Shown here: positions 1-64,000 of the stretch, in pieces
How the letters are laid out: each line of letters opens with the position of its first letter
Numbering within the stretch: position 1 is the first letter of the stretch
Origin: Nesterenkonia alba DSM 19423
GTDB taxonomy: Bacteria; Actinomycetota; Actinomycetes; Actinomycetales; Micrococcaceae
Reading direction: 5' to 3'
Assembly (NCBI RefSeq): GCF_000421745.1
Contig: NZ_ATXP01000001.1
Location: 248,001-312,000 of the forward strand
DNA: 64,000 nt
Notes under the pieces: generated by a model
What the model was told of the DNA's origin: nothing
The model's input: the letters and a program-made list of their open reading frames with translations, nothing else
Databases searched by the model: none
Position numbers and translations under genes: made by a program

Positions 1-208
1 CCCGGCGCTCGTCTTCGCTCATGCCGCCCCAGACGCCGGCGTCCTGGCCGGTGTCCAGCGCCCACTGCAGACAGGTGTCCATCACCGGGCACCGGCGGCA
101 GACACTCTTGGCTTCCTCGATCTGCAACAGGGCAGGACCGGTGTTGCCGACGGGGAAGAACAGCTCCGGATCCTTGTCCAGGCAGGCTGCTCGGCTGCGC
201 CAATCCAT
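1..208 (-). CDS. whiB1: WhiB1-type iron-sulfur transcriptional regulator (partial, C-terminus cut by window edge)
   Basis: Reading the minus strand from an ATG at 206-208 gives a protein beginning MDWRSRAACLDKDPELFFPV. It contains the four spaced cysteines of the WhiB fold (one near residue 9, then the VCRRCPVMDTC cluster), which in this family ligate a 4Fe-4S cluster, followed by the GVWGG turn and MSEDERR. The opening residues and spacing match WhiB1 better than other WhiB classes. WhiB1 is a nitric-oxide-sensitive DNA-binding partner of the primary sigma factor in mycobacteria. The basic C-terminal tail that binds DNA lies outside the window, so the gene is incomplete only because of the window edge. 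Confidence 0.9.
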   Translation of the reverse strand, partial: MDWRSRAACLDKDPELFFPVGNTGPALLQIEEAKSVCRRCPVMDTCLQWALDTGQDAGVWGGMSEDERR

Positions 209-518
209 GGCGATCACTACTCCTTGGGTGGCCTCCGCCCGGAATGTGCATCACAGTGCAGGGGCCACTATGCTCGGGTGCGTGCGGGAACACGTCAGAG
301 CCTTCTCCCGCTGCGGCGTGTGGTGCGAATGACAGGCGCTGCTCAGGCGCTTCAGCCGCGGGGAGAAAGGCCTCTTGCCCCGCCTTACTACACATTCAAG
401 ACTGACATGTGACGCAGAGGTTAACAAGACCTTACGTGTCGCAAATTCGGCGATAAGATGTGTTATTCATCACATTACATTGTGTGTCGTCGTCGCTACC
501 CATGTTTGAATATGGGAC
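209..518. other. Non-coding gap between divergent whiB1 and a small membrane-protein gene
   Basis: About 310 bases hold no convincing gene. The right part (about 415-515) is visibly more AT-rich than the surroundings and should carry the two divergent promoters, but I could not place -35/-10 pairs with acceptable spacing. A dif-like stretch near 445-475 is discussed among the rejected items. Confidence 0.5.
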
Positions 519-938
519 ATGTCCGCATCCCCTGGCCCCGGCCCTGCTCGCCCCTTTTCCGTGTGGCTGCTCTACCTGATTCACTTTGTTCAGGGGGCGG
601 CCGTGATCTTCGCGACGGTCTCGGAGGTACTGCTCTCCGATGCCGAAGTACTTGACACTGCCGGCCAGATCGCGTTGTTAGTGCTTTACCTGCTGGCCGG
701 TGTCGTTCTCATTCTGCTGGGGTTTCGGCTTTTCTTAGGTTCCGCTGCAGCGCGCACCCCAGCCATGGTGCTGCAATTGCTCATGGTGGTGCTGTCCTTC
801 AGCTTCTTCGCCGGGGGAGTGTGGGTCGTCGGGCTGACCTTCCTCGTCCCGGCAGCCGTTGCCCTCGTGTTGCTGTTCATCCGGCCCACCCAGCAGTGGC
901 TGGAGGGCACCGCCGAACCGGACCAGCAGTCGGCTTAA
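519..938 (+). CDS. Small integral membrane protein, unknown function
   Basis: A 139-residue protein with about four hydrophobic segments (roughly residues 13-35, 45-68, 78-97 and 103-121) and a short acidic C-terminal tail. I recognise no catalytic motif or named family. It lies between whiB1 (divergent) and the DUF1844 gene (convergent; the two stop codons nearly touch at 938/940). The ATG at 519 is used because it directly precedes the first membrane segment. Function is unknown; it may be a small actinobacterial envelope protein. Confidence 0.7.
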   Translation: MSASPGPGPARPFSVWLLYLIHFVQGAAVIFATVSEVLLSDAEVLDTAGQIALLVLYLLAGVVLILLGFRLFLGSAAARTPAMVLQLLMVVLSFSFFAGGVWVVGLTFLVPAAVALVLLFIRPTQQWLEGTAEPDQQSA

Positions 939-939
939 G

Positions 940-1317
940 CTAATTCACCGGGCCAGTCCACTTCTCCCCGGGGCCCTTGCCCGGTGGGTCGGGAATGATT
1001 GATTCTTCACGGAATGCCAGCTGCAAAGAACGCAGTCCGTCGCGTAGCGGGGCAGCGTGGGTGGAGCCGACTTCCGGGGCTGCGGCAGTGACCAGTCCCG
1101 CTAAAGCGGAGATGAGTTTGCGGGCCTCATCCAGATCTTTTAAGTCCTCGGCGTCGGGCCCCTCGGCGAGCCCGGTTTTCACGGCAGCGGCACTCATGAG
1201 GTGCACCGCCACGGTATTGATGAGTTCCACTGCTGGCACTTCGGCGATATCGCGTGCCTGGGCGGCCGCTGCAGCGGCGGCATCTTCGGGATGTGGGGTG
1301 TTCTGCGCAGAGTCCAT
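940..1317 (-). CDS. DUF1844 family protein
   Basis: A 125-residue mostly helical protein with an Ala-rich N-terminus, then the DUF1844-like core ([20 protein letters not shown] followed by a [15 protein letters not shown] helix). DUF1844 genes commonly sit divergently beside infC in actinobacteria, as here, which supports the call. No enzymatic motif is visible and the molecular role of the family is not established. It starts at an ATG (1315-1317) and shares a 93-base divergent region with infC. Confidence 0.8.
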
Positions 1318-1410
1318 GCTGGTAAGCTTGTCACAGTCTCAACTGGCCGCAATGCTGCGTGCCGGCAGACACATCATCAGACCATTGCCGTCGAAGCAGG
1401 AGCAGGACAG

Positions 1411-2112
1411 ATCAGCGAACCACGCATCAACAACCGTATCCGTGTGCCGGAAGTCCGCCTGGTGGGTCCCCAGGGGGAACAGGTGGGAATCGTGCGTATT
1501 GAAGACGCACTGAGACTGGCATCGGAGGCTGATCTGGATCTGGTGGAAGTGGCCCCACAGGCTAAGCCTCCGGTCTGCAAGCTGATGGATTACGGCAAGT
1601 GGAAATACGAGGCCGCCGTTAAAGCCCGCGAGTCGCGGAAGAATCAGGCCACCACCACGCTGAAGGAAGTCCGCTTCCGCCTGAAGATCGATGACCATGA
1701 CTACGAGACCAAGGTCGGCCACGCCCGCCGGTTCCTCGAAGCCGGGGACAAGGTCAAAGCAATGATCCAGTTCCGTGGCCGCGAGCAGCAGCGGCCGGAA
1801 ATGGGTGTGCGCCTGTTGCAGCGATTCAGCGAGGATGTCGCTGATCTTGGCCAAGTGGAATCTGCGCCCCGTCAGGACGGACGGCACATGGTCATGGTGG
1901 TGGGGCCCCTGCGCACTAAGGCCCAGCAGGCCAAGAGTGGGGACACCCCCTCGGATAACGAGGACAACAAGGCGCGTACGCGAGAGAAGAACGAACGCCG
2001 TGCGCGTAAGACGCAGCAGCGTCAGGAGAAGGTCTCCACGAGCCCTAAGGACGCCAAGCCACTGAGCAACTCCATGGCGGACTACCTGCCGGACGAGCTC
2101 AAGAACCTCTGA
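1411..2112 (+). CDS. infC: Translation initiation factor IF-3, apparently starting at ATC
   Basis: IF-3 binds the 30S subunit, discriminates against wrong start codons and prevents premature 50S joining. The product has the N-domain signature [20 protein letters not shown] and the C-domain [24 protein letters not shown]. About 233 residues, with a charged C-terminal extension (about residues 175-233) rich in Lys/Arg/Gln as in many actinobacteria. No ATG, GTG or TTG lies in frame near the family's N-terminus. An ATC at 1411, eight bases after an AGGAG (1398-1402), begins [11 protein letters not shown], the position where homologues start. Rare starts (ATT/ATC/ATA) are typical of infC and allow IF-3 to repress its own translation. 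First gene of infC-rpmI-rplT. Confidence 0.93.
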
Positions 2113-2148
2113 TTCGCCCTTCAGTTGCCCATCCCGTAAGATGGATAG

Positions 2149-2203
2149 CTGGGTCTGCGTGCCTGTGCCCGCTCCTGTGGAGCACGGCATCGCGTTGACC
2201 CAG
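2149..2203 (+). promoter_or_regulatory. Long structured leader hairpin before rpmI-rplT, candidate ribosomal-protein autoregulatory element
   Basis: The infC-rpmI spacer of about 210 bases contains CTGGGTC (2149-2155) pairing with GACCCAG (2197-2203), an inner GCGTGCC/GGCATCGC arm with one bulge, and a GCTCC-TGT-GGAGC tip (2171-2183). No U-tract follows, so a simple terminator is unlikely. In several phyla L20 binds a leader ahead of the rpmI-rplT genes; an equivalent role here is inferred from position and structure only. Confidence 0.55.
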
Positions 2204-2321
2204 TGACAAGGGGTGACCGGTTCGCAGAATCAGGTGGCCCACCTCTGCACCGCGTCCAGTGCGTAACCCGCACGGACTTCAAGGTGCTGTAGGTCCGCTC
2301 AACACGAAGGAGTACGGCATT

Positions 2322-2516
2322 ATGCCGAAGAACAAGACGCACTCCGGAGCCAAGAAGCGCTTTAAGCTCACTGGTTCCGGGAAGATCAAGCGCCAGCAGG
2401 CCAACCGTCGCCATTACCTGGAGCACAAGTCTTCCCGCCTGACCCGTCGCCTGGCCAAAGACCAGATCGTGACCAAGGCTGACGAGGGCCGCATCAAGAA
2501 GATGCTCGGCAAGTAA
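2322..2516 (+). CDS. rpmI: 50S ribosomal protein L35
   Basis: A 64-residue basic protein starting [15 protein letters not shown], the invariant L35 opening, and ending with KKMLGK. The ATG at 2322 follows an AAGGAG at about 2308-2313; an upstream in-frame start would add unrelated residues and was rejected. It sits between infC and rplT in the conserved translation operon, 62 bases ahead of rplT. Confidence 0.97.
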
Positions 2517-2578
2517 TTCCCCTTCCCGGGATGCCGACGCAGAAGACCACAGACTTTTAAGACTTCAGGAGATATCTC

Positions 2579-2974
2579 ATGGCACGAGTGAAGCGCGCAG
2601 TCAATGCGCAGAAGAAGCGCCGCAAGGTCCTTGAGGACGCTTCCGGCTATCGCGGCCAGCGCTCCCGCCTCTACCGCAAGGCCAAAGAGCAGCTGCTGCA
2701 CAGCTACACCTACAACTACCAGCACCGTAAAAAGCGCAAGGGTGACTTCCGTCGCCTGTGGATCCAGCGTATTAACGCTGCCGCACGCGCCCACGGCCTG
2801 ACGTACAACCGGTTCATTCAGGGTCTGAAGGCCGCTGAGGTGGAGGTCGACCGTCGCATGCTGGCTGAACTGGCCGTGAACGACCCGGCTGCTTTCGAAG
2901 CACTCGTCGAGCAGGCCAAGAAGGCACTGCCGGAGGACGTCAACGCCCCCCAGGCAGACGCAGCCTCACGCTGA
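2579..2974 (+). CDS. rplT: 50S ribosomal protein L20
   Basis: L20 binds 23S rRNA early in 50S assembly and in many bacteria represses its own operon. The 131-residue product starts [18 protein letters not shown] and contains [16 protein letters not shown] and [20 protein letters not shown], all family-defining. The AGGAGAT ahead of the ATG is a clear ribosome binding site. Compared with the typical 118-120 residues there is a short Ala/Asp-rich C-terminal extension, common in actinobacteria. A strong hairpin follows at 2991-3039. Confidence 0.97.
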
Positions 2975-2990
2975 ATCGCTCAACCCTTCA

Positions 2991-3039
2991 CACGAGGACG
3001 CCCGTCTCACCTGGCACCAGGGAGGCGGGCGTCGTCGTG
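2991..3039 (+). terminator. Terminator hairpin after rplT
   Basis: CACGAGGACGCCCGTCTC (2991-3008) pairs with GAGGCGGGCGTCGTCGTG with only two imperfect positions, plus an inner CCTGG/CCAGG. No strong T-run, as usual for high-GC actinobacteria. Confidence 0.8.
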
Positions 3040-3092
3040 TGTCGGTGGGATGAGTGTGTCTTTACCGCTCCCGGTCTTGAGACAATGACCCG

Positions 3093-4187
3093 GTGAGTAG
3101 TGAATTCGTGCTGGATAATCCCGGGGCCGAGCGGGTCAAAAATGTTGCCGCTTTAGCGACCCGTGCCGCGCGGCGGAAACAGGGCGCCTTTCTCGCGGAG
3201 GGCCCACAATCAGTCCGTGAGGCGCTCACCCTGTGGCTGCGCAGATGGGAACCGGAGGCCGACGACGTCGCTGGTTCACAGACCGCGCAACGCACCGGGG
3301 TCGATGACGCCGGAGAACACCGGATCCAAGCCAGTAAGCCACCCGAAGACTACCTTCCCGCTCTCGACGCCCTGTACTTCACGCCGGAAGCGTTGGCCCA
3401 GCATCCCGATGTAGAGGCACTGCTCGACAGGGCCAGGGGTGTCCTGTTCGATCCCGGTCGGAACCTACCCCGCGAGGCTCGGTTCTTCTTGCGGGAAGCG
3501 ACAGCAGAGGTGCTTGCCGCCATGAGTGATGCGGAGACCTCCCAAGGCCTGCTGGCAGTGTGCCGTCCGCCAGCGATTGCCTTCGAAGGTCTCGACTCGC
3601 TGCTGGTGGGCATGAGCGAGACTTTCGTCCGGTTGGCAGCAGATGGAACAACATCCTCCGGGCTCACAGTCGACTACGCCCCCGTCCGGTTGGCTCCGGT
3701 CCTGGTGGGTCTGCAGGATCCCGGCAACGTGGGCACGGTGATTCGTACTGCGGATGCTGTTGGTGCCGGCGTCGTCGTGCTCACCCCCGGCAGCGCGGAT
3801 CCGTGGGCTCCTAAAGTGGTACGGGCAGCCGCTGGGTCGCACTTCCACGTGCCGATTGCCACCGGAATTGACCCCGGTGAGTTGACCACGTTTCTGCGAG
3901 ACAACCAGGTGCAGGTGCTGGCTGCCGATGGTCACGCCGAGATCACGCTGGATCAGCTGCAGACCGCAGATGCGGCGGGGGTGCGCCTGGACGCCCCCAC
4001 CGTGTGGTTACTGGGTCATGAGGCCCACGGTCTGACCGAAGACCACCAAGCTATGGCGGATGCCCGCATCGCCCTGCCGTTGTATGGCCAAGCAGAGTCG
4101 CTCAACGTGGCAGTGGCGGGGGCAGTGTGTCTCTACGCCTCAGCGATGGCCCAGCACAGCGGCGCCTCTGGCGCCCGGGGGAGATAA
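3093..4187 (+). CDS. SpoU/TrmH-family RNA 2'-O-ribose methyltransferase (TsnR-like)
   Basis: The C-terminal half (about residues 195-355) is a SPOUT domain. Motif 1 is LQDPGNVGTVIRTADAVGAG, motif 2 is WLLGHEAHGL and motif 3 is IALPLYGQAESLNVAVAGAV, which form the knotted SAM site used to methylate a ribose 2'-OH in rRNA or tRNA. The N-terminal part has the substrate-binding start (RVKNVAALATRAARRKQGAFLAEG) typical of 23S rRNA enzymes. The gene directly follows rplT, the location of tsnR in mycobacteria. The start is GTG 3093. At 364 residues it is about 100 longer than many homologues because of a charged insertion around residues 48-95. The exact target nucleotide cannot be read from sequence. 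Confidence 0.88.
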   Translation: MSSEFVLDNPGAERVKNVAALATRAARRKQGAFLAEGPQSVREALTLWLRRWEPEADDVAGSQTAQRTGVDDAGEHRIQASKPPEDYLPALDALYFTPEALAQHPDVEALLDRARGVLFDPGRNLPREARFFLREATAEVLAAMSDAETSQGLLAVCRPPAIAFEGLDSLLVGMSETFVRLAADGTTSSGLTVDYAPVRLAPVLVGLQDPGNVGTVIRTADAVGAGVVVLTPGSADPWAPKVVRAAAGSHFHVPIATGIDPGELTTFLRDNQVQVLAADGHAEITLDQLQTADAAGVRLDAPTVWLLGHEAHGLTEDHQAMADARIALPLYGQAESLNVAVAGAVCLYASAMAQHSGASGARGR

Positions 4188-4191
4188 GTCG

Positions 4192-4512
4192 GTGAGCTAC
4201 GCTCCCACCAGCCGCGAGCAGGAGAATACTGGCTTTAGGTGTGCGCACTGTGGTCGGGAGGTCCCAGCCCATCCTGGCGGTAGTTACCGCAACCACTGTC
4301 CGTATTGCCTGTGGTCGGTGCATGTGGATATCGCGCCGGGGGACCGGGCCGCCGACTGCCAAGCTCCCATGCGCCCGGAAGCAGTGGACCACTCGGGCAA
4401 GAAGGGGTACATCCTCATTCACCGGTGCACCGTGTGCGGCGCAGTGGACCGCAATAAACTCGCCCCTGACGATGACCTCGACGTCCTCATCAGCCTCCAG
4501 CGTCCTGCGTAG
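4192..4512 (+). CDS. RNHCP domain zinc-ribbon protein
   Basis: A 106-residue protein starting at GTG 4192, preceded by GGGGGAGATAAG and beginning four bases after the methyltransferase stop codon, so probably co-transcribed and translationally linked. It carries FRCAHCGREV, then the family signature YRNHCPYCLWS, and later RCTVCGAVDRNKLAPDDD. The three CxxC pairs imply one or two structural zinc sites. The RNHCP family is named for this motif; its function is undetermined. The link to an RNA methyltransferase and ribosomal genes suggests an RNA-related role, which is inference only. Confidence 0.85.
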   Translation: MSYAPTSREQENTGFRCAHCGREVPAHPGGSYRNHCPYCLWSVHVDIAPGDRAADCQAPMRPEAVDHSGKKGYILIHRCTVCGAVDRNKLAPDDDLDVLISLQRPA

Positions 4513-4611
4513 TACGTGCGCACCTGTCAGTGGAGAGAGGCGCGGCCACAGTCGGGGAGTGCGCGATCGGCGAGTGCGCGAAACGTCTGCACCTTAAGCC
4601 GGTAGGACGCC

Positions 4612-5553
4612 CTAGGCGTGGGTGTGGGTTTCCTCCGCGGCGAGGTCGCGGGTCTCCAGCTGGAAGGTGGAGTGCTCCACAGCGACATCGAAATGCTCAG
4701 CCACACAGGCGCGTAGTTCGGCGAGTTTCTGCGGGGCGCAACCATGCCGAAAACAGTCCTCATGCACCACCACGTGAGCAGAAATGACCGGCAACCCCGT
4801 AGCGATCGTCGAAGCGTGAAGATCGTGAACCTCTTCGACATGCTCCACCTCCAGCATGTGGCGGCGCACCTGTTCAAGGTCGAGGCCCCGGGGCGCGAAC
4901 TCCAGCAGAATCCGCACGGTCTCCCGCAACAGCAAGGCAGCCCGCGGAATAATGACTGCGGCGATGAGCAGAGCCGCCACAGCATCAGCCTGCTGCCAGC
5001 CGGTCGACCAGATGACCACTGCAGCCACCATGACCCCCAGCGAACCCAGCGCATCCGCCAGTACCTCAAGGAAGGCTGCTCGCATGTTGAAGTTCGCCCG
5101 CCGCCCCGACGACAGCACCACCAGGGAGGCGATATTGCCTGCCAACCCCACGGCACCGAAGATCAGCAACTCCACATGCAACACATCGTGGGGCTCCCGC
5201 AGTCGCTGAATCCCCTCCACCAGGGCGTAGACGCCGATGCCCAACAACAGTGCAGACTGCAGCAGCGCAGCGAGAATCTCCACGCGCCGGAAACCCCAGG
5301 TGCGCCGCGGGCTCGCGGCACGGAACATCAGACTCGCCGCCACCACGGCCATCACCAGCCCAATGCTGTCGGTCAGCGAGTGCACCGCATCGGTCAGCAG
5401 CGCCAGCGACCCGGTGACCCACGCTCCGAGCCCCTGCGCGGCCACGATGCCGAAGGTGATGCAGCAGGCGATGACCAGCCGCCGCCGATGCCCTGACGCC
5501 GCAGCCGCTGCATGCTGCTCGCCACCGTGATGGTGGTCGTGTCCGAAACCCAT
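4612..5553 (-). CDS. Cation diffusion facilitator (CzcD-like zinc/divalent metal exporter)
   Basis: A 313-residue membrane protein with about six transmembrane helices. The two metal-site motifs of the CDF family are present: DAVHSLTDS in helix 2 and LADALGS in helix 5, giving the four Asp/His ligands used for H+-coupled Zn(II) (also Cd/Co) export. The N-terminus is His-rich (GHDHHHGGEQH) and the C-terminus ends ETHTHA; both could bind metal. The cytoplasmic C-terminal domain (about 215-300) holds HDLHASTIATGLPVISAHVVV, typical of the CzcD branch. It is divergent from the P450 gene with about 147 bases between; no clear Zur or CmtR operator was seen. Confidence 0.92.
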   Translation of the reverse strand: MGFGHDHHHGGEQHAAAAASGHRRRLVIACCITFGIVAAQGLGAWVTGSLALLTDAVHSLTDSIGLVMAVVAASLMFRAASPRRTWGFRRVEILAALLQSALLLGIGVYALVEGIQRLREPHDVLHVELLIFGAVGLAGNIASLVVLSSGRRANFNMRAAFLEVLADALGSLGVMVAAVVIWSTGWQQADAVAALLIAAVIIPRAALLLRETVRILLEFAPRGLDLEQVRRHMLEVEHVEEVHDLHASTIATGLPVISAHVVVHEDCFRHGCAPQKLAELRACVAEHFDVAVEHSTFQLETRDLAAEETHTHA

Positions 5554-5700
5554 ACCTTCACAGTAAGCCCCACTATTGAGAATCGCCTAAGGTGCGAACC
5601 CTAGTCAGTCCGGTTCGCAACAGGGCCCGACGCCGGCGTCGTCCGTTATCCATCCCCCATACCGGTTGAACCCGTGCTCAGCACGTACAAGACTGAACGT

Positions 5701-6996
5701 GTGAGCACCCACTCTCTGCCCCCAGGACCCCGCACCCCTGCCGCTGTGCAGACTCTGCAGTTCTACTCCCGGAGGCAATCGGCCTTTCCGGCCTTTCACA
5801 CCCGCTATGGAGACACCTTCACCCTGCGCGCCTATCCCGGCCCGGTGACCTACGTGATGTTCACCCGGCCGGAGGACATCAAAGAGATCTTCGCTGGAGA
5901 CTCGTGGGAGTTCTCTGGAGCCGGTGGTAACGAAGTCCTCCGCGCGGCTGTGGGGGACAACTCGGTGATGCTCAACGACGGCGCGGCCCATCGCCGCATG
6001 CGCAAGTACCTGATGCCCGCCTTCTCCCCACGGGCGGTACGCGCCTACCGTCCCAGGGTGGAGGAGATCGTCACCCACCAGGTGTCCACGTGGCGACCCG
6101 GAGAGAAGGTCACAACCCTCCAGGCGATGAGCGGAATCACCCTAGAAGTCATGCTCCAGCTGGTCTTCGGGCTCACCACGGGAGAGCGCATGACCCAGCT
6201 CAGACCCCGGCTGCTGAAGCTGGTCGACGTCGACCCGCTGTTGGCCCTGGGGTGGATGTATCCGAGGACCCTGACCCGCATCCCGCCCTGGCGCGGCCCC
6301 CAGAAGAACCTCGAAGCCATTGATGAGCTCATCTACGCTGAGATCGCCGAACGCCGGGCCTCCGGCGGCACCGGGCAGGACATGCTCTCCCACCTGCTTC
6401 AGGTCACCGACGACGCCGAAGCGCCTCTGAGCGAGCAGGAGATCCGCGATCAACTGGTCACCTTGGTGCTGGCCGGGTATGAGACCACAGCCTCCGCGTT
6501 GAGCTGGACTCTGCACGAACTGGCCCGCCACCCGCAGATCCAGCAGCGGGCCGCAGACGCCGCCGCCGAGGGGGACGAAGACTACCTGGAGGCCTGCCTC
6601 AAAGAGGGAATGCGCCTGCATCCGATCATCGACTTCGTGGTGAAGATTCTGCGCAGTGAACAGACCATCGGCGGGTGGACTCTGCCGGCTGGCACCGGGG
6701 TGGTGCCGGCGATCATGCTCACCCACCACGATGAGACACACCACGACGACGCCGCTTCCTTCCGTCCCGAACGCTTCCTGGGGGAGAACACTCCGGCGGC
6801 GAATACGTGGATCCCGTTCGGTGGGGGCGTGCGCCGCTGCGTGGGGGCGGCCTTCGCCACGATGGAAGGAGTGGTCAGCCTCAAGGAAATCCTCACTCGA
6901 TTCCGACTCAGCGCAGAGAAACCCGCGCCCACCACACTGCGCAACATCACCAATGTGCCCGGGGACGGGGCACCGGTGAGACTGCAGGCACGGTGA
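5701..6996 (+). CDS. Cytochrome P450
   Basis: A soluble bacterial P450 of about 431 residues. The oxygen-activating I-helix motif is AGYETTASALSW, the K-helix ExxR is EGMR, and the heme loop is FGGGVRRCVGAAFA with the thiolate cysteine near residue 380. It starts PPGPRTPAAVQTLQFYSRRQ, a proline-rich hinge as in CYP110/CYP120-like P450s that act on fatty acids or terpenoids; the true substrate is unknown. GTG 5701 gives the standard N-terminus; a GTG at 5674 is an alternative. No ferredoxin or reductase gene is nearby. It converges on the operon of unknown function ending at 7068, leaving only about 70 bases between stops. Confidence 0.93.
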   Translation: MSTHSLPPGPRTPAAVQTLQFYSRRQSAFPAFHTRYGDTFTLRAYPGPVTYVMFTRPEDIKEIFAGDSWEFSGAGGNEVLRAAVGDNSVMLNDGAAHRRMRKYLMPAFSPRAVRAYRPRVEEIVTHQVSTWRPGEKVTTLQAMSGITLEVMLQLVFGLTTGERMTQLRPRLLKLVDVDPLLALGWMYPRTLTRIPPWRGPQKNLEAIDELIYAEIAERRASGGTGQDMLSHLLQVTDDAEAPLSEQEIRDQLVTLVLAGYETTASALSWTLHELARHPQIQQRAADAAAEGDEDYLEACLKEGMRLHPIIDFVVKILRSEQTIGGWTLPAGTGVVPAIMLTHHDETHHDDAASFRPERFLGENTPAANTWIPFGGGVRRCVGAAFATMEGVVSLKEILTRFRLSAEKPAPTTLRNITNVPGDGAPVRLQAR

Positions 6997-7067
6997 ACCG
7001 GTGACGCGTCGGTGACTTCCGGCATCCTCGCTGACGTCTCACGTTCGGGGTCTTAAGCGCTCGGGTC

Positions 7068-9587
7068 TCAGCGGGCGGTGAGCCGCGCTGACCGGGGCGG
7101 CACATCGGCGGGAACACCAGCGCGGAAGAACGCCACCGGGACCACCTCCGGGGCAGGTCCGGTCTGTTCGCCGTGCTCATCGGTGGGGGTGAGCACAGAA
7201 GTGACCCACCTGCTGGCTGCCCGGCGGGTGGTGGCCTCGTCGACCACCTCACTGACCGGGTGAACCGCCAGTCCGCGGCGGTGTAACTGCAACCAGAACC
7301 GCTGCAGCACCCGCCCAGCCTCGATGAGGCCAGCCGGATCGAGGTGGGCCGTTCCCTCCGACTCAGGTGCGGTGACGAACAGCACGACGGCGTTTCCGCG
7401 CCCATCATCGGGGACTTCTGTCAGCCGGGCCGCACCGCGGACCGCACCCAGGGGCACCCCACGAACCGCTTTGCTGATGCGGGAGAGTATCCGCTTCTGC
7501 CGCGATGGGTAGAACGCCCGTTCTGAGGCGGCGCGCTCGGCCCGCTGCAGTGCCGATTCGTTCGCATCCGGGGTCATCCGGGCGATGATCCCCGCTGCCG
7601 CCGGAGTGATCCGTCGGGCAGGGGCACTGCGCAGCACCCCTCCGGCCAGCGTTTGAGCCATCAGCCCTGCCGAACTGCGGGTGGTTCTGTTCTCCGGGAG
7701 CAGGCAGTTAAGACTCAACCCGTCGCGATGGTAGTCGGGGTGCTGCGGGTCTATTCGCAGCCACTGAAGCAGCTCGGTCATCAGCTGTCCGGAAGCGGTG
7801 AAGTGCCGGGCCGCAACCCGTTCCCAGGCGGCAGCCAGCACCGGATCCACCGCTACGGCCTCCACTGACTTTGGTGCGCCAGTTGCTGTGGCCTCCCCAC
7901 CTTCAGCCGGCTCTGCCGCCAGGTCCACCAGGCCGGCAAGGCTGCTCAGCCCGGCCGCGTGGCCAGCCTCCACCAAGGCCTCCCAGTTCCTCTGCAGTGT
8001 CCCGCGGTACACCCGCCGGGTCAGCACATCCTCGGCCTGTGCTGGCACCACGCCTGTGCGGGGAACGAAGCCCAGCTTCAGCTGCGTGTCTGTGCCGCTG
8101 CCGGTCACCGCGCGGATCTCAACCTCGACTCCAGCCTCGGCCGCTGCAGCGTCGAGTGACTCCACCCAAGCTCCCAGGCTTAAGTAGAGGTCCCGGAAGG
8201 TGGGGTCTCCCACGGGTAGCACTCGGTCCGGATGCACCCGGAGGCGGACGACGACGCCCTCGTCGTCTTCGATCACCTCAGGCGCCCACGGTTGAGTGTT
8301 GTGAGCACTCGGGGCCCGTCCGGCGATCTCCACCCAGGAGGCCACTGTCTGCACGGTCACCTCAGGCTGCGCACCCCCGCTCAGCTCTTTGCGGAAGAAT
8401 GCCAGCCGGTGCAGTCGATACCCGCCGGCCCGGGCGAAGACCGCCGCTGAGGCCGGGTTCTCCTCCCCAATGAAGGTCACCCGCAGCTTCCGGTACCCGC
8501 CTTCGTAGAGTTGTGCGAAGAGTTCCCGGGAGACCAGGCTGAGCAGCCCGCGCCCCTGGAATCTCGGATGGGTGCCCTGAACGATGAGTACTGCGTCCTG
8601 CAGAGAATCCTGCCGCTGCCGGACCGGCGGCAACCGTCGGCGCAGCAGCCCCGGAAGCTCCTGCACACCCAGTCTGCCGCCGGTGCCCCGCAGGGCGTCG
8701 ACCGGATCGGGGACCACCAACGCAAAGCTCGCCAGTGGCGGCTGCTCAGGATTGGTGCCGTCCTCACCGTGACCCGTCGCGGCCAGGGTGACGATGAGCC
8801 GCGGATCAGCGAGCAGCTCCAATCCCGCGGTCTGCTGGGTCATCTGGGCTCGGGAGATCTCCGTGTAGTAGGGCAACTGGGCGAAGGAGGCGTTGAGACC
8901 TGCGCGCAGTTGCTCCATGACGCCGCGCCGGCCACGGAATCGCCACCGTCGGACTGGGACCCGGCGAACCCCTGCGGCCCGGTACTCCTCTGCATGGGGC
9001 CGACGACGCCGGTCCGCTGGGATGCTCTGCACCGGCACCTCCCAGGTTGCGGCCGGGTACCACGGTTCGAAGCCGCGGGATGCCAGAATCTCCGGCAGTT
9101 CCGCGTCATTCCACGGGCTATCGAAGAATCCTGGGTGCTCGAAGCCACCGGTCACCGCTGCGCCGACTTGGTTCGGCAGCAGGCTCACCGGACCGAAGAC
9201 CCCTCCGGCGCCAGTGCGGGCAGCCTCGGCTTCGATCCAATCCAGAGCGGCGTGTAACGCCTCGGTGTGTTCCCACTCCAGGGCGCCGAAATACAGCGCC
9301 CCCGTCCCGGTGGTGACCCCCGCCGCACGGAGCCGAGCATCCAGCAGTGCCGAACGGTGGACCACCATACGCGCCACGGCCCGCCCGGTCGCCGAATCCC
9401 GCACCAGGTGGAGGGTGGCGATATCGACCCCGGGATGTTCTCCCCGTGCCCAGGCGCGGATGTCATCGGCCATCAGCGGCACGTGGTGGCCCTGACACCG
9501 CCCCAGCCGACCGGCACTGCCTGTCCCGAGGTGGATGAACTCCTCCACCTCGGTCTGGGAGGTGACGGGCTCGATGAGCAGGCTCAT
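7068..9587 (-). CDS. Acetyltransferase (YghO-like GNAT) fused to a nitroreductase-family domain
   Basis: An 839-residue two-domain protein. Residues about 1-405 resemble the YghO-like GNAT proteins: GPVSLLPNQVGAAVTGGFEH, a proline-rich WNDAELPEIL segment, and an acetyl-CoA loop HPRFQGRGLLSL near 340. Residues about 415-839 resemble the nitroreductase/Acg group, with the signature APSAHNTQPW near 423-432 and a late hydrophobic RVLQRFWLQLHRRGLAVHPV helix as in FMN-binding nitroreductases. The fusion is in one uninterrupted frame. Its start codon overlaps the stop of the upstream gene by four bases (ATGA), so it is the last gene of a translationally coupled operon. Acyl transfer plus flavin redox chemistry on one substrate is an inference; the substrate is unknown. 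Confidence 0.8.
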   Translation of the reverse strand: MSLLIEPVTSQTEVEEFIHLGTGSAGRLGRCQGHHVPLMADDIRAWARGEHPGVDIATLHLVRDSATGRAVARMVVHRSALLDARLRAAGVTTGTGALYFGALEWEHTEALHAALDWIEAEAARTGAGGVFGPVSLLPNQVGAAVTGGFEHPGFFDSPWNDAELPEILASRGFEPWYPAATWEVPVQSIPADRRRRPHAEEYRAAGVRRVPVRRWRFRGRRGVMEQLRAGLNASFAQLPYYTEISRAQMTQQTAGLELLADPRLIVTLAATGHGEDGTNPEQPPLASFALVVPDPVDALRGTGGRLGVQELPGLLRRRLPPVRQRQDSLQDAVLIVQGTHPRFQGRGLLSLVSRELFAQLYEGGYRKLRVTFIGEENPASAAVFARAGGYRLHRLAFFRKELSGGAQPEVTVQTVASWVEIAGRAPSAHNTQPWAPEVIEDDEGVVVRLRVHPDRVLPVGDPTFRDLYLSLGAWVESLDAAAAEAGVEVEIRAVTGSGTDTQLKLGFVPRTGVVPAQAEDVLTRRVYRGTLQRNWEALVEAGHAAGLSSLAGLVDLAAEPAEGGEATATGAPKSVEAVAVDPVLAAAWERVAARHFTASGQLMTELLQWLRIDPQHPDYHRDGLSLNCLLPENRTTRSSAGLMAQTLAGGVLRSAPARRITPAAAGIIARMTPDANESALQRAERAASERAFYPSRQKRILSRISKAVRGVPLGAVRGAARLTEVPDDGRGNAVVLFVTAPESEGTAHLDPAGLIEAGRVLQRFWLQLHRRGLAVHPVSEVVDEATTRRAASRWVTSVLTPTDEHGEQTGPAPEVVPVAFFRAGVPADVPPRSARLTAR

Positions 9588-10159
9588 CGGCGTCGTACCA
9601 GTGTGTCCCGTGCTGAGCCGGTCAGGGCGCGTCCCAGGGCTGCCACCTGCCCGGCGCCGCGGATGCCTGCCCGCAGCCGGGCCGGCAGGTTTCCGGGTGG
9701 CCGGTCAGCCGAGCGCTGAGACTCCCACCGTTCGATCATCCGCAGTTCGTCACGATCCGCCCGCCAGGTGCCATTGGCGTAGCCCACCTCATCGGCGGTG
9801 TAGGTGCGGATAAACCCGCCGAGCACCGGGGCGGAATCCGGGTCAGCCGGCCAGGTGCCCGAGTTCTCATCGGTGCCGACCAGCCAGTGCATGATGGCCT
9901 GATGCTCATCGGTCTTGGCGAACTCGTAGAGCTGCTCTCGGGTCTCAAAGGCCACCACCAGGCCGATCCGCAGCGGAAAACGGTAGTAGCTCAAGTGCCA
10001 CAGGTATCCGGGTGCCTGCTTCAGCCGCCGGGCCAGCGGCGGCCAGAGGATCAGCTGCTGGAGGAACCCCTTGGGGGTGCGGTACTCGTTCTGGCCCAGG
10101 AACACCGCCCCGGCGCGAGCCTGAGGGGCCTTACATGCGGAGAAGTCGCGGGTGCGCAC
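9584..10159 (-). CDS. Predicted dimeric alpha/beta-barrel protein of unknown function
   Basis: A 191-residue protein. The central part (about 25-110) reads like a ferredoxin-fold alpha/beta barrel as in ABM monooxygenases and EthD/DUF4188-type proteins: GFLQQLILWPPLARRLKQAP, GYLWHLSYYRFP, IGLVVAFETREQLYEFAKTD and EHQAIMHWLVG. The C-terminus (about 150-191) is Arg/Ala-rich. I see no cofactor motif, and this family call is by pattern only. It lies six bases after the adenylating enzyme and overlaps the acetyltransferase-nitroreductase gene by four bases, so all three are expected to act together. Confidence 0.6.
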   Translation of the reverse strand: MRTRDFSACKAPQARAGAVFLGQNEYRTPKGFLQQLILWPPLARRLKQAPGYLWHLSYYRFPLRIGLVVAFETREQLYEFAKTDEHQAIMHWLVGTDENSGTWPADPDSAPVLGGFIRTYTADEVGYANGTWRADRDELRMIERWESQRSADRPPGNLPARLRAGIRGAGQVAALGRALTGSARDTLVRRR

Positions 10160-10165
10160 AGCGGA

Positions 10166-11824
10166 TCAGCCTCCCTGATTGCGGGTGAGGTAGACGTTTT
10201 TGATCTTCTGGGGCGTCTCGGCGAAAGGGCCGGTGCCGTAATCGTGGATCTGAACCAGGATCTCCGCGGCACTGGGATCCTCCTGGAGTGATTCAGCCAC
10301 ATCGCGGGATACCGCAGCCAGGTGCTCCAATACTCCGGTGGCGCAGGTCTCGGCCAGCTGCTGGCGGGCGTCCTCGTCCAGTGCGGCCTCCGGGTGGGTC
10401 TGGGGGTCACGCAGCTGGATGTGCAGGGTGGGGCGGTGCTCGAACTCGCTGATCTCGGTCAACTCGATCTGGAAGGAGTCGATGAGTTTGGCGGTCTCCG
10501 GGTCCCGGTAGAGCCCGTTCTGCACATCGAGGGGGTAAATGTTTGCCCCCATGTAGGAGATCGTCGAATCGGACCGGCCGAACAGTAATAAAAACGGCAG
10601 TTTCATGCGCTGGTGTCGGTAGGCCTGCTTGAGCTTGACTGTCAGCTGGGGGAACTCCCGGGTGATCTCCACCATCTCCGGGAAGGAGAGAATGCGGGCT
10701 TCATCGCCGATGTTGTACCGCAGCCGGGGGCTCATCACCGCAGCGGAGTTAATGGTGACGACTAGTTCGTCGTCGTCGGTGGTCTCCATGTAGGTCTCTA
10801 AGGGGTTGTACTGGAAGATCATCGGAGTGCGGTGCTCATGGTCGCCGAGCAGACGACGTCGGAAGCTGGGGTTGGACTCCAGCTCTTTGCGCAGCGTCAC
10901 CGAGAGATCAGTTTCCCCACCCATACCGATGGTCAGATCGCTGGCCCCGTAACCGGAGTAGACCCGGTCGAAGCGCCGCTGCAGGTAGTCGCGCAGCCCC
11001 TCGGTCATCGCTTCCCCGCCAACGAACCCGTTGAGCCGGTAGTCAGCGAACTCCTCACCGGCGGCGTCGAGCCGATCGACCAAGTGCTTGAGAAACGGCG
11101 GGTAAGCGGTGATGAGGTAGGTGAAGTCGGGACCGAAGTGCCGCAGGGTGTCGAGGATCTTCTCCAGATCCGGTCCGGTGTTCTTCACCATGGCGATCTT
11201 CGCCATTGCCTGACCGGTGTTGGTGCCGGTAGCCCAGGCACCCATGGAGAACGCGTTAATGCAGAACAAGTTCTCCGTGCCGAAGAGCATGGTCACGTAG
11301 CCGGCAACGTTTTTGTGGACGGTATCCAGCTCGGCGGCAGAACGCATCCAGTTGAACGGCCGGCCCGAGGAGCCGGAAGACTCATCGACCACTGTGCCGG
11401 GGACTTCGATCTCCCCGCCCCAACACCGAGCATCCTCTTCATAGCGGCGAACGTAGTCATCCTTAGAGGTCTCCGGGTAGGCGGAGATATCCCACCAGCG
11501 GAAGGTGAAGTCCCGGCGAGCCAGGTAGTCCTGGTAGGCGGGCACATCGAGGCTGGCGTGCTGGCAGATCATCCAGGCGTTGACGCGAGCGAAGCGCTCC
11601 AGACCGGGATGGTAATTCCGGGCGGTGAACCGCCACACCGAGGGGTCCGAGCGGTACAGCCCAAACAGGGCGGTCAGTCCCACATTCGCGGTGCGCAGAG
11701 TCAGCTGCCGGGCGATATTGACCGGACCGAGCCGGTGGGGGAGCCGCTTCAGGTGGGCGTGCTCAGCTTTGGGTCGCGCCGGCGTGAGCCGCAGCGCTTT
11801 CAGTGCCGAACTCCATGACGCCAT
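10166..11824 (-). CDS. PaaK/CapK-like adenylate-forming enzyme (coenzyme F390 synthetase-like)
   Basis: A 552-residue protein with the layout of the phenylacetate-CoA ligase/CapK branch of adenylating enzymes. The phosphate loop VDESSGSSGRPFNW lies near residue 145, a YSGYGASDLT aromatic-glycine motif sits mid-protein, YNIGDEARIL is the ribose-binding aspartate region, and LLFGRSDSTISYMGANIYP is the hinge. Such enzymes activate a carboxylate (or a phenol in F390 synthetase) with ATP, then pass it to CoA or an acceptor. The N-terminus (1-100) is longer than in PaaK. It is the first catalytic gene of the operon, 21 bases after the DUF4870 gene. Its substrate is unknown; no carrier protein is nearby. 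Confidence 0.75.
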   Translation of the reverse strand: MASWSSALKALRLTPARPKAEHAHLKRLPHRLGPVNIARQLTLRTANVGLTALFGLYRSDPSVWRFTARNYHPGLERFARVNAWMICQHASLDVPAYQDYLARRDFTFRWWDISAYPETSKDDYVRRYEEDARCWGGEIEVPGTVVDESSGSSGRPFNWMRSAAELDTVHKNVAGYVTMLFGTENLFCINAFSMGAWATGTNTGQAMAKIAMVKNTGPDLEKILDTLRHFGPDFTYLITAYPPFLKHLVDRLDAAGEEFADYRLNGFVGGEAMTEGLRDYLQRRFDRVYSGYGASDLTIGMGGETDLSVTLRKELESNPSFRRRLLGDHEHRTPMIFQYNPLETYMETTDDDELVVTINSAAVMSPRLRYNIGDEARILSFPEMVEITREFPQLTVKLKQAYRHQRMKLPFLLLFGRSDSTISYMGANIYPLDVQNGLYRDPETAKLIDSFQIELTEISEFEHRPTLHIQLRDPQTHPEAALDEDARQQLAETCATGVLEHLAAVSRDVAESLQEDPSAAEILVQIHDYGTGPFAETPQKIKNVYLTRNQGG

Positions 11825-11845
11825 GCCAGTCCCCCTTTGAGTGTT

Positions 11846-12490
11846 TTAGCGGATGAACGGAATCGCCCAGTACTTGAACTTCTTCCGGCGGTAGGCAGCC
11901 ACTGAACCGAGGATGGAGAGCACCACGTTGATAGTCATCACCGCCATGAACGCCAGCAGTAGCATCATCCACACCAGGGCCATGCCACCGGCGACCACGC
12001 CCCCGGCACCCGGATCGGCACCGAGGATGAACGCAAACATGCCGAAGTAGCTGATGAAGAACAGGATGCTACCCACCACGTAGACCCCCACCAGGGTCAA
12101 CTCCCAGTTCAGTGCGGTTTTGCCGTGGTCATCGATCAGCCGGGAACGACGCCGGAAGATCAGCCATATCACCAGCGGCACAATGAAGGAGAAGAACAGT
12201 CCGCCTAAGTGGATCCCGACCCCCCAGCCCTGTTCCTCCGAGGGGCTGAGCGGTTGTTCATCGGCATAGCGGGCCGCCTCATTGAAGGGGTAGTCCCCCG
12301 TCGGAGCGGAGGATGAGTGTTGATACCCGCCGTGCTGGTAGTCACCCTGCGGGTAGCCACTGTGTTGATAACCGCCGTGCTGATAACCGCCTTGCTGATA
12401 CCCCGGGTGGGGATGGCCACTGGGCTGGTAACCCCCGGATTGTTCAGGGTCCTGCCCCTGCCAGCCGTGGTGGCCGTGCTGTTCCGTCAC
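11846..12490 (-). CDS. DUF4870 membrane protein with Gly/Tyr/Gln/His repeats
   Basis: A 214-residue protein. Residues about 14-60 are low complexity, built on GYQHGG/GYQHS units coded by an imperfect 15-base repeat (about 12320-12410). Residues 85-214 form the DUF4870 domain: HLGGLFFSFIVPLVIWLIF, a charged RLIDDHGKTALNWEL segment, then two more hydrophobic spans and a basic RRKKFKYWAIPFIR end. DUF4870 proteins are common small Gram-positive membrane proteins of unsettled function. The start is GTG 12490 behind GGAGGG. It may be the first gene of the operon that runs down to 7068, since only 21 bases separate it from the next gene. Confidence 0.82.
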   Translation of the reverse strand: MTEQHGHHGWQGQDPEQSGGYQPSGHPHPGYQQGGYQHGGYQHSGYPQGDYQHGGYQHSSSAPTGDYPFNEAARYADEQPLSPSEEQGWGVGIHLGGLFFSFIVPLVIWLIFRRRSRLIDDHGKTALNWELTLVGVYVVGSILFFISYFGMFAFILGADPGAGGVVAGGMALVWMMLLLAFMAVMTINVVLSILGSVAAYRRKKFKYWAIPFIR

Positions 12491-12584
12491 GTGTTTCCCT
12501 CCGTATGCCGCTGAAATAAAGGCAGTATGGCCACGATCTTAGGTGCTTTACTTCCCTCCGGGAAGCGCCGGTACCGTGGAGACT

Positions 12585-13403
12585 ATGAAGGTGCTGACCA
12601 CCATCGACGATGAGGTTTCCGCCTGGGCCCAGCGGGCCCGCCGCGTGGCCGTGCTCACCGGAGCGGGGATTTCCGCCGAATCTGGAGTCCCGACGTTCCG
12701 CGAAGTCCAAACCGGGCTGTGGGAACGGTTCTCCGCCGAAGATTTGGCCACTGAGGAGGCCTTCCACCTGGACCCGGCCCGGGTGTGGACCTGGTACCGC
12801 TGGCGGCAGTCCCTCATCCGCGAGGTTGCCCCCAACCCCGGGCACACAGCCATCGCCCAGTGGCAGCGGCATCTCACCGAGGCTGGCGGGCGGCTCGATG
12901 TCATCACCCAGAACGTCGACGACCTGCATGAACGCGCCGGAGCTGAGGTCCTGGCCCACCTGCACGGCAGCATCTTCGCCTTCCACTGCACCGCCTGCTC
13001 CGCACCGGCTGAGCTGCCCGAACCCGATTACGACGGCTTCACCCCGCCGGAACAGACCGAATCCCCACCCAGCTGCCCGGTCTGCGGGGAAGGAATGGTT
13101 CGCCCTTCTGTGGTGTGGTTCGGGGAGATGCTGCCGATGGATGCCTTTGACGCCGCCGCAGAGGCGGTCCGGGCCGCGGAACTGATTGTCGTGGCAGGAA
13201 CCTCCGGTATTGTGCAGCCGGCAGCATCCCTGCCGCTGCTCGGCCTAGAGCGCGGCACCCCGCTGGTGGAGGTCAACCCCGAAGCCACCGAGCTATCCGA
13301 GGCCATGGACGTGTGCCTCCGTGGACCCTCCGGACAGCTGCTGCCACAGCTACTGCACGCCGCGACCTGGGGTGGCCAGCCAGGCCGCACCACCACTGCA
13401 TAG
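12585..13403 (+). CDS. cobB: NAD-dependent protein deacylase (sirtuin, CobB-like)
   Basis: A 272-residue SIR2 enzyme that uses NAD+ to remove acyl groups from lysines. The sequence shows the Rossmann start VLTGAGISAESGVPTFR, the TQNVDDLHERAG catalytic segment, the catalytic His in HLHGS, four zinc cysteines (CTAC and CPVC) and VWFGEMLP. WTWYRWRQ lies where class III sirtuins (desuccinylases) carry a Tyr/Arg acyl pocket, so activity on succinyl or malonyl lysine is plausible. ATG 12585 gives the normal length; an upstream in-frame codon at 12543 would add 14 unrelated residues. It lies 15 bases upstream of uppP. Confidence 0.92.
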   Translation: MKVLTTIDDEVSAWAQRARRVAVLTGAGISAESGVPTFREVQTGLWERFSAEDLATEEAFHLDPARVWTWYRWRQSLIREVAPNPGHTAIAQWQRHLTEAGGRLDVITQNVDDLHERAGAEVLAHLHGSIFAFHCTACSAPAELPEPDYDGFTPPEQTESPPSCPVCGEGMVRPSVVWFGEMLPMDAFDAAAEAVRAAELIVVAGTSGIVQPAASLPLLGLERGTPLVEVNPEATELSEAMDVCLRGPSGQLLPQLLHAATWGGQPGRTTTA

Positions 13404-13418
13404 GAAAGCTGGTTCCGA

Positions 13419-14342
13419 TTGACACTCTGGGAAGCCCTGCTCCTGGGCGCCATTCAAGGGCTGTTCATGTTCATCCCGGTGAGCTCCTCGTCTCACCTGG
13501 TCATCGCTGAGCACTGGCTGGCCGACACCGGTTCACAGATCCCCGCACCGGACACCCCAGAGATGATCTTCTTCAACCTGGTGGTCCACCTGGGCACCAT
13601 GGTCTCGGTCGTGGTGGTGATGTGGGGACCATTGAGCCGCCTGCTGGCCGGCACATGGCGGGAGATCGGGCTGCTGCGCCGCCGTGGAACCTTACGCCAC
13701 CTCATCCACCTGAAACTCATGCTGTTGGGTGTCATCACTGTGGGTATCACAGGGGTACTGGGACTGCTGGTGCGTGAATTCGGCACCGAGGTCTTCGCCA
13801 CCCCCTGGATCGTTGCGGTCTTGCTGCTCATCACCGCAGCCATCCTGTGGTGGACCGACTCTGTGAAGACCACGTGGCGGGGAGCGGCACAGATGACCAT
13901 CTGGGTCGCCGTCGTCATCGGCTTAGCCCAGGCGATCGCCCTATTCCCGGGAATCTCCCGGTCGGGGATCACCATCGCCGCAGCTTTGGCCTTGGGCATG
14001 CACCGTCGGATCGCTGCCCAGTACAGCTTCTTTGTCGCGATCCCCACGATCGTTGCCGCCACAGGGGTGCAGTCATTGAGTCTGCTGGGGCACGAGGGCG
14101 GGTTCAGCATCAGCGCTGAGGCGTACTGGATGGCGTTTATTGTCTCCGCGGTGGTCGGGGCCGGTGCCCTGTGGCTGGTGCTTACTCTGCTCTACCGGGC
14201 CAGGTTCCGCATCTTTGCCGTCTATGTGGTGCTCTTCGCCGGTTTCATCCTCATCTTCCAACCTGACCTCTCTGACCCGCCCCCGGTGGACGAGATCCCG
14301 GTGGAGGAGGAGCAGCTCGACGTTGAGACCCGCGGTTACTGA
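13419..14342 (+). CDS. uppP: UppP/BacA-family undecaprenyl-diphosphatase with altered first motif
   Basis: A 307-residue membrane protein with about eight hydrophobic segments. UppP dephosphorylates undecaprenyl pyrophosphate to recycle the peptidoglycan lipid carrier. Motif 2 is intact (PGISRSGITIAAAL, including the catalytic Arg), and motif 1 keeps the Ser/His part (PVSSSSHLVI). However, the two glutamates of the usual EGLTE segment are Gln13 and Met17 here (QGLFMFIP). This may mark a divergent subfamily with changed chemistry. The start is TTG 13419 after an AGGAAAG site. The C-terminus is acidic (PVDEIPVEEEQLDVE). Likely co-transcribed with the sirtuin. Confidence 0.85.
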   Translation: MTLWEALLLGAIQGLFMFIPVSSSSHLVIAEHWLADTGSQIPAPDTPEMIFFNLVVHLGTMVSVVVVMWGPLSRLLAGTWREIGLLRRRGTLRHLIHLKLMLLGVITVGITGVLGLLVREFGTEVFATPWIVAVLLLITAAILWWTDSVKTTWRGAAQMTIWVAVVIGLAQAIALFPGISRSGITIAAALALGMHRRIAAQYSFFVAIPTIVAATGVQSLSLLGHEGGFSISAEAYWMAFIVSAVVGAGALWLVLTLLYRARFRIFAVYVVLFAGFILIFQPDLSDPPPVDEIPVEEEQLDVETRGY

Positions 14343-14381
14343 ACCGGGATGTTCGGGTACCGGGCTCGGTAAGCTGGGGTC

Positions 14382-14651
14382 ATGATGTGGCTCTACCTCG
14401 TCGCGCTGGCCATTCTCGGACTCGTCGTGGTCGTGTTCATCGGGCGGTGGTCTGGGGCTGAGGCCCCTGCCGAGGAGAGCCCAGCCACTGCGGGTGATGA
14501 CGTCGATCAGCTACTGGCCCGGGCTGAAGGCCACCTCACTGCCGAGGATGTGGACGCCGTTGAGTTCGACTCCGCGGCCCGCGGATACCGCATGGATCAA
14601 GTTGATAAGCTGCTCGCCGCACTGTCCGAGCAGTTGCGCGAGCGAAAGTGA
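14382..14651 (+). CDS. Small membrane-anchored DivIVA-like protein
   Basis: An 89-residue protein with one N-terminal membrane helix (about residues 3-23), a Glu/Ala linker and a C-terminal stretch FDSAARGYRMDQVDKLLAAL. That stretch resembles the conserved first segment of DivIVA/Wag31 proteins (FxxxxrGYdxxqVDxFL), which binds curved membranes in polar growth and septation. The long coiled coil of real DivIVA is missing. It therefore looks like a short DivIVA-domain protein found in actinobacteria. It follows uppP by 39 bases and precedes the DUF3117 gene. Confidence 0.7.
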   Translation: MMWLYLVALAILGLVVVVFIGRWSGAEAPAEESPATAGDDVDQLLARAEGHLTAEDVDAVEFDSAARGYRMDQVDKLLAALSEQLRERK

Positions 14652-14678
14652 CCGGGATGACATCCCCAGAGTCTGAGG

Positions 14679-14684
14679 GATAAT
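14679..14684 (+). promoter_or_regulatory. Candidate -10 box for the DUF3117 gene
   Basis: GATAAT at 14679-14684 lies 17 bases after GATGAC (14656-14661) and about 42 bases before the start codon. The -35 match is weak. Confidence 0.35.
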
Positions 14685-14725
14685 AGGGGCGTTAGCGTAG
14701 GACGACACTGAGAGGGATGTACCCG

Positions 14726-14896
14726 ATGGCTGCAATGAAACCGCGTACTGGCGACGGTCCAATGGAGGTCACCCAGGAGGGACGCAGCCTCATTATGCGC
14801 GTGCCGATCGACGGCGGCGGGCGCCTGGTCCTGGAAATCAACAATGAAGAGGCCGAATCCCTCAAGCAGTGCCTCATCGAGGCGGTCGGAGAGTAG
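14726..14896 (+). CDS. DUF3117 family small protein
   Basis: A 56-residue protein starting MAAMKPRTGDGPMEVTQEGR and continuing into SLIMRVPIDGGGRLVLEINN, with a C-terminal EEAESLKQCL helix. This is the near-invariant DUF3117 sequence of actinobacteria, usually 55-57 residues and predicted to form a small beta-rich fold. It has a GAGAGGG ribosome site about nine bases before the ATG. Function is unknown. The neighbourhood (O-methyltransferase, tatB and mrp downstream) matches the mycobacterial Rv1211-Rv1229 region. Confidence 0.9.
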   Translation: MAAMKPRTGDGPMEVTQEGRSLIMRVPIDGGGRLVLEINNEEAESLKQCLIEAVGE

Positions 14897-14915
14897 CACT
14901 GCCGCCCGCGGCCTC

Positions 14916-15566
14916 TTAAGCCGCCCGGCGCACACTGACGAACAGCCCAGCTCCGGTGGCCAGCAGCGTCGAATGCAGCCGCGGATCCTCCACCAGCCTG
15001 GTGTGCACTCCACGCATGCGTTGGGTGGTTTCCTCGCGCACCGCCGGACGGGGCACCCGATCCTGGTCGAGCGCATCGTGGAGGATGAGCAGCCCGCCGC
15101 CCCGCAATAGCCGAATCGCGTCCTCAGTGCATTGATCGGCAGTCTGCGCCCCGGCGTCGCAGAACACCAGATCATAGGAGCCTGCAGCCAGCCGCGGCAG
15201 CACCTGTTCGGCCTGTTGAGCGATGAGCCGGTGGCGGGTGCCGGTGGGTGCGTAGTGCCGCAAGGTCCGCCGTGCCTCTTCCGCGGAATCCGGGGCCGGG
15301 TCGATGCCGGTGAGCACAGCCTGGGGACTGGCTCCGCGAAGCAGTGCCGCAGCGGAGAGGCCCACTCCGGTGCCGACGTCGACGACCGCTTCGGCACGCA
15401 CCGCTGAGGACAGCACGGTCAGGGTAGCCGCCACAGCGGGGGAGACGACCTCGACTCCCATCTCCGCGGCACGGTGACGCACCTCGGCGAACGGGTCAGC
15501 GCCCTCGGCCAGCTGCTCGGTGTATACCCAGCTGCTGTGCTTGGAGGCAGCAGGCCTCGCGCTCAT
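14916..15566 (-). CDS. SAM-dependent O-methyltransferase (MdmC/Rv1220c-like)
   Basis: A 216-residue class I methyltransferase. Motif I is VVDVGTGVGLSAAALL, the acidic loop binding SAM ribose is LTGIDPAPDS, and motif post-I is YDLVFCDAG. The family is the catechol O-methyltransferase-like PF01596 group; the metal-binding Asp lies in FCDAGAQ and a later LILHDALD. It lies near tatB and mrp as Rv1220c does in mycobacteria. The substrate is not known. It is divergent from the exported protein at 15628, with about 60 AT-rich bases between that should hold both promoters. Confidence 0.85.
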   Translation of the reverse strand: MSARPAASKHSSWVYTEQLAEGADPFAEVRHRAAEMGVEVVSPAVAATLTVLSSAVRAEAVVDVGTGVGLSAAALLRGASPQAVLTGIDPAPDSAEEARRTLRHYAPTGTRHRLIAQQAEQVLPRLAAGSYDLVFCDAGAQTADQCTEDAIRLLRGGGLLILHDALDQDRVPRPAVREETTQRMRGVHTRLVEDPRLHSTLLATGAGLFVSVRRAA

Positions 15567-15627
15567 CGTTCACCTTTCTCAGATTAAATTAAGCTTATTC
15601 TCAGTAATAGTTAGCATACTGGCCGGG

Positions 15628-16482
15628 ATGTCCCCTGAGACGATGTCCCCTCGCGCCGGGTCCCGGCAGCTGCCCACCCGCCGGCTGCACGCCGGGTGGG
15701 TGCTTGCTGTCTTCATGACCTCGGTAGCCACGGTGGTGTGTTTCGTCGTCGCTGCTGCATGGGTGCTTGGGGGGCGTACCGCACCTTCTACGCCTTCAGT
15801 GCAGACCTTATTGCCGCCTGAGGATCAGCCAGAATCGACTGAGGATGGGCAGCCTTCACCCACGGGGACTGTGCCGACCACCGCTGCGGAGCAGCCCGAG
15901 ACAGTCAGCGTCAACGGGGAGGTCGCGGTGGCACTGCCGGGGGCGCGGGGCGGTGCCGAGATCTTTGAAGTGCCGGTGGAAAGCCTGAGCTACTTAAAGC
16001 CCATCGGATGGGCTGTGCCCTATCTCTCCCGGCCGGGGTATGAACCAGTCCAGGCGGAGACCGGCACGATCGGCGGGGTGCGTACCATCCAGGTGCATCT
16101 GACCGATGGTGAGCACATTGTCAGTGTCTCGGAGACCCGTCCGGAAGAGGACGACGTCGAACTGGCTCCTTTGGAGGAGAAAATCGCCGACACCCTGGAT
16201 GTCAGTTCAGCGGCGGTAGAGGATGTGCCACTGAGTACCGGGGATGAGGCTCGGGTCTACGTCGATGAGGAGACTGAGACCTGGACTGCGGGGATCCAGA
16301 CGCACAATGTGCAGTACGTCATCACCTCGGATACCCCGGCTGAACGGGCTGGGGAGATTACCTCCTGGGTGATGATTACGGACCGTTCCCGGGTTCAGGT
16401 GGATCCTTCGACGGAACCGGCGGGGCCGACGGACCGGCTGGAACGCGGTTTCGATGAGCTGGTCTCCTGGTTCACTGACTGA
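15628..16482 (+). CDS. Exported or membrane-anchored protein of unknown function
   Basis: A 284-residue protein with one membrane segment (about residues 27-50, VLAVFMTSVATVVCFVVAAAWVLG), a Pro/Thr/Ser/Glu linker (50-95) and an extracellular beta-rich domain (about 100-284). The domain has YLKPIGWAVPYLSRPGYEPV and a DGEHIVSVSETRPEEDD strand region reminiscent of RseB C-terminal domains; that is a weak similarity by eye. It occupies the place where many actinobacteria have sigE, an anti-sigma factor and htrA, between the O-methyltransferase and tatB. ATG 15628 has a poor ribosome site, so translation from a very short leader is possible. Confidence 0.6.
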   Translation: MSPETMSPRAGSRQLPTRRLHAGWVLAVFMTSVATVVCFVVAAAWVLGGRTAPSTPSVQTLLPPEDQPESTEDGQPSPTGTVPTTAAEQPETVSVNGEVAVALPGARGGAEIFEVPVESLSYLKPIGWAVPYLSRPGYEPVQAETGTIGGVRTIQVHLTDGEHIVSVSETRPEEDDVELAPLEEKIADTLDVSSAAVEDVPLSTGDEARVYVDEETETWTAGIQTHNVQYVITSDTPAERAGEITSWVMITDRSRVQVDPSTEPAGPTDRLERGFDELVSWFTD

Positions 16483-16564
16483 GGTTTCGCCTCGCGGACG
16501 GCAGGCGCATCAGGTGCGGCGATCGGGCGGACTCAGTGCCCGCCTAGAGCGGTAAAGTGGATCC

Positions 16565-17086
16565 GTGTTCGGGATCAGCGGCTACCAGCTCCTCATTCTT
16601 ATTGTGCTGGCCATTGTGCTCATCGGTCCCGAGCGTCTGCCTGATTACACCCGCACTCTGGCCGACTGGGTTCGTCAATTACGGCGCATGGCGGTGGATG
16701 CCAAGGTGCGGTTCCGCCAGGAGACAGGAACGGACTTCGACGATGTGGATTGGCACAAGTACGATCCCCGGCAGTATGACCCGCGCCGGATTATCCGCGA
16801 AGCCCTTGCCGAGGAGATCGACGATGTCCGTGGGGTGACGAACGAGGTACGGGCGGTGGGTCGCGATATCCGCTCCACGGGCCGGGGGGTGCGCCGTGAG
16901 GCCCAGAAGACAGTGGACCCTCGTGAACTGTTCAGCTCCGCAGCACCGAAGAAGACAGGCGGAGCGCTCGCTGCCGGGGTGGCCGGTTCAGCCACCACCG
17001 GGGCTGCCAGTAGTGGTGGTGTGTCGGCCTCAACAGACGAGGCCGATACACCCGGACCAGCCCCCTTTGACATCGACGCCACCTAA
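16565..17086 (+). CDS. tatB: Twin-arginine translocase subunit TatB
   Basis: A 173-residue protein with the TatB pattern. It starts MFGISGYQLLILIVLAIVLI (single membrane helix), followed by the GPERLPDYTRTL hinge, an amphipathic helix and a long charged then Ala/Ser-rich tail. TatB with TatC recognises twin-arginine signal peptides of folded exported proteins. GTG 16565 is the start; the FGI opening and the Pro-containing hinge distinguish it from TatA. It sits upstream of mrp, as in other actinobacteria. Confidence 0.9.
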   Translation: MFGISGYQLLILIVLAIVLIGPERLPDYTRTLADWVRQLRRMAVDAKVRFRQETGTDFDDVDWHKYDPRQYDPRRIIREALAEEIDDVRGVTNEVRAVGRDIRSTGRGVRREAQKTVDPRELFSSAAPKKTGGALAAGVAGSATTGAASSGGVSASTDEADTPGPAPFDIDAT

Positions 17087-17100
17087 CCCGCAGAGTCCTC

Positions 17101-17119
17101 AGCCCACAGTGTGTGGGCT
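17101..17119. terminator. Bidirectional terminator hairpin between tatB and mrp
   Basis: AGCCCACA-GTG-TGTGGGCT is a perfect 8-bp stem with a 3-base loop located between two convergent stop codons. Confidence 0.7.
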
Positions 17120-17175
17120 CCGAAATCCCAGCCATCAGGCGAAGGCAATGATGAGAACTCATGGGACCAGAGGTC

Positions 17176-18303
17176 TCAGGTCACTGTGACGGGGAGGGAT
17201 CGTCCGGCTAGGCTGCGGCCGCGAGCGGCCAGCCGGGAGGCGATCTGACGCAGCGCGGAGCCGGCTGCGGAATCGGGCGCTGACAGGACCACCGGCTCAC
17301 CAGCGTCGCCGGCCTCCCGCAGAGCCGGATCCAGGGGCACCGAACCCAGCAGAGGGACGTCGGCATCCAACTGCTCGCTAAGACTCTGGGCCACTGTGGC
17401 CCCTCCACCGGAGCCGAAAAGGTCCAGTACGGTGCCATCGGGCAGAGTCATCGGTCCCATGTTCTCCACCACTCCGGCGATATGCTGCCCTGTCTGCTCG
17501 CTCAAGCTCCCGGCGCGTTCGGCAATCGCCGAGGCCGCCGCCTGCGGGGTGGTCACCACCAGCAGTTCCGAGCCGGGCAGTAACTGCGCCACGGAGATGG
17601 CGATATCGCCGGTGCCCGGGGGCAGGTCGAGGAGCAGGACGTCGAGGTCTCCGAAGTGCACATCGGTGAGGAACTGTTCCACAGCCCGGTGCAGCATGGG
17701 TCCCCGCCAGGCAACCGCCTGGTTGCCTTCCACGAACATGCCGATCGAGATCGTCTTCACCCCATAGGCCACCGGCGGCAGGATCATCTCATCGAGCCTG
17801 GTGGGTTTCATGGTGATCCCCATCAGTCCAGGAATGGAGAACCCGTGTACATCGGCGTCGATGATGCCGACCTTCAATCCAGATTCAGCCATCGCGCAGG
17901 CCAGATTCACTGTCACCGAGGACTTCCCGACCCCCCCTTTACCGGAGGCCACCGCGTAGACCCTGGTCAGGGAGTCCTCACGGGCGAAGGGATTGACCTT
18001 GCCGGCCTCGCCTCCGCGCAGCCGGTCTTTGAGTTCGGCGCGCTCCTCAGGGCTCATCACCGTCAGGTCCACCTCCGCGGTGCGTACCCCCTGGGCTCGT
18101 GCAGCCGCGGCAACAACATCGTCAACGATCCGGCTGCGCATGGGGCAGGCCTCAGTGGTGAGTTTGATCTGAACCTCAGCGGTCCCGTCGTCGTCGACGT
18201 CGATCTCCCCCACCATGCCAACCTGCGTAATGGGCAGTCGCAATTCGGGGTCCATCACCTGCTCGAGGTGACGGCGGATACTCTCCACGGTCTCAGTGTT
18301 CAC
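17176..18303 (-). CDS. mrp: Mrp/NBP35-family iron-sulfur cluster carrier ATPase
   Basis: A 375-residue protein. Residues 1-90 form a MIP18-like (DUF59) domain with the TEACPMRSRI motif; residues about 110-375 form the P-loop ATPase. The deviant Walker A is GKGGVGKSSVTVNLACAMAE and the Mrp signature is LDVLLLDLPPGTGDIAISVAQLLPG. The paired cysteines (CxxC) seen in many ApbC/Mrp C-terminal regions are not evident. The family delivers or scaffolds Fe-S clusters. The start is GTG 18303. It converges with tatB and is divergent from the next gene with 68 bases between. Confidence 0.93.
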   Translation of the reverse strand: MNTETVESIRRHLEQVMDPELRLPITQVGMVGEIDVDDDGTAEVQIKLTTEACPMRSRIVDDVVAAAARAQGVRTAEVDLTVMSPEERAELKDRLRGGEAGKVNPFAREDSLTRVYAVASGKGGVGKSSVTVNLACAMAESGLKVGIIDADVHGFSIPGLMGITMKPTRLDEMILPPVAYGVKTISIGMFVEGNQAVAWRGPMLHRAVEQFLTDVHFGDLDVLLLDLPPGTGDIAISVAQLLPGSELLVVTTPQAAASAIAERAGSLSEQTGQHIAGVVENMGPMTLPDGTVLDLFGSGGGATVAQSLSEQLDADVPLLGSVPLDPALREAGDAGEPVVLSAPDSAAGSALRQIASRLAARGRSLAGRSLPVTVT

Positions 18304-18371
18304 ACCCCTCAGTTTAGGAGCCTGTGCAATGCCTGCAGAGGTTTCAGACTGGCCTGGCAGAATAAGCAGTT

Positions 18372-19238
18372 ATGAATGCACCGACGAACTCCTCCGGGCT
18401 GCCTACCGGGGAGCTGCTGGGACGCTACCGGACCTACGAGGAGGCCCAGCGGGTGGTCGATCACTTGGCCGGTGCCGAGGGTTTCGATGTCAAAGCCCTC
18501 AGCATTGTGGGCAATGACCTGCGCAGTGTGGAGCACATCCGCTCGCGCTTGTCCTACCCCCGGGTGGCGCTAGCCGGGGCGGCTCAAGGCTCACTGTTTG
18601 GCGGGTTCATCGCGTTCATCTTCTTCCTGTTTTCCCCGCAAGCTCCCTTAGTGGAGCTGGTCGCGATGATCTTCCTCGGTGCAGCGGTGTGGATGATCGC
18701 CGGGATCATCGGCTACGCCATCCGCCGTGGGCGCCGGGACTTCTCCTCCACCCAGCAGCTGATCGCCACCACCTATGACGTGGTCTGTGACTTCTCCCAG
18801 GTAGGGCGGGCCCGCCAGCTGGTCCGGGAATCCGGGGTGGTCAGCCTCAATGCGTCCAACGACCCGACCGGTCGGTCCACGAACCTCGCCGGCCCCCAGG
18901 CCCACCAGCCTCCCGCAGGTATGTCCGGACCCGCTGCGCCGTCCTCCGGGGCGCCTGCCTCAGCGGACAGGGGCGACGACGCCGGCACCTCAGCTGGGAC
19001 CCCGGCCCGTACCGGCTATGAGACCCTGCCGGATGGGCGGCCCCGTTACGGTGCCCGCCGTGAGGACTACGAACACCCTCCCCGCGACTCCTCCCGCACC
19101 CAGGAAGATCCCCCAGCTCACCAGGAAACAGCGCCGCAGGAATCGGCGCAGGAGAAATCCGCGGCACCTACTGGATCCGCAGCGGGAGCCGAGGACCAGG
19201 ACTCACACTCCGAGCGGCCACCACGCGGCGAGGAATAA
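18372..19238 (+). CDS. General-stress-protein-like membrane protein
   Basis: A 288-residue protein. Residues about 17-62 (LGRYRTYEEAQRVVDHLAGA, LSIVGNDL) resemble the general-stress 17M-like domain, followed by two membrane segments (about 72-92 and 98-118, with Gly-rich AQGSLFGGFIAFIFF) and a cytosolic CDFSQVGRARQLV strand. The C-terminal 130 residues are Pro/Ser/Glu-rich and probably disordered. Homologues lie beside mrp in mycobacteria and are sometimes named magnesium transporters without evidence. Function is unknown. Confidence 0.75.
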   Translation: MNAPTNSSGLPTGELLGRYRTYEEAQRVVDHLAGAEGFDVKALSIVGNDLRSVEHIRSRLSYPRVALAGAAQGSLFGGFIAFIFFLFSPQAPLVELVAMIFLGAAVWMIAGIIGYAIRRGRRDFSSTQQLIATTYDVVCDFSQVGRARQLVRESGVVSLNASNDPTGRSTNLAGPQAHQPPAGMSGPAAPSSGAPASADRGDDAGTSAGTPARTGYETLPDGRPRYGARREDYEHPPRDSSRTQEDPPAHQETAPQESAQEKSAAPTGSAAGAEDQDSHSERPPRGEE

Positions 19239-19273
19239 CGCCTGACAGCCACCGGCTCTGAGGTCAGTGTCGA

Positions 19274-20827
19274 TCAGCCGAGCAAACGCTGAACCCACGC
19301 TTCGACGTCGTCGGGCTCGCGTGGCACGGCAGCGGAGAGGTTCTCCCCGCCGTCTTCGGTGACGAGGATGTCGTCTTCAATCCGAACACCAATGCCCCGG
19401 TACTCCTCCGGCACCGCGAGATCTTCCTTCTTGAAGTACAGCCCCGGTTCGATGGTGAAGATCATCCCCGGCTCCAGCTCCCCATCCAGGTAGAGCTCCC
19501 GTTTGGCTTGAGCGCAATCATGGACATCCAGGCCCAGGTGGTGGCTGGTGCCGTGGGGCATCCACCGGCGGTGATGCTGGCCCTCCGGCGAGAGCGCCTC
19601 ATCCAAGCTCACCGGGAGTAGACCCCACTCATCGAGATGCTCAGCTAGTACCCGTACCGCCGTGGCGTGTAGCTCACGGAACTTCACGCCGGGCCGCACA
19701 ATGCTCATCGCCGCGTTCTGGGCTGCCAAGACCGCCTCATAGATCCGCCGCTGGACAGGTGAATAGGTCCCGGAGACGGGGATGGTGCGGGTGATATCGC
19801 AGGTATAGAGGGAATCGACCTCGATGCCAGCATCCAGCAGCAGCAGTTCACCCGGTTCGATCCGCGCATTGTTCCGGATCCAGTGCAAAATCGTGGCGTT
19901 GTTGCCCGATGCGGCGATCGTGTCATAACCGAGGTCGTTGCCTTCCAGACGTGCCCGGGCGAAGAACGCACCTTCAACGATCCGCTCACCACGCTCGGTG
20001 CCCACCGCCCGGGGCAGGGCCCGGATGACATCCTCGAAACCAGCCTGTGTGGCTGCCACGGAGGAGCGCATCTGTTCGATCTCCCACGGATCCTTCACCA
20101 GACGCAGCTCGGAGAGGAATTCGGTGACTTTGCCGTCGGCTTCCACCGCGGACTCGAGTTCGACCCCGGCCTGGCTGCGGGCGGAGTCGATGAGCGCATC
20201 CACCTGGGGTGAGGAGTTACGCAGCAGCCGGATCTGGGTAGCCCCGGCGTCCTTGGTCACCGCTGGTTCGAACTCGTCGATGTCCTTAGTGCGCAGCCCC
20301 AAACGGGTCCGGAACTCCTCCAGCACCGGCCGGGGGCCGATCCAGAACTCCCCATGCCGAGCCGAGGCGTAGAACTCCTCGGTATCGCGGCCGGCCATAG
20401 GTTTGAAGTACAGGGTGGCCTCGTGATGGCCGCCGTCGTCGCCGGTTCCCTCATCCACCGGTTCCAGGATGAGCACTGCATCGGGCTCGTGGTCCACCCC
20501 CAGGCCGGTCAGGTGAGCGAAGGCTGAATGCGGCCGGAACCGGTAGTCGGTGTCATTGGAGCGGACTTTGAGCGGGCCTGCGGGAACCACCACGCGCTGG
20601 CCGCGAAACTCCTCAGAGACTCGCCGGCGCCGCTGAGCGGCATGGTCGGCGACCTCATCCCGGGTGTACTCCGGGGGCTGTGATGGCGCCCAGTGGGAGG
20701 CCATGAATTCCTTAAAAGCCTTCGACGTCGGCTTCTGGGAGCGGTTGGTATCCCGTTGTGTGGGCGTGTCCTCACCTGAGGGGGTGCCGGTGGGTTCTGT
20801 ATCGGTCTGCGTGGTGTTCTCGCTCAT
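19274..20827 (-). CDS. pepP: Xaa-Pro aminopeptidase (M24B metallopeptidase)
   Basis: A 517-residue enzyme releasing N-terminal residues before proline. The N-terminal domain (about 40-200) has YRFRPHSAFAHLTGL and the C-terminal pita-bread domain carries the dinuclear metal ligands: LLLDAGIEVDSLYTCDITRT (two Asp), GTSHHLGLDVHD (His), TIEPGLYF (Glu) and VRIEDDILVTE (Glu). The open frame extends upstream to 21508, but the ATG at 20825-20827 (MSENTTQTDTEPTG) gives the family's length and leaves the PHP gene's space free. It is divergent from the PHP gene. Confidence 0.92.
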   Translation of the reverse strand: MSENTTQTDTEPTGTPSGEDTPTQRDTNRSQKPTSKAFKEFMASHWAPSQPPEYTRDEVADHAAQRRRRVSEEFRGQRVVVPAGPLKVRSNDTDYRFRPHSAFAHLTGLGVDHEPDAVLILEPVDEGTGDDGGHHEATLYFKPMAGRDTEEFYASARHGEFWIGPRPVLEEFRTRLGLRTKDIDEFEPAVTKDAGATQIRLLRNSSPQVDALIDSARSQAGVELESAVEADGKVTEFLSELRLVKDPWEIEQMRSSVAATQAGFEDVIRALPRAVGTERGERIVEGAFFARARLEGNDLGYDTIAASGNNATILHWIRNNARIEPGELLLLDAGIEVDSLYTCDITRTIPVSGTYSPVQRRIYEAVLAAQNAAMSIVRPGVKFRELHATAVRVLAEHLDEWGLLPVSLDEALSPEGQHHRRWMPHGTSHHLGLDVHDCAQAKRELYLDGELEPGMIFTIEPGLYFKKEDLAVPEEYRGIGVRIEDDILVTEDGGENLSAAVPREPDDVEAWVQRLLG

Positions 20828-20938
20828 GGCACCAGTCTTGCATGAGACCCCCTGTGCAATGTCACAGGGTCCAGGGTGTGTGAGTGACGCCGATCCGAAC
20901 ACACTTCGATGTCCCGCCCCGGGATTAGAGTTGGGGGC

Positions 20939-21799
20939 ATGAGCTATGACCTGCACACCCACTCCGAGGTATCCGACGGAACGGAGCCGCCGGCGCAGGT
21001 GGTGGCTGCTGCCGCGCGTGCCGGGCTGCGGGGACTGGCGCTCACCGATCATGACACCACGGTGGGTTGGGAGCAGGCTCGCGCCGCTGCCAGAGAACAC
21101 GGCCTGCTGTTCATCCCCGGTGCAGAAATTACGACTAAGACTTCTGCCGGTACCTCGGTGCACATGCTCAGTTATCTCCACGACCCCCAGCACCCGGGGT
21201 TGGCCGCGGCAAACTCCGCGGCCCGCAGTGGGCGGGTTCAGCGGGCCAAGCGCATTGTGGCTAACCTCGCCGAAGACTTCGAGATCAGTTGGGCCGATGT
21301 CCTCACCCACGTGGGTCCGGAGACCACCGTGGGCCGTCCACATATTGCTGATGCCCTGGTCACCACAGGGGTGGTCGCTGACCGCAGTGAGGCCTTCACC
21401 CATTACCTGCACAAGGGCAGTAAGTACTACGTACCCCAAGACACGATGACCCCAGTGGAAGCCATCACGCTCATCCGCCAGGCCGGAGGCGTGCCGGTCA
21501 TCGCTCACGCCATGGCGTCACGCCGCGGCAGTACGGTCAGCCTCGCCGAACTAGAGGAGATGGTTCAGGCGGGTTTGGCGGGGGTTGAGGTCTATCACCG
21601 GGACAATACTGCCGAGGGCAAAGAGCTGTTGCTGGACCTGGCGCGGCGCCGAGATCTCATCGTCACCGGATCCTCTGACTACCACGGTACTGGCAAGCCC
21701 AATCGGCTGGGGGAGAACACCACGGATGCGGAGATGGTTTTACGGATCCTGCAGCAAGGAACCGGCACGGAAGCCCTCGGTGGCCCACCTGCCGTGTAA
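20939..21799 (+). CDS. PHP-domain phosphoesterase
   Basis: A 286-residue protein with all PHP metal motifs: DLHTHSEVSDG near the N-terminus, ALTDHDTT, PGAEITT, a central GRPHIADALV, VIAHAMA and a terminal GSSDYHGTGK. These bind a trinuclear metal centre. Homologues include RNase AM/YciV-type nucleases that hydrolyse 5'-phosphorylated RNA or 3',5'-nucleotide bisphosphate, which is the most likely activity. The ATG at 20939 places DLHTHS at residue 4, as in homologues. It is followed 30 bases later by a TetR gene. Confidence 0.88.
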   Translation: MSYDLHTHSEVSDGTEPPAQVVAAAARAGLRGLALTDHDTTVGWEQARAAAREHGLLFIPGAEITTKTSAGTSVHMLSYLHDPQHPGLAAANSAARSGRVQRAKRIVANLAEDFEISWADVLTHVGPETTVGRPHIADALVTTGVVADRSEAFTHYLHKGSKYYVPQDTMTPVEAITLIRQAGGVPVIAHAMASRRGSTVSLAELEEMVQAGLAGVEVYHRDNTAEGKELLLDLARRRDLIVTGSSDYHGTGKPNRLGENTTDAEMVLRILQQGTGTEALGGPPAV

Positions 21800-21829
21800 C
21801 GTGCGCCACATCCTTTAGACTTTCTGGAC

Positions 21830-22456
21830 ATGACAGCCCAGGCCTCATCACCCAGCATCCGCGGTAAGCGCCTTCCTCGTCAGGAGCGTCGCCGTCAGCT
21901 GCTGGAGTGCGCTCTGGGAGTCTTTGTCGCCCAGGGGTATCACGCCGCGTCGATGGATGACATCGCCGAAGCTGCCGAAGTCTCCAAGCCGGTGCTGTAT
22001 CAGCACTTTCCGGGCAAGCACGAGCTCTTCCTCGACTTACTGGATGCTCACTTGGAGCAGCTGACCGATGAGCTCACCGCAGCCCTGGCCAGTAGTAAGG
22101 AGAATCGTGAACGCGTCGCCGATACCGTCACTGCGTTCTATGAGTTCCTCTCTCGCAAGGATGAGGCCTATCGGCTGGTCTTCTCCGCGGGAATGGATAA
22201 CGACGACGCCGTCTCCAGTCGGTTAGAGGACTTCTACTCCCGGATGGCCACCGCCATCGCGGACCTCATTATCGAGGACACCTCCCTGCCGGCGGCTGAA
22301 GCGCGCATGCTCGGCCACGGGTTAATCGGTATGGCCACCTCAGCGGCCCGGCATTGGGCCCAGCTCTCTGAGCGTCCAGAGATGACCACCTCCGCGGAGC
22401 TGACTGCCCGGCTGGCGTGGAAGGGAATCAGCGGGTTTCCCAAGGAAAGTGACTGA
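21830..22456 (+). CDS. TetR-family transcriptional regulator
   Basis: A 208-residue repressor-type protein. The N-terminal helix-turn-helix (about residues 18-65) reads RRQLLECALGVFVAQGYHAA, SMDDIAEAAEVSKPVLYQHF and PGKHELFLDLLD, the standard TetR DNA-binding domain. The C-terminal ligand domain is generic. It precedes the DUF3107 gene and RhlE helicase, matching the mycobacterial Rv3208-Rv3208A-rhlE order. The ligand and regulon are unknown. Confidence 0.92.
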   Translation: MTAQASSPSIRGKRLPRQERRRQLLECALGVFVAQGYHAASMDDIAEAAEVSKPVLYQHFPGKHELFLDLLDAHLEQLTDELTAALASSKENRERVADTVTAFYEFLSRKDEAYRLVFSAGMDNDDAVSSRLEDFYSRMATAIADLIIEDTSLPAAEARMLGHGLIGMATSAARHWAQLSERPEMTTSAELTARLAWKGISGFPKESD

Positions 22457-22573
22457 CGAGCTGGACACCGGCGGTAGACTCGTGCCGTTGAGGCACACCG
22501 TGCCTGAAACCCGCGTGCCCTCGTGACTGATCTACTCTTTCGGGCGCGCAAGAATGACCCAGAATGGAGTGGC

Positions 22574-22807
22574 ATGGAAGTACGCATCGGAGTTCAGAAC
22601 GTCGCCCGCGAGATCGTCGTCGAAACGAACGCCTCCGTCGAAGAGGTGGAGAAGACCGTCGCTGAAGCTATCGAGGCATCCAAGCCGCTGCTGACGCTCA
22701 CCGATCGTCGCGACAAGAAGATCGTGGTTCCCACCGCATCCCTTGGCTACGTCGAGATCGGATCCGACACCAAGCAGACTGTCGGCTTCGCCGCAGTCGC
22801 CGACTGA
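22574..22807 (+). CDS. DUF3107 family protein
   Basis: A 77-residue protein starting MEVRIGVQNVAREIVVETN and ending with GSDTKQTVGFAAVAD, the conserved DUF3107 pattern of actinobacteria. An upstream in-frame start at 22523 would add 17 residues not seen in the family. The small fold is probably an alpha/beta protein that binds or modulates a partner; no function is established. It sits eight bases before the helicase gene, so the two are probably translated from one message. Confidence 0.88.
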   Translation: MEVRIGVQNVAREIVVETNASVEEVEKTVAEAIEASKPLLTLTDRRDKKIVVPTASLGYVEIGSDTKQTVGFAAVAD

Positions 22808-22815
22808 AAGAACGC

Positions 22816-24375
22816 ATGACTGACACCACCGAAGAGACCACCCCCGCTGCTCCTGAGCAGCAGAAGACCTTCGCGGACTTCAACGTCCGCACTGAAATCG
22901 TAGAAGCCCTAGCCCAGAAGGGGATCATTCACCCTTTCCCGATTCAGGCAGAGACCTTGCCCATTGCCCTGGGTGGCAATGACATCATCGGCCAGGCCAA
23001 AACCGGAACCGGCAAGACGCTGGGCTTCGGTATCCCCGCGCTACAGCGTATTGCCCACCCCGGCACAGAGGCCTATGAACAATTGCCCAGCCCCGGGGCG
23101 CCGCAGGCGCTCATCATCGCGCCCACCCGGGAACTGGCGGTGCAGGTCGCCGGCGACATCACCACCGCCGGGGCCAAGCTGGGTGCCCGGATTGCCACCA
23201 TCTACGGCGGCCGGGCCTACGAACCGCAGATCGAAGAACTACAGCGCGGCGTAGAGATCGTCGTGGGCACCCCCGGGCGACTCATCGACCTGCACCGGCA
23301 GAAGCACCTGAATTTGAAGAACGTGAAGATCGTGGTGCTCGACGAGGCCGATGAGATGCTGGACCTCGGGTTCCTGCCCGATGTGGAGAAGCTGCTCTCC
23401 TTTGTCCCGGAGGTGCGGCAGACCATGCTCTTCTCCGCCACGATGCCGGGCCCTGTGGTCTCCATGGCGCGACGGTTCATGACCAAGCCGACCCACATCA
23501 GCGCCGCCGATCCCTTCGACGAAGGCGTGACCAAAAAAGACATCCGGCAGGTCGTTTACCGGGCCCACGCCCTGGATAAGGACGAGATGATCGCCCGCAT
23601 CCTTCAGGCGCAGGGGCGGGGTCGGACGATCATCTTCACCCGGACCAAGCGCCAGGCGGATAAGCTCTCCGCTGAGTTGCAGTCCCGGGGCTTCGCTGCA
23701 GGCGCCATCCACGGTGACCTCGGCCAGGGAGCCCGCGAACAGGCGCTGCGTGCCTTCCGCAATGACAAGGTCGATGTGCTGGTAGCCACCGACGTCGCCG
23801 CCCGCGGTATTGACGTCACTGATGTCACCCACGTCATCAACTACGTGTGCCCTGAGGACGAGTCCACCTACCTGCACCGCATTGGCCGCACCGGCCGAGC
23901 CGGGCAGAAGGGCACCGCGGTGACGTTCGTGGACTGGGAAGATGTTCCCCGCTGGAGCCTCATCAATAAGGCGATTGGGCTCGGTGTGCCCGAGCCAGTG
24001 GAGACCTACTCCTCCAGCCCGCACCTGTTTGAAGACCTCGACATCCCCAAGGGCACCAAAGGTCGCCTGCCCCGGCACAAGCGGTCCAAAGCCGGACTGG
24101 ACGCCGAACAGCTTGAAGACCTCGGCGGCCCCGGCGACTCCGCACCCCGCGGAGGCCGCGGTGGTCGCGGCGGTCGGCCCTCCGGGGGCGAGCGCTCTCA
24201 CGGCGGGGGTGGACGCAACCGCACCCGGCGGCGTTCCGGTGGTGAACGCTCCGGCGGCGGGGACAATGCTCCAGCCGGGCAGAACACCTCAGGTGAGGGT
24301 TCTGGATCGTCCTCGGGCCGGCGTCGTCGTCGGCGTCGGAAAAAGGTCACCGGCTCGGACAACAGCGACAGCTGA
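22816..24375 (+). CDS. rhlE: DEAD-box ATP-dependent RNA helicase (RhlE-like)
   Basis: A 519-residue helicase that unwinds RNA duplexes in ribosome assembly and decay. Motifs in order: Q-motif (FNVRTEIVEALAQKGIIHPF), Walker A AKTGTGKT near 61, PTRELA, GTPGRL, DEAD near 176, SAT, TRTKRQ, TDVAARGIDV and HRIGRTGRAG. The last 115 residues form a low-complexity Gly/Arg/Ser tail (GGRGGRGG repeats, then an Arg/Lys run), typical of RNA-binding tails in actinobacterial RhlE. It is followed nine bases later by the GNAT gene. Confidence 0.95.
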   Translation: MTDTTEETTPAAPEQQKTFADFNVRTEIVEALAQKGIIHPFPIQAETLPIALGGNDIIGQAKTGTGKTLGFGIPALQRIAHPGTEAYEQLPSPGAPQALIIAPTRELAVQVAGDITTAGAKLGARIATIYGGRAYEPQIEELQRGVEIVVGTPGRLIDLHRQKHLNLKNVKIVVLDEADEMLDLGFLPDVEKLLSFVPEVRQTMLFSATMPGPVVSMARRFMTKPTHISAADPFDEGVTKKDIRQVVYRAHALDKDEMIARILQAQGRGRTIIFTRTKRQADKLSAELQSRGFAAGAIHGDLGQGAREQALRAFRNDKVDVLVATDVAARGIDVTDVTHVINYVCPEDESTYLHRIGRTGRAGQKGTAVTFVDWEDVPRWSLINKAIGLGVPEPVETYSSSPHLFEDLDIPKGTKGRLPRHKRSKAGLDAEQLEDLGGPGDSAPRGGRGGRGGRPSGGERSHGGGGRNRTRRRSGGERSGGGDNAPAGQNTSGEGSGSSSGRRRRRRRKKVTGSDNSDS

Positions 24376-24383
24376 GCACCCCC

Positions 24384-24929
24384 ATGGCCGAAACAACTAT
24401 GGGGGCCACCGCGCCCGCCACCGAGCTGGTGATCCGCCCCGCCGAGCCACCAGACTTCCAGCGCATCGCGGACATCACCGTGCGGGCCTATATCGACGGG
24501 GGATTCCTCCGTGCACAGGACCCGTATCTGGAACACCTCACCGCGGTGGAGCATCGGGCCGAAAAGGCCCGCGTGCTGGTGGCCGAGGCCCAGGGGGCAG
24601 TGGCCGGGACGGTGACGGTGACCGACCACCACGGCGAGTACGCCGAAGTCTCCCGCCCCGGTGAGATGGAGTTCCGGATGCTCGCAGTGGCCCCGGAGTT
24701 CCAGGGTCGGGGGATCGGCCGGAGCTTGGTACGGCACATCGTCGCAGAAGCCCAGACCCGCCCGGAGATCACCGCAGTGACCCTGTGCAGTTTGCAGTCC
24801 ATGACCGGTGCGCACGCGCTCTACCGGTCTGAAGGGTTTGTCGAGGACCCGCTGCGAGACTTCGTCCTCGCCGTCCCGGAAAAACAGGCCCGCTTCCCGT
24901 TCTTCATCCGGAAGGTCACCCATGGCTGA
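24384..24929 (+). CDS. GNAT-family N-acetyltransferase
   Basis: A 181-residue single-domain acetyltransferase. The acetyl-CoA loop is LAVAPEFQGRGIGRSLVRHI with the RGIGRSL pyrophosphate-binding turn, followed by VTLCSLQSMTGAHALYRSEGF, the beta5-alpha4 part. The acceptor substrate is unknown. Its last bases overlap the start of the phosphatase gene by eight bases, so the two are translationally coupled. Confidence 0.88.
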   Translation: MAETTMGATAPATELVIRPAEPPDFQRIADITVRAYIDGGFLRAQDPYLEHLTAVEHRAEKARVLVAEAQGAVAGTVTVTDHHGEYAEVSRPGEMEFRMLAVAPEFQGRGIGRSLVRHIVAEAQTRPEITAVTLCSLQSMTGAHALYRSEGFVEDPLRDFVLAVPEKQARFPFFIRKVTHG

Positions 24930-25488
24930 GCCATACACCATTCTGGCCGTGTGTACCGGCAATATCTGCCGCTCCCCGGCGATGGAACGTCTACTGGCGC
25001 AGGTCTTCGCCGACGACGCCGACGTGGAGGTCATCTCAGCGGGCACCTTCGCCCACCAAGGCTGGGATATGCAGGATCCCATGAAGGAACGAGTCGCCGC
25101 CTATGGGGCAGACACCGGCGGTTTCGTTGCCCAGCAGGTCACCGAGACGATGATCCGCGAGGCCGACCTCATCCTCACCGCCACAGGCGAGCACATCGCC
25201 GATATGGCCGCAGAGGTACCCGCTGCGCGGGAGAAGATGTTCACCCTGCCGGAGTTCGGACGGCTCATCGCCGAGACCGAGCCGGACCACCTGCCGCAAG
25301 GGCCGGCCTCGGAGCAGCTGGCAGCCCTGGTGGCTGTGGCCGGCAGGGCACGCACTGAAACGCCCAGTGCACAGGCCGATGACGACGTCGTCGACCCCTA
25401 TATGCTGCCCGATGACGTCTACGACGCCTCCTTTGGTCAGATCCGCGAGCCCATCGAGACCCTCGCCCGCCTGCTGAACCGCGGGTGA
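24922..25488 (+). CDS. Low-molecular-weight protein tyrosine phosphatase
   Basis: A 188-residue phosphatase with the P-loop VCTGNICRSPAME (Cys, then CxxxxxRS) near residues 9-17 and a C-terminal DVYDASFGQIREPIETL region holding the general-acid loop DDVYDAS. The ATG at 24922 overlaps the GNAT stop. The family dephosphorylates tyrosine kinases of exopolysaccharide systems or host proteins, and some act as arsenate reductases. The paired Asp-Pro of classical LMW-PTPs (DPY) is present as VDPYMLPDD. The exact substrate is unknown. Confidence 0.88.
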   Translation: MAEPYTILAVCTGNICRSPAMERLLAQVFADDADVEVISAGTFAHQGWDMQDPMKERVAAYGADTGGFVAQQVTETMIREADLILTATGEHIADMAAEVPAAREKMFTLPEFGRLIAETEPDHLPQGPASEQLAALVAVAGRARTETPSAQADDDVVDPYMLPDDVYDASFGQIREPIETLARLLNRG

Positions 25489-25572
25489 GTTCCCTCTCCC
25501 GGCAGGAGGCGGTGACCTTCGCCTCGGCGTGATGGTCATGTTTCGCGCGATGGTGAGTCTGAGCCACTGGAC

Positions 25573-25645
25573 TTAGCACTCTGCTTGATTGAGTGCTAAG
25601 CGGTGCATATAGTTTGTGTTAGCACTCAACGTCACCGTGTGCTAA
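25573..25645 (+). promoter_or_regulatory. groES promoter with two CIRCE operators
   Basis: CIRCE 1 is perfect: TTAGCACTC (25573-25581), nine bases, GAGTGCTAA (25591-25599). CIRCE 2 is TTAGCACTC (25619-25627), nine bases, GTGTGCTAA (25637-25645), one mismatch. Between them a promoter can be read: TTGATT (25585-25590), 17 bases, TATAGT (25608-25613). HrcA is the known repressor of CIRCE; occupancy of either site would block RNA polymerase. The hrcA gene is not in this window. Confidence 0.95.
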
Positions 25646-25779
25646 CCCGCTCGAGCCGTCAACTCAGCGGGGAACACAAGCCTGACGGGGCACCATCCGG
25701 CTCCCGCGACGACGGTTGGTCACTCCTAAGGCGAGCAACAGTCCAGAAGCAGTTTCACTGAGCAAAGGAGAGAGCTGAC

Positions 25780-26076
25780 GTGTCAGTCTCCATCAAGCCC
25801 CTCGAGGATCGTATTGTTGTCCGCCCCCTGGAGGCCGAGCAGACCACCGCTTCCGGCCTGGTCATCCCGGACACCGCCAAAGAGAAGCCCCAGGAGGGTG
25901 AAGTCGTGGCAGTGGGCCCCGGCAAGTTCGACGACAAAGGGGAGCGCATCCCCGTCGACGTCGCTGAAGGCGATGTCGTGATCTACTCCAAGTTCGGCGG
26001 CACCGAGGTCAAGGTCGGCGGCGAAGAGTACCTGGTGCTCAACGCCCGCGACGTCCTCGCCAAGGTCGAGAAGTAA
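25780..26076 (+). CDS. groS: Co-chaperonin GroES
   Basis: A 98-residue Hsp10. It starts at GTG 25780 ([18 protein letters not shown]) with AAAGGAGAG before it and contains the mobile loop [20 protein letters not shown] that docks on GroEL, plus [22 protein letters not shown]. It caps the GroEL ring to form the folding chamber. It is 48 bases upstream of groL and under double CIRCE control. Confidence 0.97.
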
Positions 26077-26117
26077 TCCACTTTCCGCTCGACTCCACAG
26101 ACGGACATAAGGAGTAA

Positions 26118-27719
<1,602 letters not shown>

Positions 27720-27739
27720 TCGTCTGACCCTTTCCTAAC

Positions 27740-27785
27740 CGGTGGCCCGGTTCTGCGGCAATGCGTCCGCGGAACCGGGCCACCG
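27740..27785 (+). terminator. Terminator after groL
   Basis: GGTGGCCCGGTTC (27741-27753) pairs perfectly with GAACCGGGCCACC (27772-27784); an inner GCGG/CCGC lengthens the stem. Confidence 0.88.
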
Positions 27786-27875
27786 CTGTTTCCCCCGCGG
27801 TGTGTCCATGCGGTGGTGGATACCTCATCCGGTGATCGCCCGATGAAACGTACACAGGGTGAGTAAAAACGCATA

Positions 27876-28715
27876 ATGAGGGGTATGCGTACGACGCCGG
27901 AGATCGGCATACAGCCCCCACGGAGGTTTTACGCCTGGGAAGTGGGGATCATTTTGGCCCTGTCCCTGGGGCGGTCCGCGGTCTACGCGGTGCTGCAGTT
28001 GGCCGAGCGGCTGCAGGTTGCTCCCCTGACGGACCAGATCGCCACGGTGCAGCGGTCCCGCTCCCGTCATGAAATCTTCGACGCCGCCTATCAGTTCCTC
28101 GACGTGGTCTTCGGCTTAATGCCCGTGGCGCTGGTGCTCTACTTGCTCTTCCTCCACGGTGTGAATCCGTTGCGGCACTGGGGACTCGACCTACGCCGAC
28201 CCGGTGCGGATGCACTCTTCGGAGTGGGACTCTTTACGCTGATCGGAGCCGGCACGTTGGTGGTCTACTCGGTCGGGCGCAGCCTGGGGGTGACAGCGCA
28301 GATTGTTCCGGCCGATGTCACCCAGTACTGGTGGACCCCGGTCGCTTTGCTCGCGGGGGCGGTGCACCACTCCCTGCTCGAGGAAGTCATCATGGTGGCT
28401 TATCTGTGTGATCGGGCCCGGCGCATCTGGCCACAGGTTGACGCCGGTTTCCGACAGGGGTGCCGTGGCCGCTGGTGGCCCGGATGGCCGGTCTGGCTGG
28501 TCATCGGGGCCTCAGCGCTCCTCCGGGGCACCTATCACCTCTATCAGGGCTTCGGGCCCGGGGTGGGAAACCTCATCATGGGTCTGATCTTCGGGTGGTT
28601 CTACTACCGGTACGGGCGGGTCATGCCGCTGGTGGTGGCTCATTTTTTGCTCGACGCCGTCGCTTTCCTCGCCTTTCCCCTGGTGCTGAGCACCTTTGGG
28701 CTCAGCGGGATATAA
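27876..28715 (+). CDS. CPBP-family intramembrane metalloprotease
   Basis: A 279-residue membrane protein with about eight hydrophobic segments. The CPBP motifs are present: LLEEVIMVAYLCDR (Glu-Glu), LRGTYHLYQGFGP (His) and YGRVMPLVVAHFLLDAV (His/Asp). Such enzymes are Rce1/Abi-like proteases acting in the membrane, often on CaaX-like or bacteriocin-type substrates. The Arg of the common EExxxR is replaced by Val, a variant I recall among actinobacterial members. Two in-frame ATGs exist (27876 and 27885); a -10-like CATAAT overlaps the first, so the true start may be 27885 with little or no leader. Confidence 0.85.
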   Translation: MRGMRTTPEIGIQPPRRFYAWEVGIILALSLGRSAVYAVLQLAERLQVAPLTDQIATVQRSRSRHEIFDAAYQFLDVVFGLMPVALVLYLLFLHGVNPLRHWGLDLRRPGADALFGVGLFTLIGAGTLVVYSVGRSLGVTAQIVPADVTQYWWTPVALLAGAVHHSLLEEVIMVAYLCDRARRIWPQVDAGFRQGCRGRWWPGWPVWLVIGASALLRGTYHLYQGFGPGVGNLIMGLIFGWFYYRYGRVMPLVVAHFLLDAVAFLAFPLVLSTFGLSGI

Positions 28716-28764
28716 GCCGCGGCATCGGGCAGCGGATGTGGGGCCCGGCCAGGAGGGTGACAGC

Positions 28765-30015
28765 TCAGCGGGCTGGGAACACCCCGGGAGCAGCTTTGCG
28801 GTGCAGTCCGTACCGGAAGCCGATACCAGAGGCGACGACCACCGCGAGGCCGAAGACCCAGCCGGAGAGCGCAAAGGCTTGCGTGCCGGAGAGCATCACC
28901 CCGATGGTGCAGCCCAGCCCGATCATCGCGCCCCAGCCCAGCAGGATCCCGCCGACCAGGGCCGTGGCGGAGTTGAAGGTAGTGACCTTCTCAAGCCGAA
29001 TCCGGCGACCGGGCAGGGCTGCGGCAAAGGACGCCAGCATGATGCCGATGATGAGCCACCCGTTGCTGGTGATGGTGTTGACCACCACGGCCACACAGCC
29101 GGCGAGGCGTTCATCGAGCCCGGCCATAAAACCCGGCAGCAAACCCATCTCCGTCATCCCCGTGCGGGTCAGCGATGAGATCTGCTGGGTGACACCCAGT
29201 GGCTGGTCTTTGTAGTAGGCGAGGACGGCCAGCAGCCCCACGGCCGCGCCAGTGGCCAGGGCTGGCCAGCGTTTGAAGAACACCAGGCGGCGGACCTCGG
29301 TAGCGTCGACGACGCGATCACCGCGGCCTTGAACTGGGGGGTTCCACTTCAGCAGCCACACGCCCAGGGCTATGAGCACCCCGAGTTGGACGAGGATCGC
29401 CAGGGTGTAGCCGCCACCGGCGGGCAGCCAGGGCACAGGTGCCCCCAGGATGAAACTGGAGTACATGAAGTCCCATGAGAGGAAACCGGCTCCGAAACCG
29501 AGGACCACTCCGGCCAGAGCGGGAATGGAGCGCAGGTGCCCTTCGGGTAACCGGTAGAGGTGCCCGGCGATGCAGCCACCGGAGATCACCATGCCGAGCC
29601 CGAACGCCAGCCCGGCGATGACCAGAGCGATGGAGACCGGGGCGATATGCGCATCGGAGGGCAGATTCCCGGAGGAGGGGTCGGAGACCCGGGTGGAGAA
29701 GATGACCGCGTAGCCGATCATCCCCACTGCAATGGAGACGAGGATGGCGTACATGCCTCGGGAATTCTTCTTCTCAAACATGTCCCGGAAGATGCAGAAG
29801 AAGCAGTACCGCCCGCGTTCAAAGAGAATGCCGAGGCCAGCGCCGACCAGCAGCATCAGGCCCGCGTTGGACCCGCCGAGGCCTTCCCCGCCGGTGGCGG
29901 TGAGGTAGCCAGCGGTGCCCAGTAGCAGAGCAGCCACCGCCACCGCGATGGACGTGCGGACCGTATCGGCTCTGGTCCAGCCGAGTTCCCGGTCGGCTTT
30001 GACTTCGACAGTCAT
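28765..30015 (-). CDS. YeeE/YedE-family sulfur (thiosulfate) transporter
   Basis: A 416-residue membrane protein with about nine to ten helices in two repeats of the sulfur-transport domain (DUF395). Key cysteines lie at RYCFFCIFRDMF (about 70), ISGGCIAGHLYR, DERLAGCVAVVV and GLGCTIGVMLSG, as in TsuA thiosulfate channels where three cysteines relay the substrate. The upstream gene encodes a sulfurtransferase, supporting thiosulfate import and use. ATG 30015 follows AAAGGAAC. A hairpin at 30040-30069 separates it from the upstream gene. Confidence 0.88.
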   Translation of the reverse strand: MTVEVKADRELGWTRADTVRTSIAVAVAALLLGTAGYLTATGGEGLGGSNAGLMLLVGAGLGILFERGRYCFFCIFRDMFEKKNSRGMYAILVSIAVGMIGYAVIFSTRVSDPSSGNLPSDAHIAPVSIALVIAGLAFGLGMVISGGCIAGHLYRLPEGHLRSIPALAGVVLGFGAGFLSWDFMYSSFILGAPVPWLPAGGGYTLAILVQLGVLIALGVWLLKWNPPVQGRGDRVVDATEVRRLVFFKRWPALATGAAVGLLAVLAYYKDQPLGVTQQISSLTRTGMTEMGLLPGFMAGLDERLAGCVAVVVNTITSNGWLIIGIMLASFAAALPGRRIRLEKVTTFNSATALVGGILLGWGAMIGLGCTIGVMLSGTQAFALSGWVFGLAVVVASGIGFRYGLHRKAAPGVFPAR

Positions 30016-30039
30016 CAGGTTCCTTTCACCACACGCGTA

Positions 30040-30069
30040 GAACCGGGCCCGCTGGTGCGGACCCGGTTC
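30040..30069 (-). terminator. Intra-operon hairpin between the sulfurtransferase and the transporter
   Basis: GAACCGGG (30040-30047) pairs with CCCGGTTC (30062-30069) and the stem continues inward with one mismatch. It may be a partial terminator that sets the ratio of the two products, or an RNA-stability element. Confidence 0.55.
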
Positions 30070-30103
30070 CTGACGCGTTAGCTGGAAATATTAGCGGTTC
30101 TCG

Positions 30104-31273
30104 TTACTCGCCCCAGATACCGCCGCGTTCACCGGTGTTGTTGGCCACCGGAACACCGACGGTGTTGCCCCACTCGGACCAGGAGCCGTCGTAGACCTTG
30201 ACATCCTCACCCAGGATCTGGCTCAGGGCGTACCAGGTGTGGGAGGCGCGCTCGCCGATCCGGCAGTAGGCGATGATGTCCTTATCGAAGTCGACGCCGG
30301 CGTCTTCGTAGACCTCACGGATCTCATCCTCGGAGAGGAACTCACCGGTTTCACTGTCGACGATTTCGCCCCACGGAACGTTGATGGCCCCGGGGATGTG
30401 GCCCCAGATGGCAGCACCTTCCCCTTCGAAGAGGTCGGGGTCAGCGCCGACCTCGCCGTCGAACTCCTCCTGGAAGCGGATGTCGACGAGGTTGTACTCC
30501 CCAACGTTCTCCCCATCGGCGGCAGCATTGGCTTCAGCGACTTCCAGCACCTCAGGTTGGAAGGCACGGATGTCGTGGTTCTGCGGCTTGGCCTCGAAGC
30601 TGCCCTGTTCAACGTCGGGCTTCTCTTCGGTCAGCTCGCGGCCGTCGTAAGCCTCCCACTTGTGCAGACCACCGTCGAGCAGCTTGACGTCTTCGACTCC
30701 GTAGAGGTTGAAGACCCAGGCAGCGTAGGCGGCGAACCAGTTGTTGTTATCGCCGTAGATGACCACGGTGGTGTCATCGTTGATACCCAGGGACTGGGCC
30801 AGCTCGGTGAACTGATCCTGGTCAATGAACTCGCGGGTATTGGGCTGGGTGAACTCGGTGGTCCAGTTGACGTACTGGGCCTGGGGGATGTGGGCCTCGG
30901 AGTAAGGGGTCAGCTCGGAGCTGGCCAGCTCCTCGGAGACATCCAGCAGCACGATGCCCTGCTCGTAGAGGTCGCCCTCGTCGAGACGCTCGGCCAGCCA
31001 GTCCGTGGAGACCAGCGGTTCGTCGGTGTGGACATCGTCGAAGCCGCGGTTCTCACCGGGGATGTCGACCTCGGCCACGGTGCTGGCGGCCTCACCTGCG
31101 GTGGTCCCGCCGCCTGTGGTGGTGCCGGCGTCGTCGCCTCCGGTGGAGTTAGCCACCAGGAAGCCGGCGGTGCCAGCCAGAGCAGCCGCGGCAATAACGG
31201 CCACAGCGGTCTTGGCGGTACCGGAGCTCTTGGGCTGCTCGGTCTTCTCTGCAGGGGTGTTTTCTTCAGTCAC
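30104..31273 (-). CDS. Membrane-anchored tandem rhodanese sulfurtransferase
   Basis: A 389-residue protein with an N-terminal membrane helix (about residues 20-40, AVAVIAAAALAGTAGFLVA) and a Thr/Gly linker, so the enzyme likely lies outside the cytoplasmic membrane. Two rhodanese domains follow: about 75-220, where the cysteine site is Asp (VVIYGDNNNW), and about 230-389, with the catalytic IIAYCRIGERASHTWY loop near 335. This inactive-plus-active arrangement is normal for thiosulfate and 3-mercaptopyruvate sulfurtransferases. The final GSWSEWGN is also family-typical. The start is GTG 31273 after GAGAGGG. It probably supplies sulfane sulfur to the downstream thiosulfate transporter. Confidence 0.9.
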   Translation of the reverse strand: MTEENTPAEKTEQPKSSGTAKTAVAVIAAAALAGTAGFLVANSTGGDDAGTTTGGGTTAGEAASTVAEVDIPGENRGFDDVHTDEPLVSTDWLAERLDEGDLYEQGIVLLDVSEELASSELTPYSEAHIPQAQYVNWTTEFTQPNTREFIDQDQFTELAQSLGINDDTTVVIYGDNNNWFAAYAAWVFNLYGVEDVKLLDGGLHKWEAYDGRELTEEKPDVEQGSFEAKPQNHDIRAFQPEVLEVAEANAAADGENVGEYNLVDIRFQEEFDGEVGADPDLFEGEGAAIWGHIPGAINVPWGEIVDSETGEFLSEDEIREVYEDAGVDFDKDIIAYCRIGERASHTWYALSQILGEDVKVYDGSWSEWGNTVGVPVANNTGERGGIWGE

Positions 31274-31363
31274 GTTCTTACCCTCTCGTGAAACGCAGAC
31301 ACCAGATCAGGTGCCAGGTACGAATGTTCGACCCACCACTATGCCAGATATCTTCAGGTTTAG

Positions 31364-31393
31364 TTGAACATTGTTCACATTGCGTCATATTGT
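31364..31393 (+). promoter_or_regulatory. Candidate guaB promoter with embedded palindrome
   Basis: TTGAAC (31364-31369), 18 bases, TATTGT (31388-31393). A perfect palindrome TGAACA-T-TGTTCA (31365-31377) overlaps the -35 and lies between the divergent sulfurtransferase and guaB genes, so either gene could be its target. Confidence 0.5.
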
Positions 31394-31498
31394 CGGGCCT
31401 CCCGGTGCCCGCGAGCGAGCCGAAGGGTGCTTGCGGGCGCGTAGACTGGTGGACCGAGTGCCCGCACGCCCGGACCGGGTACTCAAAACCGTGCTTGA

Positions 31499-33034
<1,536 letters not shown>

Positions 33035-33043
33035 ACCAGCGAT

Positions 33044-34183
33044 ATGAGCACAGAGATCCCTATCGGACTGGCGAAGAACGGCCGCCGCGCCTGGGCCCTG
33101 GACGATGTCTCCGTGGTCCCCTCCCGGCGGACCCGGTCACCTCAGGATGTCTCCCTCGACTGGCAGATCGATGCCTACACCTTCTCCATGCCGGTGATCG
33201 GCGCGCCCATGGACTCGGTGATGTCACCGGCCACTGCCATCGCTTTGGGCAAGCTCGGCGGGCTGGGGGTGCTCAACCTCGAAGGCTTGTGGACTCGGTA
33301 TGAGGAACCCGAGCCGGTTTTCGAAGAGATCGCCGCACTCCAGGCCCAGGAGATCTCCCCGCAGAACACCCGCCGGATGCAGCAGCTCTACGCCGAGCCG
33401 ATCAAACCCGAGCTCATCACCGCCCGACTGGCGGAGATTCGGGAAGCCGGCGTCGTCGTCTCCGGCTCGCTGACCCCCCAGCGGACTCAGGAGTTCTACC
33501 AGACGGTACTCGACGCCGGGGTGGATATGTTCGTCATCCGTGGCACCACCGTCTCCGCGGAGCACGTCTCCACCCAACAGAACCCGCTGAACCTCAAGGA
33601 GTTCATCTACGAACTCGACGTGCCGGTCATCGTCGGCGGGGCTGCCGGTTACACACCGGCGCTGCACCTGATGCGCACCGGGGCGGCAGGGGTCCTGGTC
33701 GGTTTCGGTGGGGGATCGGCGACGACGACGCACCGCGCCCTGGGAATTCGTGTTCCCATGGCCACTGCGATCAGTGACATCGCAGCCGCCCGGCGGGACT
33801 ACCTCGACGAGTCCGGCGGCCGCTACGTCCATGTCATCGCTGATGGAGGGCTCGGTGCCAGCGGGGACATCGTGAAAGCACTAGCCATGGGAGCCGATGC
33901 GGTGATGCTCGGCACCACCCTGGCGCGGGCGGAGGAAGCCCCGGGACGCGGCTGGCACTGGGGTCTGGAAGCCGTCCACCCGGACTTCCCCCGCGGACAC
34001 CGCACCCGAGTGGGGACTGTTGCCCCGCTGGAGGAGGTCCTCTGGGGACCGGGCCACCACACCGACGGCACCTCTAACCTCATGGGCGGGCTGCGCCACG
34101 CCATGGCCGCCACCGGCTACGTGGACCTGAAGTCTTTCCAGCGGGTGGACGCTACTGTTTCCCCCGTGTCTGCGAACCGGTAA
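33044..34183 (+). CDS. guaB3: GuaB3 family IMP dehydrogenase-related protein
   Basis: A 379-residue TIM-barrel protein paralogous to IMPDH and found beside guaB in actinobacteria. Markers are KNGRRAWALDDVSVVPSRRT, GAPMDSVMSPATAIALGKLG and GFGGGSATTTHRALGIRVPM, where IMPDH has its catalytic cysteine and this family does not. CBS domains are absent. Some relatives act as GMP reductases; whether this copy is catalytic is unknown. It begins nine bases after guaB, so the two form an operon ending at the hairpin at 34201. Confidence 0.93.
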   Translation: MSTEIPIGLAKNGRRAWALDDVSVVPSRRTRSPQDVSLDWQIDAYTFSMPVIGAPMDSVMSPATAIALGKLGGLGVLNLEGLWTRYEEPEPVFEEIAALQAQEISPQNTRRMQQLYAEPIKPELITARLAEIREAGVVVSGSLTPQRTQEFYQTVLDAGVDMFVIRGTTVSAEHVSTQQNPLNLKEFIYELDVPVIVGGAAGYTPALHLMRTGAAGVLVGFGGGSATTTHRALGIRVPMATAISDIAAARRDYLDESGGRYVHVIADGGLGASGDIVKALAMGADAVMLGTTLARAEEAPGRGWHWGLEAVHPDFPRGHRTRVGTVAPLEEVLWGPGHHTDGTSNLMGGLRHAMAATGYVDLKSFQRVDATVSPVSANR

Positions 34184-34200
34184 CCACTGACGCTGAGATG

Positions 34201-34234
34201 ACTGTGGGCCCGGGGAGAACCCCGGGCCCACAGT
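34201..34234. terminator. Bidirectional terminator between guaB3 and the alkaline phosphatase gene
   Basis: ACTGTGGGCCCGGGG-AGAA-CCCCGGGCCCACAGT is a perfect 15-bp stem with a tetraloop, placed between convergent genes. Confidence 0.92.
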
Positions 34235-34267
34235 GCGTTCACCTGACGGTGAGCACGTTGAGGTGCA

Positions 34268-36295
34268 TCAGGCAGAGGTTCCGGCGCGGCGCCGGCGGTT
34301 GCGCATCACCAGGAAGATCCCGGCGCTGAGCAGCAGCAGCGCGCCGATGGCCACCCCAGCGATCGTGGCACCGGTGTCCGCCAGGCGGGGACCCTGTTTG
34401 GTGTCGTCGCCCCCAGCGGGTTCAGTCGGCTGCGGGGAGCTGGTCTCGGTGGAGTCCTCAGTCGGTTCCGCATCACCGGTGGGTGAGGGGGACTCGGTGG
34501 GCTCCTCGGTTTCGGTGGCGTCCTCAGTCGGGGAGGGTGAGGTGGTTCCATCCCCTTCGCCCGCGGTCACGGTGATTTCGGCTGAACCGGTGGCTCCGCT
34601 GTCTTCCCCGGTGGCGGTCAGCTCGTGTGGCCCTTCCTCGGTATCCTCGGGAATGGTGACCTCGGTGGCGATCTCGCCGTCGTCGTCGGCCTCTGTGGTG
34701 CCGAGCTCCGGGTTGAGTTCGATGCGCACCTGCTCGTCGGCGGCAAACCCACTCCCGGTCACCTCGACGGTGTCCCCGGGGGCGACCTCATCGGGGGAGA
34801 CGCTCACCTCAGCCGGTGGAACGGTCTCACCGGGCTCACCGTTGTCCGGGTCGGCGTCATCGGCCCACAGGTCAAAGGCGATGTGGGCGACATTGGTGTT
34901 GTCCACGTAGGCTCCACGCACCGGGTCTTCACCCTGGATGTAGGAGTGGAACTGCTCGGCTCCGGCACCGTGGGCGAACAGCGGCACCAGGTGCTGGGTG
35001 TGGTCACCGGAGTACCAGCCGTCCACCGGAAGCTGACCCTGCTCGCCGGTCATCGTGGTCCACTCGGGGTCGCCATCGGGACCCTCCAGGTAGCCGGTCT
35101 CGTGGTCAGCGGTAACGATCACCAGGGTCTCATCCCAGGATGAGTTGGTCTCCACCCAGGTGTGGACGGTCTCCACGGCCTCGTTGAAAGCGATCATCTC
35201 TTCGATGTTGCCGGCAGTGGAGTTGGCGTGACCGGCCCAGTCGACCGCACCGGCTTCGATCATGGTGAAGAAGCCGTTCTCGTTCTGAGACAGCACGTTC
35301 AAAGCTGCCGAGGTCATATCCGCTAAGTCGACGACGTCGTTGCGCTCCGCTTCGAACGGCAGCGGAGACTGGCCCTCCTCCAGTGGAACCCCGTCCTCAC
35401 GCCCGGCATCGCGCCGCGGTTCGGTCTCTTCCAAGCTGGAGCGGTTGTACTGCAGGGTGGAGGCCACTGGGGCCAGACCGAAGAACCGCTCGGGAACGTT
35501 CGCGCCCGAGGCAACATCGAGGATCCCGGCATTGTCTTCGGCGAAGCTAAAGCCGGTCTCCCCGTTCTGCAGGTCGGCGTAGTGCTCCTCGGTCATCCAC
35601 TCCCAGTCGGCTTCCCGGGGCTGGGAGTCGTTGTCGTAGAGCGGGTGGCCGGCACCGATGATGACATCGAGGTCGCCGTAGATCATCTGCTCGGCGATCT
35701 CGTGATTGGCGCTACGGCTGGCCACATGCGCACCCCAGGAAGCCGGAGTGGCGTGACCGAAGGGTACATCGGAGACTACACCGGCAGCGCGCCCGGTCTC
35801 TTGGGCGAACTGGGCGACGTTCTGGATCGGGTTGCCGTCGGCATCGACGCCGAGGTACCCGTTGAGGGTCTTCTCACCGGTGGCCAGGGCGGTGCCGGAG
35901 GCGGCCGAGTCGGTGGGGTCCTCGCGCACCCAGTCGAAGTCGCCCCAGGCGGCTTCCCCGTCGTAGACCGGGCTGTTGAGCGAGTGGTGGGACATGCCTA
36001 GCTGCACGGAGTAGGTCTCGTAGACCTGGCTGGGAGTCTCCCCGTAGCCGTCCTGGTAGTCGATTTCCCCGGTCTCCGGGTCGACGTCGACCTGCCAGTT
36101 GCTCTGCCCGTGCTGGAACAGGCTGGCGGCGTCGACGTGGTTGTAGCCCATTCCGTCGGCGATCATCACGATGATGTTCTCCGGTCCGGCGGAGGCCTCA
36201 TCGGCGGTGGCCGGGGCTGCAGCGAATGAGGTTGCGGCGAAGGTGCCGGCCACAGTAGCGGCCAGCCCTAAGCGTGCGGAACGCAAGAAGGTCAT
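34268..36295 (-). CDS. Secreted alkaline phosphatase with C-terminal LADTG surface anchor
   Basis: A 675-residue exported enzyme. A signal peptide (about 1-31, ending ATADEA) precedes the phosphatase core (about 35-500) with IIVMIADGMGYNH (metal Asp), PTDSAASGTALATG (nucleophile Ser in DSAAS), GAVDWAGHANSTAGN and ADHETGYLE. An Ig/IPT-like domain (about 505-580) and a Ser/Thr/Pro/Glu spacer follow. The end is LADTGATIAGVAIGALLLL plus RRRR: an LAxTG sortase-type signal, so the enzyme is probably fixed to the wall. It releases phosphate from organic phosphomonoesters. PHO-box-like repeats lie upstream at 36408-36436. Confidence 0.9.
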   Translation of the reverse strand: MTFLRSARLGLAATVAGTFAATSFAAAPATADEASAGPENIIVMIADGMGYNHVDAASLFQHGQSNWQVDVDPETGEIDYQDGYGETPSQVYETYSVQLGMSHHSLNSPVYDGEAAWGDFDWVREDPTDSAASGTALATGEKTLNGYLGVDADGNPIQNVAQFAQETGRAAGVVSDVPFGHATPASWGAHVASRSANHEIAEQMIYGDLDVIIGAGHPLYDNDSQPREADWEWMTEEHYADLQNGETGFSFAEDNAGILDVASGANVPERFFGLAPVASTLQYNRSSLEETEPRRDAGREDGVPLEEGQSPLPFEAERNDVVDLADMTSAALNVLSQNENGFFTMIEAGAVDWAGHANSTAGNIEEMIAFNEAVETVHTWVETNSSWDETLVIVTADHETGYLEGPDGDPEWTTMTGEQGQLPVDGWYSGDHTQHLVPLFAHGAGAEQFHSYIQGEDPVRGAYVDNTNVAHIAFDLWADDADPDNGEPGETVPPAEVSVSPDEVAPGDTVEVTGSGFAADEQVRIELNPELGTTEADDDGEIATEVTIPEDTEEGPHELTATGEDSGATGSAEITVTAGEGDGTTSPSPTEDATETEEPTESPSPTGDAEPTEDSTETSSPQPTEPAGGDDTKQGPRLADTGATIAGVAIGALLLLSAGIFLVMRNRRRRAGTSA

Positions 36296-36407
36296 GTATT
36301 CAATGTCCTATCAGTACGACATGCTGTTGTGTGATGTGTCAGTTATCTGTCCAGCTGGGCAGACCGGTCCAGCCCATCGGGTGGAAGTGTCTACGGATCC
36401 ACGACGT

Positions 36408-36436
36408 CGTAAACCCCGCGTGAACTCTCGGTGAAG
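36408..36436 (-). promoter_or_regulatory. PHO-box-like direct repeats upstream of the alkaline phosphatase
   Basis: On the minus strand CTTCACC, GTTCACG and GTTTACG repeat every 11 bases (36436-36430, 36425-36419, 36414-36408). This matches the PhoP-binding pattern of GTTCACC units described in Streptomyces. A possible -10 TAGACA (36393-36388) lies 14 bases downstream. Confidence 0.7.
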
Positions 36437-36468
36437 GAGGCCTGAGTGCCCGGGGAGCTCACGAGCGC

Positions 36469-36486
36469 GTTCACCTGCAGGTCACT
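36469..36486 (+). promoter_or_regulatory. Two-unit PHO-box-like repeat ahead of the lipoprotein gene
   Basis: GTTCACC (36469-36475) and GGTCACT (36480-36486) are 11 bases apart, 23 bases before the start codon. It is weaker than the minus-strand array and too close to the start to leave room for a normal promoter. Confidence 0.35.
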
Positions 36487-36508
36487 TCGGCTGGTTACGG
36501 TTCCGGCC

Positions 36509-38260
36509 ATGCCTTCGTCCCGCCGCATACTCTGCAGTGCCCTGATCGGTGCCCTGCTGCTGGTCACCGCTTGCAGCACCGGATCCTCACCCCAGGAGCC
36601 GACGACGCCGGCACCGGGGTCGGCAACGCACACGCACCCCACTAGCCCGCACCATAATGATCAGCGGCAGGATTCCGACCGACCCGACACCGACGATGAC
36701 GTGCTCAGCCGGGAGGTCCGAGGCGGGAACCCGCCTGCCCCGGCCCGAGGGCTCGAAGAGTACGCCGACCAGCAGCTGGACTGGCAGGCCTGCGAGGACT
36801 ATGAGTGCGCAGCGCTTCAGGTGCCGGCCAGATACACCGAACCCGAAGGTGACAGGCTGCAACTCGACGTCGTGCGCCGCAGTGCTGATGGGGCCGCTGA
36901 AGGGGACAGTAGTCAGGGTCAGGGCGAAGAAGACGTGGCAGGAACAGGAACACCCGGGGGAGTGCTGGTGGTGCACTTCGGTAGTGGAGTGTCATCACCT
37001 CATCAGGCAGTGGCTCGCGCTGAGCAGATCATCAGCCCGGAGGTGCTTCAGCACTACGACCTGGTCGCCCTGCAGCGGCGTGGAGTCCTCAGTGCCCACC
37101 CCAGCAGCCCGGCAGCTGACAGTACTGACTCTGACAGTACTGACCCTGACAGTGCTGATTCTCACGGTATTGATTTTCACGGTGTTGATTTTCACAGTGC
37201 AGCGGACCAGGCAGCGGTCCCGCAGTGCCTGGACAGGCTGGACCCGGAGGAACTCATCGCCGCGGCGCGGACCCACCGGGAGGAGTCGGAGGAAGGAGAC
37301 GAGGCCGAGACCCTCTCCTGTGCGGAGGAGGACCTACCCGCTGTCATCGACGCCTATGCCGCAGCCGACGACCTCGAGGTGCTGCGTGAGGCGCTCGAGG
37401 AGTTCCAACTGCACCACTACGGCCGGGCCGAGGGGTCATACCTGATGGCCCTGACAGCCGATGTGTACCCGACCTCAGTGCAGCGAATGGTCTTCGACGG
37501 CGGACTCAACCCATCGTTAAGCGGCGCCGAGATTCCGGTGGACCAAGCCGCGGAGTTCCAACGGACCCTCGAGAGCTTCGCCGAGCAGTGCCCCGAGATG
37601 ACCGACTGCCCCGCCGAGGAGAGCCAGCAGGTGCTCGACCTCGTGGCAGAGGCTGTGGCGACCGCCGGAGAAGAGGATACTGAAGCGCTCGCGATCGCCG
37701 GGATCCTCGCAGCCCTGCAGGAACCGCAACGCTGGGCAGAGCTCACTGCTGCGCTGAACCTCCCCGCCGAGGCTCGAGCAGCGGGACTAGTGGACCTCAC
37801 AGCCGATGCGCTCGGCACTGAGTCGGCTGATGCCACGGTGCCGGCTGATGCTGCGGCGCTGCGGAACCAGTGGAGTGTGCATTGCCTGGACCGGCCCCTG
37901 GCTGAGGAGCAGGAGCGAGCCGAGCTTCCCGAAGCGATCTGGGAGGCCTCGGAAGTGTTCGCCCCCTGGTTCCTGGCCCGCGAGAGACTGTGTGCGGCAC
38001 TGACTGAAGAGGCCTCGGAGCCGATGCCGCGGTCCACTGAAGCCTCTGGCACCGGGCCACTGATGGTCTTACGCACCACGGGGGACCCTCTCACCCATCC
38101 GGGGTGGGGTCAGCGGTTAGCGGTTCACCTGCTCACCGGGCTGCCTGTGGTCTACGAGGGTGAAGGGCATGGTGCCTACGGCCGTGACGACTGCATCAAC
38201 GCTCTGGTGGACGAATACCTGCTCGGCGGTCTTGTTCCCGCTCCCCAGACCACCTGCTGA
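36509..38260 (+). CDS. TAP-family alpha/beta-hydrolase-like lipoprotein, probably catalytically dead
   Basis: A 583-residue lipoprotein. The signal sequence ends LLLVTACS (lipobox, acylated Cys at about 18). The domain resembles secreted tripeptidyl aminopeptidases (SlpD/SlpE type): YAALQVPARY-type start, C-terminal TGDPLTHPGWGQRLA (catalytic Asp region) and YEGEGHGAY (catalytic His). But the nucleophile elbow, usually YGxSYGTYL, reads YGRAEGSYL with Ala at residue 307, and the usual GGPGGSG oxyanion loop reads VHFGSGVSS. A pseudo-enzyme or a binding protein is therefore likely. Residues about 208-231 are an acidic/Ser repeat from 15-base repeats. ATG 36509 is chosen for the signal peptide. 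Confidence 0.8.
   Translation: MPSSRRILCSALIGALLLVTACSTGSSPQEPTTPAPGSATHTHPTSPHHNDQRQDSDRPDTDDDVLSREVRGGNPPAPARGLEEYADQQLDWQACEDYECAALQVPARYTEPEGDRLQLDVVRRSADGAAEGDSSQGQGEEDVAGTGTPGGVLVVHFGSGVSSPHQAVARAEQIISPEVLQHYDLVALQRRGVLSAHPSSPAADSTDSDSTDPDSADSHGIDFHGVDFHSAADQAAVPQCLDRLDPEELIAAARTHREESEEGDEAETLSCAEEDLPAVIDAYAAADDLEVLREALEEFQLHHYGRAEGSYLMALTADVYPTSVQRMVFDGGLNPSLSGAEIPVDQAAEFQRTLESFAEQCPEMTDCPAEESQQVLDLVAEAVATAGEEDTEALAIAGILAALQEPQRWAELTAALNLPAEARAAGLVDLTADALGTESADATVPADAAALRNQWSVHCLDRPLAEEQERAELPEAIWEASEVFAPWFLARERLCAALTEEASEPMPRSTEASGTGPLMVLRTTGDPLTHPGWGQRLAVHLLTGLPVVYEGEGHGAYGRDDCINALVDEYLLGGLVPAPQTTC
37128..37202 (+). repeat. 15-base tandem repeat in the lipoprotein gene
   Basis: Five diverging copies of a 15-base unit (first copy GACAGTACTGACTCT) run through 37128-37202 in frame, encoding DSTDS, DSTDP, DSADS, HGIDF and HGVDF. 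Unit length keeps the frame when copies are gained or lost. Confidence 0.85.
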
Positions 38261-38322
38261 AGCGTAGGGCCCTCAGCTGGTGTCAAGCGAGCGCCCTGGG
38301 CAGGGAACAGGCCCGCAGAGCA

Positions 38323-38357
38323 GCAGGGCCCCGGAATGTCCGACTCCGGGGCCCTGC
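38323..38357 (+). terminator. Terminator after the lipoprotein gene
   Basis: GCAGGGCCCCGGA (38323-38335) pairs perfectly with TCCGGGGCCCTGC (38345-38357). Confidence 0.85.
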
Positions 38358-38648
38358 CCGTTCCCTCTGTCCGCACTGAGGGGTTTCAGATACCGCAGTG
38401 ACATTCGACGTCAGTGACAACGCCGCCTGCTGTGGGTGCTTCCCATCGCAATCCCGTGCAGTGCCTTCACAGTAGCAAACTTTGCGACTGAGAACAACTA
38501 TGTTGCATTTGTTACGGTCTGGTGGTGCTGCGGGACCAGAAGCTCGCACCCTCCCGGTCCCGCAGTCCCTCGCGGCGAACGCCACAGTTCATCTGAGCAA
38601 GTCCGGGTAAACATCAGGTGACATCTAGGCAAACGGCCGGCGGCACGT
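38358..38648. other. Non-coding gap between convergent genes
   Basis: No credible gene. It contains an AT-richer patch around 38470-38515 with the palindrome GCAAACTTTGC (38475-38485), and a second hairpin CTGCGGGACC/GGTCCCGCAG (38528-38537 with 38556-38565) that probably terminates the minus-strand nuclease gene. A 36-codon ORF (about 38499) lacks a ribosome site. Confidence 0.5.
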
Positions 38649-41117
38649 TCAGTCGAAGAGATCAAGCTCCCTGCGGGTCAGCCGCAGTAGTGCCGCGCCC
38701 ATGGCCAGCAGCACAAACGCACCCAGTGCGACGACGCCGACAGTGGCGCCAGTGCGTGCCAGGTCCCGTCGGTCATCGCTGGCCTCAGGTTGATCCCCAG
38801 CTGCGGGGTCCTCGGTGTCTTCAGGGGCGCCCGTCGGCGTGGGGGAGGGATCCGATGTGGGGGAGCCGGGGTCCTCGGTCTCCGTCGACTCAGGAGAAGG
38901 GGTCTGGGTGTCTTGATCGCCGGTGAGGACGATGTCAGCCACGATGGGGTCGTGATCGGAGGAACGCCACTGATCTGTACGGAAGAGATCGGAGGCGTTG
39001 CCGTTGTACCGGCTGTACTCCAGAGCAATAGGCTCCACCGCGTTAATCTGCCAGATCTCCGTGTGGGTGACCGTCTCCGCGGCACTGGGGGAGGAGATGA
39101 GGTGGTCCAGAGAGCCGACTTCGGCGTCGAACATGTACGAATGCTGCCCGGTTTCCGCAGAGAGGTTGGTGTACCCCTGCTCGAAGAACACCTGCAGCGG
39201 GTCTTCGAATTCGTAGGAGTTGAAGTCCCCCATGAGGTGGACGTTCTCCGTGCCGGTGTGCTCCACTAGCGCCTCGGCGAAGGCCTGGACCCCGCGGGCC
39301 TGATCGATCCGGTCGGCGTTCCAGGCGGACTGTCCATCGTTCTGGTCTGCATTGGGGTCAGCGGCCGGGTCGACGTCGGCCATCTCCCCATCTGACTTGG
39401 ACTTAAAGTGGTTGACTACCGCGATGAACCGGTCCTGTTCGGTGCCCTCGACCGGCTGGAACTCCACCGCATAGGGCTCGCGGGCGTTGGAGTAGATATC
39501 GGCCAACTCCCGGTCGAGGTCCTCGAACGCCGCTGTGGGTAACTCCTCGACTCCTTCGTCGAAGAGGATCCAGGAGTCGACGACCTCCACCGCCTCGGGC
39601 TTGTAGATATAGCCGTTGCGGATCACGTCCTCATCCTCCAAGGCAGGGACATCCTCGGGCTCGGCCACGTAGTCCCACGCCTGGTAACCCAGATCCTCGT
39701 TGAGCGCCTCCACCAGCCGCGCATGGGCGTAGTCCCGGTCAGCCTCGGGATGGAAATGCCCGGAGTTCTCCATCTCCTGCAGGGCCACCACATCAGCGTC
39801 CATCTCATTGATGGCGGCGACGATCTTGGCCTGCTGCCGTTCGAACGACTCCTGACTGTAAGCCCCGCGCACATCACACCAGTCAGTGGTGGTCGGGTTG
39901 CCATCCCGGTCGGCGAAATACTCGCACCCGGGTTCGTCCTCGCCTAAGTGGACGAAGTAGTTCAGCACGTTGAATCCGGCGATACGCAGATCCCCGGTGC
40001 GCTCAGCCGGTGTCTGGTGCGGCGGGCGCGTGTTCTCGAAGCTGGCCGGGGTGTGTTCATCCTCGGGGCCCTGAAGGGGAGCGACCGGTTGCAACCGGTA
40101 TTCGCCGAAGTCGTAGTGGACGATGACCGGTTGGTGGAATTCAGCTTCGGCGCCCACACGCACCGGATCTTCGGCGGTGATGTAGGGCAGCTGGCTCTGA
40201 TTCCCCGGTGACTGGGTGAAGTTCGTCGTCGCCCCGTCGTCGAGGTAGAAGAGCCGCTGACGATTCTCCTCCGCCAGGGCACGGGCGGGCTCGCCGGGTT
40301 CGACAACGCTGGTGGGGTTGTACAGCGGCTCATCGCCGAGCACCAGCCCGATCTCCCCGAACTGGTTCAGGGTGTAGTGGTCGGTGACGGTGTAGCTGCC
40401 CTGCGGTTCGATCAGCATGCCCAGCAGCGAGTCGCGGGCCTCAGGTGTTTCGGGGAAAGTCACCTGAGCTGGGGTGACGGGCTCGTGATCGTCATCGAGC
40501 ACGCTCAGCTCGTGGTGCTCGGTCTCCTCCGATCCGGGGAAGAGGCTGATCTGGGGCTGGCCGTTGGCCGCGTAGACGGTGGCATCCCCGGTGAGTTCTA
40601 CATAGTCACCGATGACGACGTCGGCGTCGTCCTCCTCTACGCTGGATGGGGAGTAGACGAAGATCGCCTCAGAGGTGGTGTGCTCATCGATCGAGAGGTC
40701 CCCGCCGGTGCCTTCGGTCTGGAGGTAGAAGCCGCCGAAGCTCTCCTCGTCGGGGTAGACGGCGGTGACGACTCCGCGGGTGGTCACGGCAGTGTCGCCG
40801 GTGTCCTCATGATCTTCCAGCAGCGTGTGAATCTCCGGGATGCTGAGCTCTTCGGCCGGGGGATCCTGCGTGGAATCGCCGGTGTCCTCGGCGTCGTCGC
40901 TCCCGGTGTCCTCGGTGGGCTCTTCAGCGGCTTCGGTGGACTGCTGGGTGGCTGTGGGTGCGTCAGTGGGTGTTTCATCGGCTTCCGTCGCCATCGCCGA
41001 GGGTGTGACCCCCAAGAGGCCAACGGTCAGCGCTGCGGTACCCAGACCTTTGAGGAGCCGGTTGGCGAGCAGGCGGGTGGGAGGTCGGGTGAGACGTGCC
41101 TCGTTAGTGATGGCCAT
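38649..41117 (-). CDS. Surface-anchored extracellular endonuclease (ExeM/NucH family)
   Basis: An 822-residue exported nuclease. A signal peptide (about 1-45, TVGLLGVTPSAMATEA) and an acidic Thr/Glu linker are followed by an OB-like domain (about 85-200, YPDEESFGGFYLQTEGTGGD). The endonuclease/exonuclease/phosphatase domain lies at about 375-760: RIAGFNVLNYF, DADVVALQEMEN (catalytic Glu), HLMGDFNSYE (Asn/Asp) and RSSDHDPIVADI (His). The end is DLARTGATVGVVALGAFVLL plus a charged tail, an LAxTG sortase signal like that of the phosphatase. It would degrade environmental DNA. ATG 41117 gives a proper signal peptide; 41162 would add 15 residues. PHO-box-like repeats lie at 41209-41226. Confidence 0.9.
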   Translation of the reverse strand: MAITNEARLTRPPTRLLANRLLKGLGTAALTVGLLGVTPSAMATEADETPTDAPTATQQSTEAAEEPTEDTGSDDAEDTGDSTQDPPAEELSIPEIHTLLEDHEDTGDTAVTTRGVVTAVYPDEESFGGFYLQTEGTGGDLSIDEHTTSEAIFVYSPSSVEEDDADVVIGDYVELTGDATVYAANGQPQISLFPGSEETEHHELSVLDDDHEPVTPAQVTFPETPEARDSLLGMLIEPQGSYTVTDHYTLNQFGEIGLVLGDEPLYNPTSVVEPGEPARALAEENRQRLFYLDDGATTNFTQSPGNQSQLPYITAEDPVRVGAEAEFHQPVIVHYDFGEYRLQPVAPLQGPEDEHTPASFENTRPPHQTPAERTGDLRIAGFNVLNYFVHLGEDEPGCEYFADRDGNPTTTDWCDVRGAYSQESFERQQAKIVAAINEMDADVVALQEMENSGHFHPEADRDYAHARLVEALNEDLGYQAWDYVAEPEDVPALEDEDVIRNGYIYKPEAVEVVDSWILFDEGVEELPTAAFEDLDRELADIYSNAREPYAVEFQPVEGTEQDRFIAVVNHFKSKSDGEMADVDPAADPNADQNDGQSAWNADRIDQARGVQAFAEALVEHTGTENVHLMGDFNSYEFEDPLQVFFEQGYTNLSAETGQHSYMFDAEVGSLDHLISSPSAAETVTHTEIWQINAVEPIALEYSRYNGNASDLFRTDQWRSSDHDPIVADIVLTGDQDTQTPSPESTETEDPGSPTSDPSPTPTGAPEDTEDPAAGDQPEASDDRRDLARTGATVGVVALGAFVLLAMGAALLRLTRRELDLFD

Positions 41118-41208
41118 GGAAGGGGTCCGTTCCTCATCCGTGTCATGAAGCGTGATGCGCACCGATTGCCGCTGTCGGAGCGTTCAAGCATAACGGTACC
41201 CACAGAAA

Positions 41209-41226
41209 GGTGAACGTCAGGCAAAC
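41209..41226 (-). promoter_or_regulatory. PHO-box-like repeat and -10 upstream of the nuclease gene
   Basis: On the minus strand GTTTGCC (41226-41220) and GTTCACC (41215-41209) are 11 bases apart. TATGCT (41192-41187) lies 16 bases downstream as a -10, so the repeats overlap the -35 region, the usual place for a PhoP activator. Confidence 0.6.
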
Positions 41227-41295
41227 CACAGCTGGGGTGTGTCCGAATATGGGAAAACTCCCGCACAGGTAGGCACCCGGCGGCGTGGCATTCTG

Positions 41296-41339
41296 CGTGA
41301 GAACCCCCGCCAGGGTGTCTCGTGGCGAGGGTTCTCACG
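41296..41339 (-). terminator. Terminator after tRNA-Ser
   Basis: GTGAGAACCCCCGCCA pairs with TGGCGAGGGTTCTCAC with one mismatch; it sits 3' of the tRNA on its strand. Confidence 0.8.
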
Positions 41340-41348
41340 TCGAACATG

Positions 41349-41436
41349 TGGCGGAGGATGGGGGATTTGAACCCCCGAGGGCGTGAACCCAACACGCGTT
41401 CCAAGCGTGCGCCATAGGCCGCTAGGCGAATCCTCC
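41349..41436 (-). tRNA. tRNA-Ser (anticodon GGA)
   Basis: The minus strand folds into a full cloverleaf: acceptor GGAGGAT/ATCCTCC, D-arm GCC...GGC, anticodon stem CACGC/GCGTG with loop TTGGAAC (anticodon GGA, reading UCC/UCU), a long variable arm as in class II tRNAs, and a T-arm GGGGGTTCAAATCCCCC. The discriminator is G and the CCA end is encoded (41351-41349). Confidence 0.96.
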
Positions 41437-41554
41437 TGGTACTGCTTGCACGGACTCAACCCGGACAAGAGCAGAGACCATCGTAGCTCACAAGGTCCGG
41501 CCCGCGCACATCGACTCATCGTCTCTACCCCGATTGCCCCGCGCCCACGGGGTA

Positions 41555-42412
41555 CTACTCGACGAGTTTGCCCCGCAGTTGCTCACTGATGGCGTCAGGA
41601 TCGTCCTCGGTGGCAATGAGGTCGAGCACACCACCTTGTCCACCCAGTTCCTGGAGCATGGAGTCCATATTGTCCGCCGCAGCAGACAGCAGCGGATGGT
41701 TTGAGGCGAAGAACGTCGCGGCCCGGGCGGCATCTTCGTCGGCCGGGTGATCCTTCGCCTGAGCATAGGCGGCTCGCCGTAGCCGGGCGAAGATCGCCTC
41801 GGTATTCTCCTGGGTGGCCGCGTAGTCGGCAATGATGACCTCCCGCTCGGCACCGAGCACGCTGAGAATCACCGCAGCCAGGATTCCGGTCCGGTCTTTA
41901 CCCGCCGCACAGTGGAAAAGCACACCGCCCTCACTGGCTGTCAGCAGCCGCAGCGCCTCCACAACCTCGTGACGGTGACTACGTACCAGTTCGGCGTACC
42001 AGCGCCCCACATCCCGCGGTGTGCGCATAGTGTGCGCAATGTTCACCAGGTTCAGCGGATGCACCGCAGCCTCCGCCAACGGTAAGTGGTGGTGGGCGAT
42101 CCGGTGCCGCTGCGCAGCCGCCAGCGGTGAAACACGTCGTTCTCCGGTGGACCGCAGATCCAATACCGCGGTCAGCCCCTGGGAGGCCAGGGCCGCGATC
42201 TCTTGGGCCGGGGAGAGGGTGGGGTCGTCACCGCGCCATAGCGTGCGGGTCCGCAGCACCCCGCCATCGACCCGGGTGCCTCCCAAGTCCCGCAGATTCG
42301 CCAGCGGCTGGGCGGTACTTCCTGGTTGTCCACCCACGCCGGGGGACCCCTCGGGCTGGGCAGCACCGGGGGATCCCAGCCCAGAACGTTGCGTGGTCAT
42401 CGGCGCCATCAT
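41555..42412 (-). CDS. Tyrosine-protein phosphatase (DSP/Y_phosphatase3-like)
   Basis: A 285-residue phosphatase. The catalytic P-loop HCAAGKDRTG (Cys-x5-Arg) is near residue 165; NLRDLGGTRVDGG and LWRGDDPTLSP at the front match the bacterial tyrosine phosphatase family (lipid or phosphoprotein substrates, e.g. MptpB/LipA-like). The first 35 residues are Gly/Pro/Gln-rich and probably disordered, so an internal ATG at residue 5 may be the start. The KDR variant within the loop is characteristic of MptpB-type dual/lipid phosphatases. It lies just after the tRNA. Confidence 0.88.
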   Translation of the reverse strand: MMAPMTTQRSGLGSPGAAQPEGSPGVGGQPGSTAQPLANLRDLGGTRVDGGVLRTRTLWRGDDPTLSPAQEIAALASQGLTAVLDLRSTGERRVSPLAAAQRHRIAHHHLPLAEAAVHPLNLVNIAHTMRTPRDVGRWYAELVRSHRHEVVEALRLLTASEGGVLFHCAAGKDRTGILAAVILSVLGAEREVIIADYAATQENTEAIFARLRRAAYAQAKDHPADEDAARAATFFASNHPLLSAAADNMDSMLQELGGQGGVLDLIATEDDPDAISEQLRGKLVE

Positions 42413-42481
42413 AGGCGCTCAACCTGCTTACATCAGTAGGCAGTTCGCTCTCCGGTGGGGTTGCCGGATACCATGGAGTTC

Positions 42482-42567
42482 GCCCCACGCGTGGTGTCAT
42501 CCTGCTGAACTCCCCCAGGACCGGAAGGTAGCAAGGGTAGGCGGGCTCTGGCAGGTGCGCGTGGGGC
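42482..42567 (+). ncRNA. ffs: Signal recognition particle RNA (4.5S-like)
   Basis: GCCCCACGCG (42482-42491) pairs with CGCGTGGGGC (42558-42567), closing a hairpin whose tip holds the Ffh-binding motif ACCGGAAGGTAGCAAGGGTA (bulged helix with GGAA tetraloop). This is the short bacterial SRP RNA, which with Ffh targets membrane proteins. Mature ends may extend a few bases further. Confidence 0.93.
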
Positions 42568-42651
42568 ACTTCCATTCCGTGAGGGAACTTGGGTGATCGG
42601 CACATCCGGGAATGTATTGCCGGCACCGGCATGGACGCGGGCCCCTGCTGC

Positions 42652-43206
42652 TCAGGGCAGGGCGGGGATCTCCGGGTCACAGGGCAGATCCTCAGCGAAG
42701 ACGCCGGCCCCGGCGGTCTGAGCCTCTTCCCATGCCTGAATGATCTCCGGCAGGAAACGCTCATTGGGTGGGAAGTAAATCGGTGCGCCGTATCCATCAC
42801 GAGCCATCTGCTCGTTGATGAACAGGTCCTCACGGTGCACTGCCGCCAGCAACCGGCCGTAGTGGTCCCGCTGGTCGAGATCGAACTCCAAGCTCACCTG
42901 ATCCCCGGGCTGAATGAGTTGCTCCAGGCGCAGGCTGGACTCCGGACCCAGGCACTCCACCGGCTGGTCGGGATGGACAGACTCGGGGGTGTCGATATTG
43001 AGCAGCCGGACGCGCTCTTCGACACCATCGACGTCGACGACGATCGTATCCCCATCGATGACGCGCACCAGCGTGGCCACCTGGCCATCGCGGTAGTCGC
43101 CCTCAGCCAGAGCCCGGTGCTGTTGCCACCAGCTAGCCGCAGCGGCGGCTACGCACACGACAACCAGCACTGCGGTCCAGACGATGAATCGATTCGGCAC
43201 CTTCAC
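42652..43206 (-). CDS. Membrane-tethered thermonuclease-like (SNase) protein
   Basis: A 184-residue protein: one N-terminal membrane helix (about 8-27), then a staphylococcal-nuclease fold (about 40-165). The catalytic set is intact: ATLVRVIDGDTIVV (Asp), VRLLNIDTPES (Arg, Asp, Glu) and HYGRLLAAV (Arg). It would cleave DNA/RNA outside the membrane in the presence of calcium. GTG 43206 is the start. With the surface nuclease at 38.6 kb this is the second extracytoplasmic nuclease in the window. Confidence 0.88.
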   Translation of the reverse strand: MKVPNRFIVWTAVLVVVCVAAAAASWWQQHRALAEGDYRDGQVATLVRVIDGDTIVVDVDGVEERVRLLNIDTPESVHPDQPVECLGPESSLRLEQLIQPGDQVSLEFDLDQRDHYGRLLAAVHREDLFINEQMARDGYGAPIYFPPNERFLPEIIQAWEEAQTAGAGVFAEDLPCDPEIPALP

Positions 43207-43316
43207 GGCACCGGACTCTACCGCTGGAGTGGGTCACCGAGTGCCGGCTCTCCACAGGTGGAAAACCTCAACTTCCGGTCAGTTTCGCAGGTCAGCCGGG
43301 CCACCGAGGTGAGGAC

Positions 43317-43697
43317 TCAAGCGTTCTGCTTCTTCCACCGCCGAGCGGCGAGGAAGCTGCGCACCCCCAGTGCCACGTAGATCACCAGCACCACCACGGA
43401 GATCAGTGCGGTGACCGCCGGGGCAGTGAAGTCGGCGATCCCGCTGATGATGGGGTGCAGCATCGCCAGGGCCCCGATGACCGCAAGAGCCAGGGCAATG
43501 TGGATACCGACCATGAGATTCTTCAGCGCAATACCGCCGCTGATGAGCAACAAGACCCCGATGATGGCCGGGATCAATGACGTCCACGAGTCGAACGACG
43601 TCACCACGGTAGCAATGAGCCCAATGGCCACGAGCACGCCACCGGTGGCGAAGGTCAGCTTGGGCATCGGGCTGGAGGTGTAGGCCTGCTCGGTCAT
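43317..43697 (-). CDS. Small membrane protein, unknown function
   Basis: A 126-residue protein with about four hydrophobic segments (roughly 17-33, 38-57, 62-82 and 92-115) and a basic C-terminus (RRWKKQNA). I recognise no motif. It lies between the nuclease gene and aceB with a hairpin at 43762-43779 upstream. Unknown; similar small proteins are common in Gram-positives. Confidence 0.7.
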   Translation of the reverse strand: MTEQAYTSSPMPKLTFATGGVLVAIGLIATVVTSFDSWTSLIPAIIGVLLLISGGIALKNLMVGIHIALALAVIGALAMLHPIISGIADFTAPAVTALISVVVLVIYVALGVRSFLAARRWKKQNA

Positions 43698-43761
43698 GGC
43701 ACTCCTGAAAGGTTCGGGGTCACAGCGTCACCCTCCAGTGTACTTCTACACCTCGTAGAAC

Positions 43762-43779
43762 TGCCCAGGTGGCTGGGCA
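43762..43779 (-). terminator. Terminator hairpin after aceB
   Basis: TGCCCAG-GTGG-CTGGGCA (43762-43779) is a perfect 7-bp stem with a 4-base loop, about 50 bases past the aceB stop. Confidence 0.65.
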
Positions 43780-43827
43780 CCTTGCTGAAGGTCCCCTGCC
43801 GACCTCGCCACCGGCGTCGTCGTCAGA

Positions 43828-45429
<1,602 letters not shown>

Positions 45430-45442
45430 CGTGGACGCTCCT

Positions 45443-45573
45443 TTGCATCACGGGGTGCTACGGCTCACTGTCCTTTCTACGGGATCAACCCGGACAGTGG
45501 GTGTGCGTTGCATCACGATATTCGAAGATTTTTCGTGATCGCGAAGAACTGCAGAATTTTTTCCCGAATCGGG
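45443..45573. promoter_or_regulatory. aceB-aceA divergent control region with operator-like repeats
   Basis: TTGCATCACG occurs twice as a direct repeat (45443-45452 and 45508-45517); TTCGTGATCGCGAA (45532-45545) and CCCGAATCGGG (45563-45573) are palindromic. No exact RamB consensus was seen, though the regulator gene lies downstream of aceA. Confidence 0.55.
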
Positions 45574-45670
45574 TGGTGAAGAGGGTTGCGCGGGCCGTTG
45601 ACTGGAGATACGCCCACCGGACAACGAGGTTCGGCCACGGGCACGGTCGACGATTCAAAGGAGACTCACG

Positions 45671-47026
45671 ATGACCGAGACGCTAACCCGCGACTCCGCC
45701 GCCGCTGACGGCACCAGCTTCCAGCCCGAACCCCGGGACGTTTTCGAGGAGAAGGTCCAGGCGCTGCAGCGCAGCTGGGACACCGACCCACGCTGGGCGA
45801 CCACCACCCGCGACTACTCCGCTGAAGATGTCGTCAAACTGCAGGGAACGGTCCAGGAGGCCTACACCCTGGCCGACCGCGGCGCCCGTAAGCTCTGGGA
45901 GCAGTTGACCGAGGAGCACGCCGCCGGTCAGTACACCAACAGCCTCGGGGCGCTCTCTGGAAACCAGGCAGTTCAGTACGTCAAAGCCGGTCTGCGCGCC
46001 ATCTACCTCTCCGGCTGGCAGGTCGCCGGTGACGCCAACCTCTCCGGACACACTTACCCGGACCAGTCCCTCTACCCGGCGAACTCGGTGCCCAACGTCG
46101 TGCGCCGGATCAACAATGCGCTGCTGCGGGCGGATCAGATCGAGTACCTCGAAGGTGTGCGCACGGTGGAGGACTACCTGGTGCCTATCGTCGCCGACGC
46201 AGAGGCCGGTTTCGGTGGACCGCTGAACGCCTACGAGTTGATGAAGCAGATGATTGACGCCGGAGCAGCCGGTGTGCACTGGGAAGACCAGCTGGCCAGT
46301 GAAAAGAAATGCGGTCACCTGGGCGGGAAGGTGCTGGTGCCCACCAGTCAGCACATCCGCACTCTGCAGGCTGCCCGGCTGGCCGCCGATGTGCACAATG
46401 TGCCCAGCGTCATCGTTGCTCGAACTGACGCCGAAGCCGCCACTCTCATCACCTCCGATGTCGACGAGCGGGACAAACCCTTCATCACCGGGGAGCGTAC
46501 CGCTGAAGGGTTCTACAAGGTGCGCAACGGCCTGGAGCCCTGTATCGCCCGGGCCAAGGCCTACGCCCCCTACTCCGACCTGATCTGGATGGAGACCGGC
46601 ACTCCGGACCTCGAGCTGGCCAAACAGTTCGCCGAGGCCGTTAAGGCCGAATACCCGGACCAGATGCTGGCCTACAACTGCTCGCCGTCGTTCAACTGGA
46701 AGAAGCACCTCGACGACGAGACCATCGCCAAGTTCCAGAACGAACTGGGTCAGATGGGCTTCACCTTCCAGTTCATCACCCTGGCCGGATTCCACGCGCT
46801 GAACTACTCGGCCTTCGAGCTGGCCAAGGGCTACTCCGAGGAGCAGATGACCGCTTACGTGGCCCTGCAAGAGAAGGAATTCGCCGCCGAAGCGGATGGC
46901 TACACCTCCACCCGCCACCAGCGCGAAGTCGGCACCGGCTACTTCGACGCCATCTCCACCACCCTGAACCCCGAGTCCTCGACGGTGGCCCTGAAGGGCT
47001 CCACCGAAGAGGGCCAGTTCCACTAG
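45671..47026 (+). CDS. aceA: Isocitrate lyase
   Basis: A 451-residue enzyme that splits isocitrate to succinate and glyoxylate. The catalytic motif KKCGHLGGK sits at about residues 212-220 (Cys about 214), with [19 protein letters not shown] (metal-binding), [15 protein letters not shown] and [13 protein letters not shown]. It starts [14 protein letters not shown] after AAAGGAGACTCACG. It serves growth on acetate and fatty acids with aceB. A small ORF begins ten bases after its stop and a strong terminator follows at 47209. Confidence 0.97.
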
Positions 47027-47035
47027 GAGGCCACG

Positions 47036-47200
47036 ATGCCCGCTGCAGAACACACGGGAATCGAACTCAACGGAAAACCCGTGCCCGCCGTCGGATCCCT
47101 CAACCTGCTCAGCTGCGCCCCTGAAGGGGATGAGCCCGTGGAGACGGTTCCGCGCCGCCCCTCGGCCTCGGCGCGCCGCCGGGTCGCATCAGCGGGCTGA
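47036..47200 (+). CDS. Small ORF immediately after aceA, unknown
   Basis: An open frame of 54 codons starts at ATG 47036 with a near-perfect AGGAGG five bases before it (at the aceA stop) and ends TGA at 47198-47200. The peptide (MPAAEHTGIELNGKPVPAVG start, ETVPRRPSASARRR tail) is basic at the end and matches no family I know. The strong ribosome site, the absence of other function for this stretch, and the terminator directly after argue it is translated with aceA. It could also be the remnant of a longer gene. Confidence 0.5.
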   Translation: MPAAEHTGIELNGKPVPAVGSLNLLSCAPEGDEPVETVPRRPSASARRRVASAG

Positions 47201-47208
47201 CTCAGACT

Positions 47209-47256
47209 GCAGGCGGCCGCTCTCCTCACTCGGCCCTCGAGGAGGCGGCCGCCTGC
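47209..47256 (+). terminator. Terminator after aceA and its small ORF
   Basis: GCAGGCGGCCGC (47209-47220) pairs perfectly with GCGGCCGCCTGC (47245-47256), with an inner CTCCT/AGGAG. Confidence 0.85.
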
Positions 47257-47285
47257 TCCTGTCTCACCCGTGGAGGCCATACGGT

Positions 47286-48887
47286 ATGGTTCCTGATATG
47301 CGCTCAACGGAGAGTGCCCCCAGGCAGCCCTGGGCCGGAGGTGATGACCCGCACTCCGGCCCCGCCCGGTTGCGCGTGGTCGAAGAGCCCGACGACGCCG
47401 GCATCGACCTCATCGCCCTGGGTCGCCGTGTCAGACACCTGCGGAAGCAACGCGGTAAGACCCTAGAAGACCTCGCCGGCGAACTGGATACTGTCCCCAG
47501 TCAGCTCTCCCTGCTGGAGAACGGCAAACGTGAACCCAAGCTCTCCCAATTGCGCCAGCTCGCCAGCGCCCTGGGAGTCAGCACCGATGATCTGCTCGGA
47601 GCCGAACCGCCTTCACGCCGTGCCGCACTGGAGATCGAACTGGAGAAGACCCAGCGCGGACCCCTCTACGCGGCGTTGAATCTCCCTCCGGTACGGGTCT
47701 CATCCAGGCTGCCGATGGATGTGCTTGAGTCCATCGTTGCCTTACAGCGCCAGCTCAAAGCCCGGTTGGAGGAACAAGCCGCCACACCGGAGGAAGCTCG
47801 CCGGGCCAACACCGAGCTGCGCGAGGAGATGCGCGCAAAGAACAACTACTACCCGGAAATCGAAGCTGAAGCCGCCGCGATCCTGCAGGCAGTCGGGCAC
47901 GACGCCGGTCCGTTGAGTCACCACATCGCTGCCGATATTGCCGAGTACCTCGGATACACGATCCGCTTTGTGCCCCGACTGCCGCATGAGACCCGCTCGG
48001 TCACCGATGCCAAGCACCGCATCGTCTACCTCACCCAGGGCAGCTCCCGGGACTGGGATGCCCGTAGTGTGCTCCTGCAGGCGCTGGGTCACCAGGTGCT
48101 CGGGCACGCCGAACCCGCCGACTACTCGGAATTTCTCCGGCAGCGGGTGTACACCAACTACTTCGCCGCGGCCCTGTTGATGCCGGAACGGACCGCGGTT
48201 GAATACTTGACCGCAGCGAAGCACGCCAAGGAACTGGCCATTGAGGACCTCCGCGACGCCTTCGCGGTCTCCTACGAATCGGCAGCCCACCGGTTCACCA
48301 ACCTGGCCACCGAGCACCTGGGAATCACCTGCCATTTCCAGAAGGTCCACGAATCCGGAATCATCCACAAGGCCTATGAGAACGACGGCGTCAGTTTCCC
48401 CGCCGACCATTCCGGGGCCATCGAAGGCCAGACTGTCTGCCGGCGGTGGACATCCCGGGAGGTCTTCGACGTCGAGGACAAATTCCGGTCATTCAACCAA
48501 TACACCGACACCCCTGCCGGGACCTACTGGTGTACCGCGCGCACCGAGGCCCACTCCTCAGGGCTGTACTCGCTATCCATCGGGGTGCCGTTTGACCACG
48601 CCAAGTGGTTCCGCGGCCGGGACACCACCGCTCGCTCCCAGTCCCGCTGCCCGGATGACCCCACCTGTTGCCGCCAACCCCCGCAGGACCTGGCCCGCAG
48701 TTGGGAGGGCTACGCTTGGCCGGCGGCTCGGGCCAATACGCACTTATTGGCGGCTATGCCACAGGGCGCCTTCCCCGGCGTGGACTCCACGGAGGTCTAC
48801 GAGTTCCTCGCCGCCCACGCTCCGGTGGATGGTAGTGGCAACGGCAACGGCCGCCGCCCGGGAAACCCGGACGACGGCCGCCGCTGA
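47286..48887 (+). CDS. ramB: RamB/ScfR-family short-chain acyl-responsive transcriptional regulator
   Basis: A 533-residue regulator. Residues about 33-95 form an XRE helix-turn-helix (GRRVRHLRKQRGKTLEDLAG, PSQLSLLENGKREPKLSQL). The middle has an IrrE/ImmA-like domain whose metal motif reads HQVLGH instead of HExxH, so it probably senses rather than cleaves. The C-terminus (about 345-500) is the DUF2083-like ligand domain with Cys clusters (RCPDDPTCCRQPPQDLARSW). In corynebacteria and mycobacteria RamB binds upstream of aceA and aceB; this copy sits beside them. ATG 47286 follows GGAGG; ATG 47298 is an alternative. Confidence 0.9.
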   Translation: MVPDMRSTESAPRQPWAGGDDPHSGPARLRVVEEPDDAGIDLIALGRRVRHLRKQRGKTLEDLAGELDTVPSQLSLLENGKREPKLSQLRQLASALGVSTDDLLGAEPPSRRAALEIELEKTQRGPLYAALNLPPVRVSSRLPMDVLESIVALQRQLKARLEEQAATPEEARRANTELREEMRAKNNYYPEIEAEAAAILQAVGHDAGPLSHHIAADIAEYLGYTIRFVPRLPHETRSVTDAKHRIVYLTQGSSRDWDARSVLLQALGHQVLGHAEPADYSEFLRQRVYTNYFAAALLMPERTAVEYLTAAKHAKELAIEDLRDAFAVSYESAAHRFTNLATEHLGITCHFQKVHESGIIHKAYENDGVSFPADHSGAIEGQTVCRRWTSREVFDVEDKFRSFNQYTDTPAGTYWCTARTEAHSSGLYSLSIGVPFDHAKWFRGRDTTARSQSRCPDDPTCCRQPPQDLARSWEGYAWPAARANTHLLAAMPQGAFPGVDSTEVYEFLAAHAPVDGSGNGNGRRPGNPDDGRR

Positions 48888-48929
48888 AGAGATCAGTGAG
48901 GCCTTCAGCCTCCCTGTATCACGGTGGGA

Positions 48930-49901
48930 TCACTCACCGATGAGTTCGTCGATGAGGTCCTGGTTGTTCTCGGCCCACTCGACAGCACCCTCGGGGCCGT
49001 CGTCGTACTCGTTGACCACCAGGTCCTCGAGCTCGGCGTACTCGTCATCGGTGAGCTCGAAGTTGCTCATCCACTCAGCCACCTCAGGGAACTGTGAGGA
49101 GAACTCAGAGTTTGCCACCAGGTTCAGAGTTTCCTCCTCACCGAAGTGACCTTCCGGGTCCTCCAGGTCCTTTAAGTCCCAGGAGCCGTAGGCCCAGAAG
49201 GGACGCCACAGGGTGACGACGATGTCTTCCTCGTTGCTGATGGCGTTGTCCAGCTCGGAGAGCATCGCAGCGGTGGAGGATTCGATCAGGTCGAACTCAG
49301 CATCCAGACCGTATTCGGGCATCACCGTGCCTTCAGTGGTCTCCATGTGGCCGGCACCGGCTTCGATGCCCACGATCTGGTTGTCGAAAGCGGCCGGGTC
49401 ATCCAGCAGCTCTGGGATGGAGTCGATGTCGGTGTATTCCGGAACCGCCAGGGTCAACACGGCACCTTCGTAGTAAGCACCGAGGTCTTCGAGCTCATCG
49501 CCGTGCTGGTCCATGTAACTCTCGTGCGTGGCTGGCAGCCAGGCGGAGGGGTAGACGTCAATGTCGCCGTCGGCCAGGCCCTGGTACACCGGAGCGGCGT
49601 CGCCGAGGGCTTCGATTTCGACGTCGTAACCCTGCTCCTCCAGGATGTGCTGCCACAGGAAGGTCAGCGAGGAGCCATCGGTCCAACCCTCGATGTAACC
49701 CAGGGTGATGGTGCCCCCATCACCGTCAGCCTCGGCGTCGTCGTCCTCTTCGGCGTCAGTGTCCGTGTCGTCGGTGTCAGTGTCCTCGACGTCGGCGTCG
49801 TCGTCGGGCTCGTCACCGTTGTCATCGGCGCAGGCGGCCAGGGTCAGGCCGAGCATCGAGAAAATGGCGGCGGACTTCAGGAATTTCGATGTGGTCCTCA
49901 T
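48930..49901 (-). CDS. opuAC: Glycine betaine/proline ABC transporter substrate-binding lipoprotein
   Basis: A 323-residue lipoprotein. The lipobox is LGLTLAACADD, followed by an Asp/Glu-rich linker (about 25-50, GDEPDDDADVEDTDTDD). The binding domain (about 55-323) has GYIEGWTDGSSLTFLWQHIL, DIDVYPSAWLPATHESYMDQ and ITLWRPFWAYGSWDL-like segments with Trp residues that build the aromatic cage for betaine. It is the third gene of a minus-strand operon after the ATPase and permease. The ATG at 49901 gives the signal sequence. Confidence 0.9.
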   Translation of the reverse strand: MRTTSKFLKSAAIFSMLGLTLAACADDNGDEPDDDADVEDTDTDDTDTDAEEDDDAEADGDGGTITLGYIEGWTDGSSLTFLWQHILEEQGYDVEIEALGDAAPVYQGLADGDIDVYPSAWLPATHESYMDQHGDELEDLGAYYEGAVLTLAVPEYTDIDSIPELLDDPAAFDNQIVGIEAGAGHMETTEGTVMPEYGLDAEFDLIESSTAAMLSELDNAISNEEDIVVTLWRPFWAYGSWDLKDLEDPEGHFGEEETLNLVANSEFSSQFPEVAEWMSNFELTDDEYAELEDLVVNEYDDGPEGAVEWAENNQDLIDELIGE

Positions 49902-49974
49902 GATTCCTCTGTTCCTTCCTTCACTACTTGGGGTGTACTCATCAAGACCTGCCACCTAGGGCAGGTAAATCTCA

Positions 49975-50952
49975 TCAGGCCGTTTTGGTGGCGGCCGCCT
50001 CGAGGTCGGCCTCTTGCTCGTTCTGCTGCTCCTGGTGCTGGCTGCTTGAGCGGCGGCGCCGGCGCAGACGCGCCAGAGTGCTGCCCTCAGCCGACCCCAG
50101 GGATGCGGTGACCCGGTCCAAGAACACCGCGAGCATCACCACGCAGAGCCCGGCCTCCAGGCCCCGAGCCAGGTCGAGCCGGTTGATGGCTCCGACCACG
50201 ACCCCACCGAGCCCGCCGCCGCCGACGAAGCCGGCGAACACGGCCATCGACAGGGCTAGCATGATGACCTGGTTCACCCCGGCCATGATGGTCTTGGTCG
50301 CCAGGGGCAGCTGGATGCGGAAGAGGATCTGAGTGCTGGTGGAGCCGAAAGCATGGCCGGCCTCCACCACTTCGGAGTCCACCTGACGGATGGCCAGCTC
50401 CGTGAGCCGGACACCCGGGGGGAGCGCGAAAATAATGGTGGCCAGGATCCCGGCGGGCATGCCCAGACCAAACATGAACAGGGTGGGGATTAACCACACC
50501 AGTGCCGGCATGGTCTGCATCAGGTCCAGCACCGGCCGGACCGCCCGTGAGACCGCATGACTCTTCGCCGCCAGGATTCCCAGTGGAATGGCGATGATGA
50601 GCGCGACGACGACGGCGACCGCCACCATCGCCAAGGTCTCCAGGGACTCCTCCCAGAGGTCCACACTGACGATGAACAGCATCAACGGGATCGTCAGCAG
50701 GGAGAGTTTCCAGTCCCGTAGTAGCCAGGCAATTACTGCAAAGATCAGGGTGAGAATTAAAGCGTCCGGGGCGGCGAGGATCCCGGCCAGCCCTTCAGCG
50801 GAGGTTTCGAAGACCACATCCGCCCAGTCGATGAGCAGGCTGAAGGTGTCCTGGAACCAGTTGAACCCGTCTTCCAGCCACTGGCCCACTTCCAGCCGCG
50901 GAATGACAGTGCTTTCAGTCTCCTCGGTGGCGAGCAGTGCTGCAGAGCTCAT
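49975..50952 (-). CDS. opuAB: Glycine betaine/proline ABC transporter permease
   Basis: A 325-residue membrane subunit with about seven helices and the ABC permease EAA loop (EVVEAGHAFGSTSTQILFRIQLP) in the cytoplasmic side. The N-terminus has an extended segment typical of OpuAB/ProW. The start codon overlaps the ATPase stop by four bases (ATGA), ensuring balanced expression. The C-terminus is basic then Gln/Glu-rich. Confidence 0.92.
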   Translation of the reverse strand: MSSAALLATEETESTVIPRLEVGQWLEDGFNWFQDTFSLLIDWADVVFETSAEGLAGILAAPDALILTLIFAVIAWLLRDWKLSLLTIPLMLFIVSVDLWEESLETLAMVAVAVVVALIIAIPLGILAAKSHAVSRAVRPVLDLMQTMPALVWLIPTLFMFGLGMPAGILATIIFALPPGVRLTELAIRQVDSEVVEAGHAFGSTSTQILFRIQLPLATKTIMAGVNQVIMLALSMAVFAGFVGGGGLGGVVVGAINRLDLARGLEAGLCVVMLAVFLDRVTASLGSAEGSTLARLRRRRRSSSQHQEQQNEQEADLEAAATKTA

Positions 50953-52184
50953 ACCTGCACCTCCTCAGGGATCGTCTGGAAATCTCCGGAGGAGGGGTCG
51001 GCCAGGGCGCTGAGCAGGGTCACCCGGGGGATCACGCCCTCCAGGCGTCCGTCACTATCCACCACGGCCACTCCGGCATCGTGCTCGGCGGCTGCGGTGA
51101 GGAGCTCGGCCAGCACAGTCTGCGGGGCTGTGGTCGGCATGGGCCGGATCAGCCCCTCCAAGGTGTCCTTGCCGGTGGCGACCCCTTCGGCGGCGTCGGT
51201 CTCATAGACCACACCCTGGAGCCGCTTGGCCTGGTCCACCACGCACAGGGCGCTGGTCTGGTGCTCACGCATGAGACGATGTGCGGCCCGCGGACCCTGT
51301 TCGGCCCCCAGCAGAGCCACCGGTGGTTCCTTGACGTCCCGTGCGGTGAGTACCCGGGTGCGGTCCACGTCCTGGATGAACTGGGCCACGTAGTCATTGG
51401 CGGGATCGTTGAGGATCTCCTCGGTGGTCCCGTTCTGCACAATCCGGCCGTCACGCATGACCGCGATCCGGTTGCCCAGGCGCATCGCCTCATTGAGATC
51501 GTGGGTGATGAAGACGATCGTCTTCCCCAGCTCTTGTTGTAGCTCCAGCAGCTGGTCCTGCATCTCCTTACGGATCAGCGGGTCCAAGGCAGAGAAGGCC
51601 TCGTCCATGAGCATCAGTTCGGTCTCGGCGGCTAAGGCTCGGGCCAGGCCGACGCGCTGGCGCATCCCGCCGGAGAGCTCGTGGGGGTAGTACCCGGCGT
51701 ATCCGCCGAGCCCCACCAGCTGCAGGGCCTCTTCGGCCTTGGCTTCCCGGTCAGCACGGTTGATTCCGCGGACTTCCAGGGCGTAGGCGGCGTTCTGGCC
51801 CACCGTGCGGTGAGGCAACAGGGCGAAGTGTTGGAAGACCATGGAGATCTTCTCCCGCCGGATGGACCGCAACTGCCGAGGGTTAATTGCGGTGATGTCC
51901 TGGCCGAAAATTTCGACCGCACCCTCAGTGGGCGGTTGAATACCGTTCAGGGTGCGGATAAGCGTGGATTTCCCGGAGCCAGAAAGCCCCATTACCACGA
52001 AAATCTCCCCGGGAGCGACCTCGAAACTAGCGTCGATAACTGCCGCCATACCCTGGGATTTCAGCTCATCCCGGGATGCTCCCTCTTTGAGTTTCTTCAC
52101 TACATGCTGGGGCCGCCGTCCGAATACTTTGTAAACGTTTCGGACGCTGACCGCAGACTCAGGCGTACTCCTGGACTCTGTCAA
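50949..52184 (-). CDS. opuAA: Glycine betaine/proline ABC transporter ATP-binding protein with CBS domains
   Basis: A 411-residue ATPase of the OpuAA/ProV type. Walker A GLSGSGKSTLI, signature LSGGMRQRVGLARAL, Walker B ELMLMDEAFSALDPL and the H-loop VFITHDLNEAM are complete; a C-terminal CBS pair (about 285-400) is the sensor of ionic strength in this class. It begins TTG 52184 after GAGGAG. It is first in the operon (ATPase-permease-binding protein). It powers osmoprotectant uptake. Confidence 0.93.
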   Translation of the reverse strand: MTESRSTPESAVSVRNVYKVFGRRPQHVVKKLKEGASRDELKSQGMAAVIDASFEVAPGEIFVVMGLSGSGKSTLIRTLNGIQPPTEGAVEIFGQDITAINPRQLRSIRREKISMVFQHFALLPHRTVGQNAAYALEVRGINRADREAKAEEALQLVGLGGYAGYYPHELSGGMRQRVGLARALAAETELMLMDEAFSALDPLIRKEMQDQLLELQQELGKTIVFITHDLNEAMRLGNRIAVMRDGRIVQNGTTEEILNDPANDYVAQFIQDVDRTRVLTARDVKEPPVALLGAEQGPRAAHRLMREHQTSALCVVDQAKRLQGVVYETDAAEGVATGKDTLEGLIRPMPTTAPQTVLAELLTAAAEHDAGVAVVDSDGRLEGVIPRVTLLSALADPSSGDFQTIPEEVQV

Positions 52185-52209
52185 CCCTATGGCTCCTCAG
52201 GTGCGTGTG

Positions 52210-52239
52210 TTGGCTCAATACATTACCAGAGCGCATAAA
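52210..52239 (+). promoter_or_regulatory. Candidate promoter of pxpA
   Basis: TTGGCT (52210-52215), 18 bases, CATAAA (52234-52239), about 60 bases ahead of the start codon at 52299. The AT-rich patch around 52225-52255 may also serve the divergent opuA operon. Confidence 0.4.
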
Positions 52240-52298
52240 TATGACTTAGACCACATCTATGCGAAAGATCTGAGCTGTCATCTGAGTACGATGTCGGC

Positions 52299-53060
52299 AT
52301 GGCCACAATTGATCTCAACAGCGACGTCGGTGAGTCTTTCGGCAGTTGGCAGCTTCCTGATGAGCAGATGCTCGACGTCGTCTCCAGCGCCAATATCGCC
52401 TGCGGCTTCCACGCCGGGGATCCGGTGACAATGCACCGCACAGTGGCTCGCGCCGTCGAACAGGGCGTGGCCATCGGAGCCCACGTCGGATACCGCGACC
52501 TCCACGGCTTCGGGCGCCGGGCCATCGCCTACACCGCAGAGGATCTCACCGCCGAGGTGCTGTACCAGATTGCCGCCCTCGACGGCATAGCCCGTACAGC
52601 TGGGACGCGGGTCAGCTACGTCAAACCCCACGGGGCGCTGTACAACACCATCGTCACCGATGCTGAGCAGGCCCGAGCGGTGGTCGACGCCGTCGCCGCC
52701 TATGACCGCGAACTCAGCCTGTTGCTGCTGCCGGGCTCAGAAGCCATGCGGTATGCGCGCTCTGTGGGGTTGCCCGTGGTGGGGGAAGCCTTCGCCGACC
52801 GGGCGTATCACCCCGACGGCACCCTGGTGAGCCGGCGCGAACCCGGCGCGGTGCTCCACGATGTCGATCAGGTCGTGGCCAATATGCTGCGATTCTGCAC
52901 CGACCGAGTTATCATCGCCCGCGACGGCACCGAGGTGCCCACCGAGGCGGCCTCCATCTGCACCCACGGCGACACCCCCGGTGCCGCGCAGATGGCCCAA
53001 GCGCTGCGGGAAGCGCTGACCGCTGCCGGGGTGAAGATTCGGCCCTTCGCCCTCGGCTAG
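52299..53060 (+). CDS. pxpA: 5-oxoprolinase subunit A (LamB/YcsF family)
   Basis: A 253-residue protein. It starts MATIDLNSDVGESFGSW and includes ANIACGFHAGDPVTM and YVKPHGALYN, the metal/active-site segments of PxpA. With PxpB and PxpC it opens 5-oxoproline (pyroglutamate) to glutamate using ATP. The other subunits are in the fused gene at 54480. Its stop codon nearly meets that of the opposed MFS gene (53060/53064). Confidence 0.95.
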   Translation: MATIDLNSDVGESFGSWQLPDEQMLDVVSSANIACGFHAGDPVTMHRTVARAVEQGVAIGAHVGYRDLHGFGRRAIAYTAEDLTAEVLYQIAALDGIARTAGTRVSYVKPHGALYNTIVTDAEQARAVVDAVAAYDRELSLLLLPGSEAMRYARSVGLPVVGEAFADRAYHPDGTLVSRREPGAVLHDVDQVVANMLRFCTDRVIIARDGTEVPTEAASICTHGDTPGAAQMAQALREALTAAGVKIRPFALG

Positions 53061-53063
53061 TCG

Positions 53064-54392
53064 TTAGTCCTTGGTGACCTGAGGCATCATGCCGGTCTGC
53101 GGCGGTTGCTGGCCCTTACGTGGTCCACGGCGAGCCACTCCCTGGCGCACATTGTGCCGACCGTGCACCACCCAATACAGCACCAGGGTGATGAACACCA
53201 GCGCGGTGCAGCCGATGTACATCGCCTCATAACCGAAGTTCTCCACCACCGGCCCCAAGAAAAGCGGAGCAAAACCAAACCCGGAATCCATACAGATGAA
53301 GAACGTGGAGATCGCAATACTGATCCGGTGACTGGGCACTTTAAACGTGATGAGTGCCTGCAGAGCCGGCAACATCGAACCGAACCCCGCCCCGGCTAAT
53401 GCCCCGGCCAGGATGATCGCCCAAGCCCCCGGACTCCAGGCCAGCAGGCTCATCGAGGCCAGGAACACCACTAGTGACGGTGCCAGAACAGCGTTGTCCC
53501 CGTAGCGGTCCTGGATCTTGCCGGTGAACAACCGGGTGGCCAACATGCACCCGGCATAGACCAGAAAATAAACACTGGCGGCGTCGAGCATTCCCATACT
53601 GCGGGCATACCCGTTGAGGAAGGTCATCACCGAGGCGAAAGACACCCCCACCAGAGAGGCCACCAGCGCGATGGCCAGCACCCGAGGTTCGATCATGTCC
53701 GAGGGCCGCAACCACAGCCGGTCGCGTAAGCGGGCACCCGGCTTCTTGATCTCCGGGGTGTCGATAAGGACCGCCAACAACAGGGCCACTGCGGAGATAA
53801 TCGAGACCATCCAGAACATCGCATCGAAGCCATAACGCTCAGAGAGCTGAATGGCCGCCAGCGGTCCGATCGCCGGTGGCAACGAATTGGCCAGCAGGTA
53901 GTAACCGGAGCCCTCCCCGCGGCGGGACTTCGGAATGATGTCGAAAATCGAGGCGGTCAGCGCCGTCTGCCCGAACCCCAAGGCCATGCCGTGCAGGATG
54001 CGCAGCACAATCAACCCGGTGAAGGTATCGACCACCAGGTACCCCAGCCCCGCAGCGGTGAAGATCGCCAGGCAGGTCACCAGGGTCACCTTCCGGCCCA
54101 GAGTGTTGACGTACTTGCCGGCAAAGAGCCTCGCCGCCAGGGCCCCGACCACGAACGCGCTAGCGGCAAATCCCGCGGCGGTCTCCCCAGCACCGAACTC
54201 GGAGGCGGCGTAGACTGCCAGGCCGGTAACCAGCGTGAAGAATGTGGTGGTGATGATCAGGTTGATGCACGTGGCGAAGATGAAGTCTTTGGTCAGCAGC
54301 GGCTCCTTCCCGGGCTCGGGGCGTTTGCCGCTGTCGGCGCCCTCAGCATTCCGGGAAGTATCCTGATCCACGCATGTGATTGTGTCATGCAC
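53064..54392 (-). CDS. Major facilitator superfamily transporter
   Basis: A 442-residue transporter with about 12 membrane helices. The loop 2-3 motif is FAGKYVNTLGRKVTL (variant of GxxxDRxGRR) and the later repeat is FTGKIQDRYGDNAVL. The open frame runs upstream to 54917, but the GTG at 54392 (VHDTITCVDQDTSRN) gives about 30 residues before the first helix and follows an AGGA about 16 bases upstream. The substrate is unknown; its place between pxpA and pxpBC suggests pyroglutamate or an amino acid, as inference. It is encoded against the pxp genes. Confidence 0.85.
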   Translation of the reverse strand: MHDTITCVDQDTSRNAEGADSGKRPEPGKEPLLTKDFIFATCINLIITTTFFTLVTGLAVYAASEFGAGETAAGFAASAFVVGALAARLFAGKYVNTLGRKVTLVTCLAIFTAAGLGYLVVDTFTGLIVLRILHGMALGFGQTALTASIFDIIPKSRRGEGSGYYLLANSLPPAIGPLAAIQLSERYGFDAMFWMVSIISAVALLLAVLIDTPEIKKPGARLRDRLWLRPSDMIEPRVLAIALVASLVGVSFASVMTFLNGYARSMGMLDAASVYFLVYAGCMLATRLFTGKIQDRYGDNAVLAPSLVVFLASMSLLAWSPGAWAIILAGALAGAGFGSMLPALQALITFKVPSHRISIAISTFFICMDSGFGFAPLFLGPVVENFGYEAMYIGCTALVFITLVLYWVVHGRHNVRQGVARRGPRKGQQPPQTGMMPQVTKD

Positions 54393-54479
54393 ACATTGCC
54401 AGATCCTGGGAAGAGCGAGGACGGTGCCGTTGAGACCGCATAGACATCGCCCGATGCCCCCGGGAAGGATGCTGGGCTG

Positions 54480-56213
54480 ATGGTCGACGCCGTCCGCTGG
54501 GTGGGCCAGCGCGCACTGTTGGCAGAGTTCACCGCCTTGAACGGGGTGCTCGCCCTGCACCACTACCTCAGTGAAGATCCGTTGCCCGGGCAGATCGAGG
54601 CGATTGCCGCCGCTCGCACGGTGTTGGTGAGGTTCCGTTCCCGCCGGGACGCTGTTGCCGCAGTCCGCCCCCTGAAACGCCTCAAACCCAAGGCCCCGGA
54701 GCTCTCCTCTGCGGAAGACGTGGAGATCCCTGTCCACTATGACGGCGAAGATCTCACCACCGCCGCCGAGCACTTGGGGATGAGTGCCGAGGCGCTCATC
54801 ACCTGGCACACCGAAACCCAGTGGGTGGGGGCTTTCGGTGGGTTCGCCCCCGGTTTCACCTACTGTGTGCCCGCCGAACTTACCCACCGCAGACGTCCCC
54901 GCCGCGGTAGTCACCACAGCCTGCCCCGGCTAGAGTCTCCGCGCACCAGCGTGCCGGCCGGAGCCGTTGCCCTGGCGGGGGAGTTCTCCGCGGTCTACCC
55001 GCGCAGTTCCCCGGGTGGTTGGCAGCTCATCGGAACCACCGATGCGGTGATGTGGGATCTGGGGCGCCCCCGCCCGGCGCTCATCACTCCCGGAACGCCA
55101 GTGCGCTACCGCCCGGTGCCCGAACGCATCACCGTGCGGCAGAGCCCCCAGAGCAGCCAGCGGCCCCAGGGCGATCAGAACCCACAGAACACCCAGCGTA
55201 CGACGACGACCGGCGGCGACGTCGTCGACATCCTCGCCTCCGGGCCGCGCACCCTCATCGAGGACCTCGGACGGGGAGGCTATGCCGATCTGGGTGTCCC
55301 TCGCTCCGGGGCGGCCGACCGTGCTGCTGCCCGGCAGGCCAACCAGCTCGTCGGTAATGACGAATCCGCCGCCGTCTTCGAAGTCCTCTCCGGTGGCCTG
55401 GAACTCACCGTCCAGCAGACCGCAGTCCTCGCCGTCACGGGGGCCGAGGCTGAGGTGGAAGTCATCACCCCGCGGCCGGTGGAACGGTCAAATATGGCCC
55501 TCAACGGCACCGGAGCTGCCGAAGAGCCCCTCACCGAGGACGACATCCGCACGATTCCGCTGCGGGCACCCTTCTGGCTCTACCCGGGGGAGCGGATGCG
55601 TCTGGCAACCCCCACGCGGGGGCTGCGCAACTACGTTGCCCTCTCCGGCGGGATCGCCGCCCCCAAGGTGCTCGGCAGTGCCTCAGCCGATACCCTCTCC
55701 GGGCTCGGTCCGCCCCCGGTGCAGGCTGGTGATACCTTCGGCCTGGTGGGAGCGATGAGTCGGTTTGTCGGGATTGCTGATGTCGCCCGCACCGCTCTGC
55801 CGGAGCCTGAGTCTCCCACCCGGTTGCGCATCGTGCCCGGCCCCCGAGACGACTGGTTCGCCGGACCGCGTGGACGCAACCCCGGGCTGGAGCGGCTGAC
55901 CGGACAGACGTGGACCGTCAGCGACCGGGCCGATCGAGTCGGACTGCGACTGCTGATTGATGAGGCCGGCGGGCAGCCGGTGCCCCGGACCAGGGAGGGG
56001 GAGTTGCCCAGCGAACCGGTGATCCGCGGGGCAGTGCAGGTGCCACCCTCCGGGGAGCCGGTGATCTTCCTCGCCGACCATCCGGTGACAGGCGGATACC
56101 CGGTGATTGGCGTCGTCGTGCGGGAAGACCTGGGCCTGGCCGCCCAGCTGCCCCCGGGCACGGAGGTGCGTTTCACCGCCGTGGACCCTGAAACTCTGAG
56201 CCCGCTCAGCTGA
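54480..56213 (+). CDS. pxpBC: Fused 5-oxoprolinase subunits B and C
   Basis: A 577-residue protein: the PxpB (KipI) part at about 1-215 with WVGAFGGFAPGFTYCVP, RLESPRTSVPAGAVALAGEF and YPRSSPGGWQLIG; a Gln/Pro/Thr linker at 222-245; then the PxpC (KipA) part at about 248-577 with GPRTLIEDLGRGGYADLGVP, SGAADR and DHPVTGGYPVIGVV. In E. coli and Bacillus these are separate genes; here they are one chain. It completes the ATP-dependent oxoprolinase with PxpA. A short CDS for PxpA lies upstream across the opposed MFS gene. Confidence 0.93.
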   Translation: MVDAVRWVGQRALLAEFTALNGVLALHHYLSEDPLPGQIEAIAAARTVLVRFRSRRDAVAAVRPLKRLKPKAPELSSAEDVEIPVHYDGEDLTTAAEHLGMSAEALITWHTETQWVGAFGGFAPGFTYCVPAELTHRRRPRRGSHHSLPRLESPRTSVPAGAVALAGEFSAVYPRSSPGGWQLIGTTDAVMWDLGRPRPALITPGTPVRYRPVPERITVRQSPQSSQRPQGDQNPQNTQRTTTTGGDVVDILASGPRTLIEDLGRGGYADLGVPRSGAADRAAARQANQLVGNDESAAVFEVLSGGLELTVQQTAVLAVTGAEAEVEVITPRPVERSNMALNGTGAAEEPLTEDDIRTIPLRAPFWLYPGERMRLATPTRGLRNYVALSGGIAAPKVLGSASADTLSGLGPPPVQAGDTFGLVGAMSRFVGIADVARTALPEPESPTRLRIVPGPRDDWFAGPRGRNPGLERLTGQTWTVSDRADRVGLRLLIDEAGGQPVPRTREGELPSEPVIRGAVQVPPSGEPVIFLADHPVTGGYPVIGVVVREDLGLAAQLPPGTEVRFTAVDPETLSPLS

Positions 56214-56299
56214 GCAGAGTATCTTGCCTTTCCGAACTACAGTCCTCCATCCCTCTGTGAACGCCGTTGAGAAAAACTCCGTTCAGAAAGCAGGCCAGT

Positions 56300-57238
56300 G
56301 TGACCGACTCTGAGGCGCCAGAGCTGCGCAGGCGAACCTCCCTGCCGGGCAATGTGATCCGCGGGGCACTCATCGGCATCGTGGAAACAGTCCCGGGAGT
56401 CTCCGGAGGCACTGTGGCCCTCGTGGTGGGGATCTACCATCAGCTCATCGCCTCCGCTTCGGCGCTGGTCTCTGCTGGCCGTGCGCTCATCGCTCCCGGC
56501 CAGGGGCAGGGACGCAAAAACGCTGCGGCACACCACCTCAGCCAGGTGTACTGGCCAGTGGTGGTCCCGGTGCTGATCGGTATGCCGCTGGGACTCTTCG
56601 GTGCGGTGCAGTTCCTCGCCGACGCGGTGGAGAACCACCCGGAGCTCACCCGCGCGGCGTTCTTCGGCATGGTGGTGGCCTCCATCGCGGTGCCGGTGCG
56701 GATGGCCGGGGCCCTTGCGGCCCGGCATGTCATCGCAGGCCTGGCCGCCGCAGTGGTGACCTTCTGGTTGGTGTCCCTGCCGCCGGCGCATGTGGAGCCG
56801 CATTGGTGGCTGGTGCTGCCCGCTGCCGCCGTCGCGGTTTCCGCCCTGCTGCTGCCCGGACTCTCCGGATCCTTCCTGCTGCTGACCTTTGGGCTCTACG
56901 AGCCCACCATCGCCGCCGCCCGCGACCTCGACATCGCGTACTTGAGCATCTTCGCCGTGGGCATGCTCATCGGGGTGGTCAGCATCGTCAAAGGACTGAA
57001 GTGGCTGTTGGACCACCACCACCGGTTCACGCTCGTGGTGCTGGCCGGGGTGATGCTCGGTGCCCTGCGGACCCTATGGCCCTGGCAGGATGAAAGCCGG
57101 GCGCTGCTGGTCCCAGGTGAGAACCTCACCACCGCACTGATCCTCGCGGCAGTCGGGTTCGGCGTCGTCGTACTCTTAGTCATCATCGATGTGCGCATCG
57201 CCCGCCGCCAGGCATCTGGCACAATGGCTGATAACTGA
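56300..57238 (+). CDS. DUF368 polyprenyl-phosphate transporter (PopT-like)
   Basis: A 312-residue membrane protein with about eight helices. The start is GTG 56300 ([13 protein letters not shown]) with an AGCAGG site; TTG 56267 is a possible alternative. Family signatures are [20 protein letters not shown] and [16 protein letters not shown], the paired Pro-Gly/Ser-Gly re-entrant motifs. DUF368 proteins were shown to be undecaprenyl-phosphate flippases that return the carrier lipid to the cytosolic face. UppP at 13.4 kb acts in the same cycle. It ends about 17 bases before the glycine riboswitch. Confidence 0.9.
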
Positions 57239-57254
57239 ATACAGGCTGTAGTCC

Positions 57255-57447
57255 CCTGCGCGGGAGAGCCCGGGCTGATGTGCCCGGCGCCGAAGGAGCA
57301 AGATTCTCCCCTGACGAATCTCTCAGGCCCCCGTACCGCGCCGGGGTGGCAACTCTGGAAAGCGGCGCCGAGGGCGTCCACCCAAGGTGCAAGCCGGTCC
57401 CAGTGGCCGGTGAATCTCTCAGGTCCGATACAGAGCAACAGGGGGAG
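57255..57447 (+). promoter_or_regulatory. Tandem glycine riboswitch upstream of gcvP
   Basis: Two glycine aptamers in series. Aptamer 1 (about 57256-57340) has CGGGAGAGC, GCGCCGAAGGAGCAA and AATCTCTCAGGCCCC; aptamer 2 (about 57352-57436) has CTCTGGAAAGC, CCAAGGTGCAAGCC and AATCTCTCAGGTCCG closing with CAGAG. This is the known cooperative on-switch for the glycine cleavage system. The sequence after it (57437-57486) holds the ribosome site GGAAGG. The first aptamer starts just after the DUF368 stop, so read-through from that gene would also carry the riboswitch. Confidence 0.95.
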
Positions 57448-57486
57448 ACTATCCCGCTTCATGCCTGCCCCCCGGAAGGTTCCGCA

Positions 57487-60402
57487 ATGGTTCGTCCTGA
57501 CACCCCCCGCACCTACACGGCCGAGCACGGGTTCCCCGCCCGCCACATCGGCCCCGACACCGCAGCCACTGAGCAGATGCTGGCCACCCTCGGTTACGAC
57601 TCGCTGGCGGATCTGGTCGACGCCGCCGTGCCGGAAACCATCCGCACCGACCGGCCCCTGCAGTTGGGGGACGCGTTGTCCGAAAGCCAAGTGCTGGCCG
57701 CGCTGAAGCTCTTCGCCTCCCACAATCGGCCCAAGAAGCAGATGATCGGGCAGGGGTTCTACGAGACAGAAACCCCGGCAGTGATCCGTCGCAACGTGCT
57801 GGAGAACCCCGCCTGGTACACCGCATACACCCCGTATCAGCCGGAGATCAGCCAGGGCCGGCTCGAGGCGCTACTGAACTTCCAGACCATGGTGGCCGAT
57901 CTCACCGGGCTCGAGATCGCCAACGCATCTCTGCTCGATGAGGCCTCCGCCGTGGCCGAAGCGATCCTGCTGATGCGCCGGGCCAATAAGAAACACGCCG
58001 AAGCGCCGGTGATCGTGGACGCCGATATCTTCCCTCAGACTCGGGATGTCATCACCGGGCGGGCCGAAGCCGTGGGTATCCAGCTGCAGTTTGCCGATCT
58101 CAGCGCTGGACTGCCCGCCGGTGAAATCTGCGGCGTGGTGCTGCAGCAGCCGGGTAACTCCGGGGCCGTGATGGACCACCGTGCCGTGATCGCCGAGGCC
58201 AAGGATCGCGGGGCTATGGTGACGGTGGCCGCCGATCTGCTGGCCTGCGCACTCCTCACCCCTCCGGGGGAACAGGGTGCCGATATCGCGGTGGGCAACA
58301 CCCAGCGGTTCGGGGTTCCGCTGTTCTTCGGGGGCCCGCATGCGGCGTACATGGCGGTGGGCCCCGGACTGCAACGGCAACTGCCCGGACGGCTCGTGGG
58401 GGTCTCTGTGGATGCTGAAGGCCGGCCCGCTTACCGGCTGGCGCTGCAAACCCGGGAGCAGCACATCCGACGGCAGAAGGCGACCTCGAACATCTGCACC
58501 GCCCAGGTGCTGCTGGCCGTGGCGGCCTCCATGTACGGGGTCTACCACGGGCCTGGGGGTCTGCGGCGCATCGCCGCGGAGGTTCATGCCCACGCCCAGG
58601 CGCTGGCCGCTGCCCTGCGTGCCGGGGGTTTCAGCCTGGTGTCCGAGTCTTTCTTCGACACCGTCCAGGTGCAGCTGGACACTGCAGAGGCAGCCGAGAC
58701 CGTCATCTCCGGTGCCGAGGAGTCCGGTATCAACCTACGCCGGGTCACCGAGACCACCGTGGGCATCAGCTGTGATGAAACCACGACGCCGGAGCACTTG
58801 GCCGTGGTGCTACAGGCGTTCGGGGTGGCCGCCGCACCTGATGAGCAGCAACCCACTGGGCAGTACGCCTTCAGCTCTGAGCTAGTGCGCAGCAGCGAAT
58901 TCATGACCCACCCTGTCTTTCACTCGGTGCGTTCCGAGACGCAGATGATGCGCTACCTGCGGAAGCTCTCCGACCGGGATCTGGCCCTGGACCGGACGAT
59001 GATCCCGCTGGGTTCCTGCACGATGAAGCTCAACGCCGCCGCGGAGATGGAAGCGATCTCCTGGCCGGAGTTCGCCGGGATCCACCCCTTCGCCCCCGAA
59101 CACCAGACCACCGGGTGGCGGGCACTCATCGAAGACCTCGAAGACAAGCTCGCCGAGATCACCGGATACGCCGCGGTCTCCGTCCAGCCCAACGCCGGAT
59201 CCCAGGGGGAGTACGCCGGGCTCTTGGCCATCCGGCAGTACCACCTGGCCAACGGGGAGGCCGAGCGGGATATCTGTCTCATCCCCGCCTCCGCGCACGG
59301 GACCAACGCCGCCTCGGCGGTGCTCGCCGGACTGCAGGTGGTCGTTGTCGCCACTGCTGCCGACGGCACGATCGACATGGAAGACCTGCAGGCCAAGCTC
59401 AGCCAGAATCCCGACCGAATCGCCGGGATCATGATTACCTACCCTTCCACCCACGGGGTGTACGAATCCGATGTGCGCGAGGTTTGCGCTGCCGTGCATG
59501 ACGCCGGCGGTCAGGTTTACATCGATGGGGCGAACCTCAACGCCTTGGTGGGCCTGGCCGAGCCGGGTCGGTTCGGCGGCGACGTCAGCCACCTCAACCT
59601 GCACAAGACGTTCTGTATCCCCCATGGTGGGGGAGGTCCCGGCGTCGGGCCGGTGGCAGTGGCGGAGCATCTGGTGGATTTCCTGCCCCGCCGTGGAGTG
59701 GGCGGAGCCTCCGGCAGTGCGGATGAAGCCGGTGCCGGCAGCTCAGCGCCGGTGACGGCCGCGCCCTATGGTTCCGCTGGAGTGTTGCCGATTAGCTGGG
59801 CCTATGTGGCGCTGATGGGCGGCGACGGGCTCACCGCGGCCACTGCGCACGCGCTGCTGACCGCCAACTATGTCGCAGCCCGGCTGAAGGACCATTACCC
59901 CACCCTCTACACCGGAGAGAACGGGTTGGTGGCCCACGAATGCATCCTTGACCTGCGTGAGTTGACCAAAGCCTCCGGGATCACCGCGGAGGATGTGTGT
60001 AAGCGGCTCATCGACTACGGCTTCCACGCGCCCACCCTGGCATTTCCTGTGGCGGGAACGCTCATGGTCGAACCCACCGAGTCGGAGGATCTGGGTGAAA
60101 TCGAACGGTTCATCGAGGCCATGGTGGCCATCCGTGCGGAGATCCAACAGGTCATCGATGCCGAGCACGACGCCGCCGACTCCCCTTTGCGCCATGCTCC
60201 GCACCCTGCTGCGGTGGTCGCCTCGGAGACCTGGGACCGCGCGTATTCCCGTCAGCAGGCGGCCTTCCCGGTGCCGGGCCTGCGCGGGGAGGGCTTCGGC
60301 CCGGATAAGTATTTCCCGCCGGTGAGTCGAATCGACGGCGCCCACGGGGATCGTAATCTGGTGTGCTCCTGTCCGCCGCCTGAGGCCTTCGCCGCCAGCT
60401 GA
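57487..60402 (+). CDS. gcvP: Glycine dehydrogenase (decarboxylating), P-protein
   Basis: A 971-residue homodimer-type P-protein with N- and C-terminal pyridoxal-phosphate-fold halves. The PLP lysine is in [20 protein letters not shown] (about residue 709), with the N-half [20 protein letters not shown] and [20 protein letters not shown] segments. It decarboxylates glycine and passes the aminomethyl group to the H-protein. ATG 57487 ([15 protein letters not shown]) is chosen because the upstream open frame overlaps the riboswitch. gcvT follows after about 100 bases; gcvH is not in the window. Confidence 0.96.
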
Positions 60403-60457
60403 TGTCTTCGAATGCCAATCCCGCATAACCCTGTGAACCGTGCATCACGCTATAGCC

Positions 60458-60485
60458 CTATGCAGAGTTCATAGTGTTATGCAGA
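60458..60485 (+). repeat. Repeat and palindrome ahead of gcvT
   Basis: TATGCAGA occurs at 60459-60466 and 60478-60485 (19-base period), and CTATG (60458-60462) pairs with CATAG (60470-60474). A -10-like TATAGC lies at 60451-60456. This is a candidate operator, weak on its own. Confidence 0.4.
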
Positions 60486-60501
60486 ACGTGAGAGAGACCC
60501 C

Positions 60502-61623
60502 ATGACTGACCTCAAAGAGACCGCGCTCACCGCTGAACATGAGGCCCTCGGTGCTTCCTTCACCGACTTCGGCGGGTGGCGCATGCCGCTGAAGTACTCC
60601 TCGGAGGTCGCCGAACACCAGGCAGTGCGCGAACGCGCCGGCATCTTCGACCTCTCCCACATGGGGGAGGTGCGGGTCATCGGTCCGGATGCGGCGGTCT
60701 TCCTCAACACCGCGCTGGTGGGCAATTTAGCCAAGGTCAGGCCCGGTCGGGCGAAGTACTCCCTCCTTTGCCAAGCCGACGGTGGCATCCTCGACGATCT
60801 CATCTCTTACCGGATCACGGAGACCGAGTACTTGGTCATCCCGAACGCCGCGAATCGTGAGACCGTGGTCCAGGCTCTGACACAGCGAGCCGAGGGTTTC
60901 GACGTGGAGATCTGGGACGAGTCTGAGGGAATTAGCTTGATTGCTCTGCAGGGGCCGGCCTCGGAGCACATCGTCTCCTCCGTGGTGCGCGCTTCGGAGA
61001 CGTTTTTGGTTGAAGAGCTGCCCTATTACGCCCAGACGACGGTGACGATTGGTGGGGACGAGGTGTTGCTGGCCCGTACCGGGTATACCGGGGAGGACGG
61101 GTTCGAGCTTTACCTGCCGGAGGACCGGGCTGGGGCGCTGTGGCGAGCTTTGCTGGAGGCCGGATCAGATGTCCAGCTGACGCCCTGTGGACTGGCTAGC
61201 CGAGATTCGCTGCGACTGGAAGCCGGCATGCCCTTGTACGGCAACGAGCTGAGTACTTCTCGGTTGCCACAGGAGGCGGGACTTCCCGTGGTGGCGTTCT
61301 CCAAGGAGGAGGACTTCGTGGGACGGAAGGCTCTTCAAGAGGCCAAGGAAAGCGGGTTGGGGCGAACCCGTGGTCAGCGGCTGGTGGGACTTCAGGGTCG
61401 TAGCCGTCGTGCCGCCCGCTCTGGGTATGCAGTGCTCGACGCCGCCGGGAAACAGATCGGTGAAGTCACCTCAGGTGCCCCCAGCCCCACGCTGGGGACC
61501 GCGATCGCGATGGCTTATGTCGACGTCGCCTACCGCGATCCGGGCACGCAGGTACAGGTCGATGTCCGCGGTAAACCTCAGCCGTTCGACGTCGTCAACC
61601 TCCCCTTTTACCGACGCCGTTGA
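60502..61623 (+). CDS. gcvT: Aminomethyltransferase (glycine cleavage T-protein)
   Basis: A 373-residue T-protein that moves the one-carbon unit from aminomethyl-H-protein to tetrahydrofolate. Markers are FTDFGGWRMPLKY, AGIFDLSHMGEVRV, ARTGYTGEDGFELY and PCGLASRDSLRLEAGMPLYG; the folate-site Asp lies in IFDLSHMG. It follows gcvP but has its own upstream region with repeats at 60458-60485, so it may use a separate promoter as well. Confidence 0.96.
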   Translation: MTDLKETALTAEHEALGASFTDFGGWRMPLKYSSEVAEHQAVRERAGIFDLSHMGEVRVIGPDAAVFLNTALVGNLAKVRPGRAKYSLLCQADGGILDDLISYRITETEYLVIPNAANRETVVQALTQRAEGFDVEIWDESEGISLIALQGPASEHIVSSVVRASETFLVEELPYYAQTTVTIGGDEVLLARTGYTGEDGFELYLPEDRAGALWRALLEAGSDVQLTPCGLASRDSLRLEAGMPLYGNELSTSRLPQEAGLPVVAFSKEEDFVGRKALQEAKESGLGRTRGQRLVGLQGRSRRAARSGYAVLDAAGKQIGEVTSGAPSPTLGTAIAMAYVDVAYRDPGTQVQVDVRGKPQPFDVVNLPFYRRR

Positions 61624-61722
61624 GTGAGCGGAGCGGGGAGCATCTAGGAGACGGGCTGGGGTCCTGCGGAAGGTGGGGCGCTTGAGTTCGCCGGGCGGGG
61701 AGGGGTGAGGCATCATGGTGGC

Positions 61723-62268
61723 ATGTCATCCGTGCGTACTCCCGACCCGAACCCGGGCTGGCTCTCCGAGGAGGACCTCTACGAGGCCCGGCGTCGGCTT
61801 CCGATCGTCTACGTCGAAGCCCTTCCTGTGCGGCTGGATTCCCTGGGCTACGTCACCGAGATCGGGCTGCTCTACACCGCCGACGACGATGGCCGCTTCT
61901 ACCGCAGCGTGGTCTCCGGACGTGTGATGTACCGCGAAACGGTTCGGGCCGCTCTCATCCGGCATATTGAGAAAGATCTCGGCTCGCTCGCCCTGCCGCA
62001 ACTGCCTGCTTCCCCCACGCCATTCACCATCGCTGAATACTTCCCCTACCCCTCAGAGACCGGGCTGGTCGACGATCGTCAGCACGCCGTCTCCTTGGCC
62101 TATGTGGTGCCGGTCAACGGGGAATGCTCACCTCGGCAGGACGCCTTGGAAGTCAGCTGGCTCACCCCGGATCAGGCTCTCTCCCCGGAGATCCAAGCCG
62201 AGTTCATCGGAGGTCGGGAGAAACTGGTCCGCCAGGCCTTGGCGCACTTAGGACACACAGGTGGGTAA
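61723..62268 (+). CDS. DUF4916 / NUDIX-like protein
   Basis: A 181-residue protein starting MSSVRTPDPNPGWLSEEDL, then the DUF4916 core: RRRLPIVYVEALPVRLDSLG, VSGRVMYRETVRAALIRHIEKDL (where NUDIX proteins have the metal helix, though a complete GxxxxxExxxxxxxREUxEExGU box is absent) and AYVVPVNGECSPRQDALEVSWL. A NUDIX-type fold without full catalytic box is likely; a hydrolase function is uncertain. The ATG at 61723 fits the family start. It directly abuts the next gene. Confidence 0.82.
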   Translation: MSSVRTPDPNPGWLSEEDLYEARRRLPIVYVEALPVRLDSLGYVTEIGLLYTADDDGRFYRSVVSGRVMYRETVRAALIRHIEKDLGSLALPQLPASPTPFTIAEYFPYPSETGLVDDRQHAVSLAYVVPVNGECSPRQDALEVSWLTPDQALSPEIQAEFIGGREKLVRQALAHLGHTGG

Positions 62269-62733
62269 ATGATGACGACGCCGGCACCAGAGAAAACCAC
62301 AGGACGGCGGCGCAGTGCGCGTCACCACAAGCCCAAGCCCCGCTTGCGTCTGGGCTACACCGCTTGGCTGATCTCCTGGCTCGCCCCGACCCTGGTCATG
62401 GGGGTCATTCTGCTGAGCCTCGCCCTGGTCCCAGGCTGGGACACCGAGTTTCTCGCCCCACTCATCCCGCTGATCGGTGGCGCCGCAGTGGTCATTGGTC
62501 TACCGGGAACACTGTTTGTCACCTGGCTGCTGCGCCACCACACCAACCCGGTGGTGCACGTGCTGGGGTACGTCGTCGTCGGACTGCTTTATGGACCGGT
62601 GGTACTCCTTGAGGGTGCCGGCGGGCTGGTGCCCATGCTGATTCCCATTGTCGGGTTCCCTGCCGGTGTGCTGTTGGGGCTGGCCCGGTGGGCAGTGCAA
62701 CCCATGGCGCAGGTCCTCGAACCGGAGGGATAA
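62269..62733 (+). CDS. Small membrane protein, unknown function
   Basis: A 154-residue protein with a basic N-terminus (RRRSARHHKPKPRLRLG) and about four hydrophobic segments (roughly 30-52, 62-83, 91-113 and 118-140). The tandem ATG at 62269/62272 lies directly after the previous stop, so it is translationally coupled to the DUF4916 gene. Not recognised as a named family. Confidence 0.7.
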   Translation: MMTTPAPEKTTGRRRSARHHKPKPRLRLGYTAWLISWLAPTLVMGVILLSLALVPGWDTEFLAPLIPLIGGAAVVIGLPGTLFVTWLLRHHTNPVVHVLGYVVVGLLYGPVVLLEGAGGLVPMLIPIVGFPAGVLLGLARWAVQPMAQVLEPEG

Positions 62734-62775
62734 CGCCCTTCAAGATGAGCGTGAGGGCGGGGCAGAGCGGGCAGT

Positions 62776-62808
62776 GGCTCGGGCGGCGCCGTTCTCACCG
62801 CCCGAGCC
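62776..62808 (+). terminator. Terminator after the small membrane protein
   Basis: GGCTCGGGCGG (62776-62786) pairs perfectly with CCGCCCGAGCC (62798-62808). From here to 62995 no gene is seen. Confidence 0.8.
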
Positions 62809-62995
62809 GCAGGCTGGACGAAGACCTCCTGAGCCGTTGCACCGAAACTCAGAATGCTCGAATCCGGTCTGATCGGTGAAGTGCACCGTTACTGCACTTG
62901 CAGCGCAGATTCTTCCCGCTGAAGACCCGGCGAACTAGTCCACTTTTGTCTAAAACGTTCTAACCGGGGGAGCTCGCTGGAGTTGCCGGACCGGC

Positions 62996-64000
62996 TTATG
63001 CGCGCTTCATTCCGGTGATCTCCACGCGCCAGTTCCCGTCAGCGTCGATTCCATGGGTGGCCTCTCCTCCGAAGGCAGACGCGCGGTCGCGCACACCGAT
63101 AAGCCCGGCACCGGAACTCGACCACTGGGCCCCCACACGGTCCTCCACGATGGTGTTGGTCACTGTGAGGTCGACCTGCTCAGCAATACTGAGTTGTACC
63201 CGGCAGTGAGCACCTTCGCCCGCATATTTGGCGATATTGGTGGTGCACTCCTGCAGGATGCGGTACAGCGCCGCGTTGACGGACCGGGATAAGGAGTCGA
63301 CGTCGCCAGTCACCTGCTGTTCCACGGCGATGCCGAGTTTTTCCAACCGCTGGCAGAACACGCGCAGTCCGTGGCGGACGTCGAGCTCGGTCGCTGACCC
63401 CGGTGACCCCAGGTCCTCTCCCTGGTCCGGGTTGAGCAGCGCCAGCATTCGGCGGAGATCCTGCAGTGCGGCCCGGGAGGAATCCCCGATGACGCGCACC
63501 GCTTCCCGGTAGGACTCCGGGGTGTTCTCCAGCTGAGCGGCCCGGGACTGCATGGCGATGATCGTCATGTCATGGGCGACGATGTCGTGTAGATCCCGTG
63601 CGATGGATTCCCGTTCAGCAGTGACCGACTCCCGGTGGCGTTCCTCGGCCTCTTCCAGGTCCTGCTTGGACTGCAGTCGAGCGTTGGTCGCATTGCGGAA
63701 AGCCCCGCCTAAGCCGTAGGCCCCCAGTAGTAGCACGCTGACCGCCACGAACGTACCTAACCCCGCTGAGGGCTGATCCATCCCGGCCCCGAGCAGTGCC
63801 GCCCACAGGACCATGATCCCCAGGGTGACGCGACGGAACGTACGGGTGGCCGTCATCGCTGTCAGCCCGGTTAACAACACCGCCAGCAACACCGAGTAGG
63901 CGATCCCGTCGACGAAGAGAGCCAGCACCAGGATCACCGCGCCGGCCGCCGCAGCGTAGGTGACACAGATCCACAGCAGGATCACACAGATCAGTGATAG
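62996..64000 (-). CDS. Two-component sensor histidine kinase (NarL-system type, N-terminus outside window)
   Basis: A minus-strand kinase still open at the right edge; the 335 visible residues include about five hydrophobic helices, a coiled segment (NATNARLQSKQDLEEAEERH), the HisKA_3 phosphoacceptor box ERESIARDLHDIVAHDMTII and the ATP domain with NIAKYAG (N-box variant; more often NAxKHA) and SGAGLIGVRDRASAFGG (G-box). It would pair with a LuxR-type regulator, presumably outside the window or upstream. The stop (62994-62996 side) is followed by a non-coding gap. The signal is not predictable. Confidence 0.88.
   Translation of the reverse strand, partial: LSLICVILLWICVTYAAAAGAVILVLALFVDGIAYSVLLAVLLTGLTAMTATRTFRRVTLGIMVLWAALLGAGMDQPSAGLGTFVAVSVLLLGAYGLGGAFRNATNARLQSKQDLEEAEERHRESVTAERESIARDLHDIVAHDMTIIAMQSRAAQLENTPESYREAVRVIGDSSRAALQDLRRMLALLNPDQGEDLGSPGSATELDVRHGLRVFCQRLEKLGIAVEQQVTGDVDSLSRSVNAALYRILQECTTNIAKYAGEGAHCRVQLSIAEQVDLTVTNTIVEDRVGAQWSSSGAGLIGVRDRASAFGGEATHGIDADGNWRVEITGMKRA

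What the first reader, a model, noticed from the sequence alone, without database searches (positions are those of the whole stretch)
7068..12490. Four-gene operon of unknown function: DUF4870 membrane protein, adenylating enzyme, alpha/beta-barrel protein and acetyltransferase-nitroreductase fusion
Seen: four minus-strand genes run 12490 to 7068 with spacings of 21, 6 and -4 bases. Known: CapK/PaaK-like enzymes activate carboxylates with ATP, GNATs move acyl groups, and nitroreductases reduce nitro groups or quinones with FMN. Inference: the set could build or tailor a small molecule or envelope component. I know of no pathway with this exact gene content, and no carrier protein or transporter is next to it. 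This is the strongest candidate here for an undescribed system.
Basis: partly seen in the sequence, partly recalled or inferred. Interest (0 to 1): 0.72.

Follow-up and report, generated by a model that had tools for sequence, protein, structure and literature searches.

The report
Likely oxazolone-type small-molecule gene module
Three of the four genes form a conserved bacterial enzyme set that probably attaches an acyl chain to an amino acid, activates it with ATP and oxidises it, resembling a recently described tuberculosis-bacterium pathway but using a different activating enzyme.

Summary
DUF4870 does not belong: it keeps its chromosomal place in three genus genomes that lack the rest. 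The other three genes form a conserved module. A PaaK-like ANL, ABM-fold protein, YghO-like tandem GNAT and Acg-like flavoenzyme (FDO) occur in that order in 17 of 39 distinct ANL-like loci; 11 (one in Gemmatimonadota) have only FDO and ANL; 11, divergent or incomplete, have no FDO. In 296 genomes the eight best FDO hits and the three best GNAT hits all lie in these loci. The logic matches mycobacterial N-acyl-oxazolone synthesis (acyltransferase, ThiF cyclase, FDO desaturase), but an ANL stands in ThiF's place, the acyltransferase is YghO-like, and the FDO is a separate clade. Best reading: N-acylation of an amino acid, ATP-dependent activation and cyclisation by the ANL, O2-dependent desaturation by the FDO, tailoring by the ABM protein. 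Substrates and product are inferred. The paper listings I saw show no description. New variant of a known kind.

The parts
10166..11824 (-). PaaK-like ANL adenylate-forming enzyme (552 aa), proposed to activate/cyclise an N-acyl amino acid
   Evidence: PaaK structures by profile; invariant in 20 aligned rows: D147, E148, S149, G151, S152, G154; G293, A294, D296; R369, Y370, D374; G416, R417, D419, G426; K542 in 90% or more. That these are the ANL core motifs is recalled family knowledge.
9584..10159 (-). ABM-type alpha/beta-barrel protein (191 aa); its step is unknown
   Evidence: AlphaFold2 model, mean pLDDT 66, 86-89 over residues 21-90; Foldseek best 1lq9 (ActVA-Orf6), E 1.7e-5; Pfam ABM and af470-like below cut-off
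8388..9587 (-). N-terminal half of the fusion: YghO-like tandem GNAT, proposed N-acyltransferase (residues 1-400)
   Evidence: hhalign to E. coli YghO: 357 columns, probability 99.6, E 4.2e-24, against 0.7 and 0.082 for one unrelated E. coli protein; tandem GNAT structures among the best fold matches
7068..8387 (-). [quoted passage not shown]
   Evidence: 2ymv (M. smegmatis Acg homologue) E 2.6e-18 by profile and first in Foldseek; P-S-x-H-N-x-Q-P motif in nearly all rows; groups with the ANL-linked FDOs
11846..12490 (-). DUF4870 membrane protein: flanking gene, judged NOT part of the system
   Evidence: same chromosomal surroundings in G522, G640 and G642, where the ANL was not found; no homologue in module loci L014-L030 and L056 by tblastn or blastp

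Best explanation
A three-gene biosynthetic module. The YghO-like tandem GNAT puts an acyl group from acyl-CoA on the amino group of an amino acid. The PaaK-like ANL adenylates the free carboxylate of the N-acyl amino acid, and the amide oxygen then closes a 5(4H)-oxazolone (azlactone). The Acg-like FDO, fused to the GNAT in Nesterenkonia, removes two hydrogens (C-alpha/C-beta) with O2 to give a dehydro-oxazolone or, after hydrolysis, an N-acyl dehydro-amino acid. The ABM-fold protein tailors or binds the product. In effect an ANL does the job that ThiF does in TyzACB/TrzAS/OxzAB. Shown: domain identities, conserved order, fusion, FDO linkage of this ANL clade. Inferred: substrates, ring closure, the ABM step, the product.
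For: ANL and FDO lie in one gene string on one strand in 28 of 39 distinct ANL-like loci. Of loci outside the rows of profile A3, 8 of 8 that score 527 bits or more with it have the FDO (L056, L058-L061, L196-L198). In 296 genomes the 8 FDO hits of 274 bits or more all lie in ANL loci; next hit 174 bits. The 3 GNAT hits of 518 bits or more all lie in ANL loci; next 165 bits. FDOs outside the clade are not linked: no ANL, GNAT or ABM match in 17 stretches (3.7-10 kb, L096-L112, E 1e-3) nor in 8 stretches with intermediate FDOs (L153-L160, E 1e-2). ABM and GNAT come together: both in 17, neither in 11 of the 28. GNAT and FDO share one frame in 4 Nesterenkonia loci (window, L014, L016, L056; in L014 the FDO's C-terminus is in another frame). 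GNAT half is YghO-like, and yghO is listed as aca, acyl-CoA N-acyltransferase of dihydroceramide synthesis (passages of PMC9386255). TyzC and TrzS desaturate N-acyl amino acids or their oxazolones beside an ATP-using adenylator/cyclase and an acyltransferase (PMC10404671, PMC12856293). ANL motifs intact.
Against: No ThiF here, and the GNAT is of another family than the FeeM-like TyzA, so both partners differ. The FDOs form a clade apart from TrzS and from the Acg-like group. Equivalents of TrzS R540 and Q651 (approximate mapping) are F and H in the window protein. 11 of 28 FDO loci have no GNAT beside them, so the core reaction may not need a locally made N-acyl amino acid. A PaaK-like ANL may make CoA thioesters instead. 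11 of 39 ANL-like loci have no FDO, and 3 of the 11 ANL genomes (G072, G078, G223) are of that kind. No substrate evidence.
Confidence: 0.5

Rival explanations
1. ANL is an ordinary CoA ligase and the FDO an alpha,beta-desaturase of the resulting acyl-CoA; the GNAT then moves the unsaturated acyl group to an amine. No oxazolone ring forms.
For: PaaK relatives make aryl/acyl-CoA (family knowledge; relation); the FDO+ANL pair occurs without GNAT in 11 of 28 loci; YghO-type enzymes are described as acyl-CoA N-acyltransferases.
Against: The characterised FDOs TyzC and TrzS act on N-acyl amino acids or their oxazolones with a carboxylate adenylator that cyclises; the ANL scores 32.5 bits against a PaaK equivalog cut-off of 646.3.
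Confidence: 0.25
2. Tailoring of a peptide, protein or other natural product: ANL activates a carboxylate of a larger scaffold, FDO dehydrogenates it, GNAT and ABM decorate it.
For: Nitroreductase-family oxidases tailor peptides (cyclodipeptide oxidase AlbAB, seen only in the listing); ABM folds occur in polyketide enzymes (ActVA-Orf6, SnoaB among the matches).
Against: Among the neighbours scanned (30 proteins) no precursor, NRPS, PKS or carrier protein recurs. Not every neighbour was scanned.
Confidence: 0.13
3. Ceramide or other sphingoid lipid synthesis: YghO-like GNAT as ceramide synthase with the ANL as acyl-activating partner, as in the E. coli spt-acp-epimerase-AMP ligase-yghO locus.
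For: GNAT half is YghO-like; the E. coli yghO locus holds a fatty acyl-AMP ligase; 6 of 8 module genomes have a relative of serine palmitoyltransferase at E 0.001, which may be other members of that enzyme family.
Against: No such relative at E 0.001 in the window's own genome (98.5% complete) or in G447; the E. coli AMP ligase hardly aligns with this ANL (probability 9%); the FDO is unexplained.
Confidence: 0.04
4. Stress or detoxification set: an ordinary nitro/quinone reductase with unrelated neighbours.
For: The Pfam name of the domain.
Against: Tight ANL linkage; the two characterised FDO-A enzymes are desaturases.
Confidence: 0.04

Closest known systems
TyzACB / TrzAS N-acyl-oxazolone biosynthesis of mycobacteria (PMC10404671, PMC12856293) and OxzAB of Pseudoalteromonas rubra (as told in PMC10404671)
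   Same: acyltransferase + ATP-dependent carboxylate-activating enzyme + nitroreductase-superfamily FDO; partners fused in some members
   Different: PaaK-type ANL instead of ThiF; YghO-like tandem GNAT instead of a FeeM-like acyltransferase; FDO in its own clade; extra ABM protein; the FDO is fused to the GNAT, not to the activating enzyme
YghO / Aca acyl-CoA N-acyltransferase of bacterial dihydroceramide synthesis
   Same: full-length profile homology of the GNAT half; an AMP-forming ligase in the E. coli locus
   Different: no serine palmitoyltransferase relative in the window's genome; ligase of another ANL branch; FDO present
Acg (Rv2032) / Rv3131 FMN proteins
   Same: best structural match 2ymv; shared P-S-x-H-N-x-Q-P motif
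   Different: separate clade from the Acg-like rows (Acg itself not in the tree); 111 bits against the NCBIfam cut-off of 199; ANL-linked
PaaK phenylacetate-CoA ligase
   Same: ANL relation and motifs
   Different: far below the PaaK equivalog cut-off

Membership tests
N-acyl-oxazolone pathway (OxzAB/TyzACB/TrzAS) | ThiF/E1-type ATP-dependent cyclase beside or fused to the FDO | tested here: not met
   no ThiF among the six window proteins scanned; the only match in the genome to the ThiF part of NF005901 is on contig C5, not beside the module; an ANL stands in its place
N-acyl-oxazolone pathway (OxzAB/TyzACB/TrzAS) | nitroreductase-superfamily FDO beside the carboxylate-activating enzyme | tested here: met
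   28 of 39 distinct ANL-like loci; 2ymv match; but a clade apart from TrzS
N-acyl-oxazolone pathway (OxzAB/TyzACB/TrzAS) | TrzS residues R540 and Q651 | tested here: inconclusive
   approximate mapping through two TrzS-type proteins gives F and H in the window; the M. smegmatis protein itself was not at hand
N-acyl-oxazolone pathway (OxzAB/TyzACB/TrzAS) | adjacent amino-acid N-acyltransferase of the TyzA/TrzA (FeeM-like) kind | not tested
   no TyzA or TrzA sequence was compared; the GNAT here is YghO-like
N-acyl-oxazolone pathway (OxzAB/TyzACB/TrzAS) | product is an N-acyl oxazolone | not testable with these tools
   needs chemistry
ANL superfamily | ATP-binding and catalytic motifs | tested here: met
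   motif residues invariant in 20 rows, C-terminal Lys in 90% or more; PaaK structures by profile
PaaK (equivalog) | NCBIfam TIGR02155 cut-off of 646.3 bits | tested here: not met
   32.5 bits
Acg family (NF047509) | curated cut-off of 199 bits | tested here: not met
   111.3 bits; the TrzS-type protein of L096 scores 126.6, so the score does not separate the two kinds
YghO-like tandem GNAT | full-length homology | tested here: met
   357 columns, probability 99.6, E 4.2e-24; one unrelated control 0.7 and 0.082
Bacterial ceramide synthesis | serine palmitoyltransferase in the genome | tested here: not met
   no relative in G000 at E 0.001
ABM monooxygenase (PF03992) | Pfam cut-off of 23.1 bits | tested here: not met
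   15.4 bits; only the fold matches

The most novel reading that the evidence does not exclude
A second, independently assembled enzymatic route to acyl-oxazolones (or N-acyl dehydro-amino acids), in which a PaaK-like ANL replaces the ThiF cyclase, spread patchily through Actinomycetota and into Gemmatimonadota; the stripped two-gene FDO+ANL form would be the minimal activate-and-desaturate unit.
Probability: 0.42. Interest if true: 0.78.

Novelty: new variant of a known kind. Interest (0 to 1): 0.6.

Why it matters
PMC10404671 calls oxazolones not commonly described in biology, and PMC12856293 calls their physiological role a major unresolved question. A second enzyme set with another activating enzyme would show that the chemistry was assembled more than once, would take it to bacteria outside the mycolic-acid group that are easier to work with (recalled), and would give the FDO group, which includes Acg of unknown function, a second genetic partner. 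It also gives a testable role to proteins otherwise known only as PaaK-like or nitroreductase-like.

Tried and rejected
DUF4870 as a member: rejected by synteny; three of the genus hits were examined, others (such as G646 and G652) were not. P450 at 5674-6996: convergent, no relative in L014-L033, left out. Ceramide synthesis: disfavoured. Defence system: no PADLOC match at E 0.01 for the four proteins. Promoter/terminator scan uninformative: 0 promoter-like sites, 3 terminator-like against 2.5 expected. The plasmid search gave three records, all large replicons. The PDB sequence search with the ABM profile gave one weak, unrelated match. Literature: searches returned no paper; some searches were judged from listings (20 of 32 papers shown); one search gave the key papers. 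Rows dropped before counts: L055, L057 and L195 are the contigs of L016, L015 and L014 fetched again (equal contig lengths and scores), leaving 39 of 42 rows. The FDO tree left out L055, L057 and matches under 200 residues (L107 among them), predates L196-L198, and flags L025, L026 and L035 as long branches of unsure place; TyzC, OxzB and Acg themselves are not in it. Its module rows had been fetched through their ANL, so searches are the independent tests. L032's contig ends inside its ANL, L036 and L062 hold incomplete ANLs, so absence of the FDO there says little.
Full report
Observation. The four minus-strand genes are at the stated places with gaps of 21 and 6 bases and an overlap of 4. 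The genome is a 2.59-Mb assembly in 36 contigs. G432, of the same genus, has the contig length (115,857) and scores of Nesterenkonia sp. GX14115 (L016), so the window is taken to be Nesterenkonia (inference).

DUF4870 is a neighbour, not a member. No homologue lies in module loci L014-L030 and L056 by tblastn or blastp. The ANL is found in 4 of 30 genus genomes. In three without it (G522, G640, G642) the best DUF4870 match lies among flanking genes of the window: beside the UppP gene and near the 3093-4187 gene in G522, between the cation-efflux gene and the 3093-4187 gene in G640 and G642. Genes directly upstream of the ANL differ elsewhere: a WYL regulator in L014 and L056, an ABM protein in L015, a short-chain dehydrogenase in L016.

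The conserved module. All 10 loci found with the ANL in genome contigs (Nesterenkonia, Auritidibacter, Sanguibacter, Cellulomonas, Actinotalea, Brevibacterium) carry ANL, ABM, GNAT and FDO in this order. One search examined 42 rows, the window and 41 loci; three are repeats, leaving 39 distinct loci. The FDO lies in the same gene string on the same strand in 28 (32 to 2353 bases between the ANL and FDO matches); 17 of these have both ABM and GNAT, 11 have neither. The 11 loci without FDO are L031, L032, L033, L036, L062 and L199-L204: divergent or incomplete ANLs. Under profile A3 the scored ANLs with an FDO have 527 bits or more, those without 289 or less. A3 was built from FDO-bearing loci, so the fairer check is the loci outside it: 8 of 8 at 527 bits or more have the FDO (L056, L058-L061, L196-L198), 0 of 9 at 289 bits or less (L031, L032, L062, L199-L204).

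Independent surveys. In the same 296 phylum genomes the ANL query hit 11 at E 1e-10, the GNAT profile 27 at E 1e-5 and the FDO profile 25 at E 1e-15. The eight FDO hits of 274 bits or more all lie in ANL loci; the next is 174 bits (G209, in a string with alanine dehydrogenase and peptidase M24 genes), the rest 133 or less. Three of the 11 ANL genomes (G072, G078, G223) have no such FDO. The three GNAT hits of 518 bits or more lie in ANL loci; the other 24 genomes score 165 bits or less. Stretches around 17 FDO loci outside the clade (L096-L112) and 8 more (L153-L160) show no ANL, GNAT or ABM match. Distribution is patchy: 7 of 245 family, 4 of 30 genus, 12 of 396 phylum and 11 of 286 class genomes have an ANL at E 1e-30, some of the divergent kind. 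The two-gene form lies in Gemmatirosa (Gemmatimonadota), the full set in Nonomuraea.

Parts. The ANL matches PaaK structures by profile (2y4o, E 2e-14) and keeps the motif residues. The ABM protein has a beta-alpha-beta-beta-alpha-alpha-beta core in a model of modest confidence (mean pLDDT 66) and matches ABM folds; in L017-L022 it is longer, with repeated profile matches. The GNAT half of the model (mean pLDDT 75 for the whole protein) matches tandem GNAT structures, and its profile aligns end to end with E. coli YghO (one unrelated control). YghO is listed as an acyl-CoA N-acyltransferase of dihydroceramide synthesis (PMC9386255, passages). G345 and G347, read here as the CoA-binding GxG (recalled motif), are invariant in 13 rows. 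The FDO is closest to the Acg structure 2ymv. In a 42-row tree the 25 ANL-linked FDOs are one side of a branch (99/96), apart from 2 TrzS-type and 15 other FDOs; three of the 25 have long branches.

Mechanism. PMC10404671 (abstract, introduction, first part of the results, discussion) reports that TyzA N-acylates Tyr/Phe, TyzB (ThiF) cyclises with ATP and TyzC (FDO) desaturates with O2. PMC12856293 (abstract and three sections) reports the same for TrzA and the ThiF-FDO fusion TrzS. Passages of PMC12479983 link ThiF and nitroreductase genes to N-acyl dehydrotyrosines by comparative genomics. The module here has the same three roles with an ANL as activating enzyme; step order and ring closure are inferred by analogy. 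Against it: both partner families differ, the FDO clade is separate, TrzS R540 and Q651 seem not conserved (approximate), and 11 of 28 loci lack a GNAT. An acyl-CoA desaturase reading remains open.

Rivals tested. Ceramide synthesis: no serine palmitoyltransferase relative in the window's genome or G447, although 6 of 8 module genomes have one, and a dissimilar ligase. Defence: no PADLOC family at E 0.01.

Literature. Searches for these combinations gave no description in what was shown (listings only). The two oxazolone papers hold none of the words ANL, CoA ligase, PaaK or YghO. The library holds only open-licence papers, so this is not proof of absence.

Verdict. New variant of a known kind: it works like an oxazolone pathway but is not filed as a member, because the ThiF feature was tested and not met.

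Noticed in passing
L015:12170-14397 and 18911-19691: In Auritidibacter ignavus the GNAT-FDO gene is split over two frames, and a second fragment with GNAT and FDO matches lies about 4.5 kb downstream; decay or assembly error.
   Followed up: partly
L096:2746-6952: A TrzS-type ThiF-FDO fusion ORF (genome G038) lies 3 bases from a P450 ORF, with a methyltransferase ORF on its other side, suggesting further tailored oxazolones; whether a TrzA gene is near was not settled.
   Followed up: partly
window:5674-6996: A P450 gene (+) ends 71 bases from the end of the module, tail to tail; it shares 32% identity over 219 residues with the P450 beside TrzS in L096. No link shown.
   Followed up: partly
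L014:8850-9974 and L056:7660-8649: A WYL-domain regulator ORF ends 5 bases before the ANL ORF in two Nesterenkonia loci, a possible pathway regulator.
   Followed up: no
L017-L022 (e.g. L018:11578-12375): The ABM protein is 264-344 aa instead of 144-198 aa, with repeated profile matches: perhaps a fused pair of barrels.
   Followed up: no
L031, L032: Genomes of 1.4-1.5 Mb with a divergent ANL and no FDO found in the stretch (L032's contig ends inside the ANL).
   Followed up: no
window:7001-10000: G+C is 68-69% over GNAT-FDO and ABM, against 61-66% in the rest of the first 20 kb, ANL included.
   Followed up: no
phylum survey: YghO-like GNATs of 165 bits or less occur in 24 of 296 genomes outside the module, several rows with one stop reported inside the match; their contexts were not examined.
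   Followed up: no
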